Source of the DNA: a virus
Length of the DNA stretch: 44,010 nucleotides
IMG/VR virus record: IMGVR_UViG_3300045999_008377
Span: 1 to 44,010 of that record
Direction: 5' to 3' (one strand)
Position 1 is the first letter of the stretch. The number at the start of each line of letters is the position of its first letter. The notes beneath the pieces were generated by a model. That model did no database searches, had not been told where the DNA came from, and saw only the letters and a program-made list of their open reading frames with translations. The position numbers were made by a program, and so were the translations under genes. This document shows positions 1-44,010 of the stretch, in pieces.

Positions 1-1
1 G

Positions 2-169
2 AGGGTCATGTGCATCCACGATGAATTAATTTTTGATGTACCGTCTTATGAAGCACATCATGTTGAAAACATTAAAGTACAAATGGAGATTGAACCGAAA
101 GTATATGTACCGATTGTAGCAGAGGTAGAGAGAACATCTACAACTTGGGCAGATAAGGGGAAATCGTGA
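2..169 (+). CDS. polA: DNA polymerase I (family A), C-terminal end
   Basis: This is the C-terminal 55 residues of the family A DNA polymerase that starts at 41981 and runs off the right end. The frame opens directly into the motif C sequence MCIHDELIFDVP, whose His-Asp pair helps hold the catalytic metals, and stops at TGA 167-169. Bases 4-129 are identical to 43885-44010, so the gene is split only by the linear cut of a circular map. Joined, it encodes about 689 residues. The stop abuts the GTG start of the next gene (TGAGTG), which suggests translational coupling. Confidence 0.93.
   Translation, partial: RVMCIHDELIFDVPSYEAHHVENIKVQMEIEPKVYVPIVAEVERTSTTWADKGKS
4..129. repeat. Terminal redundancy of the contig (left copy)
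   Basis: These 126 bases are identical to 43885-44010. The three bases before them (GAG) differ from the bases preceding the right copy (ATT). The repeat lies wholly inside the polymerase coding sequence and keeps its frame when joined. This is what an assembler leaves on a circular or circularly permuted genome. It is not by itself evidence for biological direct terminal repeats. Confidence 0.9.
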
Positions 170-412
170 GTGAATAAAGCACAACTCAAAGCTAAAGCGA
201 AACGTAGAGAACTTCGAGAAGTCTCGGAGTTCCAAATGCAGGGTGCAAAGTATGCTTTGAAAGTCTATCGTGAAGCTGTACAAATTGTCATGGGATTAGG
301 GCAAAAGCGACTTGAACGGATCGATGAAAAGTTTATTGAACTCCTTAACTATGACGAAACCATTCAAGGGAGGAAGCGTCATGAAAATATTAACACTCGA
401 TCCTTCAGGTAA
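170..412 (+). CDS. Hypothetical basic helical protein, 80 aa
   Basis: I do not recognise this protein. It begins at a GTG directly after the polymerase stop, with an AAGGGG ribosome site about 9 bases upstream. It is Lys/Arg-rich with predicted long helices and has no cysteines or membrane segment. It overlaps the start of the RuvC-like gene by about 32 bases, as is usual in this tightly packed arm. Position between polymerase and resolvase suggests an accessory replication role, but the sequence alone does not show a function. Confidence 0.6.
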   Translation: MNKAQLKAKAKRRELREVSEFQMQGAKYALKVYREAVQIVMGLGQKRLERIDEKFIELLNYDETIQGRKRHENINTRSFR

Positions 413-908
413 TTTCTCGAAAAAAGAAGGCGATGGAACCACTGGATGGGCAATCTTTGAAGATGGGGAGTTGAAGGACTTTGGCGCAATTTCTGCATCG
501 GACTACAAAAAGATTGAAGAATATTGGGAAGCAATATCGGACATCATTGACCTTTCTATTAACGTGGTCGTTTGTGAATCTTATCGTCTATTTGCTGGGA
601 AAGCTACTGCTCAAAGTAATTCCTTAATGGAAACACCACAGTTAATCGGTTATCTACGGATGCATTGTTATAAATGGGAAATCCCGATCATCTTTCAAGA
701 CCCGAAAGATAAACTACGGGTAACTGATCCGATTCTTGTGCGGCAAGGTGTATTTATTCTGAAAGGAAAAAAGCACTACTGCCAAAACAGACCGACAAAC
801 TTGCATATGCGTGATGCAATCCGTCATGGATTGTACTTCTTAAAGTATGGGAAGGTGAAGGATATATGCGGTGTCCAAACTGTAACGATCCCATCCGATT
901 CGCTGTAA
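381..908 (+). CDS. RuvC-like Holliday junction resolvase
   Basis: A 175-residue protein resembling phage RuvC-type endonucleases of the RNase H fold, which cut branched DNA during recombination and before packaging. Visible acidic positions are D7 in the first strand (ILTLDPSG), E66 in VVVCESY and D145 in the C-terminal helix (HMRDAIRHGLY); this D-E-D set is the family's metal site. GTTGWA after strand 1 is also typical. I start at ATG 381, preceded by GGGAGG, because extending upstream to 312 adds residues that overlap the previous gene and lack a ribosome site. It partners naturally with the Sak4/DUF669 recombination genes. Confidence 0.8.
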   Translation: MKILTLDPSGNFSKKEGDGTTGWAIFEDGELKDFGAISASDYKKIEEYWEAISDIIDLSINVVVCESYRLFAGKATAQSNSLMETPQLIGYLRMHCYKWEIPIIFQDPKDKLRVTDPILVRQGVFILKGKKHYCQNRPTNLHMRDAIRHGLYFLKYGKVKDICGVQTVTIPSDSL

Positions 909-1075
909 AGGTGGATATTGTAGATGCTGTAGATTATGTGTTTGACGGTTTAGTGGAAGATGGATATGTACCACATCGTGATGAAGTAGAAGTTCTGATC
1001 TACCATGTGCTTGATTATCTAATGGAAGTGGGGTTCCTACGCAATGAAAACGCAGGATACGGTGACGGTATTTGA
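866..1075 (+). CDS. Hypothetical protein with N-terminal CxxC, 69 aa
   Basis: A 69-residue acidic protein that opens with a CPNC knuckle (C3, C6) but has no second Cys pair, so it is not a complete zinc ribbon. The rest is probably helical. It overlaps the resolvase by 43 bases and thyX by 32, and a GAAGG site precedes its ATG. I do not recognise the family. Its place in the run of nucleotide-metabolism and recombination genes makes it a likely real gene of unknown role. Confidence 0.55.
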   Translation: MRCPNCNDPIRFAVKVDIVDAVDYVFDGLVEDGYVPHRDEVEVLIYHVLDYLMEVGFLRNENAGYGDGI

Positions 1076-1739
1076 TGGATATGTAAAACTACACGATGTA
1101 ATGGGTTCAGACCTAACTGTTGTGAACTCTGCTCGTGTAAGCTACAACAAGAAGAAAGAAGTATTAGATGAGAAGGATCGCAGGTTGATTCAGTTTCTAG
1201 CAACTAACGGACACACATCACCGTTCCGTCATGCAACTTTGCAGTTTGAAGTATATGCACCGCTAATGGTGGCACGTCAATGGTGGAAATATGTGGTAGG
1301 TGGAGATCATGTGATGGAAGGGTGGAACGAATCATCTCGCCGCTACATTACAGAAGAGTGTGAGTTCTATATTCCAAGCTATGAGCAATGGCGATCCGCA
1401 CCCGATAACAAGAAACAAGGTTCAGGCGATCCTGTTACAAATGAATTAGGTTATGAACTAACAGGAGCATTACTTACACATATTAATGAATCTGTTGCAC
1501 TTTATGAATGGGCGCAAAACATGGGCGTTTGTGCAGAGCAAGCTAGGTTATTCCTTCCAGCTTACGGGATGTATGTGCGTTGGTATTGGACTGCTTCACT
1601 TCAAAGCGTTGCACACTTACTAAAGCAACGTCTGAATCACGATGCACAGTGGGAATTTCAAGAGTATGCAAAAGCGATCTATAAACTAACGGAACCGCAT
1701 TTTCCATTCAGTTTGGAGGTGTTGGTACATGGCGAATGA
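1044..1739 (+). CDS. thyX: Flavin-dependent thymidylate synthase ThyX
   Basis: This 231-residue protein makes dTMP from dUMP with FAD, NADPH and methylene-tetrahydrofolate. Family features are the SPFRH segment (about 59-63) and a divergent form of the ThyX signature: R78-Q79-W80 replaces the usual RHR, followed by NESSRRY at 95-101, the dUMP/FAD-binding part. Length is normal for the family. It overlaps its neighbours on both sides and sits with a MazG-like enzyme and, further back, dUTPase, so together they feed dTTP synthesis while limiting dUTP. The start has a GGAAGTGGGG ribosome site. Confidence 0.92.
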   Translation: MKTQDTVTVFDGYVKLHDVMGSDLTVVNSARVSYNKKKEVLDEKDRRLIQFLATNGHTSPFRHATLQFEVYAPLMVARQWWKYVVGGDHVMEGWNESSRRYITEECEFYIPSYEQWRSAPDNKKQGSGDPVTNELGYELTGALLTHINESVALYEWAQNMGVCAEQARLFLPAYGMYVRWYWTASLQSVAHLLKQRLNHDAQWEFQEYAKAIYKLTEPHFPFSLEVLVHGE

Positions 1740-1944
1740 TGTAATGGGGAATAAAGCACTTGTTAAAATCATGCAACTTCTATACACACAGACTGAAAAG
1801 GGGATTAAGAAATACGGTCATGCAGTGGATTCCGATAGCTTGTCTGATGTCGAGTGGATCGATCACACGATGGAAGAATTGGTCGATACTTTAGTTTATT
1901 TACAGTGTTTGAAAGAAAAGTTATTGAACAATTCTAAAAACTAG
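1729..1944 (+). CDS. MazG-like nucleotide pyrophosphohydrolase, 71 aa
   Basis: A small all-helical protein. KKYG (about 26-30) followed by an EWIDHTMEELVDTLVYL segment matches the KYG...EEL.D pattern of phage MazG-like dNTP pyrophosphohydrolases, where the Glu and Asp side chains hold Mg2+. These enzymes hydrolyse (d)NTPs or alarmones. It is the last gene of the plus-strand arm, overlapping thyX by 11 bases and followed within about 50 bases by a terminator. It is shorter than typical MazG domains, so the substrate is uncertain. Confidence 0.65.
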   Translation: MANDVMGNKALVKIMQLLYTQTEKGIKKYGHAVDSDSLSDVEWIDHTMEELVDTLVYLQCLKEKLLNNSKN

Positions 1945-1992
1945 GTTATATTTAAGATGCGAACTGGCTCCGAACTTCGTCCCTTCGAGAGC

Positions 1993-2030
1993 AAAGACCC
2001 CTCAAAAGAAGGGGTCTTTTTATTTATTTA
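1993..2030 (+). terminator. Intrinsic terminator between convergent arms
   Basis: A perfect 9-bp stem AAAGACCCC (1993-2001) / GGGGTCTTT (2011-2019) with a 9-base loop is followed by a T-rich run on the plus strand. It ends the early/replication transcript just before the 3' end of the opposing lysis genes. Read on the minus strand the stem is not followed by a T tract, so it would stop late transcription less well. Confidence 0.9.
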
Positions 2031-2195
2031 TTCTTGTGGTTTTTTCGGATTGGTTAAAATCCCGATCAATACCGCAATGGCAAGAAGTCCATCGTTAATG
2101 ATCTGTAGTTCTTCGGTTGAAAATTCAAAACCTAAAACTTTCTGTACCGTCATTAGAACTAAAGCGATGATGGGAATGAGGATCATTTTATTCAT
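2028..2195 (-). CDS. Holin, 55 aa
   Basis: A 55-residue protein with a hydrophobic N-terminal segment (ILIPIIALVLM), a short polar stretch, a second hydrophobic segment (LLAIAVLIGIL) and a charged tail, NPKKPQE. This resembles small phage holins of the phi-LC3 type, which permeabilise the membrane for the amidase. I start at ATG 2195, whose ATGA overlaps the amidase stop. The frame stays open upstream to 2309, but the added residues only mirror the amidase gene. Confidence 0.75.
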   Translation of the reverse strand: MNKMILIPIIALVLMTVQKVLGFEFSTEELQIINDGLLAIAVLIGILTNPKKPQE

Positions 2196-2853
2196 TGATT
2201 CCAGCCGCCTTTCGAAGGACGTTCGCCAAACGATGAATCTCCTCTTTCTCCTGTACCGTTTTTGAATCTGCATGTGCTTGTTGCAAGTACCGAATAATTT
2301 TTCGGGCATCTTCTTTATCCACCTTCAATCCCTCCATTTTCTGATACCACAGTGTGACATCATACACCACATCGTCCCACTTTTTACCATGATACTTCAG
2401 ATATTCGATTGGGTCTTGGTGTGTCGTATCTTTCCATGTGTCAGAACAAAACTTGTGACTAACTAACGTAACACCGTCTTTGACCCCTAGCTTTTTATCA
2501 AACAAAATCTTAGCCATGAGCCATGTCCAACGTTTATAGGCTTCTTCAAACTTCGCTTTATCAGTAGATTGGCAAAGTTCACAGTGGACATAGCGTTGGT
2601 TCGCTGTTGTTCCTGCCGCCCATGCGATGTACTTCACATCGGACATCTGTGTAATGGAATCATGATCGTTGAAAAAGTGTGCAAATGCTCTACGATTTTT
2701 CCAATTTTTAATAAAGTATTTTAATTGGTTCTCATCACTGTCGTTCATGACAGCAGTGGCGTGGGCAACCACACCTTCATAGTTGCCCACTCCTTTCCGA
2801 TACGGTAGCTTCGGTAAATCGCTAATTAACTGCACACGAATTTCATAGGTCAT
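2188..2853 (-). CDS. Endolysin, N-acetylmuramoyl-L-alanine amidase
   Basis: A 221-residue amidase of the zinc-dependent Amidase_2 (T7 lysozyme/CwlA-like) family, which cuts the bond between muramic acid and the peptide stem. Zinc ligand candidates are H31 (VVAHATA), H133 (VSHKF) or H145 (TTHQDP), and D147; the HCELC segment near 90-94 carries the conserved Glu. After about residue 165 comes a charged helical tail without a recognisable wall-binding repeat. It has no signal peptide, so export depends on the flanking holin-type genes. Its start overlaps the upstream gene's stop and has a GAGGA site. Confidence 0.88.
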   Translation of the reverse strand: MTYEIRVQLISDLPKLPYRKGVGNYEGVVAHATAVMNDSDENQLKYFIKNWKNRRAFAHFFNDHDSITQMSDVKYIAWAAGTTANQRYVHCELCQSTDKAKFEEAYKRWTWLMAKILFDKKLGVKDGVTLVSHKFCSDTWKDTTHQDPIEYLKYHGKKWDDVVYDVTLWYQKMEGLKVDKEDARKIIRYLQQAHADSKTVQEKEEIHRLANVLRKAAGINE

Positions 2854-3080
2854 AGTTTTTCCTCAATTCTGCGAACACGATCATTCGTATCTTTCGCAAT
2901 GGGATAAATGGTTTCCATGAACATCTCTTCTTTTGCAGTTTGTTTTTCAATGACGACCGATAACCGAGTAATTGCTTTTGTATTCTCACGATAGGAGTCG
3001 TGGAATAGCTTGAGCGCATAAGCCAATAGACCTAAAGCGACGACAGCAACTCCATACTCTGCAATATTTGTAAGTTCCAC
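2850..3080 (-). CDS. Holin-like protein, BhlA/XhlA type
   Basis: A 76-residue protein with one N-terminal membrane segment (VAVVALGLLAYALKLF, about 11-26) and a charged, probably coiled-coil C-terminal half. That layout fits BhlA/UviB or XhlA-type holin partners found beside Gram-positive phage amidases. It starts at GTG 3080 after a GGAGGGTG site. With the second small membrane protein after the amidase, the order is holin-like, amidase, holin. Which one makes the lethal hole cannot be read from sequence. Confidence 0.7.
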   Translation of the reverse strand: MELTNIAEYGVAVVALGLLAYALKLFHDSYRENTKAITRLSVVIEKQTAKEEMFMETIYPIAKDTNDRVRRIEEKL

Positions 3081-3091
3081 GATTCACCCTC

Positions 3092-6000
3092 CTACTGTTC
3101 CAATATTGGCTTAGGAGCAAATACTCCTTTAAGTGAACGTTCTAATTGTTCTGCGCTTGTTAAACGTTCTTTTTCAACAACGTTTTGATAATAATCTACT
3201 GCTTCTCCACCAATATATCCCCCGAATTGTCGAGCAAGATATTTTGCAATATCCGTTGTTGTATAATCTTCTTCACGACCACGTTGTACATCTTTTGAAA
3301 TTGGTGCACTTGTAAATACATCCTTATTTAACGCTAATTCAGGAATTGCAGTTTGTAAAGGGCCGAAGGAGTTAAGAATATTTTTTAACGTACCTTGTGC
3401 ACCGTTAACCATATATAGATCGTACATCGGTAACGAAATCACATAATCGTGTCCAAACAAATTAAATCCTTTTTCACGAATGTACTCAGGCTTTTCTTGT
3501 AGTTCATCGTCTTCAAATGTTGCTTCACGAATTTTTTCAGCCGCTACAAAATAACGAGGTTGTTGCAACAACTTTTCTACCTGAAGCGGGATATTGTTTT
3601 TCATCCACAACCAAAATGGCATCATTGTTGATCGGACAAAACGGTCTGCTCGTGTTACTTCATGGTAGTTAAATAAATATTCTCGAACAGCATCTACACC
3701 AGCTTGGTGTGAATTCGAATACTTACTCATATGCATGTAAAGTGCAAGCCTTGACCAATCATCTACCGCTTCACCGATATGCATAACGTTGCGTCCATAC
3801 CATGTATTTTGCGCCCAATCTGCTAGACGTTGTAGTGTAGAACGATCCGTCATAGACTCAGGTAATCGGAACTCTGCATTAATCCCTTGTCCAATAACAC
3901 CGTCACGATATAATTGAAGTGCCATTTTTTGCTCTTCAGGTGATAGTTGATTCTTGCTCATTTTTCGTAAGAAAGATAATGCATCGGAATAACTTTTTAC
4001 TTTTACACCTGCAAGTCCGTTATTAAACGCATTTCCAATCAAGTTGTTTAGATAGTGTTTTGGAATAAGGACTGTTGTTCCCAATTTCCAAACACGCATA
4101 ATATCGTCCATCGTCTGTACAAAAGTATTCATTTTTTGATCTGTAAAGATATCACTTACTTGTTCCATACCTGCAAGGATATCTCGATGCATTAACAATC
4201 TACCCTTTTGTGTTTTAGGACGATATCCAAGAATTTTTGCTTGATCCTCTGAAATTTCAACATAATTTTCAGGTCTTTGCCATGTATAGCGAATCATGCC
4301 ATCAGCTTCTAATTGCTTATATAAATCTTTCATGGCACGTCCACGAACGGATTGATAGATTCGACTATTTAGCACACTTACTGTATCTCGATTAAACAGA
4401 TTCGTTGTTGCTTCAATCTTTCGATCCATTTCTTCGATTTTTGTTGGATCAGTTTCTGCGTCACGTTTTTTAATCAATTCTTCAACCAAATCATCATACT
4501 CTGCTAACGTTGGAAGACCACGACGCTCTAAACTGAATCCCGTTTTCTTCTTTAGATTACTAGCAATTTCTTTTAAGTCAGGGTCAGTTAAGTAGCGATC
4601 TGCAAACTCTTGTGCTCGATCAGCGTCAAATTTCATCAAATGCGGGAAATAATCTTTACGCAGATTTTGAACAATACCCGCCGCTTGATCTTCTTTACCG
4701 ATGTAAGCCATTAACTTTGTAGCAAGGTCTGCGACTTCTTGAATCTGCGTGTTATCTAAAATCGTTTGTTTTTCAGTATCTGTCATTGCTTTTGGAAAAC
4801 GATTTTCAACAACATACTGTACAGATTTCATTTGTTCGGGGCTTAAGCCTTCTGCTTTTTTAACCAATTCTTTTAAGTCTCTGCGAATAAATCGTGATTC
4901 CCCCGACACTCGTGTTCCTGCATCTTGTAACAACGCTCCGTATGAATCAACTAAAGCATTTCCTGTACCTAAAGAACGTGTGCTGAACATTTTAATCAAT
5001 TTATTTTCTCGAACTAAACGGGATAACGGGCCTACTGCAGTCGCTCCTCTTTGGAATGCACCTTCTTGACGTAAGCGGTAAAATGGAATGTCTTTACGAT
5101 ATATACGCTTTCCTTTTCCTTTTACTTTGTAGGTTCCAATATCCATCTTCCCTAAATTTTCAGGTTTAGATGTTGTGATTTCAGGCTTTTGTTTTTCTAG
5201 CTGTGCCGCTACTTTCTTCAATTCGCTTACAAATCGACGATCTAAACCATTAATGATTTCAGGTTTTGCAGTCGGTTGTAAATTCTCCCGAAGTTTTCGT
5301 AACTCATTCCGTTTTGCTGTTGGAAGTGAAACCGCTTTTGGCGGTTCAACTTTAGGAACTTTTTGATAAACAGGTCTTGTCGGTTTAATCACTTTTTCAA
5401 TCTGTTGAATAACTAAAGGGATGTCTTTCTTTTTTGGTCTTTTCGGCAATTCAATATTGATATTACCTGAAGAGATTTCGATATTTGATTTTGAATATTC
5501 GATATCAGGCTTTTCAGGCGTTTTTACAATAGGCTTTGGAGGTACAGAAGTTCCGTAAACTTTAGAAGATTCTTCCAAACCATTTAACCAATCTTCCATT
5601 GTTTTACTTGCAAGATATTGCTTATTGCTTTGGAAAAATTGCTTCATCACTTTTGCTAAACGAGCAAAGAATTTTTCAACTACAGACACTGGCTTCTCGC
5701 TAGTTGTTGCCCATCTAGACACTTGATCAGCAAACCATTCGGACTTACTTTTCCAGTAATCGTACCTATTTATATCATCTGCTTTAAGTCCTTCTCGCAT
5801 ACGAGTTTCTTTGCCTGATTTATATGCGCGAAGGGATTCTGCTAATTCTTGCGCTGTTTTACCTTTCGTACTAGCTAACCATTTTTCATATTCGTCATCA
5901 ATTGCTTTGCGCACTTCAGCAGGTGCTTCAGCATATCGTGTATCCATTAAAGCATGACCGATTTCATGAGAAATTGTTTCAAGAGTTCGAACTGTACTTT

Positions 6001-9000
6001 TTGAAGATGGTGTATAAACAATTACAAAATCGCCATTACTTAATTTTCTTTTTGTACCTAGATTTTTTGCATCTAAAGCTTGGGAAGGTATTGATGAAAA
6101 AACACCGTGATATCTTGAAAATTTAGCGTCATCAAATGTTGATAAATAAATTCTTTCCGTTATGCCAAGCATTTTTTGCCACTGCTTTACAATTTCTTGT
6201 ACTTCTTTAGGAACATTGTCGGAATGTGCAAATATCTCACCTTTTTTGAAAGGCCCATTTGGGTTTTCTGCAAAGGCTTTTGCATCAGCTTCAAGCCATT
6301 TTTTCTTTGCGGAAACAAACTCCGCTTTTTGTTCGGGTGTTATAAAATCATTAGCAAAGTTCGGCGAATCAATGTCGTATGTTGTACGAACTCCGTTTGA
6401 TTTAGAAACGGTGAATACTGAATCACCAAAAGCATTGTAACCTCTAATCAGCGCAAAATCTCCAATGTGATGTACAACATCCCCATTAGACCTTTCAGCA
6501 GATTTTTTAGCCCATTCAGGTGCTTCTACTTTTTTAACAGGAGGTTTGAACTTTAATTTAGGTTGTTCTAATCGAGCCATGCGTGACTTTGCATATTCTT
6601 TTGGAAAAGATGATTTAAATGCAGATTCAATTTGTTTACCATCTCGTGGGAACATGTAAACACGTTTACCTTCTTGATGGATAAAATACTTTGCATCATT
6701 TAAAGAACCTTGCTCAAAAATACGGTAGTATCGATTTGCATCTGCTATGCTATTGAAATCTACATACTGATTCTCATAATCTTTTTTGTACCCTTTTACA
6801 ATAGGTGCGTACAAATCTTCTCCAAAATAATCACTTAAATCAAGACCGAATCGACTCATTCCATCATTTATAGCTTCTAACAAATTTGGACTAAATCCAT
6901 CTGCACCTTTTTGTTTTGGATCAACTAAAGGTTTTTCAGGTGGCTTAAACTTCAAGCCTTCTCCACGTTTCGGTTGTGGTTTCGGTGGTGCTTCTACTGC
7001 TTTAACAGGTGGCTTAAACTTCAAGCCTTCTCCACGTTTCGGTTGTGGTTTTAAATCTTCTGCAATTTTTTCCACAACTTTTTCAGGCTTCTTAAATGTT
7101 AAACCTTCACCACGTTTAGGCTGTGGTTTTGGAGGAGCTGTTTGTACAACTGCTCTAACAGGCTTCTTAAATGTCAGTTTTTCACCACGTTTTAATTGCG
7201 GTTTGATAACGATTGGCGGTTTATATTGCATGTTTTTTGGAAGAACTGGTTTTAATTCATCAACTAATTTAACTGCTGTTCCATTTTCTTTTATTAATTG
7301 GCGGATTTGATCAGCATTTGAACTGATCATAGCTTCATCAAAAGAACTTTTTCTTACATTGTTTAACTGTGCAAGTATATCTGCTTCGGAAGCACCTTCA
7401 TCTAACGCTTTTACAACCCCATCAATTAACTTCTGTCTACGATTAAGAAAAGCCGAAACTCCATTTTCTTCTAACTTAAATGTAGCTACACGAAAATCAT
7501 TGCCTTTTTGAACACCTGATTCTACCATTTTCCCAACATCTTGAATTGCAATTTTTTGAATCAGATTTGCAATGTCAGGTGATTTAATTTTATTTAGTAG
7601 ATTCTTCCACGAATTGACTGACTGACCTGAAACTAAAGAAAGTGTCTTCTTACCAGTGGGCATATTAGAAGAAAGCTGTGCTTTTTGTTCTTCAATCAAA
7701 CGCTTAAGCTGACTTCTCACACTGTCGGCATTTGCTTTAGTCAATGATGTAATAAACGAACTGACTTTTTGCGAAACAAATTCATCAGATTTTCCACTTG
7801 ATTTTAAGAAGTGTGCGTACTCATCAACTAATAAAGCATCTTTATCAGAAATGTTTTTTCCTTTTGCTTGCTCAAACGGTGTTTGCTTTGGTTGTGGTTT
7901 CGGCTCTTCTTTTTTAACTGTTGATTTTGGCGTAGGTTGCTTTTTTACAGGCTCTACTGTTGGTGTTGTTTCTTTCTGTGCTTGTTTTGCTTTTTCTTTT
8001 GCCGCTTTTTGTAATGCTTTAATCCGTGCGACTTCATCTTCCCATTCTTTTAACAGCTTTTCGTATTGTGCTGTTTGTGCTTTTTCAGCATCTGTTTTTG
8101 CAGTCGCTTTAGAATTTTTGAAATTTTGAAAAGCGATGTTATACTGTCTCGTTGCTTCATCAAACTCTGTTTTCAATCGTGCATTTTCTGAAGCGATGCG
8201 TTGTGCTTCTTGTGTTTCTCTTGCAAAACGAGTTTGTTCTGCTTCATTTGCAGATTGTCTTGCACGTTGAAGTGTTTCTTCTAATGATTTTGTTAAATTT
8301 TCGCGGCTGACGTTAGGGTCGTTATACAATCTTAAAATGTTATTAAACACTTCTTCATACGGTGCTGTTGTTCGTCCACTTAACTCATCGTAATAATACA
8401 ACTCATCTAACATGTCGCCAATGTTTTTTGGAAGTGGTTCCGTTTGAGGAGGAACTACTCTTCTTTTTCTTGCTGTTTCTGCATATTGTCGCAATATGTC
8501 AGGCAGTTGATTGATGATATCTTGCGGTGTCATTCCTTCACGCAACATGCCCATTGCAATCTGCTGTGTTTCAGGCGAATATGTTTTTAAGAATTCGTCG
8601 AACAAAAATGGATTCGTAGATTCCACTTTACGAATGTCATCTACAATATTTTCAACATATTTTTTCTCAATATCGAACGTTGTACTAGGTGTTATATTTG
8701 CTCTTTCAAAACGACTTTGTAAGTCACGAATTTCTTCAACCGTTAACTTACGAGGATCGGATGTTCCATATGTTTCAGCTAAAAAGTTTGAAACTTTATT
8801 GTTAAAATCAGCGATTTGCTTTTCATCCAATCCTGCTGGTGGAGTAAACAATTGCTTAACAATACGGATACCTTCTTCTCCAACAGTGTCGTATGTTTTT
8901 TGAAATGCTTTCGGTTTATTAATTAAAGGCATTGTAAATTTTGTGAATGGAATATCTAAAGAAATTAGGGCGTTTTGCGCTTTTGCTTGTGCCGCCCTGC

Positions 9001-10009
9001 TTGCATCGCTAATCTTTTTCTGTGCTTTTTGCTTTGCTTGTTGTGCAAGTGTTTCTGCACGATCAATTACTTTCTGTGTTTTTTGAGCAGAAGCGGCTGA
9101 CTTTCTTGCTAGTTCAGCCGCTTTTTCAGGATCGATTCCTCTACGAATAGCATCTCTTGTAATACGCTCAATATCTCTTGCTACTTTATTAGGATCAGTT
9201 ACAGATTCTGTTCGTTGCAATACTTGTAAGTTTTGCGACTTACTTGTCAAATCTTGTAATTTTTTATTATAAACTGCGTCAGCAACTTTTGATACCGCAT
9301 CTTTCTTACTTACTTTTACTCCTGCATCTTTTGCAACTTTCATTGCTGTTTTTTGTGCGGCTTTTGCTCCAGCTTTTGCAACAGAACCTGAACCTAGTGT
9401 AAATAGATTTGAAGCATCTGCTGTTAGGTCAAAGGTTAAACCTAAACCTGTGGCTGTTTTTGGATATTGTTTAGCGGCTTCTTCAGCAAGAAACTTCGAA
9501 GTTTGCGGATCAATTCCTCGAAGACCTGCTCCAAAAGCATACGCTCCTTTAACAACATCAATACCACTTTTTGCAACCCCTGACGATCCTGAATAAGCGA
9601 TACCTGCAGGGATTGCTTTTAAGATGGTACCAAGAGGTCGATCTTCAAAATTTTCTTGAACATATTTCTTTGTTCCTTCATAAGCGTCATAGAAACTTGG
9701 AACAAAAGGAATATCACTCTTTTTACCTAATAAATTAAGCTCACGGTCTAAAAGATTTGCCGCAAAATTTGCCGCAGGTGCTCCACCAATTGCGTTTAGA
9801 AAATCAAGAGTATTTTTTAACATCGGTCGATCTTCAATAAACTGACCGACCTTTTCCAACGTCGATGCTTCAGGAGCCGCTTTTGGAACTTCAAAAGCAG
9901 ACACCTTTTTTGGAGCACTAGGTTTACTTAATCTTATTTCTGAAACACGTTCCTGAAATTTTCCTGTGTTTCTTATTCTTTCAGGATTATTTTTGGGAGT
10001 TGTTGCCAC
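3092..10009 (-). CDS. Giant internal virion protein with metalloprotease motif, 2305 aa
   Basis: The largest gene. The first 700 residues are Ala/Lys/Gln-rich and largely helical or coiled coil. A Pro/Lys-rich repeat region follows (about 930-1030). Next comes a globular region with HEIGHA (HExxH, about 1347-1352) and, some 70 residues on, EWFAD, the pattern of a gluzincin zinc protease. The last 700 residues, including FWLWMKNNIPLQVEKL, resemble the C-terminal part of podovirus 'large polyvalent proteins' that are packaged and ejected with DNA. Start is GTG 10009 with AAGGGGGA upstream. Its place after the tailspike and 859-aa gene, and the lack of a tape measure, fit an internal core/ejection protein. 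Protease activity is inferred from the motif only. Confidence 0.75.
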   Translation of the reverse strand: MATTPKNNPERIRNTGKFQERVSEIRLSKPSAPKKVSAFEVPKAAPEASTLEKVGQFIEDRPMLKNTLDFLNAIGGAPAANFAANLLDRELNLLGKKSDIPFVPSFYDAYEGTKKYVQENFEDRPLGTILKAIPAGIAYSGSSGVAKSGIDVVKGAYAFGAGLRGIDPQTSKFLAEEAAKQYPKTATGLGLTFDLTADASNLFTLGSGSVAKAGAKAAQKTAMKVAKDAGVKVSKKDAVSKVADAVYNKKLQDLTSKSQNLQVLQRTESVTDPNKVARDIERITRDAIRRGIDPEKAAELARKSAASAQKTQKVIDRAETLAQQAKQKAQKKISDASRAAQAKAQNALISLDIPFTKFTMPLINKPKAFQKTYDTVGEEGIRIVKQLFTPPAGLDEKQIADFNNKVSNFLAETYGTSDPRKLTVEEIRDLQSRFERANITPSTTFDIEKKYVENIVDDIRKVESTNPFLFDEFLKTYSPETQQIAMGMLREGMTPQDIINQLPDILRQYAETARKRRVVPPQTEPLPKNIGDMLDELYYYDELSGRTTAPYEEVFNNILRLYNDPNVSRENLTKSLEETLQRARQSANEAEQTRFARETQEAQRIASENARLKTEFDEATRQYNIAFQNFKNSKATAKTDAEKAQTAQYEKLLKEWEDEVARIKALQKAAKEKAKQAQKETTPTVEPVKKQPTPKSTVKKEEPKPQPKQTPFEQAKGKNISDKDALLVDEYAHFLKSSGKSDEFVSQKVSSFITSLTKANADSVRSQLKRLIEEQKAQLSSNMPTGKKTLSLVSGQSVNSWKNLLNKIKSPDIANLIQKIAIQDVGKMVESGVQKGNDFRVATFKLEENGVSAFLNRRQKLIDGVVKALDEGASEADILAQLNNVRKSSFDEAMISSNADQIRQLIKENGTAVKLVDELKPVLPKNMQYKPPIVIKPQLKRGEKLTFKKPVRAVVQTAPPKPQPKRGEGLTFKKPEKVVEKIAEDLKPQPKRGEGLKFKPPVKAVEAPPKPQPKRGEGLKFKPPEKPLVDPKQKGADGFSPNLLEAINDGMSRFGLDLSDYFGEDLYAPIVKGYKKDYENQYVDFNSIADANRYYRIFEQGSLNDAKYFIHQEGKRVYMFPRDGKQIESAFKSSFPKEYAKSRMARLEQPKLKFKPPVKKVEAPEWAKKSAERSNGDVVHHIGDFALIRGYNAFGDSVFTVSKSNGVRTTYDIDSPNFANDFITPEQKAEFVSAKKKWLEADAKAFAENPNGPFKKGEIFAHSDNVPKEVQEIVKQWQKMLGITERIYLSTFDDAKFSRYHGVFSSIPSQALDAKNLGTKRKLSNGDFVIVYTPSSKSTVRTLETISHEIGHALMDTRYAEAPAEVRKAIDDEYEKWLASTKGKTAQELAESLRAYKSGKETRMREGLKADDINRYDYWKSKSEWFADQVSRWATTSEKPVSVVEKFFARLAKVMKQFFQSNKQYLASKTMEDWLNGLEESSKVYGTSVPPKPIVKTPEKPDIEYSKSNIEISSGNINIELPKRPKKKDIPLVIQQIEKVIKPTRPVYQKVPKVEPPKAVSLPTAKRNELRKLRENLQPTAKPEIINGLDRRFVSELKKVAAQLEKQKPEITTSKPENLGKMDIGTYKVKGKGKRIYRKDIPFYRLRQEGAFQRGATAVGPLSRLVRENKLIKMFSTRSLGTGNALVDSYGALLQDAGTRVSGESRFIRRDLKELVKKAEGLSPEQMKSVQYVVENRFPKAMTDTEKQTILDNTQIQEVADLATKLMAYIGKEDQAAGIVQNLRKDYFPHLMKFDADRAQEFADRYLTDPDLKEIASNLKKKTGFSLERRGLPTLAEYDDLVEELIKKRDAETDPTKIEEMDRKIEATTNLFNRDTVSVLNSRIYQSVRGRAMKDLYKQLEADGMIRYTWQRPENYVEISEDQAKILGYRPKTQKGRLLMHRDILAGMEQVSDIFTDQKMNTFVQTMDDIMRVWKLGTTVLIPKHYLNNLIGNAFNNGLAGVKVKSYSDALSFLRKMSKNQLSPEEQKMALQLYRDGVIGQGINAEFRLPESMTDRSTLQRLADWAQNTWYGRNVMHIGEAVDDWSRLALYMHMSKYSNSHQAGVDAVREYLFNYHEVTRADRFVRSTMMPFWLWMKNNIPLQVEKLLQQPRYFVAAEKIREATFEDDELQEKPEYIREKGFNLFGHDYVISLPMYDLYMVNGAQGTLKNILNSFGPLQTAIPELALNKDVFTSAPISKDVQRGREEDYTTTDIAKYLARQFGGYIGGEAVDYYQNVVEKERLTSAEQLERSLKGVFAPKPILEQ
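6937..7200 (-). repeat. KPQPKRGEGL coding tandem repeats
   Basis: Inside the 2305-aa gene, four units of the pattern K-P-Q-x-K-R-G-E-x-L-x-F-K-x-P follow one another, separated by variable Pro/Val/Lys-rich linkers. Two units are also identical in DNA over 46 bases (6937-6982 and 7006-7051), a 69-bp period, which indicates recent duplication. A weaker unit ending LKFKPPVKKVEAP lies near 6540. The basic, proline-rich character suggests an extended DNA- or protein-binding linker between the coiled-coil part and the protease-like part. Confidence 0.85.
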
Positions 10010-10021
10010 AACGATTCCCCC

Positions 10022-12601
10022 TTATTTAATTTCAAGTAATGGTCTATAATCCAAACCTGCTAAATCTCCTAATGCAGTTGCCGCCGCATCTCGTTTACGA
10101 ACTGCGCTTTGCATTTGAGCACTTGTTGAGCTTTTTCCTTGTGCGATCAATGCATTGATTTCAGTATTTGCTGAATTAAAGACTGATTTCGCAAAGTCGA
10201 TTTGATTGTTCAATGCTTCTTTATCTTGCTGACTAGCGATTTTTCCTGCCGCAATCTCAAAATCTTGGTCTAATTTTGCGTAGAATTTGTCATTACTTGC
10301 TTTTAGTTTCTCTCTTGCTAATGTTTGATTTCCATCGTTAATTAACTTTTTAAGAGCTAAAGCACTTGCATCTGATTTCTTCTTATTCTCTTCTTTTGTA
10401 TATGCTAGATTCATTTCTTCTGCAAACTTACGAACACCTACTGTTGGAATTGGATTTCCATTTCTATCTTTCAACATTACACCATTTTGATGAATAAATC
10501 CTGTTGTATCTGAACGTTGTTTATCAATATCCGAATAAACGCCTTTTGTTTGTGCAAACAATAATTCTGAAGAACGTTTTGTTTTTAAGATTTCTGCATT
10601 TGTTAAGTTAATTTTAGAAAGCATGTCTTGACCTAACAGGGATAAGGTTGGATCAGTTGTATTCTGTAATGCTCTTGCCAATCCTTCGACATCGCCTACA
10701 ATAGAGAACGCTTCGAAAGGAGCTGTATTATATCCTTGTGATTTTAATCGATCTAGTGCTGACCTTGCATTTGTTAACAACACTTTATTTTCTTCCAACT
10801 GAAGTTTGCGAAGTTCAATATCCATTTTATCTAAAGCGGTTGCTTCTTTAATCAAGTCATTTGTCGCTTTTTGGATATCTGTTTCTCGACCTTCAGCGAG
10901 TTTTTGTTTCTTTTCGTTAAAGGCATCTAAGCGAGTTTGGAAATCAGATGCCAGTTTTGCCATTGTGTCTTGTTGTTTCGAATACAAGTTACGCAAGTTT
11001 TGATCCATGCTCATCTGTAAACGAACTTGTGCATCTTGTGCAAGACCACTAGTGGTTAAACCACGATTTGCCATTTGTTGTCTTGATGCAAGTTGCTGTC
11101 TAAATGCAGTATCTTGAATGCCACGCTGTGCTTCCTTAAATGCGTTCAACTGTTCTGCTTTCGAAAAGTCACGATTGTTAATAGCTAAAGCAATTTGTTT
11201 ATCAATCTCTGCATTTTGTTCTGCAATCTTTTTATCTGTCATTTCTGTTGCTCTTGAAAGTGCCGCATTTTCAAATGCTTTTTGCATTTCTTCAGCAGTC
11301 GGTGCAGTAGACTCTTGATCCGTCTTCATTCCAATTTCTTTCAACGGTGCGGGTGCTGGTTCTTCTTTCTTAATTTCTTTTGCTAAATCTTCAGCTTTTG
11401 TTAGATCAGCAGGTTTTACTTCACCAATAAATTGCTGTGCGACATCTGCTTGACTTGCCCCTGCATCAACTTTAATATCATCTTTTTTCAGTTGCTCAGC
11501 GATTTGATCTGCTTTATCTGCGGTTTGTTCTTGTTTCATCAATGGTTCAGGAAGACCTGATCTAAAAGCCGCATCAATTTCTTCTTGAGAAGGTAAAGCC
11601 CAACCATTTGCTTTTGCATCTGCTTCTAGTTGCTCTAATCGAGTAATGTCCTGATTTTTAAGCGCCGCAAGATAATTTTGTTGCTTTAATTTTTGTAGCA
11701 TTACTCCTGCATTATCCGTTGATGCTGTTGTTCCTGTTGCTGTCGGTGTAGAAGCTAAAGCCGCTTGTATCTCTGCTTGTCTTTCTGCATTAATTTGACG
11801 GATCACATCTTGTGAAGGAATTGACCATCCCTTTGCTTTCGAATCCGCTTCTAGTTGCTCTAATAAGTCGTAATTCTGATCTCTCAACGCTTGAATGTAT
11901 CGGTTATACTGGCTCGTTGCATAACCTGAATCTACTTTTTCTGTTTTTGTGGCACCTGTGGAATCTTGTTGTGTTGATGTTTTCGATGCTGTTGTGCCTG
12001 TAAACATATCACTTTTTGGTTGATCATCTGCTGTGTACTGCCATGCAGGTGCTGTTCCTTGTGTTGAAGCTGTTACTACAGAAAATGGAGTAGGTGGAAC
12101 TACAGGAAATCCTGCGGATATTCCTTGTGTCGACGCTTGTTGGCTCATTGCAGGTTGTTGCTTACTCTGTTCAGCTTTTGTAAAAGCATCAAAAAGACTA
12201 ACTGCAGTAGATAAATTTGGAGCCGCTTTTGAAACTGTATCTTTTAAGGACACATTTTCAAACAATGTGGTGGAAGGTTCTTTCTTCACTGGTGTTTGTT
12301 GATTTATTGCTTTTGAAAAAGAATCTTCTAATATGTTAGAAAGTTTTTTTGATGCAACAACTACAGGCGACTGTGATCCTTTTTCAACTTGATTAACCAC
12401 AGCTTTTTTCTCTCTGTCGTTTTTCGCTTTTTGATCGGCTTTTGCTACATCGTATTTATTAATGTTTGATTGCGCTTCAGCCGCCGCATTACTAATAGCG
12501 TATTTTGGTGCATTAGATAAAGCAGTTTTTTCAGGAGTAGTCGCTTTCTTTGTCGCCGCAATTGCTTGCTTTGTGCCTTTTGCGTATTCAGGCATTGCCA
12601 T
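10022..12601 (-). CDS. Putative internal virion/ejection protein, 859 aa
   Basis: An Ala/Gln/Lys-rich, low-complexity to coiled-coil protein with no membrane segment or cysteine motif. It contains two related segments of about 37 residues, RYIQALRDQNYDLLEQLEAD... (about 232-268) and NYLAALKNQDITRLEQLEAD... (about 310-346), both ending GW-x-[IL]-PSQ. Residues about 430-650 form long helices. It lies between the tailspike and the giant internal protein with only 12 bases to the latter, a place where podoviruses encode ejection proteins. No enzyme motif is seen. An AAGGGTGAT ribosome site precedes the ATG. Confidence 0.65.
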   Translation of the reverse strand: MAMPEYAKGTKQAIAATKKATTPEKTALSNAPKYAISNAAAEAQSNINKYDVAKADQKAKNDREKKAVVNQVEKGSQSPVVVASKKLSNILEDSFSKAINQQTPVKKEPSTTLFENVSLKDTVSKAAPNLSTAVSLFDAFTKAEQSKQQPAMSQQASTQGISAGFPVVPPTPFSVVTASTQGTAPAWQYTADDQPKSDMFTGTTASKTSTQQDSTGATKTEKVDSGYATSQYNRYIQALRDQNYDLLEQLEADSKAKGWSIPSQDVIRQINAERQAEIQAALASTPTATGTTASTDNAGVMLQKLKQQNYLAALKNQDITRLEQLEADAKANGWALPSQEEIDAAFRSGLPEPLMKQEQTADKADQIAEQLKKDDIKVDAGASQADVAQQFIGEVKPADLTKAEDLAKEIKKEEPAPAPLKEIGMKTDQESTAPTAEEMQKAFENAALSRATEMTDKKIAEQNAEIDKQIALAINNRDFSKAEQLNAFKEAQRGIQDTAFRQQLASRQQMANRGLTTSGLAQDAQVRLQMSMDQNLRNLYSKQQDTMAKLASDFQTRLDAFNEKKQKLAEGRETDIQKATNDLIKEATALDKMDIELRKLQLEENKVLLTNARSALDRLKSQGYNTAPFEAFSIVGDVEGLARALQNTTDPTLSLLGQDMLSKINLTNAEILKTKRSSELLFAQTKGVYSDIDKQRSDTTGFIHQNGVMLKDRNGNPIPTVGVRKFAEEMNLAYTKEENKKKSDASALALKKLINDGNQTLAREKLKASNDKFYAKLDQDFEIAAGKIASQQDKEALNNQIDFAKSVFNSANTEINALIAQGKSSTSAQMQSAVRKRDAAATALGDLAGLDYRPLLEIK

Positions 12602-12624
12602 AATATCACCCTTCCATTAAATAA

Positions 12625-12642
12625 GGGCAGATTGCTCTGCCC
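12625..12642 (-). terminator. Terminator/attenuator after the tailspike gene
   Basis: On the minus strand GGGCAGA and TCTGCCC form a 7-bp stem with a four-base loop, followed by TTATTTAAT. It sits in the 48-base gap between the tailspike and the 859-aa gene, with no promoter behind it, so it probably only reduces downstream transcription. The hairpin also reads as CGTTTTATT-tailed on the plus strand. Confidence 0.65.
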
Positions 12643-12649
12643 CGTTTTA

Positions 12650-14308
12650 TTATGTTTGAATGGTTCCGAAACCTTTCCACGTTCCTGACACTCCTGATGA
12701 TGTACATACCCAACCGATATAACCTGAAGGAGTTGGATTACTGTTCAATACTTTATCGCCTAAAACCCATGTTCCTGTTGTCGGTGCGGCTGTTCCTGTA
12801 AACACTCGACCACCTGTAATTTCTTCATAATATAATGTATATGCCGCCGCATTTGGTAAAACCGTTGTTCCTCTAAAATTATTTCCTTCAAGAGCTACGA
12901 GTGATCCGCTTATTGGAACGTTTAACGATCTGTAGTTAATAGTTGTTACTGTTTTTCCAGCATATGTTCCACCTGTTGTTAATGATCCTCTTGCAATAAC
13001 ATTACCTGAAATTGAAGCTCGTGACCCTGATTGAATAACTGAAAATGAAATTGCATCACCTGTTGCCGCCGAACTATGGAAGAAATCGACAAATGTGTTT
13101 CCTACAATTGTACCTTGAAATGTTCCTGTACTGATCGTTCCTACACGAATACCAAATGCAAAACAACGATTAAATACATTGTCGCATATTGTATATATTC
13201 CTCGTACTGCTACATACACACCACTACTGCAAGCTGTAAATGTATTTCCAATTACAGAGTTATTGAAATCTCCCGATACATACGGTATTAACCACACACC
13301 GTATGGGAGTTCTTCTGTTGCAGTTACAGTAGACATATCGATATTATTGTAAGAAACCGTTATATTTGCACATCCTGATTGGACGACAATCGTAGCTGGA
13401 TTAGATGTACCTAAAGCAATGAGTGATCCTTTAATGATATTGTTTTGTATCGTGCAATTTATGGACGATACACAATATATAGCATTTTCTCGGAAATTTA
13501 ATATCGTATTATTAACACAAGAAATTCGTTCACAACTATCTAGATTGATTACAATATTTCCTAAAACAGTGTTATTATTTTGAATCATAACGTCTGTTGA
13601 ATTGTAAAGTTGAATTAAATTTGTAGTGTATAAAGTGCTATTCGCTCCAGCAAAACGACAATATTCGACGATACTTTTTGAAATTGTATCTAAATAAAGA
13701 CCTGTGCTGTTCCAATTTGTTAACCAAATATAGCATTTTGAAATGGTTAAGTATTCTACAGCAGATGCACTTGGTGCATAAATTAATCCTCGACCTGCGG
13801 CTGTATCAGCGTATGGAAATAACGTCAATCCTTCAATGGTTATATTATTTGCTTGTACATTAAAAATCGCATTGTTTGTCGTTGCATATTGTCTAATCGA
13901 AGTTGTTTCATATCCTGTATCTGATGTAATGATAACGGAACCGTTAACAACAATTTCTGCTGTAATTTTGTAAGTTCCTGAAGGGAAAACAACAACCCCA
14001 TTCACCGCACAAGCGTCTGTTACTGCATTTTGAATAGCGGTTGTATCATTTGTAATTCCATCGCCTACTGCATTGTATGGTGGTGACTTCACGTTAAAGA
14101 TACTTGCAGAACCTGCCAATGTTACAACTTGAGCTTGTAGACTATTGATCCAATCCGCATGATCATTAATGCACGATTGAATCACACGCATTTTTGGATT
14201 CAATGCCCCCGAATAAGGAGCAGGTGATGTACCTTCTGCGCTAATGACTTCGCCATCTACAAACGCATCTAGTGTACCACTATTAATTGTTTGTGGAACA
14301 AATGCCAT
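12650..14308 (-). CDS. Tailspike with right-handed beta-helix
   Basis: A 552-residue receptor-binding or depolymerase protein. After about 75 N-terminal residues, probably the virion anchor, the sequence FNVKSPPYNAVGDGITNDTT...GGVVVFPSG-type (about 72-116) matches the entry of pectate-lyase-3-like beta-helix proteins. It continues as Asn/Ile/Val-rich rungs (for example NNITIEGLTL, NSTDVMIQNN) to about 450, then a short C-terminal domain with WVLGDKVLN. Substrate is unknown; Gram-positive surface glycopolymers are likely. It follows the nozzle gene by 12 bases with a GGAGGG ribosome site. Confidence 0.85.
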   Translation of the reverse strand: MAFVPQTINSGTLDAFVDGEVISAEGTSPAPYSGALNPKMRVIQSCINDHADWINSLQAQVVTLAGSASIFNVKSPPYNAVGDGITNDTTAIQNAVTDACAVNGVVVFPSGTYKITAEIVVNGSVIITSDTGYETTSIRQYATTNNAIFNVQANNITIEGLTLFPYADTAAGRGLIYAPSASAVEYLTISKCYIWLTNWNSTGLYLDTISKSIVEYCRFAGANSTLYTTNLIQLYNSTDVMIQNNNTVLGNIVINLDSCERISCVNNTILNFRENAIYCVSSINCTIQNNIIKGSLIALGTSNPATIVVQSGCANITVSYNNIDMSTVTATEELPYGVWLIPYVSGDFNNSVIGNTFTACSSGVYVAVRGIYTICDNVFNRCFAFGIRVGTISTGTFQGTIVGNTFVDFFHSSAATGDAISFSVIQSGSRASISGNVIARGSLTTGGTYAGKTVTTINYRSLNVPISGSLVALEGNNFRGTTVLPNAAAYTLYYEEITGGRVFTGTAAPTTGTWVLGDKVLNSNPTPSGYIGWVCTSSGVSGTWKGFGTIQT

Positions 14309-14320
14309 ACAATTCCCTCC

Positions 14321-16468
14321 TTACGGTTTCTTGGATCGGAACTCTAAACCGAATCCATAGATTTCACATTCACTACCATCTGTATGCTTAAATTCAAGTC
14401 GAACTCTACGACACTTCGCTCGAATGGATGTTTTTAATACTGCTAATGTATTCTCACCTAAAGGATGTAATCCTGTTACAAAGTTCGTATAAAGGATTGT
14501 TCCTGCATAAAAATTGAAGTTCGGTGTACTAGTTGTTACCCATGTTGTTGCACCTGTTAATGGATCGACACTAATATATCCGCTATCAGGTGTTAAGATT
14601 ACATCACTGTCTGCTTGCACCGTTACGGATAATGCAACATCATCATCTTGTAAACGAGCGATAATGAACAACTGGCGTAGCTTCTTGAAATTAAAGGCTT
14701 GAGATAAGTCAAAATATTTCGTCCTTAATTTCATTGTATATGCAACACCATTATCTGTATATACTGATTTATCTAAAGCAGTGAAGTCGGTAGACACCAC
14801 TACAGAAGTCGATGTATTGTATTTAATCATCGGTTCAATCAATGTTTGTACACCATTAAATGAAGCAATCACAGGTGAACTAAAGCGCATCACTTGATTG
14901 GTTGAAACCAAATGACTCATCGTATCTGTTACCCAAGCTCTACGGTCATAGTAATGACGATAGATTTTTCCATTCAATCCATAGATAATGTACTGACTTT
15001 CGAAAACAGTACTTTGTACTTGTGCAGATGCCGAACCGCTAGACGTTACTGCATCCGTAGCAATAAACTCATCTGCAAATTGATCTTGAATCAATACATC
15101 TAAACCTGCGACATTGAAATTATCTTGTGTATAAACATTCGGACGAATGGCATAGATACCTTGTTTTGATACAAAGAATACATCATTCTCAACCACTTGT
15201 ACGGAATTACCCCAAATGGCTCCGACTTGGTTATTTACTAATGAACGTACATAATCGTCAGGTGATTTTCCTGCTAAACTTTGAACGGTATCAGGAGTAA
15301 AAATAAGTAAAATGTTACGATAACGCACCACTTTCCGCACACGCTGTTGCGTATCGGCAGAAAAGGAAATGACATTTGGTGTTGGGAAATAACGTGGTTC
15401 GCCAACTTGTGAAATGAAAATCTGATCTTGTTGATTCGTTAGACCATCTGTTGTCGTTGGTCTTGGATCGTATAAAACTAAACGATCCCAATGTAACAAA
15501 ATTCGTCTACAACGTTGAATATTGGAATACGGTAAAGCAGGTTCAGCAGGAGTTGCCGATACAACTAAACCAAAAATAATATACTCATCGTTAATTGAGT
15601 GATGGTTTGTTAGTCGCATTTTAACTCGAATATCATAACTATTCGGTGTATCGAACGTCATAGCATATGTTTTATTTGCATTTGCCACACCATAAGAAAC
15701 AACCGTTGTCCACGTTGTATCACCTGACTTACGATAGTACCACTCATAATCTGTATCCGTATCAGTAGGTGAATTGTTATTCGTTTTGCGATACGCTGTA
15801 AAATTAATCGATTGATTAATAGCAGGTGTTGGTTTGTCGCAATAAATACCTAATGCTTCAATTGAGATTGTCGTTGCAGTTGTAAGGTCAACTAAATACG
15901 CCGCTGGATTTGTATTTAGTGCATTAAGTCCAATGTACAACGCTTCTTGCGATGTCGGCTTAAATTGATCCACTACCGTTTCTGCAGTTGCAGTTGTCGT
16001 TGCACCTGTTTGATATACCTGACAACGTACCAATTTAGAACCTGTTGCCACATACAACCATTCACCATATTGCACCGCTTCACAGTAATCCGTTGTTTGA
16101 AATGTGAATGGACTTCCTGCATCTGTGATTGAAATCTGTGTCCAGTTCCCATAATTTGTAGCAGTAGGACGAGAGTACCATAACTTTCCCTCAACTGCGG
16201 CAATTAAGATAGTTTCTGTATTATTCACAAACTTAAACAATCCTTGAATCGGAGAAGTTGCCGCCCATCCTGTATGTGTACCTGTAAGAAGTGTACGACC
16301 TGAACGCTTTTTAATGGAGTTGGTTAATGCCAAGTCTACATTTTCAGAAATAGTAACTTGGTTGTCTTTCATCAACTCATTAGATTGCTGTGTGTTTAAT
16401 CCACCGCCAAAGTCACGATACGATTCAAACAACTTCAGTGAACTGTTAACGTTAATATTATCACGCAC
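14321..16468 (-). CDS. Tail nozzle/stabilisation protein, 715 aa
   Basis: A beta-rich protein whose N-terminus (FGGGLNTQQSN...L..NQVTISENVDL...IKKRSGR) is the familiar opening of podovirus tail tubular B/nozzle proteins. Propeller-like repeats follow (LFKFVNNTETILIAAVEGKLWY; VVRYRNILLIFTPDTV; VFFVSKQGIYAI). It would form the hexameric tip below the adaptor, through which DNA leaves. It starts at GTG 16468 with an AGGGGTGG site and nearly touches the adaptor gene. Length and order match the family. Confidence 0.8.
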   Translation of the reverse strand: MRDNINVNSSLKLFESYRDFGGGLNTQQSNELMKDNQVTISENVDLALTNSIKKRSGRTLLTGTHTGWAATSPIQGLFKFVNNTETILIAAVEGKLWYSRPTATNYGNWTQISITDAGSPFTFQTTDYCEAVQYGEWLYVATGSKLVRCQVYQTGATTTATAETVVDQFKPTSQEALYIGLNALNTNPAAYLVDLTTATTISIEALGIYCDKPTPAINQSINFTAYRKTNNNSPTDTDTDYEWYYRKSGDTTWTTVVSYGVANANKTYAMTFDTPNSYDIRVKMRLTNHHSINDEYIIFGLVVSATPAEPALPYSNIQRCRRILLHWDRLVLYDPRPTTTDGLTNQQDQIFISQVGEPRYFPTPNVISFSADTQQRVRKVVRYRNILLIFTPDTVQSLAGKSPDDYVRSLVNNQVGAIWGNSVQVVENDVFFVSKQGIYAIRPNVYTQDNFNVAGLDVLIQDQFADEFIATDAVTSSGSASAQVQSTVFESQYIIYGLNGKIYRHYYDRRAWVTDTMSHLVSTNQVMRFSSPVIASFNGVQTLIEPMIKYNTSTSVVVSTDFTALDKSVYTDNGVAYTMKLRTKYFDLSQAFNFKKLRQLFIIARLQDDDVALSVTVQADSDVILTPDSGYISVDPLTGATTWVTTSTPNFNFYAGTILYTNFVTGLHPLGENTLAVLKTSIRAKCRRVRLEFKHTDGSECEIYGFGLEFRSKKP

Positions 16469-16471
16469 AGA

Positions 16472-17107
16472 TTACCACCCCTGTCCTGCCCAAAAGCTAT
16501 ACGGAGGTTCCACTAAATCTTGATGCTCTTCCCATACTGCTGTGATTTTATCACCTAAAGAACAAGCATTGGTTACAATAAATCCATACGGATCATTTGT
16601 CGTTGTCAGCGTTGTAATGATTGCCGCTTCATCTGTAATGGTGGAAATTACACGTTCCCATGCCATCAATTTGATTCCGTTTTTATAAACGCTTAAATCA
16701 CCTTGCTGTGGATCGTAACCATCTTTTGTAATGACAAAAGCCTTTTGCCCTGCTTGAGCAACGAACTGTTGAACTAAACGATCATCACGTTGCCACATTG
16801 GGATTTGGTAGTTGATTACAAAACGCTTCTTCATTTCTTCAAACTGCGCACGATAATTATTCGATTCCGTTAATACAGAGTCCAATTCCTTAAAACGCAT
16901 ACACGCATAGATAACTGGAATTTCATGCCACTTTGCATCAAAGTCAAATGTTCCATTTGGATCAACAACTAATAACTGTGTGAATGATGCACCGATTTCC
17001 ATTGCCAAAATGTTTTGACCAGCGTTTAAGAAATCTACTGCATCAGCTAAAGAGATCGTATCGTCAATACGCCGATTAATTGCCGCAACCATTTCTGTCA
17101 AATTCAT
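16472..17107 (-). CDS. Head-tail adaptor / tail tubular A-like protein, 211 aa
   Basis: The N-terminal half is helical (MNLTEMVAAINRRIDD...AVDFLNAGQNILAMEI), like podovirus adaptor subunits that dock under the portal. The C-terminal half is beta-rich (VYKNGIKLMAWERVISTITDEAAIITT) and ends PPYSFWAGQGW. I choose ATG 17107, 8 bases after AAAGGAG, rather than the GTG at 17116, which is too close to that site. The gene begins right after a terminator, so its mRNA must come from read-through or an unseen promoter. Assignment rests on fold impression and order. Confidence 0.65.
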   Translation of the reverse strand: MNLTEMVAAINRRIDDTISLADAVDFLNAGQNILAMEIGASFTQLLVVDPNGTFDFDAKWHEIPVIYACMRFKELDSVLTESNNYRAQFEEMKKRFVINYQIPMWQRDDRLVQQFVAQAGQKAFVITKDGYDPQQGDLSVYKNGIKLMAWERVISTITDEAAIITTLTTTNDPYGFIVTNACSLGDKITAVWEEHQDLVEPPYSFWAGQGW

Positions 17108-17124
17108 CTGTAACACTCCTTTCT

Positions 17125-17156
17125 AAAAAAGACTGTGCAGTTTCCCACACAGTCTT
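17125..17156 (-). terminator. Intrinsic terminator upstream of tail genes
   Basis: On the minus strand AAGACTGTG and CACAGTCTT form a perfect 9-bp stem with a 10-base loop, followed by TTTTTT and then directly by the AAAGGAG ribosome site of the adaptor gene. No consensus promoter lies between. It likely sets a lower level for the tail genes than for the capsid genes. Confidence 0.88.
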
Positions 17157-17160
17157 ATCA

Positions 17161-17412
17161 TCATTCATTATACGGAGTCCAACCTGTAGCGTCCATCGCT
17201 TCTTTTGTTGTATCAAAAATTTGGAATATTGGATTGGACTCCACTGCAAGAAGTTGATCTTCTGTCATATTCCACCCGCACCAGTATCCTGCTAATTCAT
17301 CTTCGCTATCAAATAATTCGACCGTAAATGAATCGCCTACTGCCCCAATTGAATTGCAAAACGCATTTGCATCATCTAAATCTGCTTTATGAATTACTAA
17401 AACTTTATGCAA
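17161..17412 (-). CDS. Hypothetical acidic protein, 83 aa
   Basis: Not recognised. An acidic alpha/beta protein (MHKVLVIHKADLDD...) without membrane segment. The start is a TTG at 17412, supported by a GGGGG-containing ribosome site 8 bases upstream; no ATG is available in the first third. It overlaps the 833-aa gene's end by 8 bases and is followed immediately by a terminator, so it closes the head/decoration transcription block. Possibly a virion accessory protein or chaperone for its large neighbour. Confidence 0.6.
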   Translation of the reverse strand: MHKVLVIHKADLDDANAFCNSIGAVGDSFTVELFDSEDELAGYWCGWNMTEDQLLAVESNPIFQIFDTTKEAMDATGWTPYNE

Positions 17413-19906
17413 GTGTAATCCCCCACTTTCTTCCTAAATGTTGGTGGATTTTATTTAATTCAGTTGACGTAAGCGCTCGGTTATACACAATCACTTCACA
17501 AACGTCACCTGTTAAAAACTCGGTTGGTGTAACACTTGATGCACCGATATAACTCGCAAGCGATGCAGTATTGCTTGTATTTCCTGCGGTTTGGAATGAA
17601 CTGCTTGTTCCTTGTACCGCACCATTAATGTATTGATTTAGAGTTGTACCTGCAAAATCAAATACACCCGTTTGAATGGCAAAAGCACCACTTGATGACG
17701 TTGAATTGACGGATTGTGTACCTTCTGAATCTAATCTACGCCCACCTGTACTGTAGATATTTGAACCAGTTGATACTAATGTTGCCCTAGCACCACTTGT
17801 TCCTGTACCACGCATAAAATGTACTGCTGTTTTTTGTGTTGCGGAAGAATTGTATTTAATTACTGCAATAAGCGTTAAGCCTGCAACGTTCTGTGTAATT
17901 GCAGATGCGGTTGTAGATAAATAATCATCAACACCATCGAACCGCACAACACCTAAACCGTTTTGAATATTTGTTTTGTACGTTGGTTGATTTGTTGTTG
18001 TTGCTTGCGTGTAATTGTAACCATTGCCCGACAAGTCTGCCCACGATGTTATTGCTGTGCCATCGGCTTGATTGACGGTTGAAGCATCTAACCACACCTG
18101 TAAACCGTTAAATTGTCGTGGATCAATAATACTATATTTTGCTTGCAAGAAGTTGTGAACCTGTGCAATTTCTCCACTACTTAATGCTCGGTTATAACTT
18201 ATAATTTCTGCAATATCTAAAGCAGAGTATGCTGTGGATAAAGATCGTCCAAGATAAAATACACGAGAATCAGTGTTTGAAGTGCTTCCTGATGTTAAAC
18301 CAGTAAAACCTGACTCCACTTTTGACTGTACACCGTCAATGTAAGATGTAATGGTTCCTGTGCTGTTTGTAAACAATCCTGTTACAATATGTGTACCTAC
18401 AGCGTAATACGGGGCCGCATTTGTTGAAACTGCTGTTGTGTCATTATCTCCTGTGCGACCTTGCACAGCTAAAAATCCAGTTGTTGTAATTAACTGTCCT
18501 AGACGTAGATTTGTTGTAGATGTTCCAGTAGACACGTTAAACAAATTCTGAGACGTTGCAGGGAATACATCTTCTTTGTAGACGACAAAAGTTGTTGATC
18601 CGCTAACATTTCGAAATATTTCATGCTTTGTTACTGTAGTAAATGTACCTACACTATGTGAATAAATTTGTAAAAATTGACCCGTACTCGTCGCCATAGC
18701 GACATAAGCATCACTTGCTCCGAACGTTATTGCATTTACGGATGGAATCGTTAGTTGATCAGGAGTTGAAAGTTTTGTTAGTGTTGAGCCTGTTCCTGTT
18801 CCTGTTTTTTCATAAGCAATTGTTGCTATGGTTCCTGAAGTTCCTACTATTAAATATTTTGAATCACTTGACCACGCTACGCCAATTCCTGTCGATGCTG
18901 GAAGACTTGTTGGGTTTGCTAGTTTAGTATATGTTGTACCGCTACGATAATACACAGATACAAATGGACTCGAAGCGTGAGTAACTGCTAGAAATTGCCC
19001 GTCAGGACTAAATACACAACGTTCTGCCGCACCTGTTGGAACGATATTAGGTTGTGATGCCCCTAACGAAGTTAACTGATAGGTGGTTTTATTATAGGTG
19101 TATAACTCAATGCGTGGTGATGCGTTGGAATACACCACTGCAAAATGTCCATCATCAGGTGTGATTGAAATACCTGTGACGGTATTACTTTGGATTTGAC
19201 CGTTACTTTGATTTGTCAGAACATCGGTTGAAGGATTAAGTGTATATGTTAACAAGCGATTTCCTGTACCTGAATTACTTGCAACAAAGAGTTGCAATGA
19301 ATCACTAGTCCAACAAACATCTGCACCTGCACCAACTGGAAGCGTTGTTGGATTTGCTATTTTAGTTAACGTTTTATTTACCGAATCAAATTTATAGACG
19401 CTGAAGTATGGTGATGTACTATGTGCTACAGCTAAATAATTACCGTTCGGACTCCAACGAACTTGTCTTGCAGTACCTGTAGGCTGTGTGCTAACTGCTG
19501 ACGATAAATATTGAAACGTTTCACCGTTTCGTTGATACAACCACAAAAACGGTGAACTAGTAGATGCAGTTACTGCTAAAAAATTACCGTTCGGATGAAA
19601 AGACACACCATTCATGGCTACGTTCGGTCTGCGGTCAAACGGATACACCAACTCTAAATAATCATCTGTACCATCAAAACGAATTACAGGTTTTGAGTTG
19701 ATTTCATTCGTTTGAAAAGTTGGCTGATTTGTTGTAGCGTTAACGGAAAAATTTGCATTGTTTCCCGATTTATCATTCCATACAACGACTGAACTACCGT
19801 CAGATTGATTAATCATTCCTGCATCTAACCATAATTTTAGACCTGCCAACTCCGAAGGATTAAATTCAGATTGACCAAAGAGTAAAGGGATCAATGCACC
19901 TTGCAT
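17405..19906 (-). CDS. Surface protein: seven-bladed propeller nested in LamG/ConA-like domain, 833 aa
   Basis: Residues about 15-90 (FNPSELAGLKLWLDAG...RFDGTDDYLEL) begin a concanavalin/LamG-like domain. They are followed by seven WD40-like blades (about 95-430), each opening with a turn such as FHPNGNFLAV, WSPNGNYLAV, CWTSDSLQLF, ITPDDGHFAV, FSPDGQFLAV, AWSSDSKYLI, FGASDAYVAM. The interrupted LamG domain then resumes and ends IISYNRALSSGEIAQVHNFL (about 570-585). A second, uninterrupted LamG domain with the same landmarks (GLQVWLDAS, FDGVDDYL, VIVYNRALTSTEL) fills 595-833. Such folds bind glycans. The gene lies between capsid and tail-adaptor genes, so a head fibre or cell-adhesion decoration is likely. 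Start ATG 19906 follows AAGGGGTGA. Confidence 0.75.
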   Translation of the reverse strand: MQGALIPLLFGQSEFNPSELAGLKLWLDAGMINQSDGSSVVVWNDKSGNNANFSVNATTNQPTFQTNEINSKPVIRFDGTDDYLELVYPFDRRPNVAMNGVSFHPNGNFLAVTASTSSPFLWLYQRNGETFQYLSSAVSTQPTGTARQVRWSPNGNYLAVAHSTSPYFSVYKFDSVNKTLTKIANPTTLPVGAGADVCWTSDSLQLFVASNSGTGNRLLTYTLNPSTDVLTNQSNGQIQSNTVTGISITPDDGHFAVVYSNASPRIELYTYNKTTYQLTSLGASQPNIVPTGAAERCVFSPDGQFLAVTHASSPFVSVYYRSGTTYTKLANPTSLPASTGIGVAWSSDSKYLIVGTSGTIATIAYEKTGTGTGSTLTKLSTPDQLTIPSVNAITFGASDAYVAMATSTGQFLQIYSHSVGTFTTVTKHEIFRNVSGSTTFVVYKEDVFPATSQNLFNVSTGTSTTNLRLGQLITTTGFLAVQGRTGDNDTTAVSTNAAPYYAVGTHIVTGLFTNSTGTITSYIDGVQSKVESGFTGLTSGSTSNTDSRVFYLGRSLSTAYSALDIAEIISYNRALSSGEIAQVHNFLQAKYSIIDPRQFNGLQVWLDASTVNQADGTAITSWADLSGNGYNYTQATTTNQPTYKTNIQNGLGVVRFDGVDDYLSTTASAITQNVAGLTLIAVIKYNSSATQKTAVHFMRGTGTSGARATLVSTGSNIYSTGGRRLDSEGTQSVNSTSSSGAFAIQTGVFDFAGTTLNQYINGAVQGTSSSFQTAGNTSNTASLASYIGASSVTPTEFLTGDVCEVIVYNRALTSTELNKIHQHLGRKWGITLA

Positions 19907-19910
19907 GGGA

Positions 19911-20300
19911 TCACCCCTTCACAGCGATATTTAATGTACGGTCTGCACCAACAGCAGATGCAGATTTCAGTCGAATATATGGAGCCGATGCAACTGCTTG
20001 TAAGAAAGAACCTGTAATTCCAATGTAGCGAGAAGTACCTACAGTTACAGTGACGATGTTTCCTGTAGAATCGTACGCATCGTAAAATGTTCCACCTGAC
20101 GATGTTGCAACTTGAATGGTAATGTTTCCACCGTCCCAAGTTGATGGAACTTCAATACCACCGATTAAATAACCATTCATAAAAATAGAATCTGAAGTCG
20201 TTCCACCGTTTGCAACTGTAGCGGAATATACGGTGTTTGCAGAACTAATTTGTCCCCAATTTCCATTTTCGTCAGGTCTTAGAAACGCCGCGTTTGACAT
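19911..20300 (-). CDS. Beta-rich structural protein, 129 aa
   Basis: Begins MSNAAFLRPDENGNWGQ and continues as a Thr/Ser/Gly/Val-rich beta protein (VYSATVANGGTTSDSIFMNG, ITIQVATSSGGTFYDAYD, YIRLKSASAVGADRTL). This resembles small phage head or appendage proteins, but I cannot name a family. ATG 20300 is preferred over GTG 20309 because AAGGAAGG lies at correct spacing for it. It overlaps the 51-aa gene upstream and is 4 bases from the 833-aa gene, which it may anchor to the virion. Confidence 0.65.
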   Translation of the reverse strand: MSNAAFLRPDENGNWGQISSANTVYSATVANGGTTSDSIFMNGYLIGGIEVPSTWDGGNITIQVATSSGGTFYDAYDSTGNIVTVTVGTSRYIGITGSFLQAVASAPYIRLKSASAVGADRTLNIAVKG

Positions 20301-20427
20301 CTTGGACACCTTCCTTATCTAACAACTGCTCTAGCAGTTTGTTTGTTTTCTTTTGTTCCTCTAACAACTTTGTGAAATAGTAATCAAAGAAAACTTCATT
20401 TGTTGTAATCAATTCAGGTTTCTTCAT
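20272..20427 (-). CDS. Small coiled-coil protein, 51 aa
   Basis: A short open frame beginning MKKPELITTNEVFFDYY, with a heptad-like stretch rich in Leu, Glu and Lys (KLLEEQKKTNKLLEQLLDKE) and ending RGVSKT. AGAAGG stands 8 bases before the ATG. It overlaps the next gene by 29 bases and lies just downstream of the capsid gene terminator. Function unknown; a small virion connector or chaperone is possible. Confidence 0.6.
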   Translation of the reverse strand: MKKPELITTNEVFFDYYFTKLLEEQKKTNKLLEQLLDKEGVQDVKRGVSKT

Positions 20428-20448
20428 GTGTACACCTTCTATCTAAAG

Positions 20449-20480
20449 AAGCCCCTCACCAATGAGGGAGGGGCTTTTCT
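20449..20480. terminator. Intrinsic terminator after the major capsid gene
   Basis: A perfect 9-bp stem AAGCCCCTC (20449-20457) / GAGGGGCTT (20468-20476) lies just past the capsid stop. For the minus-strand transcript it is followed by CTTTAG, a weak T tract. On the plus strand it is followed by TTTT. Partial termination here would keep capsid mRNA in excess over downstream genes. Confidence 0.8.
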
Positions 20481-20491
20481 GTATTTCAAAA

Positions 20492-21445
20492 TTAAGCGGC
20501 GTTTGTTCCTTTGGAACCAACGATACCACGATAGTCAGACCAACCACAGCTAAAGCGCATGTATGCACGATACTTCGCTTGCATAGTGTCGAAGTCTTCC
20601 ATGTTTTTGAACTCCAATTTTTTACGCCAGAAGAAGTTCAATTGAGCAATTGTTGGATCAAGTAAAAACCAAGCTGTTGAAGATGTAAGGTAGTCCATTA
20701 CCACAATTTTCAATGGAGGTAATGTATTTTTTGCAGTTGTTGCATCAGTAGTACCACCTGATACAAGACCTGTTCCAAGTACAGAAAGGTTAGTACCACC
20801 AACTAATGTACGAGCAGTGTACTCCAAAGCAGGAGGTACAACCAATACAGTTGGTTGGCATTGGATCAAAATACCACGATCATCCACTTGCGCACGAGCT
20901 TGAACCAAAGCCGCTTTCAAGTTTTGATCTGTTAATGCACCGTTGATTGCACCTGCACCGTACGCAGTTTGAAGCAAGTTCGACATCGAACCGCCATCCA
21001 AACGAACGTGGTCAGTAGCGATCAATGCTTTACCATCGAAACCAGTGTATGATCCACTGAACGCATTGTTCAATACAGAAGCCGCTTGTGTTTCAACAGT
21101 TGCACGAGCCGCACGAGCAAGGGATTGGCTCATTTTGTTGATTGTGTTGTATTGCTCATCATCGATCAATTTGCGCTCTACGATATAACCACTAGCAAAC
21201 TCTTGGTGGATGTATTGAAGTGGTTTTGTACCTGTAGGCTCTTGATATACAACAGAACCCATCGAATCTTTCACATCAAACAATCCGAAACCACCCATAC
21301 GGAAATCTGTTTCGATTGCTTTGTCAGATGCTTGAACCTTGAACACTTGTGAAAATTGTTCAGGTTTCTCTTGGTATGTTTCAAAGAAAATCTTGCGCAA
21401 ACCCGGTTCGAGCAAGCGTCCATAGTTACCTTGTTGAACTGCCAT
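20492..21445 (-). CDS. Major capsid protein (Mu gpT-like, HK97 fold)
   Basis: A 317-residue protein in the expected place between scaffold/decoration genes and a terminator. Its opening (GRLLEPGLRKIFFETYQEKPEQFSQVF), the FASGYIVERKLIDDEQYNTI segment and the C-terminal YRAYMRFSCGWSDYRGI resemble Mu gpT-like major head subunits with the HK97 fold. It would form the icosahedral shell. A strong AAAGGAGGGA ribosome site fits high expression. No N-terminal delta domain is obvious, consistent with a separate scaffold. Confidence 0.85.
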   Translation of the reverse strand: MAVQQGNYGRLLEPGLRKIFFETYQEKPEQFSQVFKVQASDKAIETDFRMGGFGLFDVKDSMGSVVYQEPTGTKPLQYIHQEFASGYIVERKLIDDEQYNTINKMSQSLARAARATVETQAASVLNNAFSGSYTGFDGKALIATDHVRLDGGSMSNLLQTAYGAGAINGALTDQNLKAALVQARAQVDDRGILIQCQPTVLVVPPALEYTARTLVGGTNLSVLGTGLVSGGTTDATTAKNTLPPLKIVVMDYLTSSTAWFLLDPTIAQLNFFWRKKLEFKNMEDFDTMQAKYRAYMRFSCGWSDYRGIVGSKGTNAA

Positions 21446-21463
21446 TGTTATGTCCCTCCTTTA

Positions 21464-21970
21464 TTAACCGAACAAGCGGTTAGTCGATTGAATGGTTACA
21501 AATGCAACACCGTTAGCCGCACCTGCTACAGCAGTACGGTCAAAATCTACAACCAAGAAACGGTTGTTAGCCGCAGTAGCCGCAGGATCAAGTTGTTGAT
21601 CACCTGAAACCGTTGTAATTCCGTAAGTTGTTCCCACTACAATTGCAGAAGCACTTGAAATTGGAACACGATATACTGCATCAGGGTCTGCGATTACTTT
21701 ACCTAACAAAGATGGATTGTAGATGGAAGATGTAACTGCTCCATTCACGCCACTTGTTTGAAGACCAATAAAGTTAGTACCTAACGAAACACCAAGTTTC
21801 GAAGATGCTCCATCACCAACAACGTGTTTTGCAACAACTTTACCGTTAGCATCGAACTTCACCATATCACCAATGACAGGTGTATAAGTCGCCGCCGCAG
21901 TAAGATCGAAGTCAGGTGCTTCAGGAGTTCCACTTCCTGTACTCAAGCTGTACGCATAAGTAAATGCCAT
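21464..21970 (-). CDS. Putative capsid decoration/head protein, 168 aa
   Basis: A Gly/Ala/Thr/Val-rich beta protein starting MAFTYAYSLSTGSGTPEAPDF. Phrases such as IGDMVKFDANGKVV and KLGVSLGTNFIG resemble small capsid-cementing proteins encoded beside major capsid genes. I use ATG 21970, 7 bases after GAGGGGA; the frame extends to 21991 without a better site. It is co-transcribed with scaffold and capsid from the promoter near 22900. The decoration role is inferred from position and composition. Confidence 0.65.
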   Translation of the reverse strand: MAFTYAYSLSTGSGTPEAPDFDLTAAATYTPVIGDMVKFDANGKVVAKHVVGDGASSKLGVSLGTNFIGLQTSGVNGAVTSSIYNPSLLGKVIADPDAVYRVPISSASAIVVGTTYGITTVSGDQQLDPAATAANNRFLVVDFDRTAVAGAANGVAFVTIQSTNRLFG

Positions 21971-21972
21971 GT

Positions 21973-22812
21973 CTAATTCCCCTCTTTCCATTTAGCATAA
22001 TCTTTATCTGTCAGTCCGAGTCTTTTCGCAACGTATTTTTCTTCGTCCGTCAACGATACAGCACTAACAACAGACTTCCCGCCTTTAACTGGAAGGGGGC
22101 TTTTCTTTCTCCCGCTAACTTCGGCAAGTGCTTCGTTTTTTGCTGTATTTTTCAATCCTCCAAGAATTTTCGCACCATGCAATGCAAAAACAGCGTTCTC
22201 AAGAGGTAAATCTGTGCGCTTTAAGTCATTTAGCATATAATATGATGCCGAATCTAAATCTTCATCGGACAGCATATTGAATTGTTGTTTCAATTGAGCT
22301 TTCTCATTTTCAATACGAGATTGCCATTGTTGAAACATCAATGTGTGTAATTGTTCTTGGAGTTGAGATTGTTGCTTCCGAAGTTCTTCACGTTCCTTCA
22401 AATACTCCACTGGAACATTCTGTGCTTGTGCTTCTTTTTGAAGTTTCGCTTCGTAGAGTTGTTCATACAACTCTTCTTCAGGAACGCCATACATTTCAGA
22501 AATCAACTTTGTTGTTTGATATTCTTTCGATTGGCGTAAGCGTTCTTGAACTGCACGTTCAAGTTGTTCTTGTCTACGCTTCTCTGCAAAACGAGCGTTT
22601 TCTTCACGAGATTGTCTTCGAGGTTCAGGCTCCTGTACAGGTTCCTCTTCTTCCTCTTCTTCATACTCGTATTCATCTTGTGGTTCTTCATCGATTTCTT
22701 CTTCTACTTCCACTTCCACTTCGGCTTCAGTTTCAGACTCGATTTCACCATACTCATTCATATTGGCATCTGCGCCAATTTCTTCTAACCAACTATCGAT
22801 GCTGTCAGTCAT
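21973..22812 (-). CDS. Capsid scaffolding protein, 279 aa
   Basis: Starts MTDSIDSWLEEIGAD, has a very acidic Glu/Asp/Val stretch (about 23-65), then a long Gln/Glu/Arg coiled coil (about 70-180), and ends in a compact charged region (SLTDEEKYVAKRLGLTDKDYAKWKEGN). This acidic-coiled pattern directly upstream of the capsid gene is typical of scaffolding proteins that guide procapsid assembly and then leave. ATG 22812 is preceded by GGGAGA at good spacing. The frame is open to 22890, but that would leave almost no 5' leader after the promoter at 22895-22923. Confidence 0.8.
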   Translation of the reverse strand: MTDSIDSWLEEIGADANMNEYGEIESETEAEVEVEVEEEIDEEPQDEYEYEEEEEEEPVQEPEPRRQSREENARFAEKRRQEQLERAVQERLRQSKEYQTTKLISEMYGVPEEELYEQLYEAKLQKEAQAQNVPVEYLKEREELRKQQSQLQEQLHTLMFQQWQSRIENEKAQLKQQFNMLSDEDLDSASYYMLNDLKRTDLPLENAVFALHGAKILGGLKNTAKNEALAEVSGRKKSPLPVKGGKSVVSAVSLTDEEKYVAKRLGLTDKDYAKWKEGN

Positions 22813-22894
22813 ACTGCATCTCCCTTCCCTTTTTGCGCTTGGGTAGCGAAAGTTTTCATAAAATGGTCTTTTGCGGAAACCACCCGACAATATA

Positions 22895-22923
22895 AGAATA
22901 CAAGTCTACAAATTTTCTGTCAA
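22895..22923 (-). promoter_or_regulatory. Internal sigma-A promoter for the capsid block
   Basis: On the minus strand TTGACA (22918-22923) and TATTCT (22895-22900) are separated by exactly 17 bases. It lies directly after a strong terminator and about 80 bases before the scaffold start. It would let host RNA polymerase transcribe scaffold, decoration and capsid genes independently of the terminase/portal block. Confidence 0.85.
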
Positions 22924-22924
22924 T

Positions 22925-22961
22925 AAAAAAGACAACATACACATAACATGTGTATGTTGTC
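22925..22961 (-). terminator. Strong intrinsic terminator, 14-bp stem
   Basis: The arms 22931-22944 and 22948-22961 are perfect 14-bp complements around a three-base loop, and on the minus strand they are followed by TTTTTT (22930-22925). This is the strongest hairpin in the late arm. It ends the terminase-portal-basic-protein transcript right before the promoter for the capsid block. Confidence 0.93.
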
Positions 22962-23001
22962 GATCTATTTCACAAAGGAGATAACTAAAGGATAGCACAG
23001 C

Positions 23002-23040
23002 TTAACATTTACGTCCACCCTTACCGCCTTTTTTCTTCAT
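23002..23040 (-). CDS. Possible 12-residue basic micropeptide
   Basis: An ATG at 23040 overlaps the stop of the Met/Lys-rich gene (TAATG) and encodes [12 protein letters not shown]. Composition continues the KKGGKK theme of the preceding gene's C-terminus, so it may be a frameshifted or split remnant of one reading frame rather than a separate gene. There is no independent ribosome site. Evidence is weak. Confidence 0.25.
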   Translation of the reverse strand: MKKKGGKGGRKC

Positions 23041-23240
23041 TACTTTTTACCGCCTTTTTTCATCGGTTTACCGATTTTAATACCCATCATAATACCGATG
23101 TCTTTTTTCATATCGCCTTTTGATCCTTCTTTCATGCCCTTTTTCTCTACATCTTTCTTGCCCATCATTTTCTCCATTTTACCATATGCTTTGCCCATAC
23201 CTTTCATATCACACCCACAACCTTTCGTTTTGTTTTTCAT
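23040..23240 (-). CDS. Met/Lys/Gly-rich small protein, 66 aa
   Basis: A low-complexity protein made largely of Lys, Met and Gly ([18 protein letters not shown]..., ending KPMKKGGKK) with a CGC near the N-terminus. It overlaps the DUF6496-like gene by 4 bases (start/stop overlap), which supports translation. Strongly basic with no structured domain; a nucleic-acid-binding or virion-packed peptide is plausible. I do not recognise a family. Confidence 0.55.
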
Positions 23241-23368
23241 TTCTTTTTACTCTTCCCTGCTTTAGACAATGCTATAGCAATCGCTTGTTTTTGCGGTTTG
23301 CCCGACTTCATTTCCGTCCGAATGTTTTCTGAAATCACTTTTTGCGAACTTCCCTTTTTTAATGGCAT
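23237..23368 (-). CDS. DUF6496-like small basic protein, 43 aa
   Basis: Begins [20 protein letters not shown] and ends [20 protein letters not shown]. The pattern MPLKKG-S-K---I--NI and [18 protein letters not shown] is, from memory, that of DUF6496, common in phages and of unknown function. I use ATG 23368 with a GAAAGAAGTGA site; upstream extension to 23485 runs into the DUF5872-like gene in another frame. Strongly basic and probably a helical hairpin. Confidence 0.75.
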
Positions 23369-23372
23369 AAAA

Positions 23373-23765
23373 TCACTTCTTTCGGTAGTTTGCTGTTTTA
23401 TCTGCGATCTTTTTTGGCTGTGCAACGAATTGTTTTCCTTGCGCATTTCCTTTTGCTTTTGCTTTATTCGTTGCCGCTTTTTCACTGGCTGAAAGTGCGT
23501 TCCACGCTTTGTCAGGTAGGTAGCGTTTCTTTCCTTCGCTCAGTGATCCATCCGAAGTTCTCCATTTTTGATCCGTCCATTTGGCTAAATCATTATCTGA
23601 AGATTTCGCTCCGACGTAACCGCCACCTGCATCTTTGTATTTTTTGACCGCCAGTTGCGCTTTTCGTGCCGACCATTCTCCTGCATCGCCGCCTTTACTT
23701 CCAGCTTTGACGCTTGCGACTGTCTTACTCCACAACGATGGATTAGATTTTTTCGCTGTTCCCAT
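23373..23765 (-). CDS. DUF5872-like basic protein, 130 aa
   Basis: Contains the block [27 protein letters not shown] followed later by GGGYVG-K-SDN-L-KWT-QKW and [16 protein letters not shown], which I recall as DUF5872, a family seen in tailed phages and large viruses with no known function. The start ATG overlaps the previous stop (TAATG), so translation is probably coupled. Very Lys-rich. It may bind nucleic acid; the sequence shows no catalytic motif. Confidence 0.75.
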
Positions 23766-24028
23766 TAGCAGTTCCATGCCCGAAGCGATTTATTAATTCG
23801 ACTGTTCGGGTCTTTCGCTGTTTTACTAGAAGTGTTCTTTGATTTCATACCTTCCATTCGAGCGCAGAATGATTTTCTGCGCCCTGCATCTTCTTTTGTT
23901 TTCGGATTCGGTGCAGGTGGCTTTAGGTTTCCACCTGTTGCTTTGTTATAGCTTGCTCGACCTTTTGCGTTTAAGCCGCCTTTCGGGTCTTGCCCTTCTT
24001 TCCGTTGCCAAGCAGGTGATTTTGCCAT
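23765..24028 (-). CDS. DUF6321-like basic protein, 87 aa
   Basis: Begins MAKSPAWQRKEGQDPKGGLN, with the pattern AWQRKEG.(N/D)PKGGLNAKGRASYN.ATGGNLKPP, then RRKSFCARMEGMK and LRAWNC at the end. I recall this as DUF6321, often found with DUF5872 and of unknown role. ATG 24028 is used, with AGGAAG upstream; the frame is open to a TTG at 24064 but that has no ribosome site. It lies 4 bases after the HNH-like gene. The two cysteines (SFCAR and the penultimate-region C) may bind metal. Confidence 0.75.
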   Translation of the reverse strand: MAKSPAWQRKEGQDPKGGLNAKGRASYNKATGGNLKPPAPNPKTKEDAGRRKSFCARMEGMKSKNTSSKTAKDPNSRINKSLRAWNC

Positions 24029-24032
24029 ATCC

Positions 24033-24299
24033 TCACTTCTTCCTATTTTGATTTCCTTTACCAATGTTTTTCTTTTGACTCATGGTTTGAAGATTACTCA
24101 TTCGATCATCATGCTTGTTGTTATTTTTATGGTCAACATGTGTCGTTTTTGGAAGATTCTTTCCTGTCGCTTTTTCATAATCATGCCGAGCTTTATCTGT
24201 AGACGTTCGTTTACCGTTTCCTTTATCAATCACATAAATGGGACGACCACCGTTTTTATCTGAACCTTTGTATGGCCCGTACACTTTTCCTTTAGGCAT
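24033..24299 (-). CDS. HNH endonuclease-like protein, 88 aa
   Basis: The C-terminal half carries THVDHKNNNKHDDRMSNLQT, the standard HNH core (His-Asp-His, Asn, then Asn-Leu) of nucleases with a beta-beta-alpha metal site. The first half is basic (KVYGPYKGSDKNGGRPIYV...). At 88 residues it is a minimal HNH unit without an added DNA-binding domain, unlike most homing endonucleases. Small HNH proteins near terminase and portal genes can assist packaging cleavage; here it heads a cassette of basic proteins, so a DNA-processing role in the virion or in packaging is also possible. A GGAGGG site precedes its ATG. Confidence 0.8.
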   Translation of the reverse strand: MPKGKVYGPYKGSDKNGGRPIYVIDKGNGKRTSTDKARHDYEKATGKNLPKTTHVDHKNNNKHDDRMSNLQTMSQKKNIGKGNQNRKK

Positions 24300-24310
24300 A
24301 TACGTCCCTC

Positions 24311-26221
24311 CTACATTCCTTGTGCCATGTTTGCCATTGCTACAGCATCAGTTGCACCTTGTGGAAGTTGCGGTTCTGCTGGTGCGTTCGGTGCTTGCCC
24401 ACCTTCTGTCTGTTGTTGTTGTAGTTGTTGTGCAAATTTCATCGCTTCAACCTGTGCATCTTGCATCGACACACCTTGTTGCAACATTTCACTAATCATT
24501 ACACCTAATTGTAGAGCCTGTTTCGCCATATTGTCTACCGTATTTTGTTCCATTTTCTTACGGTCTTGTTCCATACGCTTCATAATCTCTTCTTGCATAT
24601 CGAAGTCTTGGAACTTCAACCACTCTTCAGGCGTAATAAGCGGTGGATTGTAGTTAAATTGCCCTTGCATCTGCATGAGTTTATCCGCTTGTTGACGTTT
24701 CGACTCTTGTGTAATCGGCGCACGAGCATATACGTTAGATTTTACACGAATTTCCAAGTTATCCATTGTAATTGGGTCTAGTGGTTCATATAAATCGTAA
24801 CGTGGCTCACCGTTTGGTTGAATCGACATGATTGGACGTACTCGATCCCATCCATGCATTACGTTTAACAAGATTAAATAACTAACCTGTTCCACAAATG
24901 CGTCAATTTGCACCATTTTATCTTTATCTCGAACAGATGCACGTTCAATTAAGCTGTTTACACCTGTCGAAGTCGTAAGAGAACCTACAGAATTTCCTGT
25001 GTAGGCTTCTGTTACCCCTACAATTTCACGCATATCGTTCTTCAATCGATCTTCTACTTCAAAAAGACTTCTTGAAATGTCGGGTGGTTGTATATAATTA
25101 ACTGCTTGATTCGCAGGAACGTTACTTGACCATGTTTTACCTGCCAAGTTACCTGTTTTTGCCATCTCTTGTGCATTAATTCCCGACTCTTTCCAAATAA
25201 TCTTTTGTGGATTTTGATGCAATGTCGCAATAATCGCCGCAGTTTGTGCAATGCGGTTCATAATCTTACTGTTTTCGATCACATCTTGGCATGTTGAGCG
25301 TCCCCAAAAGTCATTTTCTTCCTCTTCATCGTACATAATCGCAAATGGATACTCTGAAGGCTTCACATCTTCAATCCGTAACAGGAAGAAATCGGAATTT
25401 CGTAGGTAATAACTAACATCGACCTGCCATTTTCCATCTTTATTCTTGTATCGCTCCCAATGTGTATGCACCGTAACCAGTTCATCGCCTTTTACATTGG
25501 TTAATGATGTGTTTAACTTCGTATTTTCACGACGATAGAAGTCACCTGAAGCATCTGAATCAAAATCCAAGTCGGCAGATGTAATATCATTCAACTTTTT
25601 ACCTGCATATTTTTGGTAAGCAGGGGTATTTTTCACTTCTTGTAGTGGTACAACTTCCGTAATCTCCACATATTTACATTCATCTAAAGAATATGCGTTT
25701 GGATCAGGGAAGAAATTACCGTTTGGAATCCGTTTTACACAGATTTTGCCAACATACAGGTGGTTGTCAGGGTCTTCTTCACCGTAATATTTCCCACCTA
25801 CATAGGTGTCATCGTTATATACATAGGCAATTGCAGTTCCTTGTAATAACGCACGATCAATACACCGACGAATGGTACGGTCTACTTTCTCCATATGCCA
25901 CACATGCTCATATGCTTTTTGTAAATTGCGCACCGTTTCCACATCGGCAGGGTGTTCACTATAAAAATGCGCTGATGGAATTGCAGATGCTAGGTTCGCA
26001 CGTTTTAATGTGCGAAAGTACCTAATGAAATTGGTGACGGGCTTTGGAACCCACGGTGGAATTGCCGCACCTTCCCATTGTTGCCCACGATCAAATTGAT
26101 CCAACACTGTCCATGTTTCGTGTTTATGCGTCACCGCATTTTCTGCATTAATAAACCGTTGGTAATACTTTTGAATCTGTTTTTGAACTTCGTAATCCTT
26201 ACTTAATTTACGTTCTTCCAC
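24311..26221 (-). CDS. Portal protein, 636 aa
   Basis: A large protein right after terminase with portal-like features: N-terminal helical region with WTVLDQFDRGQQW and TNFIRYFRTLKRANLAS, the central IPNGNFFPDPNAYSLDECKYVEI segment typical of podovirus portals, GVTEAYTGN...S..TGVNSL (about 415-435), and a Gln/Met-rich C-terminus (QQLQQQQTEGGQAP). It forms the dodecameric ring through which DNA is packaged and ejected. Translation starts at GTG 26221, coupled to the preceding stop (TAGTG) after GGAGG. Confidence 0.87.
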   Translation of the reverse strand: MEERKLSKDYEVQKQIQKYYQRFINAENAVTHKHETWTVLDQFDRGQQWEGAAIPPWVPKPVTNFIRYFRTLKRANLASAIPSAHFYSEHPADVETVRNLQKAYEHVWHMEKVDRTIRRCIDRALLQGTAIAYVYNDDTYVGGKYYGEEDPDNHLYVGKICVKRIPNGNFFPDPNAYSLDECKYVEITEVVPLQEVKNTPAYQKYAGKKLNDITSADLDFDSDASGDFYRRENTKLNTSLTNVKGDELVTVHTHWERYKNKDGKWQVDVSYYLRNSDFFLLRIEDVKPSEYPFAIMYDEEEENDFWGRSTCQDVIENSKIMNRIAQTAAIIATLHQNPQKIIWKESGINAQEMAKTGNLAGKTWSSNVPANQAVNYIQPPDISRSLFEVEDRLKNDMREIVGVTEAYTGNSVGSLTTSTGVNSLIERASVRDKDKMVQIDAFVEQVSYLILLNVMHGWDRVRPIMSIQPNGEPRYDLYEPLDPITMDNLEIRVKSNVYARAPITQESKRQQADKLMQMQGQFNYNPPLITPEEWLKFQDFDMQEEIMKRMEQDRKKMEQNTVDNMAKQALQLGVMISEMLQQGVSMQDAQVEAMKFAQQLQQQQTEGGQAPNAPAEPQLPQGATDAVAMANMAQGM

Positions 26222-26514
26222 TATTCCGCACCTCCTACAAATTGTTTATACCAGTTGAAACTCTCTTGATCGAGTGGTGGTAGTGTATCTGTTGCTGGTG
26301 CTTCTTCTTCTTCCTCTTGTTCCTTTTGCTCAATTACCGCTTTAATGTTCGAAAGTCCTACAATACCTATCGAAACTGCAACGTATTTACATTCTTCCTG
26401 ATTACATAGTGCCGCTTCTACGCTGTTAAAGTCTTCTTTCGTTAACTCAAATGTCATGTACGTTCCATCATCATAGAAAAATACATAGTTCCTTTTCTTT
26501 TTCGGTGTTGCCAT
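26221..26514 (-). CDS. Hypothetical acidic-tailed protein between TerL and portal, 97 aa
   Basis: A small alpha/beta protein (KRNYVFFYDDGTYMTFELT...CKYVAVSIGIVGLSNIKAVIEQ) followed by a Glu run and a C-terminal DQESFNWYKQFVGGAE. Not recognised. It is coupled to the portal by a stop/start overlap and has its own GGGAGG site. Two copies of TCCCTATGTTGCG (26525-26537, 26546-26558) lie just upstream, one providing this ribosome site. Its position suggests help in portal or motor assembly. Confidence 0.65.
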   Translation of the reverse strand: MATPKKKRNYVFFYDDGTYMTFELTKEDFNSVEAALCNQEECKYVAVSIGIVGLSNIKAVIEQKEQEEEEEAPATDTLPPLDQESFNWYKQFVGGAE

Positions 26515-26558
26515 TCGCTTGTCCTCCCTATGTTGCGCTTATTTATCCCTATGTTGCG

Positions 26559-28055
26559 TCAAATGTAGCTTAAAAAATCCCCTTTTGTCCCTGTTTCTTC
26601 TTCATCTTCATCCATTATATACCGCTTTGGTGGGTTATAGCTACTTGTTTTTAGATTATTTGGATCGTCAGGCAAACGCATTAACATATACCGAAGTGCA
26701 TCTGCCGCATGGTCATTTGCTTTAATCGGCTTTTCTTTTAAGTTGCTATCCTGTTGTTCCGTTGTCAGTTCAGGAAATTTATAATTCTGCAACTCTCGAA
26801 TCAAGTTCGGGCAAGTGTCGTGAATCTTTAATCTTCCAAGTTCGATATAACTGTTTACTTTTAATATTCCCGCTTCGATGTGGTTGTTTGCTGGTTGGAA
26901 ATATAAACCATACTCTTGATATAACGCTTGAACCGATTTCCCGTTAATCGGGTCTGTTTTGTTTTTAGCTGATGGGTCAATCACCATAAATCGAGTGTTT
27001 CCAAGTGTTGCTTTTGCATCATCTAAAAACTGCTTGATGTTTCTAGCGTGTTCAGGAACTAACGTATTTGGCTTGTAGTATTCCTTAAAAATATGAATTT
27101 GTCCTGTTTGTGGATCGATGGCACCTACAAGACAAGCGGTTGGGTTTCGAAGCCCATGATCTAAAGCAACAATACGTTCCCAATTGTCGTTTACCTTCTG
27201 TGTCGGAATGATCGAATCCCCAATATTTGGATACACCATTCCTTCCGCATGCTCAAAGCTCCCATCCACATAACGCTTTACCCACCATTTCGGTTTTCCA
27301 CTGGAAATATTATCAATAAAATCTTTTGGTAGGTAAGGGTTCTGTGTTGATTTCCAAATATAGGTTGTAATTTGCGGGTTGTACCTGTCGTGTTCAGGGT
27401 GTTGTGTGTTTGCTCGTTTGATGTTTTCGTAAAAAACGTCACGAATCCAACCTAAGTCAGGGTTGGAGCAAACTAAAACAAGTTTATCTGACGTTTGTTG
27501 ATCCCGCATCCTTGTTAAAATTTGGTCGTAGATTGATCTGCTAATCCCCGATGCTTCTTCAATGTGAACAAGCCCTGCGTTTAGTGACCGTAGTTTTTCT
27601 TCATCGTCTGACGGTATGAGGTAGAATGTGAATCCATTATCTAAAGTGAGTTCACCTTCTGCTTTGTTGTAACTTCTGATAAGCGATTGTGGCACAATCT
27701 CATTTAAAAACGTTTTAATCGTTGTCCGTTTTAACTGAAGTAATGTCGGGGCTGTTAAAAGTCCTGTTCCCCCTGCGTTGTTTAAGGCTCTTAGAAAAAT
27801 CTCTTGAAGCGTTGCTCGGCTTTTGGCTGAACCGTATCCTCCGAAAACGCCGATAATTTGGGTTTTTAATGTTCCGTCTTCGTTTCGTTTTTGCAGTGTT
27901 TGATGAAATTCGATTTGATGCTCTAGTGGTTCGTATGTTAAATGAATGTTGCCACAGCCCCTGCATTCTAAATAGGTCGGTGTGTTTTTATGTGCTTCTG
28001 TTATCGGTGTGGTTAGTGCTGTGATGTTACACTTCGGGCATGTTCTCGTTCCCAT
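26559..28055 (-). CDS. terL: Terminase large subunit with N-terminal zinc ribbon, 498 aa
   Basis: The packaging motor. The ATPase has a deviant Walker A GGYGSAKS (72-79) and Walker B LVHIEEAS (162-169), then a coupling VLVCSNP. The RNase H-like nuclease follows with ALDHG, MVIDPSA and NDHAADALRY supplying the acidic triad. Unusually, the N-terminus carries C6, C9, C31 and C34 (CPKC...CRGC), a treble-clef or ribbon-type zinc site not standard in terminases. AGGAGG precedes the ATG, and the gene overlaps the small subunit by 29 bases. Length otherwise normal. Confidence 0.92.
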   Translation of the reverse strand: MGTRTCPKCNITALTTPITEAHKNTPTYLECRGCGNIHLTYEPLEHQIEFHQTLQKRNEDGTLKTQIIGVFGGYGSAKSRATLQEIFLRALNNAGGTGLLTAPTLLQLKRTTIKTFLNEIVPQSLIRSYNKAEGELTLDNGFTFYLIPSDDEEKLRSLNAGLVHIEEASGISRSIYDQILTRMRDQQTSDKLVLVCSNPDLGWIRDVFYENIKRANTQHPEHDRYNPQITTYIWKSTQNPYLPKDFIDNISSGKPKWWVKRYVDGSFEHAEGMVYPNIGDSIIPTQKVNDNWERIVALDHGLRNPTACLVGAIDPQTGQIHIFKEYYKPNTLVPEHARNIKQFLDDAKATLGNTRFMVIDPSAKNKTDPINGKSVQALYQEYGLYFQPANNHIEAGILKVNSYIELGRLKIHDTCPNLIRELQNYKFPELTTEQQDSNLKEKPIKANDHAADALRYMLMRLPDDPNNLKTSSYNPPKRYIMDEDEEETGTKGDFLSYI

Positions 28056-28410
28056 CTTTTTCCTCCTCTTGGTCTTGTGGCCTAGGGATGTAATGTGTGA
28101 CGTATTGCTTGTTGTTGTTTTGGTTGAGGATGCCGCTAATTTGGTTTAGCTCTTTAATCGCTTGGACGTTTCCTCGTGATGCTTCTTTTGATAAAGCGGC
28201 TAATGCTCTGCGATGTGCAAATTCGATATCTTCATTTGTTCTTCGATGGATGAACTGCCGAATGTCCTCATTTGTGTTAATGAACTCATACCAAATATCT
28301 GAAGGAATCGATGTTTTGTGCTGTAAGTCTTGTGGGGTTAGTGTATGAAAGTCAGGCAATTCATTGGCAATTTTTAACAGTTTTTGAGTGGCTATGTCTT
28401 TGAGATTCAT
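28027..28410 (-). CDS. terS: Putative terminase small subunit, 127 aa
   Basis: A helical protein directly before terL and overlapping it. It opens MNLKDIATQKLLKIANELPDF, has a possible helix-turn-helix (LTPQDLQHKTSIPSDIWYEFI), a helical centre (EDIEFAHRRALAALSKEASRGNVQAIKELNQISGIL) resembling phage small terminases, and a charged tail. It would recognise the packaging site. AAAGGAG stands 9 bases before the ATG. It is the first gene of the late arm, but I see no consensus sigma-A promoter within 150 bases upstream, so late transcription may need an activator. Confidence 0.7.
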   Translation of the reverse strand: MNLKDIATQKLLKIANELPDFHTLTPQDLQHKTSIPSDIWYEFINTNEDIRQFIHRRTNEDIEFAHRRALAALSKEASRGNVQAIKELNQISGILNQNNNKQYVTHYIPRPQDQEEEKDGNENMPEV

Positions 28411-28554
28411 GTCTTCACGCTCCTTTGTCTACAGCATAGCATATTTATGAGAAGAGGAAAGAGGGGGGTTGCAGGCTTCGCTTGGAAAATTTGCAATTTA
28501 TACTCGCATATACAGGTACCGTTTTTGAGCCTACCCCCATAGGCAAATGATGTA
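28411..28554. other. Divergent intergenic leader, no gene
   Basis: This stretch separates terS (minus) from the plus-strand transcription unit. On either strand I see no open frame with a ribosome site beyond the terS site itself. It contains a purine-rich patch (GAGAAGAGGAAAGAGGGGGG) and a small dyad GCCTA-CCCCCA-TAGGC (28529-28544). TATAAA- and TATGCT-like hexamers occur on the minus strand without a matching -35. The late promoter should lie here but cannot be assigned. Confidence 0.5.
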
Positions 28555-28555
28555 G

Positions 28556-28605
28556 ACACTTAATAGGGTTTAAGTGTTGACAGTGTATGCAATAAATGAT
28601 ATATT
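28556..28605 (+). promoter_or_regulatory. Consensus sigma-A promoter with overlapping operators
   Basis: TTGACA (28577-28582), a 17-base spacer and TATATT (28600-28605) form a near-perfect promoter with expected start near 28612. A perfect 8-bp inverted repeat ACACTTAA (28556-28563) / TTAAGTGT (28570-28577) abuts and touches the -35. The spacer holds TGTATGCAAT (28584-28593), whose complement ATTGCATACA recurs at 29460 and 29842. Both look like protein-binding sites placed to control this promoter. Confidence 0.88.
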
Positions 28606-28611
28606 AAGAGT

Positions 28612-28958
28612 GTAAGAAATGGTTAGCGGTATTCACTAGGTGGTCGGAGCTAGTGGTATCTATGGTAGAACAAACGGTTCTTTCTCAATTGAATAAGCTA
28701 GCGACTGGCAACCGCTGGCAGGTAGGGGGTTCACTACCTAAGCAAGTAAGGGGACGACAGGAAGACGGCGTGAGACTCGCGGTCACCGAATCACGGCAAG
28801 TGTCAAATAGTAACCTAACGGTGAAGGGGCACGGCTACGGAGTGATAGGGTATACAAAGGATACCTAAAGATATGATTCTATGTTTCTTGTAGAATCTAA
28901 GGGTAGGGAAAGTATGTATATTACGGGAAGTCAATTTTACACAAATTGACAGTTTTTA
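28612..28958 (+). ncRNA. Candidate structured non-coding RNA, about 350 nt
   Basis: Between a consensus promoter and a terminator-like hairpin, the sequence has no convincing gene but is clearly richer in G and C (about 52% over 28621-28860, 60% at 28741-28800) than the AT-rich surroundings. Hairpins visible by eye: CACTAG/CTAGTG (28634-28639/28650-28655); AGAAC/GTTCT (28667-28681); GCTAGCG/CGCTGGC (28697-28703/28713-28719, one G-U pair); AGGTAG/CTACCT (28720-28725/28734-28739); CGTGA/TCACG (28769-28773/28791-28795); GGTAT/ATACC (28849-28865); GATTCTA/TAGAATC (28875-28881/28891-28897). I cannot assign a family. It is not tmRNA, RNase P, a tRNA or an obvious group I or II intron. A vague resemblance to HEARO/omega-type RNAs is from memory and unverified. 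Confidence 0.75.
28930..28957 (+). terminator. Terminator-like hairpin after the ncRNA
   Basis: GTCAATTT (28930-28937) and AAATTGAC (28943-28950) form a perfect 8-bp stem with a five-base loop, followed by AGTTTTT. It is AT-rich, so termination may be partial. Its right arm also contains TTGACA (28946-28951), so terminator and a possible -35 element overlap. Confidence 0.65.
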
Positions 28959-29050
28959 CTGTACTGAACAGTATATATTAGAACAGCTAATAAAATTGCA
29001 AGTTTTCTAAACAGTGGACACTGTCTACTGTTTAACAGGCGTTTGCAATT
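28946..29050 (+). promoter_or_regulatory. Operator-like cluster of ACAGT/ACTGT dyads before the first early gene
   Basis: Dyads seen: ACAGT-TTTT-ACTGT (28949-28962), ACTGT-ACTGA-ACAGT (28958-28972), ACAGT-GGAC-ACTGT (29011-29024) and CTGTT-T-AACAG (29028-29038). Around the later ones, AATTGCAA (28994-29001) pairs with TTGCAATT (29043-29050) and AAACAGT (29009-29015) with ACTGTTT (29027-29033). TTGACA (28946) and TATATT (28974) are 22 bases apart, too far for an ordinary promoter. A repressor/activator array or leader hairpin is likely; transcription may instead be read-through from the ncRNA promoter. Confidence 0.6.
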
Positions 29051-29082
29051 GCCTAAAAAACTCAATGGAGGATTGATTATCT

Positions 29083-29412
29083 ATGAAATTAAACAAAGTT
29101 TTTTCGATCGGTCTAAAACGTATTATGTACATTGATCAATTGTATACCAAAGTGATGGAAAATTACGGCGTAAATCCCAAAGGTTTCAATATATCAGACC
29201 TTCGGGAATTGCAACGAGTGGCAATTAAAAAATCTTGCCTCGATGCTATTCTATCGCTCAATGTAACAATCGATTATCTATACGCTCACGTTACATTTGA
29301 TAATAAGTCGTCTCAATTACAGTATGAATACGTTCATAAAAAATACAATGAGCTAAGATGCGAGTATGTACATCTATTGAATGAATTTAACCGGATAGAA
29401 TCAAGCGTGTAA
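29083..29412 (+). CDS. Hypothetical early protein, 109 aa
   Basis: A helical, mildly basic protein of unknown family (MKLNKVFSIGLKRIMYIDQLYTKV...) with two cysteines and no recognised motif. A GGAGG site lies 12 bases before the ATG. It is the first protein-coding gene on the plus arm, directly behind the ACAGT/ACTGT dyads. A regulator acting on those dyads would be one explanation of the arrangement, though no clear helix-turn-helix is visible. A parS-like site starts at the base after its stop codon. Confidence 0.65.
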   Translation: MKLNKVFSIGLKRIMYIDQLYTKVMENYGVNPKGFNISDLRELQRVAIKKSCLDAILSLNVTIDYLYAHVTFDNKSSQLQYEYVHKKYNELRCEYVHLLNEFNRIESSV

Positions 29413-29428
29413 TGTTCCACATGAAACA
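29413..29428. promoter_or_regulatory. parS-like site (host ParB/Spo0J binding)
   Basis: TGTTCCACATGAAACA matches the Bacillus chromosomal parS consensus TGTTNCACGTGAAACA at 14 of the 15 defined positions, the one difference being CACATG for CACGTG. It lies outside coding sequence at the left edge of a 500-base AT-rich gap. No ParA or ParB gene is seen in this genome, so any binding would be by host protein. Confidence 0.55.
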
Positions 29429-29813
29429 ATTTACAGATTGTCAACAAATTATGATATACATTGCATACACCGTCTTCATTGTGTCATTGTAACTTTATAC
29501 ATTGGTGGTAGTGATTTTTGTAGACGGTTTTTCGCTCCCTTTTTTTACCAGTTGAAAAAACGAAAAAAAAACTCTCTTCAAACCTAACATGACTTGTATA
29601 CTGAATCCATCTTTACCATATATTACAATTTTATTTACCAGTATATGTAAAATAAATTGTAAAATATGGAAAAAAAAATTTTTGCTAAGATGCACTTTTA
29701 CAACCGAAAAAAAAGTGCCCGTTTACAAATTAGATTCTACTCTAACTTGAAGACACTTAATCAAATATGGAAATAATTTCAATATTTAATTCCATATTAT
29801 TACAGAAACAGGC

Positions 29814-29871
29814 GTATACATGCCGTATACACGATGTATACATTGCATACAATCTTGCCCATGTGGTATAC
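29814..29871. repeat. GTATAC iterons with 11-bp spacing
   Basis: GTATAC starts at 29814, 29825 and 29836, exactly 11 bases apart, followed by GCATAC at 29845 and a further GTATAC at 29866 that overlaps the GP88 promoter -10. Spacing of one helical turn would place bound proteins on the same face of DNA. Another GTATAC stands alone at 29596. Confidence 0.75.
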
Positions 29872-29872
29872 T
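29843..29872 (+). promoter_or_regulatory. Extended -10 promoter for the GP88 gene
   Basis: TGG-TATACT (29864-29872) is an extended -10 element, with TTGCAT (29843-29848) as a weak -35 at 18 bases. The -35 lies inside the ATTGCATACA motif (29842-29851) shared with the ncRNA promoter, and the -10 overlaps the last GTATAC. A protein bound to either repeat would affect this promoter. Confidence 0.65.
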
Positions 29873-29919
29873 TATCTTACAGCAAGTCGAATACATTGAA
29901 GAAAAGGAGACGATATAAC

Positions 29920-30546
29920 ATGACTACAGCTCAAATGATCCGCTTATCAGAAGGCAATTCAAAACTCCGTAACACGCTGATTTTCAATACACCTGCACAG
30001 CTAACCTGTATAATGATGTCAACGTTATGCAAGAAGGAATGCTATGCAATGAAGGCGCAAATTCAATATCCGTCCGCAAGAAAGCGTCGACTACTTCACT
30101 TCGAAGCATCACAGAAAGATAACTTTGTAGATGAGATGAACAAGGAGATTGAATCGAAGCGCAAACGCCGTACACGATCAAAAGAAAGAAAGTTTGTTTA
30201 CTTTCGAATCCATGAATCAGGCGACTTTTATTCACAGGATTATCTAGATAAGTGGGTAGAGATCATCAAGCAAAACAGCGATTTCAAGTTTCTAATTTAT
30301 ACCAAAAGTTGGCATTTGAATTGGGAGAAAGCAAAGGAGCTAGACAACTTATCCCTTAGGTTTTCGAACGACGTTACAACTAAACCTTTCCATCTAAAGA
30401 AAGCGTTAGAAAAAGGGTTACCGATTGCAACGATTCGCAAAGAAGGTGAACGGACTCAAGGGATTAATTGCCAACCTAATTGGAAGTGCGATGAATGCCG
30501 CTTGTGCTGGGATACAAAAGCGAATGTTAGTTTTCAATTACACTAG
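29920..30546 (+). CDS. GP88-family protein, 208 aa
   Basis: Matches from memory the phage 'gene product 88' family first noted in mycobacteriophages: SKLRNTLIFNTPA near the start, CKKECYAMKA, and FVYFRIHESGDFYSQDYLDKWVEI followed by FLIYTKS. Function unknown. It has seven cysteines in two groups: C30, C37, C41 and C184, C190, C193, C196, which could bind zinc or an iron-sulfur cluster. I start at ATG 29920 after AAAGGAG; the frame is open from 29767, but that stretch is the promoter/iteron region. It has its own promoter, apart from neighbouring small genes. Confidence 0.8.
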   Translation: MTTAQMIRLSEGNSKLRNTLIFNTPAQLTCIMMSTLCKKECYAMKAQIQYPSARKRRLLHFEASQKDNFVDEMNKEIESKRKRRTRSKERKFVYFRIHESGDFYSQDYLDKWVEIIKQNSDFKFLIYTKSWHLNWEKAKELDNLSLRFSNDVTTKPFHLKKALEKGLPIATIRKEGERTQGINCQPNWKCDECRLCWDTKANVSFQLH

Positions 30547-30558
30547 GGGGTAGTGAAC

Positions 30559-30891
30559 ATGAAATACGGTAGCTTACAAAACATGATGTTAGACAGAGTT
30601 GCGCCACCAACGCCACAAGTTGGAATGGGATGTACAAAGATAAGCTGGACGGATCGCACACCTTGCACAATTGTATCGGTGTCAAAAAGTGGGAAGTCAT
30701 TCGATTTCACCTATGACGATTACAGACGGACGGACACCAACGGATGGAGCGAGCATCAAGAATATGAGTACACGCCACGACCTGACGCTCCAAGAAGCAG
30801 GGCACGACTATGCAAAGATGGTAGGTACAAATGTCATGGCATGACGATACTAGTAGGAGAGAGGGAGAAGTATGATGATCCGCATTTTTAG
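30559..30891 (+). CDS. Hypothetical basic protein, 110 aa
   Basis: Not recognised. Begins MKYGSLQNMMLDRVAPP; the centre (CTIVSVSKSGKSFDFTYDDYRRTDTNGWSEHQEYEYTPRPD) looks like a small beta barrel with aromatic and charged residues, and the end is Arg-rich. I use ATG 30559, about 8 bases after GGGGG; GTG 30553 is too close to that site. It overlaps the small membrane-protein gene by 20 bases. The place in the early cluster suggests a host-directed function. Confidence 0.6.
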   Translation: MKYGSLQNMMLDRVAPPTPQVGMGCTKISWTDRTPCTIVSVSKSGKSFDFTYDDYRRTDTNGWSEHQEYEYTPRPDAPRSRARLCKDGRYKCHGMTILVGEREKYDDPHF

Positions 30892-31027
30892 ATTGATTGT
30901 TAGGGTAGCGCTTCTAATAGCGCTATCCTTCCTCTTCCTCCACTTGATGGAAAAAGGAATGCAACAGTTAGATGACAAGATGACAAATCAGATACCAAAG
31001 GAGATAACTAACCATGAAAACAATTGA
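30872..31027 (+). CDS. Small single-pass membrane protein, 51 aa
   Basis: A short frame beginning MMIRIFRLIVRVALL, with a hydrophobic segment RVALLIALSFLFLHLM (about 11-26) preceded by Arg residues and followed by a charged, amphipathic tail (KGMQQLDDKMTNQ). Inside-positive charge predicts N-in, C-out. GGGAG lies at normal distance before the ATG, and the gene overlaps both neighbours by 14-20 bases. Function unknown; early phage membrane peptides often inhibit host functions or block superinfection, but nothing here proves that. Confidence 0.6.
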   Translation: MMIRIFRLIVRVALLIALSFLFLHLMEKGMQQLDDKMTNQIPKEITNHENN

Positions 31028-31283
31028 TGAGATTCAAGAAGAAATCATGAACGAATTTATCGACACGTTCGGAGAAGAGGATATAGACTACTGGAACGAT
31101 ATCACAAAAAAGGGATTGACTGACATGGTGACAAACGTGGACAAGGTAACGATAACTGAACATCTAGGGGACTTCGATGTTATTGATATATGCTTTCACA
31201 TCACAGACGACTATGAGGCCAAAGCTAACTATTGGATTACGCTAGAACGTGATGAGGATGAGGACTGTTTCCGTATCCGATAA
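31014..31283 (+). CDS. Hypothetical acidic protein, 89 aa
   Basis: A strongly acidic alpha/beta protein (MKTIDEIQEEIMNEFIDTFGEEDIDYW...ITLERDEDEDCFRIR). No recognised family. AAAGGAG precedes the ATG. Very acidic small early phage proteins sometimes mimic DNA to block host nucleases or polymerase; composition is compatible but the idea is untested. It is followed by a 38-base gap containing one of the CCGACCCAAACTA repeats. Confidence 0.6.
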   Translation: MKTIDEIQEEIMNEFIDTFGEEDIDYWNDITKKGLTDMVTNVDKVTITEHLGDFDVIDICFHITDDYEAKANYWITLERDEDEDCFRIR

Positions 31284-31288
31284 CAGTC

Positions 31289-31301
31289 CCGACCCAAACT
31301 A
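31289..31301 (+). repeat. CCGACCCAAACTA element, copy 1
   Basis: This 13-mer also occurs at 32510-32522 and 43503-43515, all on the plus strand. This copy is intergenic; copy 2 lies in the helicase gene and copy 3 in polA, in different reading frames. Copies 1 and 2 share 19 of 20 bases when extended leftward (AACAGT before), and copies 2 and 3 share 19 bases. The role is unknown. Confidence 0.7.
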
Positions 31302-31321
31302 AAATAAACGGAGGAATTGAC

Positions 31322-31675
31322 ATGAATACAAAAACATTTTTTATAAACGTTGAGAACGAAAAGCAGGAGCGAATAACGCTTCGAGTCATTGAAAAGAACA
31401 GTATTGAAACCATCTTGAGAGCAATCACCTGCTTGTCTAGTTACTCAGAACGTATTCAAGGATACATCACATGGACGGAAGGAAGTAACGTCTATTCGCA
31501 TCAATACTCGAAGTTCCTGCACGTCAACAAAACAGATTACCACAACCTTCCAATCTACACTTGCGAACTTGTGAACAACCGAAAGCAAGCGTACCATTCG
31601 ATGAACGATGCTTGTAAGGAACTAGCGTATCAGTTGCAACTATTAATGACACAATCGGAGGATGAGAACCTATGA
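31322..31675 (+). CDS. Hypothetical protein, 117 aa
   Basis: Not recognised. Starts MNTKTFFINVENEKQERITLRVIEK with beta-strand character, then a helical C-terminal half (MNDACKELAYQLQLLMTQSEDENL). CGGAGG stands 7-9 bases before the ATG. Its stop overlaps the next gene's ATGA. It belongs to the run of small early genes between GP88 and the SNF2 helicase. Confidence 0.6.
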   Translation: MNTKTFFINVENEKQERITLRVIEKNSIETILRAITCLSSYSERIQGYITWTEGSNVYSHQYSKFLHVNKTDYHNLPIYTCELVNNRKQAYHSMNDACKELAYQLQLLMTQSEDENL

Positions 31676-31893
31676 AAACATATCCGGCGAAACAGTTAGG
31701 ATTACAGTTGTACGCCATTAATAAGAAGTACGGAACAGTTAACCTGTATCAGATGGAAGGAAAGACAGGGCTATATTGGAAAGACTATGACAGCGAAGGG
31801 GAGGAAATCATCAAGCCCCTTCGAAACGGGGTATGGATATACGACAGTATCGGGAACAAGTCACCGTATATCAAGTGGAGATGGGAGGGGTAA
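31672..31893 (+). CDS. Hypothetical small protein, 73 aa
   Basis: A 73-residue protein rich in Tyr, Trp and Lys (MKTYPAKQLGLQLYAINKKYG...GLYWKDYDSEGEEI...YIKWRWEG), probably a small beta fold. Family unknown. Start overlaps the previous stop by 4 bases with a CGGAGGATGAG site upstream, so translation is likely coupled. Confidence 0.58.
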   Translation: MKTYPAKQLGLQLYAINKKYGTVNLYQMEGKTGLYWKDYDSEGEEIIKPLRNGVWIYDSIGNKSPYIKWRWEG

Positions 31894-31895
31894 GT

Positions 31896-32267
31896 ATGGC
31901 AAACGCTAAGATATATTTCAACCTGCATAAGAAGGTATTCAGTGTGCAGGTAAACGGGAAAGTGGTAGATCATGTAAAGAACTTGCATATCTTAGGTGCA
32001 ACGTTTCGAGTCAGTGAAGCAGGTAGGCAACGAGTGATCAATGAGAAGCGCAAGAACGTACACGCCTACGTAGTCGCCCCGATTGAAAACATACGTAAGG
32101 TGACGAACGATCAGGGAAACGTAAGCGGATGGGATGCGGTGACGTACAATCCGTATCGTGATGCTACGTTTGTTAGAAAAGAAACTAGGGAAGCGATACA
32201 CCAAGCGTATGAAGTTTGCTTGAGTGTAGACGATAACAAAAGACCATCAATCTATGTAAAGGGGTAA
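31896..32267 (+). CDS. Conserved-looking phage protein, 123 aa
   Basis: Starts MANAKIYFNLHKKVFSVQVNG at ATG 31896, 2 bases after the previous stop, with GGGAGGGG upstream. The segment FRVSEAGRQRVINEKRKNVHAYVVA has the look of a small conserved phage family (SEAGRxRV...RKNVHA) that I have seen as 'hypothetical protein' in unrelated phages. Probably a beta-rich N-terminus with a basic nucleic-acid-binding loop. It overlaps the helicase start by one base (TAATG), which suggests joint action or coupled expression with the helicase. Confidence 0.65.
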   Translation: MANAKIYFNLHKKVFSVQVNGKVVDHVKNLHILGATFRVSEAGRQRVINEKRKNVHAYVVAPIENIRKVTNDQGNVSGWDAVTYNPYRDATFVRKETREAIHQAYEVCLSVDDNKRPSIYVKG

Positions 32268-33883
32268 TGGATATGAAAATGGACAGTAACCATATATACA
32301 TCAGTAGCTATAGCGACAGAAACGCTTTGAAAGAGCTGGGGGGATCATGGAGCGCCAAGCATAACGCTTGGCGTTTTCCGAAGTCCATTCATGTATTGTA
32401 TGAGATTGCCGAACATTTGCCGCACATCGAACAAACAGACGCATTCCGTCAAGTATTCGACAAGCTAGATGATGGACGTAGAAAATTAAGGGAACTAAAA
32501 AGAACAGTTCCGACCCAAACTATTTCGGACAGTTTAAGACCATACCAACGTCAGGACGTTCAATATCTGACAGCGATTCCGAACGCTGGCATATTTAACC
32601 AACCACGAACGGGTAAAACGCCGACGACGATTGAAGTTATAAAAGCACGACAAACGAAGCGGAACGTGATCATATGCCCTGCTTCCTTGCAGTACAATTG
32701 GAAGCGTGAGATTGAGCAATGGCATGAAGGGGCAAGCGTATATATCTATGCAGGTAAGAATCGGATCGAAACGTTAGAACAATTCAAACAAGATAAAAAG
32801 AAAGCGTATCTTATCATATCTAAAGACATCGCAAAACGTGACAAGGAACAGCTAGCATTCCCGCACGATGTTTGCGTAGTCGACGAAGCGCATTACCTAA
32901 GGAATGACGACACCGCACAGACAAAAGCGGTTTATACCATCGGGTATCAAGCAAAACACCGATACGCTTTGACAGGTACGCCAACAGTCAAACATCCTGC
33001 TGACGTATTCGGCATTCTCAAGTTTTTATATCCTCATAAATTTACATCGAAATGGCAATTTTATGAGCGCTATTTCGAGATACACTCCAACGGTTTTGGG
33101 AAAGAGTTAGGCGACCCGATACCGCACCGCATGGATGAATTGCAGGACTTAATCGATGCGATGAGTACACAACGACTACGGAAAGATGTCATGCAATGGT
33201 TACCTGATAAAGAGCGTCACACACATCTATGCCGAATGGAACCGAAGCAACAGAAGTTATACCAATCGATGCTTGAGGACTTTTTCGCAAAGCAAGGCGA
33301 CTTGGAAATTGATACACAAAACGTACTATCACAGCTTATGCGCTTGCGTCAATTGTGCCTTGATCCGTCGCTTTTAGGTTTCAACGCACCGTCTGCCAAA
33401 ACGGAAGCAATCTTGGAAGCAATCGAAGATGGAACGTATGACGAACCTGTCATTATTATGAGCATGTTCACATCGTATCTAAACCTACTTAAACCATTGA
33501 TCGAAAAGCTAGGAAAACGTGTCGGTATGATTACAGGTGAAATGAGCAACAAGGAAAAGAACGACACCGCACAAGCATTTCAACAAGGAAAGCTGGACGT
33601 ACTACTCTGTAACATCATCTCTGCAGGTACTGGTTTCACATTAGATAAAGGCGAAGTAATTATCTTTACCGACAAAGCTTGGAATCCATCAGACAACGAG
33701 CAAGCCGAAGACCGTATCACGCCGACACAGCAGGATCGAAACCACAAGCACTTCATTGTGTCGATGGTTTGTGAGAATACGATTGATGAGCGTATCAATA
33801 GAATACTAGAACGTAAAGAATCATTAACGGCTTTCGTAAATCAGTGTAAAACAGTTGCAGACATCAAAAGATTTTTTATATAA
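32267..33883 (+). CDS. SNF2-type DNA helicase/translocase, 538 aa
   Basis: A superfamily 2 ATPase. Motifs in order: Walker A QPRTGKT (about 112-118), Ia ICPASLQYNW, Walker B VVDEAHYLRN (about 204-213), motif III ALTGTP (about 234), then the second RecA-like domain with IIMSMFTSYL, AGTGFTLDKGEVIIFTDKAWNPSDNEQAEDR (motifs V-VI) to about 500. The first 60 residues, with LGGSWSAKHNAWRFPKS, resemble the HARP-like or substrate-recognition module of SMARCAL1-type enzymes. It remodels branched or protein-bound DNA using ATP, perhaps at replication forks. A repeat element lies within it at 32510-32522. Confidence 0.9.
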   Translation: MDMKMDSNHIYISSYSDRNALKELGGSWSAKHNAWRFPKSIHVLYEIAEHLPHIEQTDAFRQVFDKLDDGRRKLRELKRTVPTQTISDSLRPYQRQDVQYLTAIPNAGIFNQPRTGKTPTTIEVIKARQTKRNVIICPASLQYNWKREIEQWHEGASVYIYAGKNRIETLEQFKQDKKKAYLIISKDIAKRDKEQLAFPHDVCVVDEAHYLRNDDTAQTKAVYTIGYQAKHRYALTGTPTVKHPADVFGILKFLYPHKFTSKWQFYERYFEIHSNGFGKELGDPIPHRMDELQDLIDAMSTQRLRKDVMQWLPDKERHTHLCRMEPKQQKLYQSMLEDFFAKQGDLEIDTQNVLSQLMRLRQLCLDPSLLGFNAPSAKTEAILEAIEDGTYDEPVIIMSMFTSYLNLLKPLIEKLGKRVGMITGEMSNKEKNDTAQAFQQGKLDVLLCNIISAGTGFTLDKGEVIIFTDKAWNPSDNEQAEDRITPTQQDRNHKHFIVSMVCENTIDERINRILERKESLTAFVNQCKTVADIKRFFI

Positions 33884-33917
33884 TAAAGTGAAGACAAGAA
33901 TACAGAGGAGGATTACT

Positions 33918-34493
33918 ATGTTGTCAACGACATGTGCGGCTTGCGGCAATCGTCGCAAGTTCCGCAATTTATCTTATGATCAGAAGTTAAACGCTTATTG
34001 CCAAACGCATCAAATGTGTAACAAGTACCACCCGAACAGCCCACAAAACTGTTTGAAGCGAGGGACATTTGTTGAGCTTATGGACTCCGACGACGCAAAA
34101 GATTTATATCTAAAGCAACAGGGAGCAACGTATAAATCCGTTGTCAAAGATTTCGGAGGGACACCGAACACGTTAAATTTAGCAAGACTTGTAAAAGGTT
34201 CCATTTCGTTTCGGATGCGTAAAGAAATTCATTCCGAATATCTAACGTACATTGCAGGTAAAATCAATGCGCAAGATATCTCTAGTGTAATGATCCATAT
34301 TTTGGAACAAGCATTGGAAAAAGATAGAGGATTTGCCTCACATATGATCAAAAAGTCAGAAGATAAGCAAGAAATCATTACACCTGTAGTTCCATACGTT
34401 GAGCCAAAGCAATTGCCGACGGAGTACATGCCGAAGATCGAGGAGGTACCTGCATACAGCGTAGTCGACGATGAAGAGGAGTTCATTTTATGA
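33918..34493 (+). CDS. Hypothetical protein with N-terminal zinc-binding motif, 191 aa
   Basis: Starts MLSTTCAACGNRRKF; C6 and C9 together with C27, H30, C33 or C44 could form a zinc site. The middle is helical and basic (KGSISFRMRKEIHSEYLTYIAGKI), the end acidic and proline-rich (DDEEEFIL). ATG 33918 is chosen for its GAGGAGG site; the frame extends to 33855 without one. Its end overlaps the next gene by 4 bases. Family unknown; DNA binding is plausible. Confidence 0.62.
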   Translation: MLSTTCAACGNRRKFRNLSYDQKLNAYCQTHQMCNKYHPNSPQNCLKRGTFVELMDSDDAKDLYLKQQGATYKSVVKDFGGTPNTLNLARLVKGSISFRMRKEIHSEYLTYIAGKINAQDISSVMIHILEQALEKDRGFASHMIKKSEDKQEIITPVVPYVEPKQLPTEYMPKIEEVPAYSVVDDEEEFIL

Positions 34494-35230
34494 AAAAACT
34501 AACATTCGATATTGAAGACAAACCGAACATGCGAAGCATGATTCGAAAAGACCCTGAACGATTCCGTGAATTCATGCGGATGTGGGTACATGTTGCGGAT
34601 CGATTAATTGGTGATAATTACACGGTTCCACTGATTAAAGAAACCGCAGAACAAATTAATATTCCTGCTGAAGATTTGATCGCAGGGATTATCGACGGAT
34701 GCTTGAATGAACAGTTTGTAAATGAGAAGATGGCACCAATTATTGGAAAAGAACTATTGCCTGTCGCTTTGTTGACATTAAAAGGTCAACTTTGGTCAGG
34801 TGAAGAAGCGTACTTTGACTGGCGAAGATGGTACCGAATGACAAGACAAGATTCGATTACAGCAGAAACCATCGCAAAAGTCATCGGTAACATCATGAAA
34901 TATGCTAGATTCCTAGATTTTGACAAATTATCCGAAGCATTGGAATCAAATCAACTCATTTGCTTCAAGGCAATGGCAGACGAGCAGGTGAAATTGTTGC
35001 CGTACTACCCCGCTTTACGTTATCAAATGCATCATAAAGGGGAGTTCGAAGTCGGAAAATTTATGCCTGAACTTAACGCAGGATTTTTCGATTGCGGTAC
35101 AATCGACCCTGCAGAAATATATTGCCCAGCTTGCGGAAGACGTGATCTCACATGGAGCAAGGATGAAAAACATATGTATTGCAAAGCATGTAACGCAGGT
35201 TACAAACCTAAAGGAGAGAGTGAAAAATGA
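34490..35230 (+). CDS. Hypothetical protein with C-terminal zinc ribbon, 246 aa
   Basis: The last 40 residues hold CPACGRRDLTW...HMYCKACNAGY, a complete CxxC...CxxC zinc ribbon. The rest is helical (MKKLTFDIEDKPNMRSMIRKDPERFREFMRMWVHVADRL...) without a recognised domain. Start and stop overlap both neighbours by 4 bases (ATGA type), tying it to the previous zinc protein and to dUTPase. Likely a DNA-transaction accessory factor; the sequence does not say which. Confidence 0.62.
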   Translation: MKKLTFDIEDKPNMRSMIRKDPERFREFMRMWVHVADRLIGDNYTVPLIKETAEQINIPAEDLIAGIIDGCLNEQFVNEKMAPIIGKELLPVALLTLKGQLWSGEEAYFDWRRWYRMTRQDSITAETIAKVIGNIMKYARFLDFDKLSEALESNQLICFKAMADEQVKLLPYYPALRYQMHHKGEFEVGKFMPELNAGFFDCGTIDPAEIYCPACGRRDLTWSKDEKHMYCKACNAGYKPKGESEK

Positions 35231-35697
35231 TTGTAAAGTTTAAGTTAGTTGTAAACGAAGCACGAAAACCGAAGAAAGCACATCCTGACGATGCCGCATT
35301 TGATGTCTTTTCGGCACAAGCAGGAACCGTACCGCCTAAAGGATGGTTAGACTTCCGAACAGGGATTGCGATGCAGTTACCTGAAGGATTTTATGGGAAG
35401 TTCGCATCAAGAAGTGGTCTTGCGTTCAAGCATGATGTACATTGCTTTCATGGAACGATCGATAACGGGTATCGTGGTGAAATGGTTGTCCGATTATTTA
35501 ATTACGGGGAACAACCATTCCGAGTTGAAGTCGGGGATCGCATCGCACAGTTAGTTATTATCCCGTATCTTATTGCAGACGGTATTGTTGTTGATGAACT
35601 CGGAACAACAGAACGTGGCGTAAATGGATTCGGATCAACAGGAGGGATTACCAATGCCGCTTCCAAAGATACATCCTTTGAGAAAAACATACATTGA
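35227..35697 (+). CDS. dut: dUTP diphosphatase
   Basis: A 156-residue trimeric-type dUTPase, converting dUTP to dUMP and pyrophosphate, which both keeps uracil out of phage DNA and feeds ThyX. All five motifs are present: AAFDVFS (motif 1), GKFASRSGLA (2), HGTIDNGYRGEM (3), GDRIAQLVI (4) and RGVNGFGSTG (5). The Tyr of motif 3 and Arg-Phe-Gly of motif 5 are kept, so it should be active. The preceding gene overlaps by 4 bases. The C-terminus is about 15 residues longer than the minimum, overlapping the next gene. Confidence 0.93.
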   Translation: MIVKFKLVVNEARKPKKAHPDDAAFDVFSAQAGTVPPKGWLDFRTGIAMQLPEGFYGKFASRSGLAFKHDVHCFHGTIDNGYRGEMVVRLFNYGEQPFRVEVGDRIAQLVIIPYLIADGIVVDELGTTERGVNGFGSTGGITNAASKDTSFEKNIH

Positions 35698-35836
35698 TCT
35701 GCGTAGATGTTCAATTCGATTAGAACAATTCATCGCATCAGAAATTGGACATGATCACGATGACTACGATTTTTATTTGAAGTTACAGGAATTAATTACG
35801 GAAGCAATGGATACGATACCTGAAGATCACATTTAA
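35654..35836 (+). CDS. Hypothetical small protein, 60 aa
   Basis: Starts MPLPKIHPLRKTYIDLRRCS at ATG 35654 after a strong AGGAGGG site inside the dUTPase gene, overlapping it by 44 bases. Helical, with an acidic His/Asp-rich middle (IGHDHDDYDFY) that might bind metal. Family unknown. It closes this transcription block; a terminator follows immediately. Confidence 0.58.
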   Translation: MPLPKIHPLRKTYIDLRRCSIRLEQFIASEIGHDHDDYDFYLKLQELITEAMDTIPEDHI

Positions 35837-35857
35837 CCACCTGCGGGTGGTTTTCTT
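35835..35857 (+). terminator. Intrinsic terminator after the dUTPase block
   Basis: AACCACC (35835-35841) and GGTGGTT (35846-35852) form a 7-bp stem with a TGCG tetraloop, then TTCTT. It overlaps the stop codon of the 60-aa gene and precedes a new promoter by about 15 bases. Confidence 0.85.
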
Positions 35858-35866
35858 AACACTGTA

Positions 35867-35896
35867 TTGACTGTTACACGTTAAACGTGATACGAT
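35867..35896 (+). promoter_or_regulatory. Sigma-A promoter with operator in the spacer
   Basis: TTGACT (35867-35872) and TACGAT (35891-35896) are 18 bases apart, with TGA just before the -10 (extended -10). The spacer contains a perfect 13-bp palindrome CACGTT-A-AACGTG (35877-35889), well placed for a repressor to block polymerase. It drives the recombination/replication block from 35921 onward. Confidence 0.82.
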
Positions 35897-35920
35897 AGTA
35901 AGCAAAGGAGATGTGTTACC

Positions 35921-36208
35921 ATGATGAAGATTACAAAGGCACAACTAGAAGTTATTGAGAAAGTGCTGACACGTTACAAAGGAGATAAAACAAAAGCCGC
36001 ATTGAATTATTCACCGAACCACTTGTTAAATGTAGAGATGTTCACTCGCTGTATGATTGAAGGTTATGAAGTTCAAAAGTCGAAAGAGGATCAAATCAAA
36101 GAGTTGTTTAACAAGTACAATAAACAAGGCGTTGCTCATGGTATTATTCGTAAAATGTGCGACATTATGGAGATAAAAGTGGAGGGAGTTAATGACCATG
36201 AAAATTGA
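35921..36208 (+). CDS. Hypothetical protein, 95 aa
   Basis: A Lys-rich, helical protein (MMKITKAQLEVIEKVLTRYKGDKTKAALNYSPNHLLNVEMFTRCMIEGYEV...) of unknown family. It is the first gene after the operator-bearing promoter, and AAAGGAG precedes its start. The YKGDKTKAALNYSPNHL stretch has a helix-turn-helix-like rhythm, so it may be a regulator, possibly of its own promoter; this is a guess. It overlaps the nuclease gene by 17 bases. Confidence 0.58.
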   Translation: MMKITKAQLEVIEKVLTRYKGDKTKAALNYSPNHLLNVEMFTRCMIEGYEVQKSKEDQIKELFNKYNKQGVAHGIIRKMCDIMEIKVEGVNDHEN

Positions 36209-37151
36209 TTTTAGAGGTTCAGAAGTCACCGACTACTTACGTTGTCGCAAACGCTATGAGTATGCTTGGATTCAGAATTTAGAACCGAAGCAACGGAATG
36301 AAAAACTAACCATTGGTTCCGCTATCCACAAGTTCCTTGAGCTATGGTACTCGGAACACCGAGCGCTTGAAGCCATTGATGCTATGGTTCAGTACATCTA
36401 CGACAATACAAGAGATATGGATCAAACCGAAGCAGACGATCTTTGTGAACTGGCACGAAACATTTGTGTGAACTATGTTCAGTATTACGGTATGGATCAC
36501 AACTGGACGGTTAAAGGTGTAGAGTTACCATTTTCAGTACAACTAAACAGTGAAATCAATTATATCGGGACAATCGACTTGTTAGTTGAGGACGAAGATG
36601 GAAAGTTGTGGATTGTAGACCACAAAACAACAGCAAGTATCGATATTTACGACAAGAACAGTGATATGGATAGACAGATCAGTCGTTATTGGGCTTCATT
36701 GGAAAAGTTAGGATATCGCATTGAAGGATTTATCTATAACATCATTCTGAAAGACATTCCTGTAGAACCGAAGCTGTTAAAAACAGGTGCATTGTCAAAA
36801 GATAAATCACAGAAAACAACGTTAGCGATGTATCGTGAAGCAATTGAGCGCAACAACCTAAAAGAAGAAGATTATGCCGACTTCTTGCAATACCTAGAGG
36901 ATCAACCGAAAGAGTTCTTCCGCAGGGTAAAAGTTGAACGTACAGAAGCAGAGCGTATGGCGGCCCTAGATGAAACGGAACAGATCATTGACGACATTCG
37001 TACAACACATCCAAAACGTTTTTACCGTAACATCACCAAAGACTGTTCGTGGGATTGTTCATTTAAGGCATTGTGTGTTGCACAGATGGACGGTTCAAAC
37101 GCTTACCACATCCAAAGCGAACTTTATAAAGTAAAGGATGATGCGGAATGA
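36192..37151 (+). CDS. PD-(D/E)XK nuclease with Fe-S cysteines (Cas4/RecB-like), 319 aa
   Basis: The nuclease core reads GTIDLLVED..GKLWIVDHKTT (about 125-148), giving the Asp and D-x-K catalytic residues, then DRQISRYW with the conserved Gln. One Cys in LRCRKRYEY near the N-terminus and three in CSWDCSFKALC near the C-terminus match the split four-cysteine iron-sulfur cluster of Cas4/AddB-type nucleases. It would be a 5'-3' or single-strand exonuclease making ends for the Sak4 annealing system two steps downstream. GGAGGG precedes the ATG. Its last codons form the first GATGATGCGGAATGA junction repeat. Confidence 0.85.
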   Translation: MTMKIDFRGSEVTDYLRCRKRYEYAWIQNLEPKQRNEKLTIGSAIHKFLELWYSEHRALEAIDAMVQYIYDNTRDMDQTEADDLCELARNICVNYVQYYGMDHNWTVKGVELPFSVQLNSEINYIGTIDLLVEDEDGKLWIVDHKTTASIDIYDKNSDMDRQISRYWASLEKLGYRIEGFIYNIILKDIPVEPKLLKTGALSKDKSQKTTLAMYREAIERNNLKEEDYADFLQYLEDQPKEFFRRVKVERTEAERMAALDETEQIIDDIRTTHPKRFYRNITKDCSWDCSFKALCVAQMDGSNAYHIQSELYKVKDDAE

Positions 37152-37318
37152 AATTTACAACAAACTGCCCACATTGTGATAAAGAATTTAATTTTACGGT
37201 AGAAAAGTATTATTGGATAGATTTAGATTATGGTTCAGCAGACTATATGTTTTGCTCAAAAGAATGTATTTTTGAATATGTAAAAAATAACATAGTTGAG
37301 GTAGATGATGCGGAATGA
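37148..37318 (+). CDS. Small zinc-finger protein, 56 aa
   Basis: Begins MKFTTNCPHCDKEFNFTVEK, continues to FCSKECIFEY and ends DDAE like the nuclease before it. CPHC and CSKEC give a four-cysteine zinc site of the type seen in small treble-clef proteins. ATGA overlaps the nuclease stop, so it is translated by coupling; no separate ribosome site is needed. Function unknown, probably nucleic-acid or protein binding. Confidence 0.62.
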   Translation: MKFTTNCPHCDKEFNFTVEKYYWIDLDYGSADYMFCSKECIFEYVKNNIVEVDDAE

Positions 37319-37401
37319 GTCCATATTGGCATGGTGTAGCTGTAACATTGGTTCTTATCAACTTGTTGATAATAATTTTGCAATACTTTATACAAGGATG
37401 A
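37315..37401 (+). CDS. Possible 28-residue membrane peptide
   Basis: MSPYWHGVAVTLVLINLLII continues as LQYFIQG. Most of it is one hydrophobic helix. It starts at the ATGA overlapping the zinc-finger stop, within the second junction repeat, and ends two codons before the third. Small size makes it uncertain, but the coupled start and membrane character support expression. Confidence 0.42.
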   Translation: MSPYWHGVAVTLVLINLLIIILQYFIQG

Positions 37402-37407
37402 TGCGGA

Positions 37408-37545
37408 ATGAAACGAAGTAAAGCCGAAGCAGAGTTCTTTAGATACTTTGCGGATGTAAAGATTGTAGATGTAAAGCAAGAAACATGGGAACGCTATATC
37501 GTTCCTTTAGATCGCTATCTAACAAAGGAGGATTTACATGATTAA
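37408..37545 (+). CDS. Hypothetical small protein, 45 aa
   Basis: MKRSKAEAEFFRYFADVKIV, then DVKQETWERYIVPLDRYLTKEDLHD. Helical, charged, no known family. It begins inside the third junction repeat and overlaps the Sak4-like gene by 8 bases, whose GGAGG site lies within its last codons. Likely co-translated with that gene. Confidence 0.5.
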   Translation: MKRSKAEAEFFRYFADVKIVDVKQETWERYIVPLDRYLTKEDLHD

Positions 37546-38311
37546 GATTACGAAGCCAGCAGAAGTAACAGAAGGATTTCATGGTATCCTGTACGGGAAA
37601 CCGAAGGTTGGTAAGACATCTACAGCAGATGATCCGAACTTTAAGACATTGCTAATCGATATGGAAGGAGGTTCCGCAGTACTGTCAAAAGCTAAGAATG
37701 TAGATCGTGTAGCGGTGGAGGACTTTAAGGACTTTGTAGAAATTACAGAATCCGTAAAACGTGGATACTATATGGAGGGATCGACGAAGGTTGAGTTGAA
37801 TTATGATCTATATGTAATTGATTCCATCTCTGCTTTACAGGAACTCATCAAGCAATACGTTGCGACAACGTATGCACCGTCACGCAGACGGGAGATTTCG
37901 GGTAAATTCGGGGCAATGGCAGACTGGGGCGATCTTCGGGATATCATTACTCGAACAACAAAAGCGTGGCATCAACTAACGAAGCGTCATGATTCGTCAG
38001 TACACTGCATATGGATTGCACATGAACAAGTTATTAAGGATGAAACGACAGAGCAAGCGGTAGGTACAAAGGTACAACTACAAGGGAAAGACACTGCCGA
38101 TATTGTTATGGCGCATGTTGATGGCATCTTCTACATGTTCAACCGTCAGAACAAGGAAACAAAAGAACTAGAGCGTGGTGTATTGACGCAAACAACTGGC
38201 ATCTATGCGGCAGGTGTACGACAGTCGAAGCACGAAGACCAATTACCATCAGTGATTATTAATCCTGTGTGGTCAGAAATCTTTGAGCAATTAGGGTATG
38301 TTCGAAAATAA
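37538..38311 (+). CDS. Sak4-like RecA-fold ATPase (AAA_24), 257 aa
   Basis: A RecA-type core with Walker A GKPKVGKT (20-27), a following TLLIDMEGG and Walker B YVIDS (92-96), then CIWIAHEQV, as in phage AAA_24/Sak4 recombinases. Sak4 proteins anneal or pair single strands and work with an SSB. Here a DUF669-type protein follows two genes later and a PD-(D/E)XK nuclease lies upstream, the classic trio. Size fits the family; no C-terminal extension. Start ATG has AAAGGAGG. Confidence 0.85.
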   Translation: MIKITKPAEVTEGFHGILYGKPKVGKTSTADDPNFKTLLIDMEGGSAVLSKAKNVDRVAVEDFKDFVEITESVKRGYYMEGSTKVELNYDLYVIDSISALQELIKQYVATTYAPSRRREISGKFGAMADWGDLRDIITRTTKAWHQLTKRHDSSVHCIWIAHEQVIKDETTEQAVGTKVQLQGKDTADIVMAHVDGIFYMFNRQNKETKELERGVLTQTTGIYAAGVRQSKHEDQLPSVIINPVWSEIFEQLGYVRK

Positions 38312-38369
38312 CTGTTGCTGAAAATCGCTTACAACGTTACAATCAAAAACATCGACTGGAGATGATGAA

Positions 38370-38648
38370 TTGGAATCTCGATTACATGCAATTAAATTGA
38401 TGTACGACAACGGCATTATTGAGAATGTGAAAGAAGGAATCGTGCTAGTAAAGCAAGAAGACGGTATGGAGTTTGAAGCGGTGAACATGCTTCCGAACGA
38501 TCAGTTGCTGTTAGTTGCAATTGCATTGCATCAATTATATTTAGAATCTTTTGGAAAGTCTGTTGAGGACGATCCTTTAGATATGATTTTATCTAGCTTT
38601 ATCTATGAATTACTACAAACAGATAACAAGGGAGATGTGTTACAATGA
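38370..38648 (+). CDS. Hypothetical protein, 92 aa
   Basis: Starts at TTG 38370 (M-ESRLHAIKLMYDNG...), with GGAG about 8 bases upstream; nearby ATGs at 38362 and 38365 are in another frame and stop quickly. Acidic and helical at the C-terminal end (QLLLVAIALHQLYLESFGKSVEDDPLDMILSS). Unknown family. It overlaps the DUF669-like gene by 4 bases, so it may be a partner in the recombination module. Confidence 0.55.
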   Translation: MESRLHAIKLMYDNGIIENVKEGIVLVKQEDGMEFEAVNMLPNDQLLLVAIALHQLYLESFGKSVEDDPLDMILSSFIYELLQTDNKGDVLQ

Positions 38649-39127
38649 TTTTCTTAAAGGTGAACCACGAAGATGCAGGGAACAACGAGTACGAGATTAT
38701 TGCTGAAGGTGAGTATGAGTGCATCATTGCAGATGCCGAAGTTGCGGAATCAAAGTCAGGTAATCCGATGTTGAAGTTAACTATTACCGTTCGTAACGAT
38801 GTGAAACAACCGCACCGTAAACAAAAGCTGTGGGATTATCTTGTTGTAACAGAAAAAGCGATGTTTAAGTTTCAACAAGTAGCGAAAGCAGTTGCATTGC
38901 CGAATGGGAAAGACTTCAGAACACTTGAAGATTTCCGCTTGGCAATCCTGTATAAACCAGTTCGCATTAAAGTCGTACACGAAGAGAATACCTACAATGG
39001 TGAAACGAAGAAACAAGCACGAATCAAAGCGTACTCATTAGCAACTGTAGAATATGCAACTCCTGCTTCTGCCGATCCATTCGCAACAACAACAAGCCCA
39101 GCAGATGATGTAGCAAGTTTCCTGTAA
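38645..39127 (+). CDS. DUF669-like single-stranded DNA-binding protein, 160 aa
   Basis: Pattern EYEIIAEGEYECIIADAEVAESKSGNPMLKLTITVRN (about 15-50) followed by KLWDYLVVTEKAMFKFQQVAKAV matches DUF669, an OB-fold SSB-like family encoded beside Sak4 in many Firmicute phages. The tail is low-complexity and ends DDVASFL, similar to the acidic tip of SSB that recruits partners. It should coat ssDNA for the Sak4-like recombinase and replication. A terminator-like hairpin follows the gene. Confidence 0.83.
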   Translation: MIFLKVNHEDAGNNEYEIIAEGEYECIIADAEVAESKSGNPMLKLTITVRNDVKQPHRKQKLWDYLVVTEKAMFKFQQVAKAVALPNGKDFRTLEDFRLAILYKPVRIKVVHEENTYNGETKKQARIKAYSLATVEYATPASADPFATTTSPADDVASFL

Positions 39128-39139
39128 ATGATGATAACG

Positions 39140-39175
39140 AAAGCCGATTGTTGATGCAGTCGGCTTTTATTTTGG
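39140..39175 (+). terminator. Intrinsic terminator/attenuator before the primase-helicase
   Basis: AAAGCCGA (39140-39147) and TCGGCTTT (39160-39167) form an 8-bp stem with a 12-base loop, followed by TATTTT, and the primase ribosome site TTGGAGG comes next. No promoter is seen between, so it probably lowers expression of primase-helicase and polymerase relative to the ssDNA-binding protein. Confidence 0.8.
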
Positions 39176-39185
39176 AGGTTGTAAC

Positions 39186-41984
39186 ATGGCAGGTGAGTTC
39201 TTTAGTTGGTACTTCAATCCAAATATAAAAACAAACGGAGAAGCGAACGTACTCTGTCCATTCGAACATGAAAAAGGATACGATACAAGACCATCTGCAC
39301 ACATCAATTTAGACAAAGGATTGTTCCACTGCAAGACATGTGCCGCAGAAGGTCATCATAACGGAATGTCAGAAATCGGCTTTATATCTAAACTGTATAG
39401 CATCTCGTATGAACAAGCGATCAAGTACTTGGGAAAGTTTTCAGATTATGAAGAATTACCTGACGCTTGGGAATCCACAACAGATGCTCTTTTTAATACG
39501 GAGTATGTAGATTATCTACGGAATGAGCGTGGATTGAATGACGACACAATTCGAAAATACCAACTCGGTTACACAGGTGACGGTATCCAATACCCCATTT
39601 TGGTATATGGACAACTTTGTGATGTACGAACCTACGAACCTAACGGACAGCCAAAAATACGCTCTCGAAAAGGTGCTAGCCCATTACTCTTTCCGTTCGA
39701 CCACTGGATTGCAGATGATCGAAGAGATACTCTTTTATGCGCAGGAGAAAACGACACCCTTCTCGCTAGACAAATGGGATTCAATGCCCTTTGCGTTACT
39801 GGAGGTGAAGGATCGTTCCCTGACATCTTTGCCCACCTTTTCAAAGAAAGAAACGTATTCATATGCTACGACATGGACACAGCAGGAATCAACGCAAGTA
39901 AATCAGTCGCTTATAAACTACATCAAGCAGGTGCTTCGGTACGTTTGGTCACGCTTACGGGCTTAACAGGGGATAAATCGGACAAAGATATAACCGATGC
40001 AATTGTTAAAAGAAAGTTGGGCGCTGAATACTTGTCCCAAATAATAGAGGCATCTGTCCCATTTAATGAGGACATGGTGAAAGTGGAGAAGAATAAAGCG
40101 CATCCACTGATTAATTTATGGGATGTGCCGCAAGGACGTTATCATGGAAGACATTTAAGTTGTCGAGTTGTAATGTCAGGACAATACGATATGCCGATGA
40201 GAACACCTAGTGCTGTTGAATGGCGATGTAATGGAGCAATCGATAAGAATCCCGCTTGTACAACTTGTCCACTAGCGAATCGATCAGGGCATTGGGTATT
40301 GGATGAAGATAATCTACATGCGGTGATGGAACTTGTTGATGTGAATCATGAGCAACAAAGAAAAGCTATCCACAAGTTTATCCACATACCCACAAAATGT
40401 CCGAACAGCGAATATACAGTCATGGCTCGACAGGAAGTACGAAAAGTCATTTTAACACCTGATATGGAAACTGAGTTCAAAGATGTAGAGCAATACGCTT
40501 ATGTACTCGGACACGATCTAGAGGACGGTCAGCGTTACCGAGTGTATTTTCGAAGTTATGCACACCCTTTAGATGATCAACGGGTATTTATGATTGTGCA
40601 TAAATCCGAAGAATCGGACAATGCACTTAATACATTCAAAATGACAGATGAAATTCATGAACAACTAAAGGTGTTTCAAGGCGATCCATTTGAAAAAATG
40701 CGGGAGCGTGTAGAACAAACTCATGCACTCACTCGGACGTACCAACCGCCCGACATGATTGTTCATGCAACGAATATTATGTATCATGCACCGCTACGAT
40801 TTAAGATTAATGACGTTGATCTAAAAGGGTACCCTGAAGGATTGATTATCGGCGAATCTCGAACAGGGAAATCCGAAACCACAAGGCGAATGATGGAACA
40901 TTACGGAATCGGAAATATGGTTGCAGTTAAAGGTGCAACAACAGCAGGACTTTTAGGCGGTGCAGAGAAAGCATCTTATGGCGGTTTTCGCATTGCTTGG
41001 GGGACGATCCCAAGAAATCATAAAGGCATTTTATTTCTCGATGAATTATCAGGGATGCCTAAAGAAGTGATGGCATCACTTACCGATATGCGTTCTTCAG
41101 GTGTTGCAACAGTTCATAAAATATCTACAGGGAAAGCACCTGCACAGACTCGTATGCTGTGGTTATCGAATCCGAGAGTCCAAGCAAACGGGACATCAAA
41201 AGACATTCGAGAATACCCGTCAGGTGTTGATGTTGTGTTAGATTTAGTTGGCTCTGATGAAGATATTGCACGATTCGATTTTTGTATGTTGATTGTACGT
41301 GAAGAGGGTAAAACAGCATCGCCTTTAGAAAAACCTAGAGTAAAGGCTTACCCTTCAGAATGGTATCGTAACCTTATCTATTGGGTATGGTCACGAGCCG
41401 AAGATCAAATTATATTCGAAGAAGGAACTGCTACTTATCTTGTGCAGGTTTCCAATCAATTAAACCAATATTTTGATTCACGCATTAAATTTTTTGGCGT
41501 TGAAGCGTGGAAAAAGATTGCTCGAATTGCTGTAGCTTGTGCAGGTGCAACATTCTCAACAGATGATGGTGAGCGTTTAGTAGTTAAGACAACGCACATC
41601 GATTGGGCAGTTGCTTTCTTACGTCAATGTTATGATAACGACTTGTTCCGACTACGGGAATATGTTCGTGACCGTAAAATGCTAGATGAAACAAATGAAT
41701 CGGTAAATCAAATGATGCAGTCCATGCTTCGTAATTATAAAATTGTCATGAGTACCATTTATCAATCTACTACACCAATCACCATGTATAATCTTCAGTC
41801 CATATCGGGACTAGAACAAAGTAAATTTTCATCCATTATTAATTCGTTATCATCCAATTACTTAATTCGAGTATCTAAAGAAGGTGTCGAAGCGACAAGA
41901 AGGTTTAGGCAAGCGTACGATGCAGTGAAAAAGACAGAAGGTAAATTGTATTTGAAACCATTGTCACAGGAGGATCAAACATGA
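39186..41984 (+). CDS. Primase fused to MCM-like AAA+ helicase, 932 aa
   Basis: N-terminal zinc site C24, H28, C49, C52 (CPFEH...HCKTC) of CHC2 type; a DnaG-like TOPRIM with GENDTLL (about 185) and FICYDMDTAG (about 226). A middle region (300-540) has a further Cys cluster (CNG...CTTCPLANRS). The C-terminal motor has Walker A GESRTGKS (about 556), the MCM-like K-GATTAGLLGG, Walker B GILFLDELSG (about 616) and sensor 1 LSNPR (about 660), then a possible winged helix at the end. MCM-type motors with GATTAGL and LSNPR are mainly archaeal/eukaryotic; phage-borne MCM-primase fusions are known from Bacillus cereus. It would be both primase and replicative helicase. No DnaB-like gene is present. Confidence 0.87.
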   Translation: MAGEFFSWYFNPNIKTNGEANVLCPFEHEKGYDTRPSAHINLDKGLFHCKTCAAEGHHNGMSEIGFISKLYSISYEQAIKYLGKFSDYEELPDAWESTTDALFNTEYVDYLRNERGLNDDTIRKYQLGYTGDGIQYPILVYGQLCDVRTYEPNGQPKIRSRKGASPLLFPFDHWIADDRRDTLLCAGENDTLLARQMGFNALCVTGGEGSFPDIFAHLFKERNVFICYDMDTAGINASKSVAYKLHQAGASVRLVTLTGLTGDKSDKDITDAIVKRKLGAEYLSQIIEASVPFNEDMVKVEKNKAHPLINLWDVPQGRYHGRHLSCRVVMSGQYDMPMRTPSAVEWRCNGAIDKNPACTTCPLANRSGHWVLDEDNLHAVMELVDVNHEQQRKAIHKFIHIPTKCPNSEYTVMARQEVRKVILTPDMETEFKDVEQYAYVLGHDLEDGQRYRVYFRSYAHPLDDQRVFMIVHKSEESDNALNTFKMTDEIHEQLKVFQGDPFEKMRERVEQTHALTRTYQPPDMIVHATNIMYHAPLRFKINDVDLKGYPEGLIIGESRTGKSETTRRMMEHYGIGNMVAVKGATTAGLLGGAEKASYGGFRIAWGTIPRNHKGILFLDELSGMPKEVMASLTDMRSSGVATVHKISTGKAPAQTRMLWLSNPRVQANGTSKDIREYPSGVDVVLDLVGSDEDIARFDFCMLIVREEGKTASPLEKPRVKAYPSEWYRNLIYWVWSRAEDQIIFEEGTATYLVQVSNQLNQYFDSRIKFFGVEAWKKIARIAVACAGATFSTDDGERLVVKTTHIDWAVAFLRQCYDNDLFRLREYVRDRKMLDETNESVNQMMQSMLRNYKIVMSTIYQSTTPITMYNLQSISGLEQSKFSSIINSLSSNYLIRVSKEGVEATRRFRQAYDAVKKTEGKLYLKPLSQEDQT

Positions 41985-44010
41985 TCATTGAAATTGCAAA
42001 ACAAGCATATCGTGTTGAATTTGTAGAAGATGCTCGTGATATTACACAAGAACTTCTACAAGATCGTCCTCCTTTTATTACATTTGATACGGAAACGGAT
42101 GGACTTCACATTAAAAAATCTCGTCCATTTCTTGTAGCAGTGTGCTGGGGTAACAAGGTATTCGTATTTGAACCGACAAAAGATAACTTATACCAAATGT
42201 CGAACTGGTCAAATATGGTCAAACGCATCTTTGCTCATAACGCCACATACGATATGCATATGGTTGCTAATGTTTTAGATGTTGATTTTGTTTCAACGTT
42301 AAAATGGGGCGACACGATGTGCCTTGCACGATTGGCGTTCGAAGCGATATCTGTTCGTGACGGTGGAGATTCATTAGCTTTGAAACATATATCTAAGAAA
42401 TACATTGATCCAAAAGCCGACTACTATGAAAAGGACGTGAAATCATGGTTGAAAGCGAAAGAAGCGCAAGACAAGAAGATTCTCATTGCGATGCTCAAAA
42501 GCGTAGGTTGGTCGCTGAAGAGGTTTCAAAATGCGCTGGACGGTGCAGAGGATGTTCCAATGGAAGTAGTCGATGTGTGGAACAATTGGAACAAAAACTA
42601 TCCAAAACCATCATACAAAGAAGTTCCCCACACGATTATGATTCCGTACCTTGCAGTAGACGTAATCCTGACCAAAATTCTTGTCGAAAAGGCTCTCCCT
42701 GTGATTGTGGAGCGACAGCAGACTAGTACCATGACACGAGAGTTTAGCTTACTTCCTGTCGTTTTCAAAATGGAACGACAAGGAATGAAGGTAGACCGAG
42801 AATATCTAACAGAAGCAAAGTATAAATTGGAGCAATACATACAAGACCTACAGATTTTATCGCACCAATTAGCAGGAACATCATTCAATGTTGGACAGCA
42901 CAAGTTGATTAAGCAAATTTATGCAGAACGTCTAGGTCATGAACCAAAGTCCACTGATAAACAATTCTTAACGAAGCAAGGTCGTGAAGGTGACGAACTG
43001 GCACGAGTCATTGGAAAGCTACGCAGGTTAGAAAAGTGGAAAGAAACATACATTGAACGTATCTTAGAAGCGTCGGAATACGATGGGCGATTCTACACAT
43101 CTATGAATCAATTCAATCCAATATCAGGACGCTTTTCAGGCGATGCACAACAGTTTCCAAAAGATAAAATCGTTGATGAAAACGGTGTTGAAATCTTCCA
43201 TCCAAGAAGAGCATTTACAACAACATCAGATTTTATGTATTTCATCGACTTTAGTCAGATTGAACTACGGATGCAGGCGCACTACACCATTCCATTTGGC
43301 GGTGACTTAAACCTATGTCGTGCATATATGCCATTCAAATGTACACATGCAGGAAAAGAATACGACATCATGAAAGACATGAACCAATGGAATCTAAAGC
43401 GTTCGAATGGCGATAGTTGGTGGGACATGGAGAATGGAAAAGCATGGACACCGACAGACGTTCATGCCGCAACAGCTAAAAAAGCATTAGAAGCAATGGG
43501 TTCCGACCCAAACTATTTAGACGAAAAAGAATTTAAGAAATGGCGTGACATTGGTAAGCGATTTAATTTCATGCGCAACTATGGCGGTGGTGATGCCAAA
43601 GCCGCAGAAGTATTAGAGATTGAACTAGAGCAAGCAAAAGCGATGAATCGTGGTTACTCTGAAGCGTTCCCTTTAGTTGTGCAGTATCAGAAGTGGGTTG
43701 AATCTGTGATGGAAGCACAAGGGTATATCGAAAATCTATACGGTCGTAGATACTACATCAATAATCCAAACCGCTTTTATAAATGTGCGAATTACATGAT
43801 TCAAGGTAGCTGTGCCGACATGCTGAAAGAAAAAATGATTCAGATCGATCAATACATTAAGAACAACAACCTAAAGATGCGATTGGTCATGTGCATCCAC
43901 GATGAATTAATTTTTGATGTACCGTCTTATGAAGCACATCATGTTGAAAACATTAAAGTACAAATGGAGATTGAACCGAAAGTATATGTACCGATTGTAG
44001 CAGAGGTAGA
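41981..44010 (+). CDS. polA: DNA polymerase I, family A (runs off the right end)
   Basis: Replicative polymerase with proofreading. The 3'-5' exonuclease domain shows D36 and E38 (FDTETDG), AHNATYDMH (Exo II) and YLAVDV (Exo III). The polymerase domain has motif A DFSQIELR (about 422-430), motif B RDIGKRFNFMRNYGGG (about 520) and motif C CIHDE (about 640). The 5'-3' exonuclease domain is absent, as in phage enzymes such as T7 polymerase. It continues at bases 2-169 for a full length of about 689 residues. Motif A has Phe where bacterial enzymes have Tyr (DYSQIE), a common phage variation. ATG overlaps the primase-helicase stop; AGGAGG upstream. Confidence 0.93.
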   Translation, partial: MIIEIAKQAYRVEFVEDARDITQELLQDRPPFITFDTETDGLHIKKSRPFLVAVCWGNKVFVFEPTKDNLYQMSNWSNMVKRIFAHNATYDMHMVANVLDVDFVSTLKWGDTMCLARLAFEAISVRDGGDSLALKHISKKYIDPKADYYEKDVKSWLKAKEAQDKKILIAMLKSVGWSLKRFQNALDGAEDVPMEVVDVWNNWNKNYPKPSYKEVPHTIMIPYLAVDVILTKILVEKALPVIVERQQTSTMTREFSLLPVVFKMERQGMKVDREYLTEAKYKLEQYIQDLQILSHQLAGTSFNVGQHKLIKQIYAERLGHEPKSTDKQFLTKQGREGDELARVIGKLRRLEKWKETYIERILEASEYDGRFYTSMNQFNPISGRFSGDAQQFPKDKIVDENGVEIFHPRRAFTTTSDFMYFIDFSQIELRMQAHYTIPFGGDLNLCRAYMPFKCTHAGKEYDIMKDMNQWNLKRSNGDSWWDMENGKAWTPTDVHAATAKKALEAMGSDPNYLDEKEFKKWRDIGKRFNFMRNYGGGDAKAAEVLEIELEQAKAMNRGYSEAFPLVVQYQKWVESVMEAQGYIENLYGRRYYINNPNRFYKCANYMIQGSCADMLKEKMIQIDQYIKNNNLKMRLVMCIHDELIFDVPSYEAHHVENIKVQMEIEPKVYVPIVAEV
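43885..44010. repeat. Terminal redundancy of the contig (right copy)
   Basis: Identical to bases 4-129 over 126 positions; both copies lie in the same reading frame of the DNA polymerase gene. It marks circular closure of the assembly, giving a unique length of 43,881 bases. Confidence 0.9.

Follow-up and report, generated by a model that had tools for sequence, protein, structure and literature searches.

A probable structured non-coding RNA between a cos-like element and the early operon of a tailed phage

The window analysed here is a 44,010-nt stretch of tailed-phage DNA (IMG/VR record IMGVR_UViG_3300045999_008377, positions 1-44,010), and where the two gene sets of the genome diverge it probably encodes a structured non-coding RNA that has a promoter of its own (Table 1). 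The unit was placed there in the initial annotation, and this position holds: from 28.4 kb the late genes (terminase, portal and virion proteins) run to the left, and from 29.1 kb the early and replication genes run to the right, the early operon being roughly 13 kb long. The RNA unit is flanked by this operon on one side and, on the other, by a cos-like element next to the terminase genes. We are fairly confident that the RNA is real and functional, and action in cis on early transcription is somewhat favoured over action in trans.

The nearest named phages by TerL are the Paenibacillus phages SV21 and API480 (37-38% identity), and the nearest IMG/VR relatives show 51-79% identity when a fragment of the same virus is set aside. 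No relative of TerL was found in bacterial genomes in the prophage search used for host assignment, and thus the phage group looks virulent. One relative, L031, contains a group I intron (2178-2408, Rfam RF00028 match) within the TerL match region.

Table 1. Positions of the predicted RNA, its parts and the neighbouring features in the window.
Feature	Position	Strand	Basis or description
Conserved cos-like element, GGGGGGTTGC...GTTTTTGAGCCTACCCCCATA (also given as GGGGTTGC...GTTTTTGAGCCTAYCCCC and GGGGTTGC...TTTTTGAGCCTAYCCCC)	28464-28542	.	Between terS and the early promoter
Predicted sigma-70/A-type promoter, extended -10	28577-28605	+	TTGACA 28577-28582, 17-nt spacer, TATATT 28600-28605, TG before the -10
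Predicted non-coding RNA, about 347 nt	28612-28958	+	GC maximum, fold z -2.47, no coding signal, no Rfam match
5' end GUAAGAA, with UUUUUAC 28953-28959 as its predicted pairing partner	28612-28618	+	Mean pair probability 0.90
Predicted 5' domain: 9-bp helix 28622-28630/28711-28719 around inner helices and hairpin 28667-28681	28622-28719	+	Pair probabilities 0.55-0.96
Predicted hairpin AGGTAG-GGGGTTCA-CTACCT	28720-28739	+	Pair probability 0.97
Predicted hairpin GACGGCG...CGCGGTC	28764-28784	+	Pair probability 0.96-0.97
Predicted branched stem ATCACGGC...GTGTC...GGCAC...GTGAT	28790-28846	+	Pair probability 0.92-0.97
Predicted stem 28850-28856/28915-28921 around hairpin 28875-28897	28850-28921	+	Pair probability 0.85-0.97
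Terminator-like hairpin GTCAATTT-TACAC-AAATTGAC-AG-TTTTT	28930-28957	+	Perfect 8 bp, AT-rich, -6.6 kcal/mol
Perfect DNA palindrome TACTGT-ACTGA-ACAGTA	28957-28973	.	No second perfect palindrome of this form in the window
Inverted repeat, 13 bp, 1-nt centre	29008-29034	.	Repeat search
First early ORF downstream, 109 aa	29083-29412	+	No confident relative

The composition of the unit sets it apart from the rest of the window. Its putative 5' end lies 7 nt after the -10 hexamer and its 3' end was placed at the T-run; GC-rich DNA spans 28612 to 28925. Positions 28612-28861 are 50% GC, with 150-nt bins of up to 57%, and exceed all 176 other 250-nt bins, which have at most 47.6%. The initial annotation had described about 250 GC-rich bases with at least seven hairpins, and the predicted fold agrees with this description: about ten helices exceed a pair probability of 0.85, and pairing covers 52% of the bases. 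For the entire unit the folding energy is -95.8 kcal/mol (z -2.47), a value matched by 2 of 100 shuffled sequences. The 250-nt halves taken alone gave z-scores of -1.0 and -1.8, which are unexceptional for this genome; thus folding energy alone is no proof of a structured RNA. In the predicted fold, pairing of the first seven bases with the T-run would join the two ends of the RNA into a closed structure. The RNA sequence is present as a single copy in its genome. A type III toxin-antitoxin RNA, which would have tandem direct repeats ahead of a terminator and a toxin gene, was considered and rejected, as there are no direct repeats inside 28612-28930.

The longest ORF in the unit is 28653-28868, which has 71 codons and a GTG or internal ATG start. 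A small protein gene at this site would be consistent with the open frame and with a Shine-Dalgarno-like AGGTGG upstream; however, it is very improbable. The codon adaptation (0.487) and the log-odds of this ORF are both the lowest among 17 small ORFs in the window, no match was found in Pfam or by tblastn in phages, and its IMG/VR matches come from the same virus alone. These results support the earlier judgement that the unit holds no credible protein.

The promoter and the terminator-like hairpin bounding the unit had both been noted from the sequence, and both are confirmed here as singular. The promoter scores 11/12, is the best site of its region and is alone in the 44 kb in having no more than one mismatch. 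In Markov-shuffled sequence 1.8 promoters with at most one mismatch are expected per 44 kb, or 0.18 when the TG is included, and thus the promoter is striking for its position and not for its mere existence. The remaining plus-strand promoter-like sites from 28606 to the end of the window all score 9/12, and their number is not above that in shuffled sequence. For this reason, the promoter at 28577-28605 is the best candidate for feeding the early operon. The terminator-like hairpin is the sole example, on both strands of the window, of a perfect 8-bp stem followed by T5 (0.05 expected per strand). Its stem has two G-C pairs, which misses the cut-off of at least three used in a standard scan, and as an AT-rich hairpin it would be a weak terminator. 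In addition, three copies of a TGTATGCAAT motif occur within 1.3 kb, at 28583(+), 29470(-) and 29852(-). One copy lies in the spacer of the RNA promoter and one in a minus-strand promoter-like site, and the copies are possible regulator sites.

Several features were identified between the unit and the early genes. The palindrome at 28957-28973 is a possible operator before the downstream gene. It overlaps a promoter-like site, TTGACA-17-CAGTAT, in which TTGACA (28946-28951) is followed after 17 nt by a poor -10 (palindrome and site together spanning 28946-28974), and the downstream gene might therefore have its own regulated promoter. The inverted repeat that follows is possibly a second operator or a hairpin. 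For the protein encoded at 29083-29412, tblastn against phages gave no match, IMG/VR gave one match from the same virus, and Pfam gave a sub-threshold match only. Directly after this ORF, positions 29413-29428 hold a parS-like site (host ParB/Spo0J binding), TGTTCCACATGAAACA, with one mismatch. Perfect parS-like sites, TGTTTCACGTGAAACA or TGTTTCACGTGGAACA, were observed in relatives at L010:63 and 925, L028:579 and L093:1048. Phage phi29 becomes trapped in spores by means of host parS sites, and a similar use by this phage would be speculation. Further downstream, 29612-29673 forms a long AT-rich inverted repeat with 27-nt arms (85%); the bin holding it has the strongest fold z-score in the window (-5.9), and it is possibly related to a replication origin.

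Searches of RNA family collections placed the unit in no catalogued class. For the whole window, Rfam gave nothing at the gathering score, and a search of 28500-29080 with lax filters gave nothing relevant at E<=10, including HEARO (RF02033), GOLLD, ROOL, OLE, 6S, pRNA, RNase P and introns. ARAGORN detected no tRNA or tmRNA in the window, and a scan of the main proteins and many of the small ones revealed no IscB/TnpB-like gene. Thus, the initial view that the RNA falls outside the tmRNA, RNase P, 6S, pRNA and intron families is upheld, and its loose resemblance to HEARO/omega-type guide RNAs is not. A similar size and hairpin count is all that speaks for that resemblance; given the results above, it is hardly credible that the unit is a guide RNA of the HEARO/omega type or belongs to any other catalogued class (6S, pRNA, RNase P, tmRNA, intron, GOLLD or ROOL).

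Homologues, which the initial annotation had hoped to collect by nucleotide search, were likewise not recovered. Against phages and plasmids, blastn gave short chance matches only. Two six-frame seeded scans and one 17-mer scan of IMG/VR returned only the fragment of the same virus (5.3 kb, one base different in 5291); a second 17-mer scan additionally returned three contigs, each by a lone 17-21-nt match. A scan of bacterial genomes gave nothing. Covariance models built from a single sequence, one for the 5' domain and one for the 3' part, gave nothing significant in 77 sources, the window included, and the 5'-domain model gave nothing significant in 33 phage records. The fast divergence of such RNAs limits the reach of all these searches, and within this reach the RNA is, by sequence, an orphan beyond the same-virus fragment. 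Short matches in two further records, G002 and G010, were rejected as homologues because they are located in coding frames. A 71-aa ORF in the same slot of API480 and SV21 was considered as an RNA in disguise and was rejected, since it reads as a protein gene and is nearly identical in both phages.

The slot itself was compared among relatives. The cos-like element beside terS has the same arrangement in the window and in L003, L004, L005, L007, L011 and L021, with 20 invariant columns, and from its position it is probably the cos or packaging site. In the closest relatives, L003 and L005, the promoter after this element leads straight into early genes and the window RNA is absent; short leaders or protein genes follow the element in L003, L005, L010, L016, L017 and L075. 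In L065/L068, L028/L029, L026, L021, L024, L071 and L079, sigma-70-like promoters are followed by non-coding, GC-rich DNA of about 230-650 nt. At least six lineages of TerL relatives hold other GC-rich non-coding leaders in this slot. By sequence and by covariance model alike, no similarity of these leaders to the window RNA was detectable, and between lineages they are also dissimilar, barring short matches such as that of L071 with L079. The long leader ends at a Shine-Dalgarno sequence and an ORF in L065/L068, L028/L029 and L024. In L026 a promoter lies between the RNA and the next gene, and in both L026 and L079 promoter-RNA units are followed by further promoters.

Two pairs of leaders could be aligned for signs of conserved pairing. 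Between L065 and L068, reading frames are broken by single-base indels, and one hairpin stays paired through two double changes (G-C to A-U). The L028/L029 alignment holds two further double changes. The fold of the L065 leader (z -0.8) is no better than that of shuffled sequence. With two sequences per lineage, these compensatory changes are suggestive, not conclusive. A match of L118 to the L028/L029 motif was rejected as chance. Other arrangements were also observed in the relatives: after the cos-like site, L079 and L071 carry arrays of a promoter and a short GC-rich non-coding unit, which have in common a GCCCRCTGGGGCGGC hairpin and a GAAACGACTTTCTTCTATTA motif, and in L010 the first early gene is preceded by four similar promoters in tandem (GTGTTGACA...), spaced at about 105 bp.

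The role proposed for the RNA is that of a lineage-specific 5' leader of the early transcription unit. Host RNA polymerase would start at the first rightward early promoter, beside the packaging site, at the very start of infection. Some transcripts would stop at the weak intrinsic terminator, giving a folded RNA of about 347 nt, and the remaining transcripts would read through into the early genes from 29083 onward. The folded leader would decide in cis the passage of the terminator and the processivity of polymerase into the early operon, acting as an RNA-only antiterminator or attenuator. Put of phage HK022 provides an established precedent for RNA-only antitermination (PMC9378689). We infer the transcription, the RNA ends, the read-through and the cis role alike, and the cis role appears to us to have close to an even chance. 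It is suggested by the best-in-window bounding signals, by the GC peak without coding signal and by the sole strong promoter for the early operon. It is also suggested by the relatives, in which the slot promoter leads into early genes directly or through long leaders and, from this layout, would drive them, and by the L065/L068 hairpin that stays paired while reading frames are broken.

Points against a cis leader are the modest fold z-score, the still lower one of the L065 leader, the lack of a homologue in the searches above, the possible separate promoter downstream and the promoter that follows the RNA in L026; no mutually exclusive antiterminator pairing was established. In addition, a terminator inside the operon is equally expected for a free-standing early RNA that ends at 28957 and acts in trans on a host target such as polymerase, the ribosome, a nuclease or a defence system, with the downstream genes on their own operator-controlled promoter. 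Such an RNA would account for the unit having a promoter and a terminator of its own and for the operator-like palindrome overlapping TTGACA-17-CAGTAT just downstream, and the promoter-RNA units that precede further promoters in L026 and L079 are in line with it. The fast, lineage-specific turnover in the slot would suit an arms race, and the early cluster adjoining the terminase genes of SV21 and API480 includes an ArdA antirestriction gene. However, the terminator is weak, the downstream promoter is poor and in other relatives the RNA runs on into the first early mRNA without a break. Neither a target nor any complementarity was found, perfect complements in the rest of the window reaching 11 nt at most, and we regard the trans-acting RNA as the main rival, though a rather unlikely one. 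The RNA unit keeps its own promoter, but the stand-alone status that the initial annotation had raised as a possibility is uncertain given the weak terminator, the lack of another strong early promoter and the several relatives in which the comparable RNA is a 5' leader. Lastly, 28612-28958 may be no functional RNA at all but a GC-rich spacer, or a DNA element that serves packaging or replication or was recently acquired, lying behind the early promoter by chance. The moderate fold z-score, the lack of homologues and the absence of the RNA in L003 and L005 are consistent with this. It is nevertheless improbable, as neither bounding signal has an equal in the window and at least six other lineages have GC-rich non-coding DNA in this slot.

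Phage RNAs that act as the very first product of an infection are few, and for most of the large structured ones no function is known. Should it be real, the RNA described here and its unrelated positional counterparts would be short promoter-defined loci for RNA-only control of polymerase or RNA-based counter-defence. A slot by the packaging site with differing non-coding RNAs in different lineages was absent from the initial annotation and is the more interesting lead. A broader proposal, which we put forward as doubtful, is that structured RNAs are rapidly exchanged at this slot across the large phage group, where the differing first-made long RNA of each lineage would act on host transcription or defence and the window RNA would represent a previously undescribed class.

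The window RNA was compared with several known systems. GOLLD and ROOL are large structured phage RNAs of unknown function, about 600 to >800 nt long, which are often near tRNA islands and form Rfam families (PMC12286853); in contrast, the window RNA is about 347 nt long and matches no Rfam family, and the window has no tRNAs. Like HEARO/omega RNA (RF02033), it is a structured non-coding RNA of a few hundred nt, but it has no covariance-model match and no IscB/TnpB-like partner among the proteins scanned. It also differs from phi29-type pRNA, as there is no Rfam match and TerL, TerS and a cos-like element are present here. The early leaders of the relatives noted above share its slot, GC-richness and non-coding nature, but not its sequence. 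A further parallel is with HK022 put, in which RNA-only antitermination takes place just after early phage promoters; putL and putR are about 70 nt long, with two stem-loops, and are two similar copies, one after each of the opposite early promoters (PMC9378689). The predicted 5' end of the window RNA falls 7 nt past the -10 hexamer of the first promoter in the rightward direction, as put would lead one to expect, but it is about 347 nt long, has about ten helices and is present in a single copy. It is therefore not filed as put, because the length and the two-copy arrangement fail. Like put, however, it is a predicted structured phage RNA just after an early promoter and before terminator-bearing early genes, and it would need no phage protein; thus, by analogy, it may work in a similar way.
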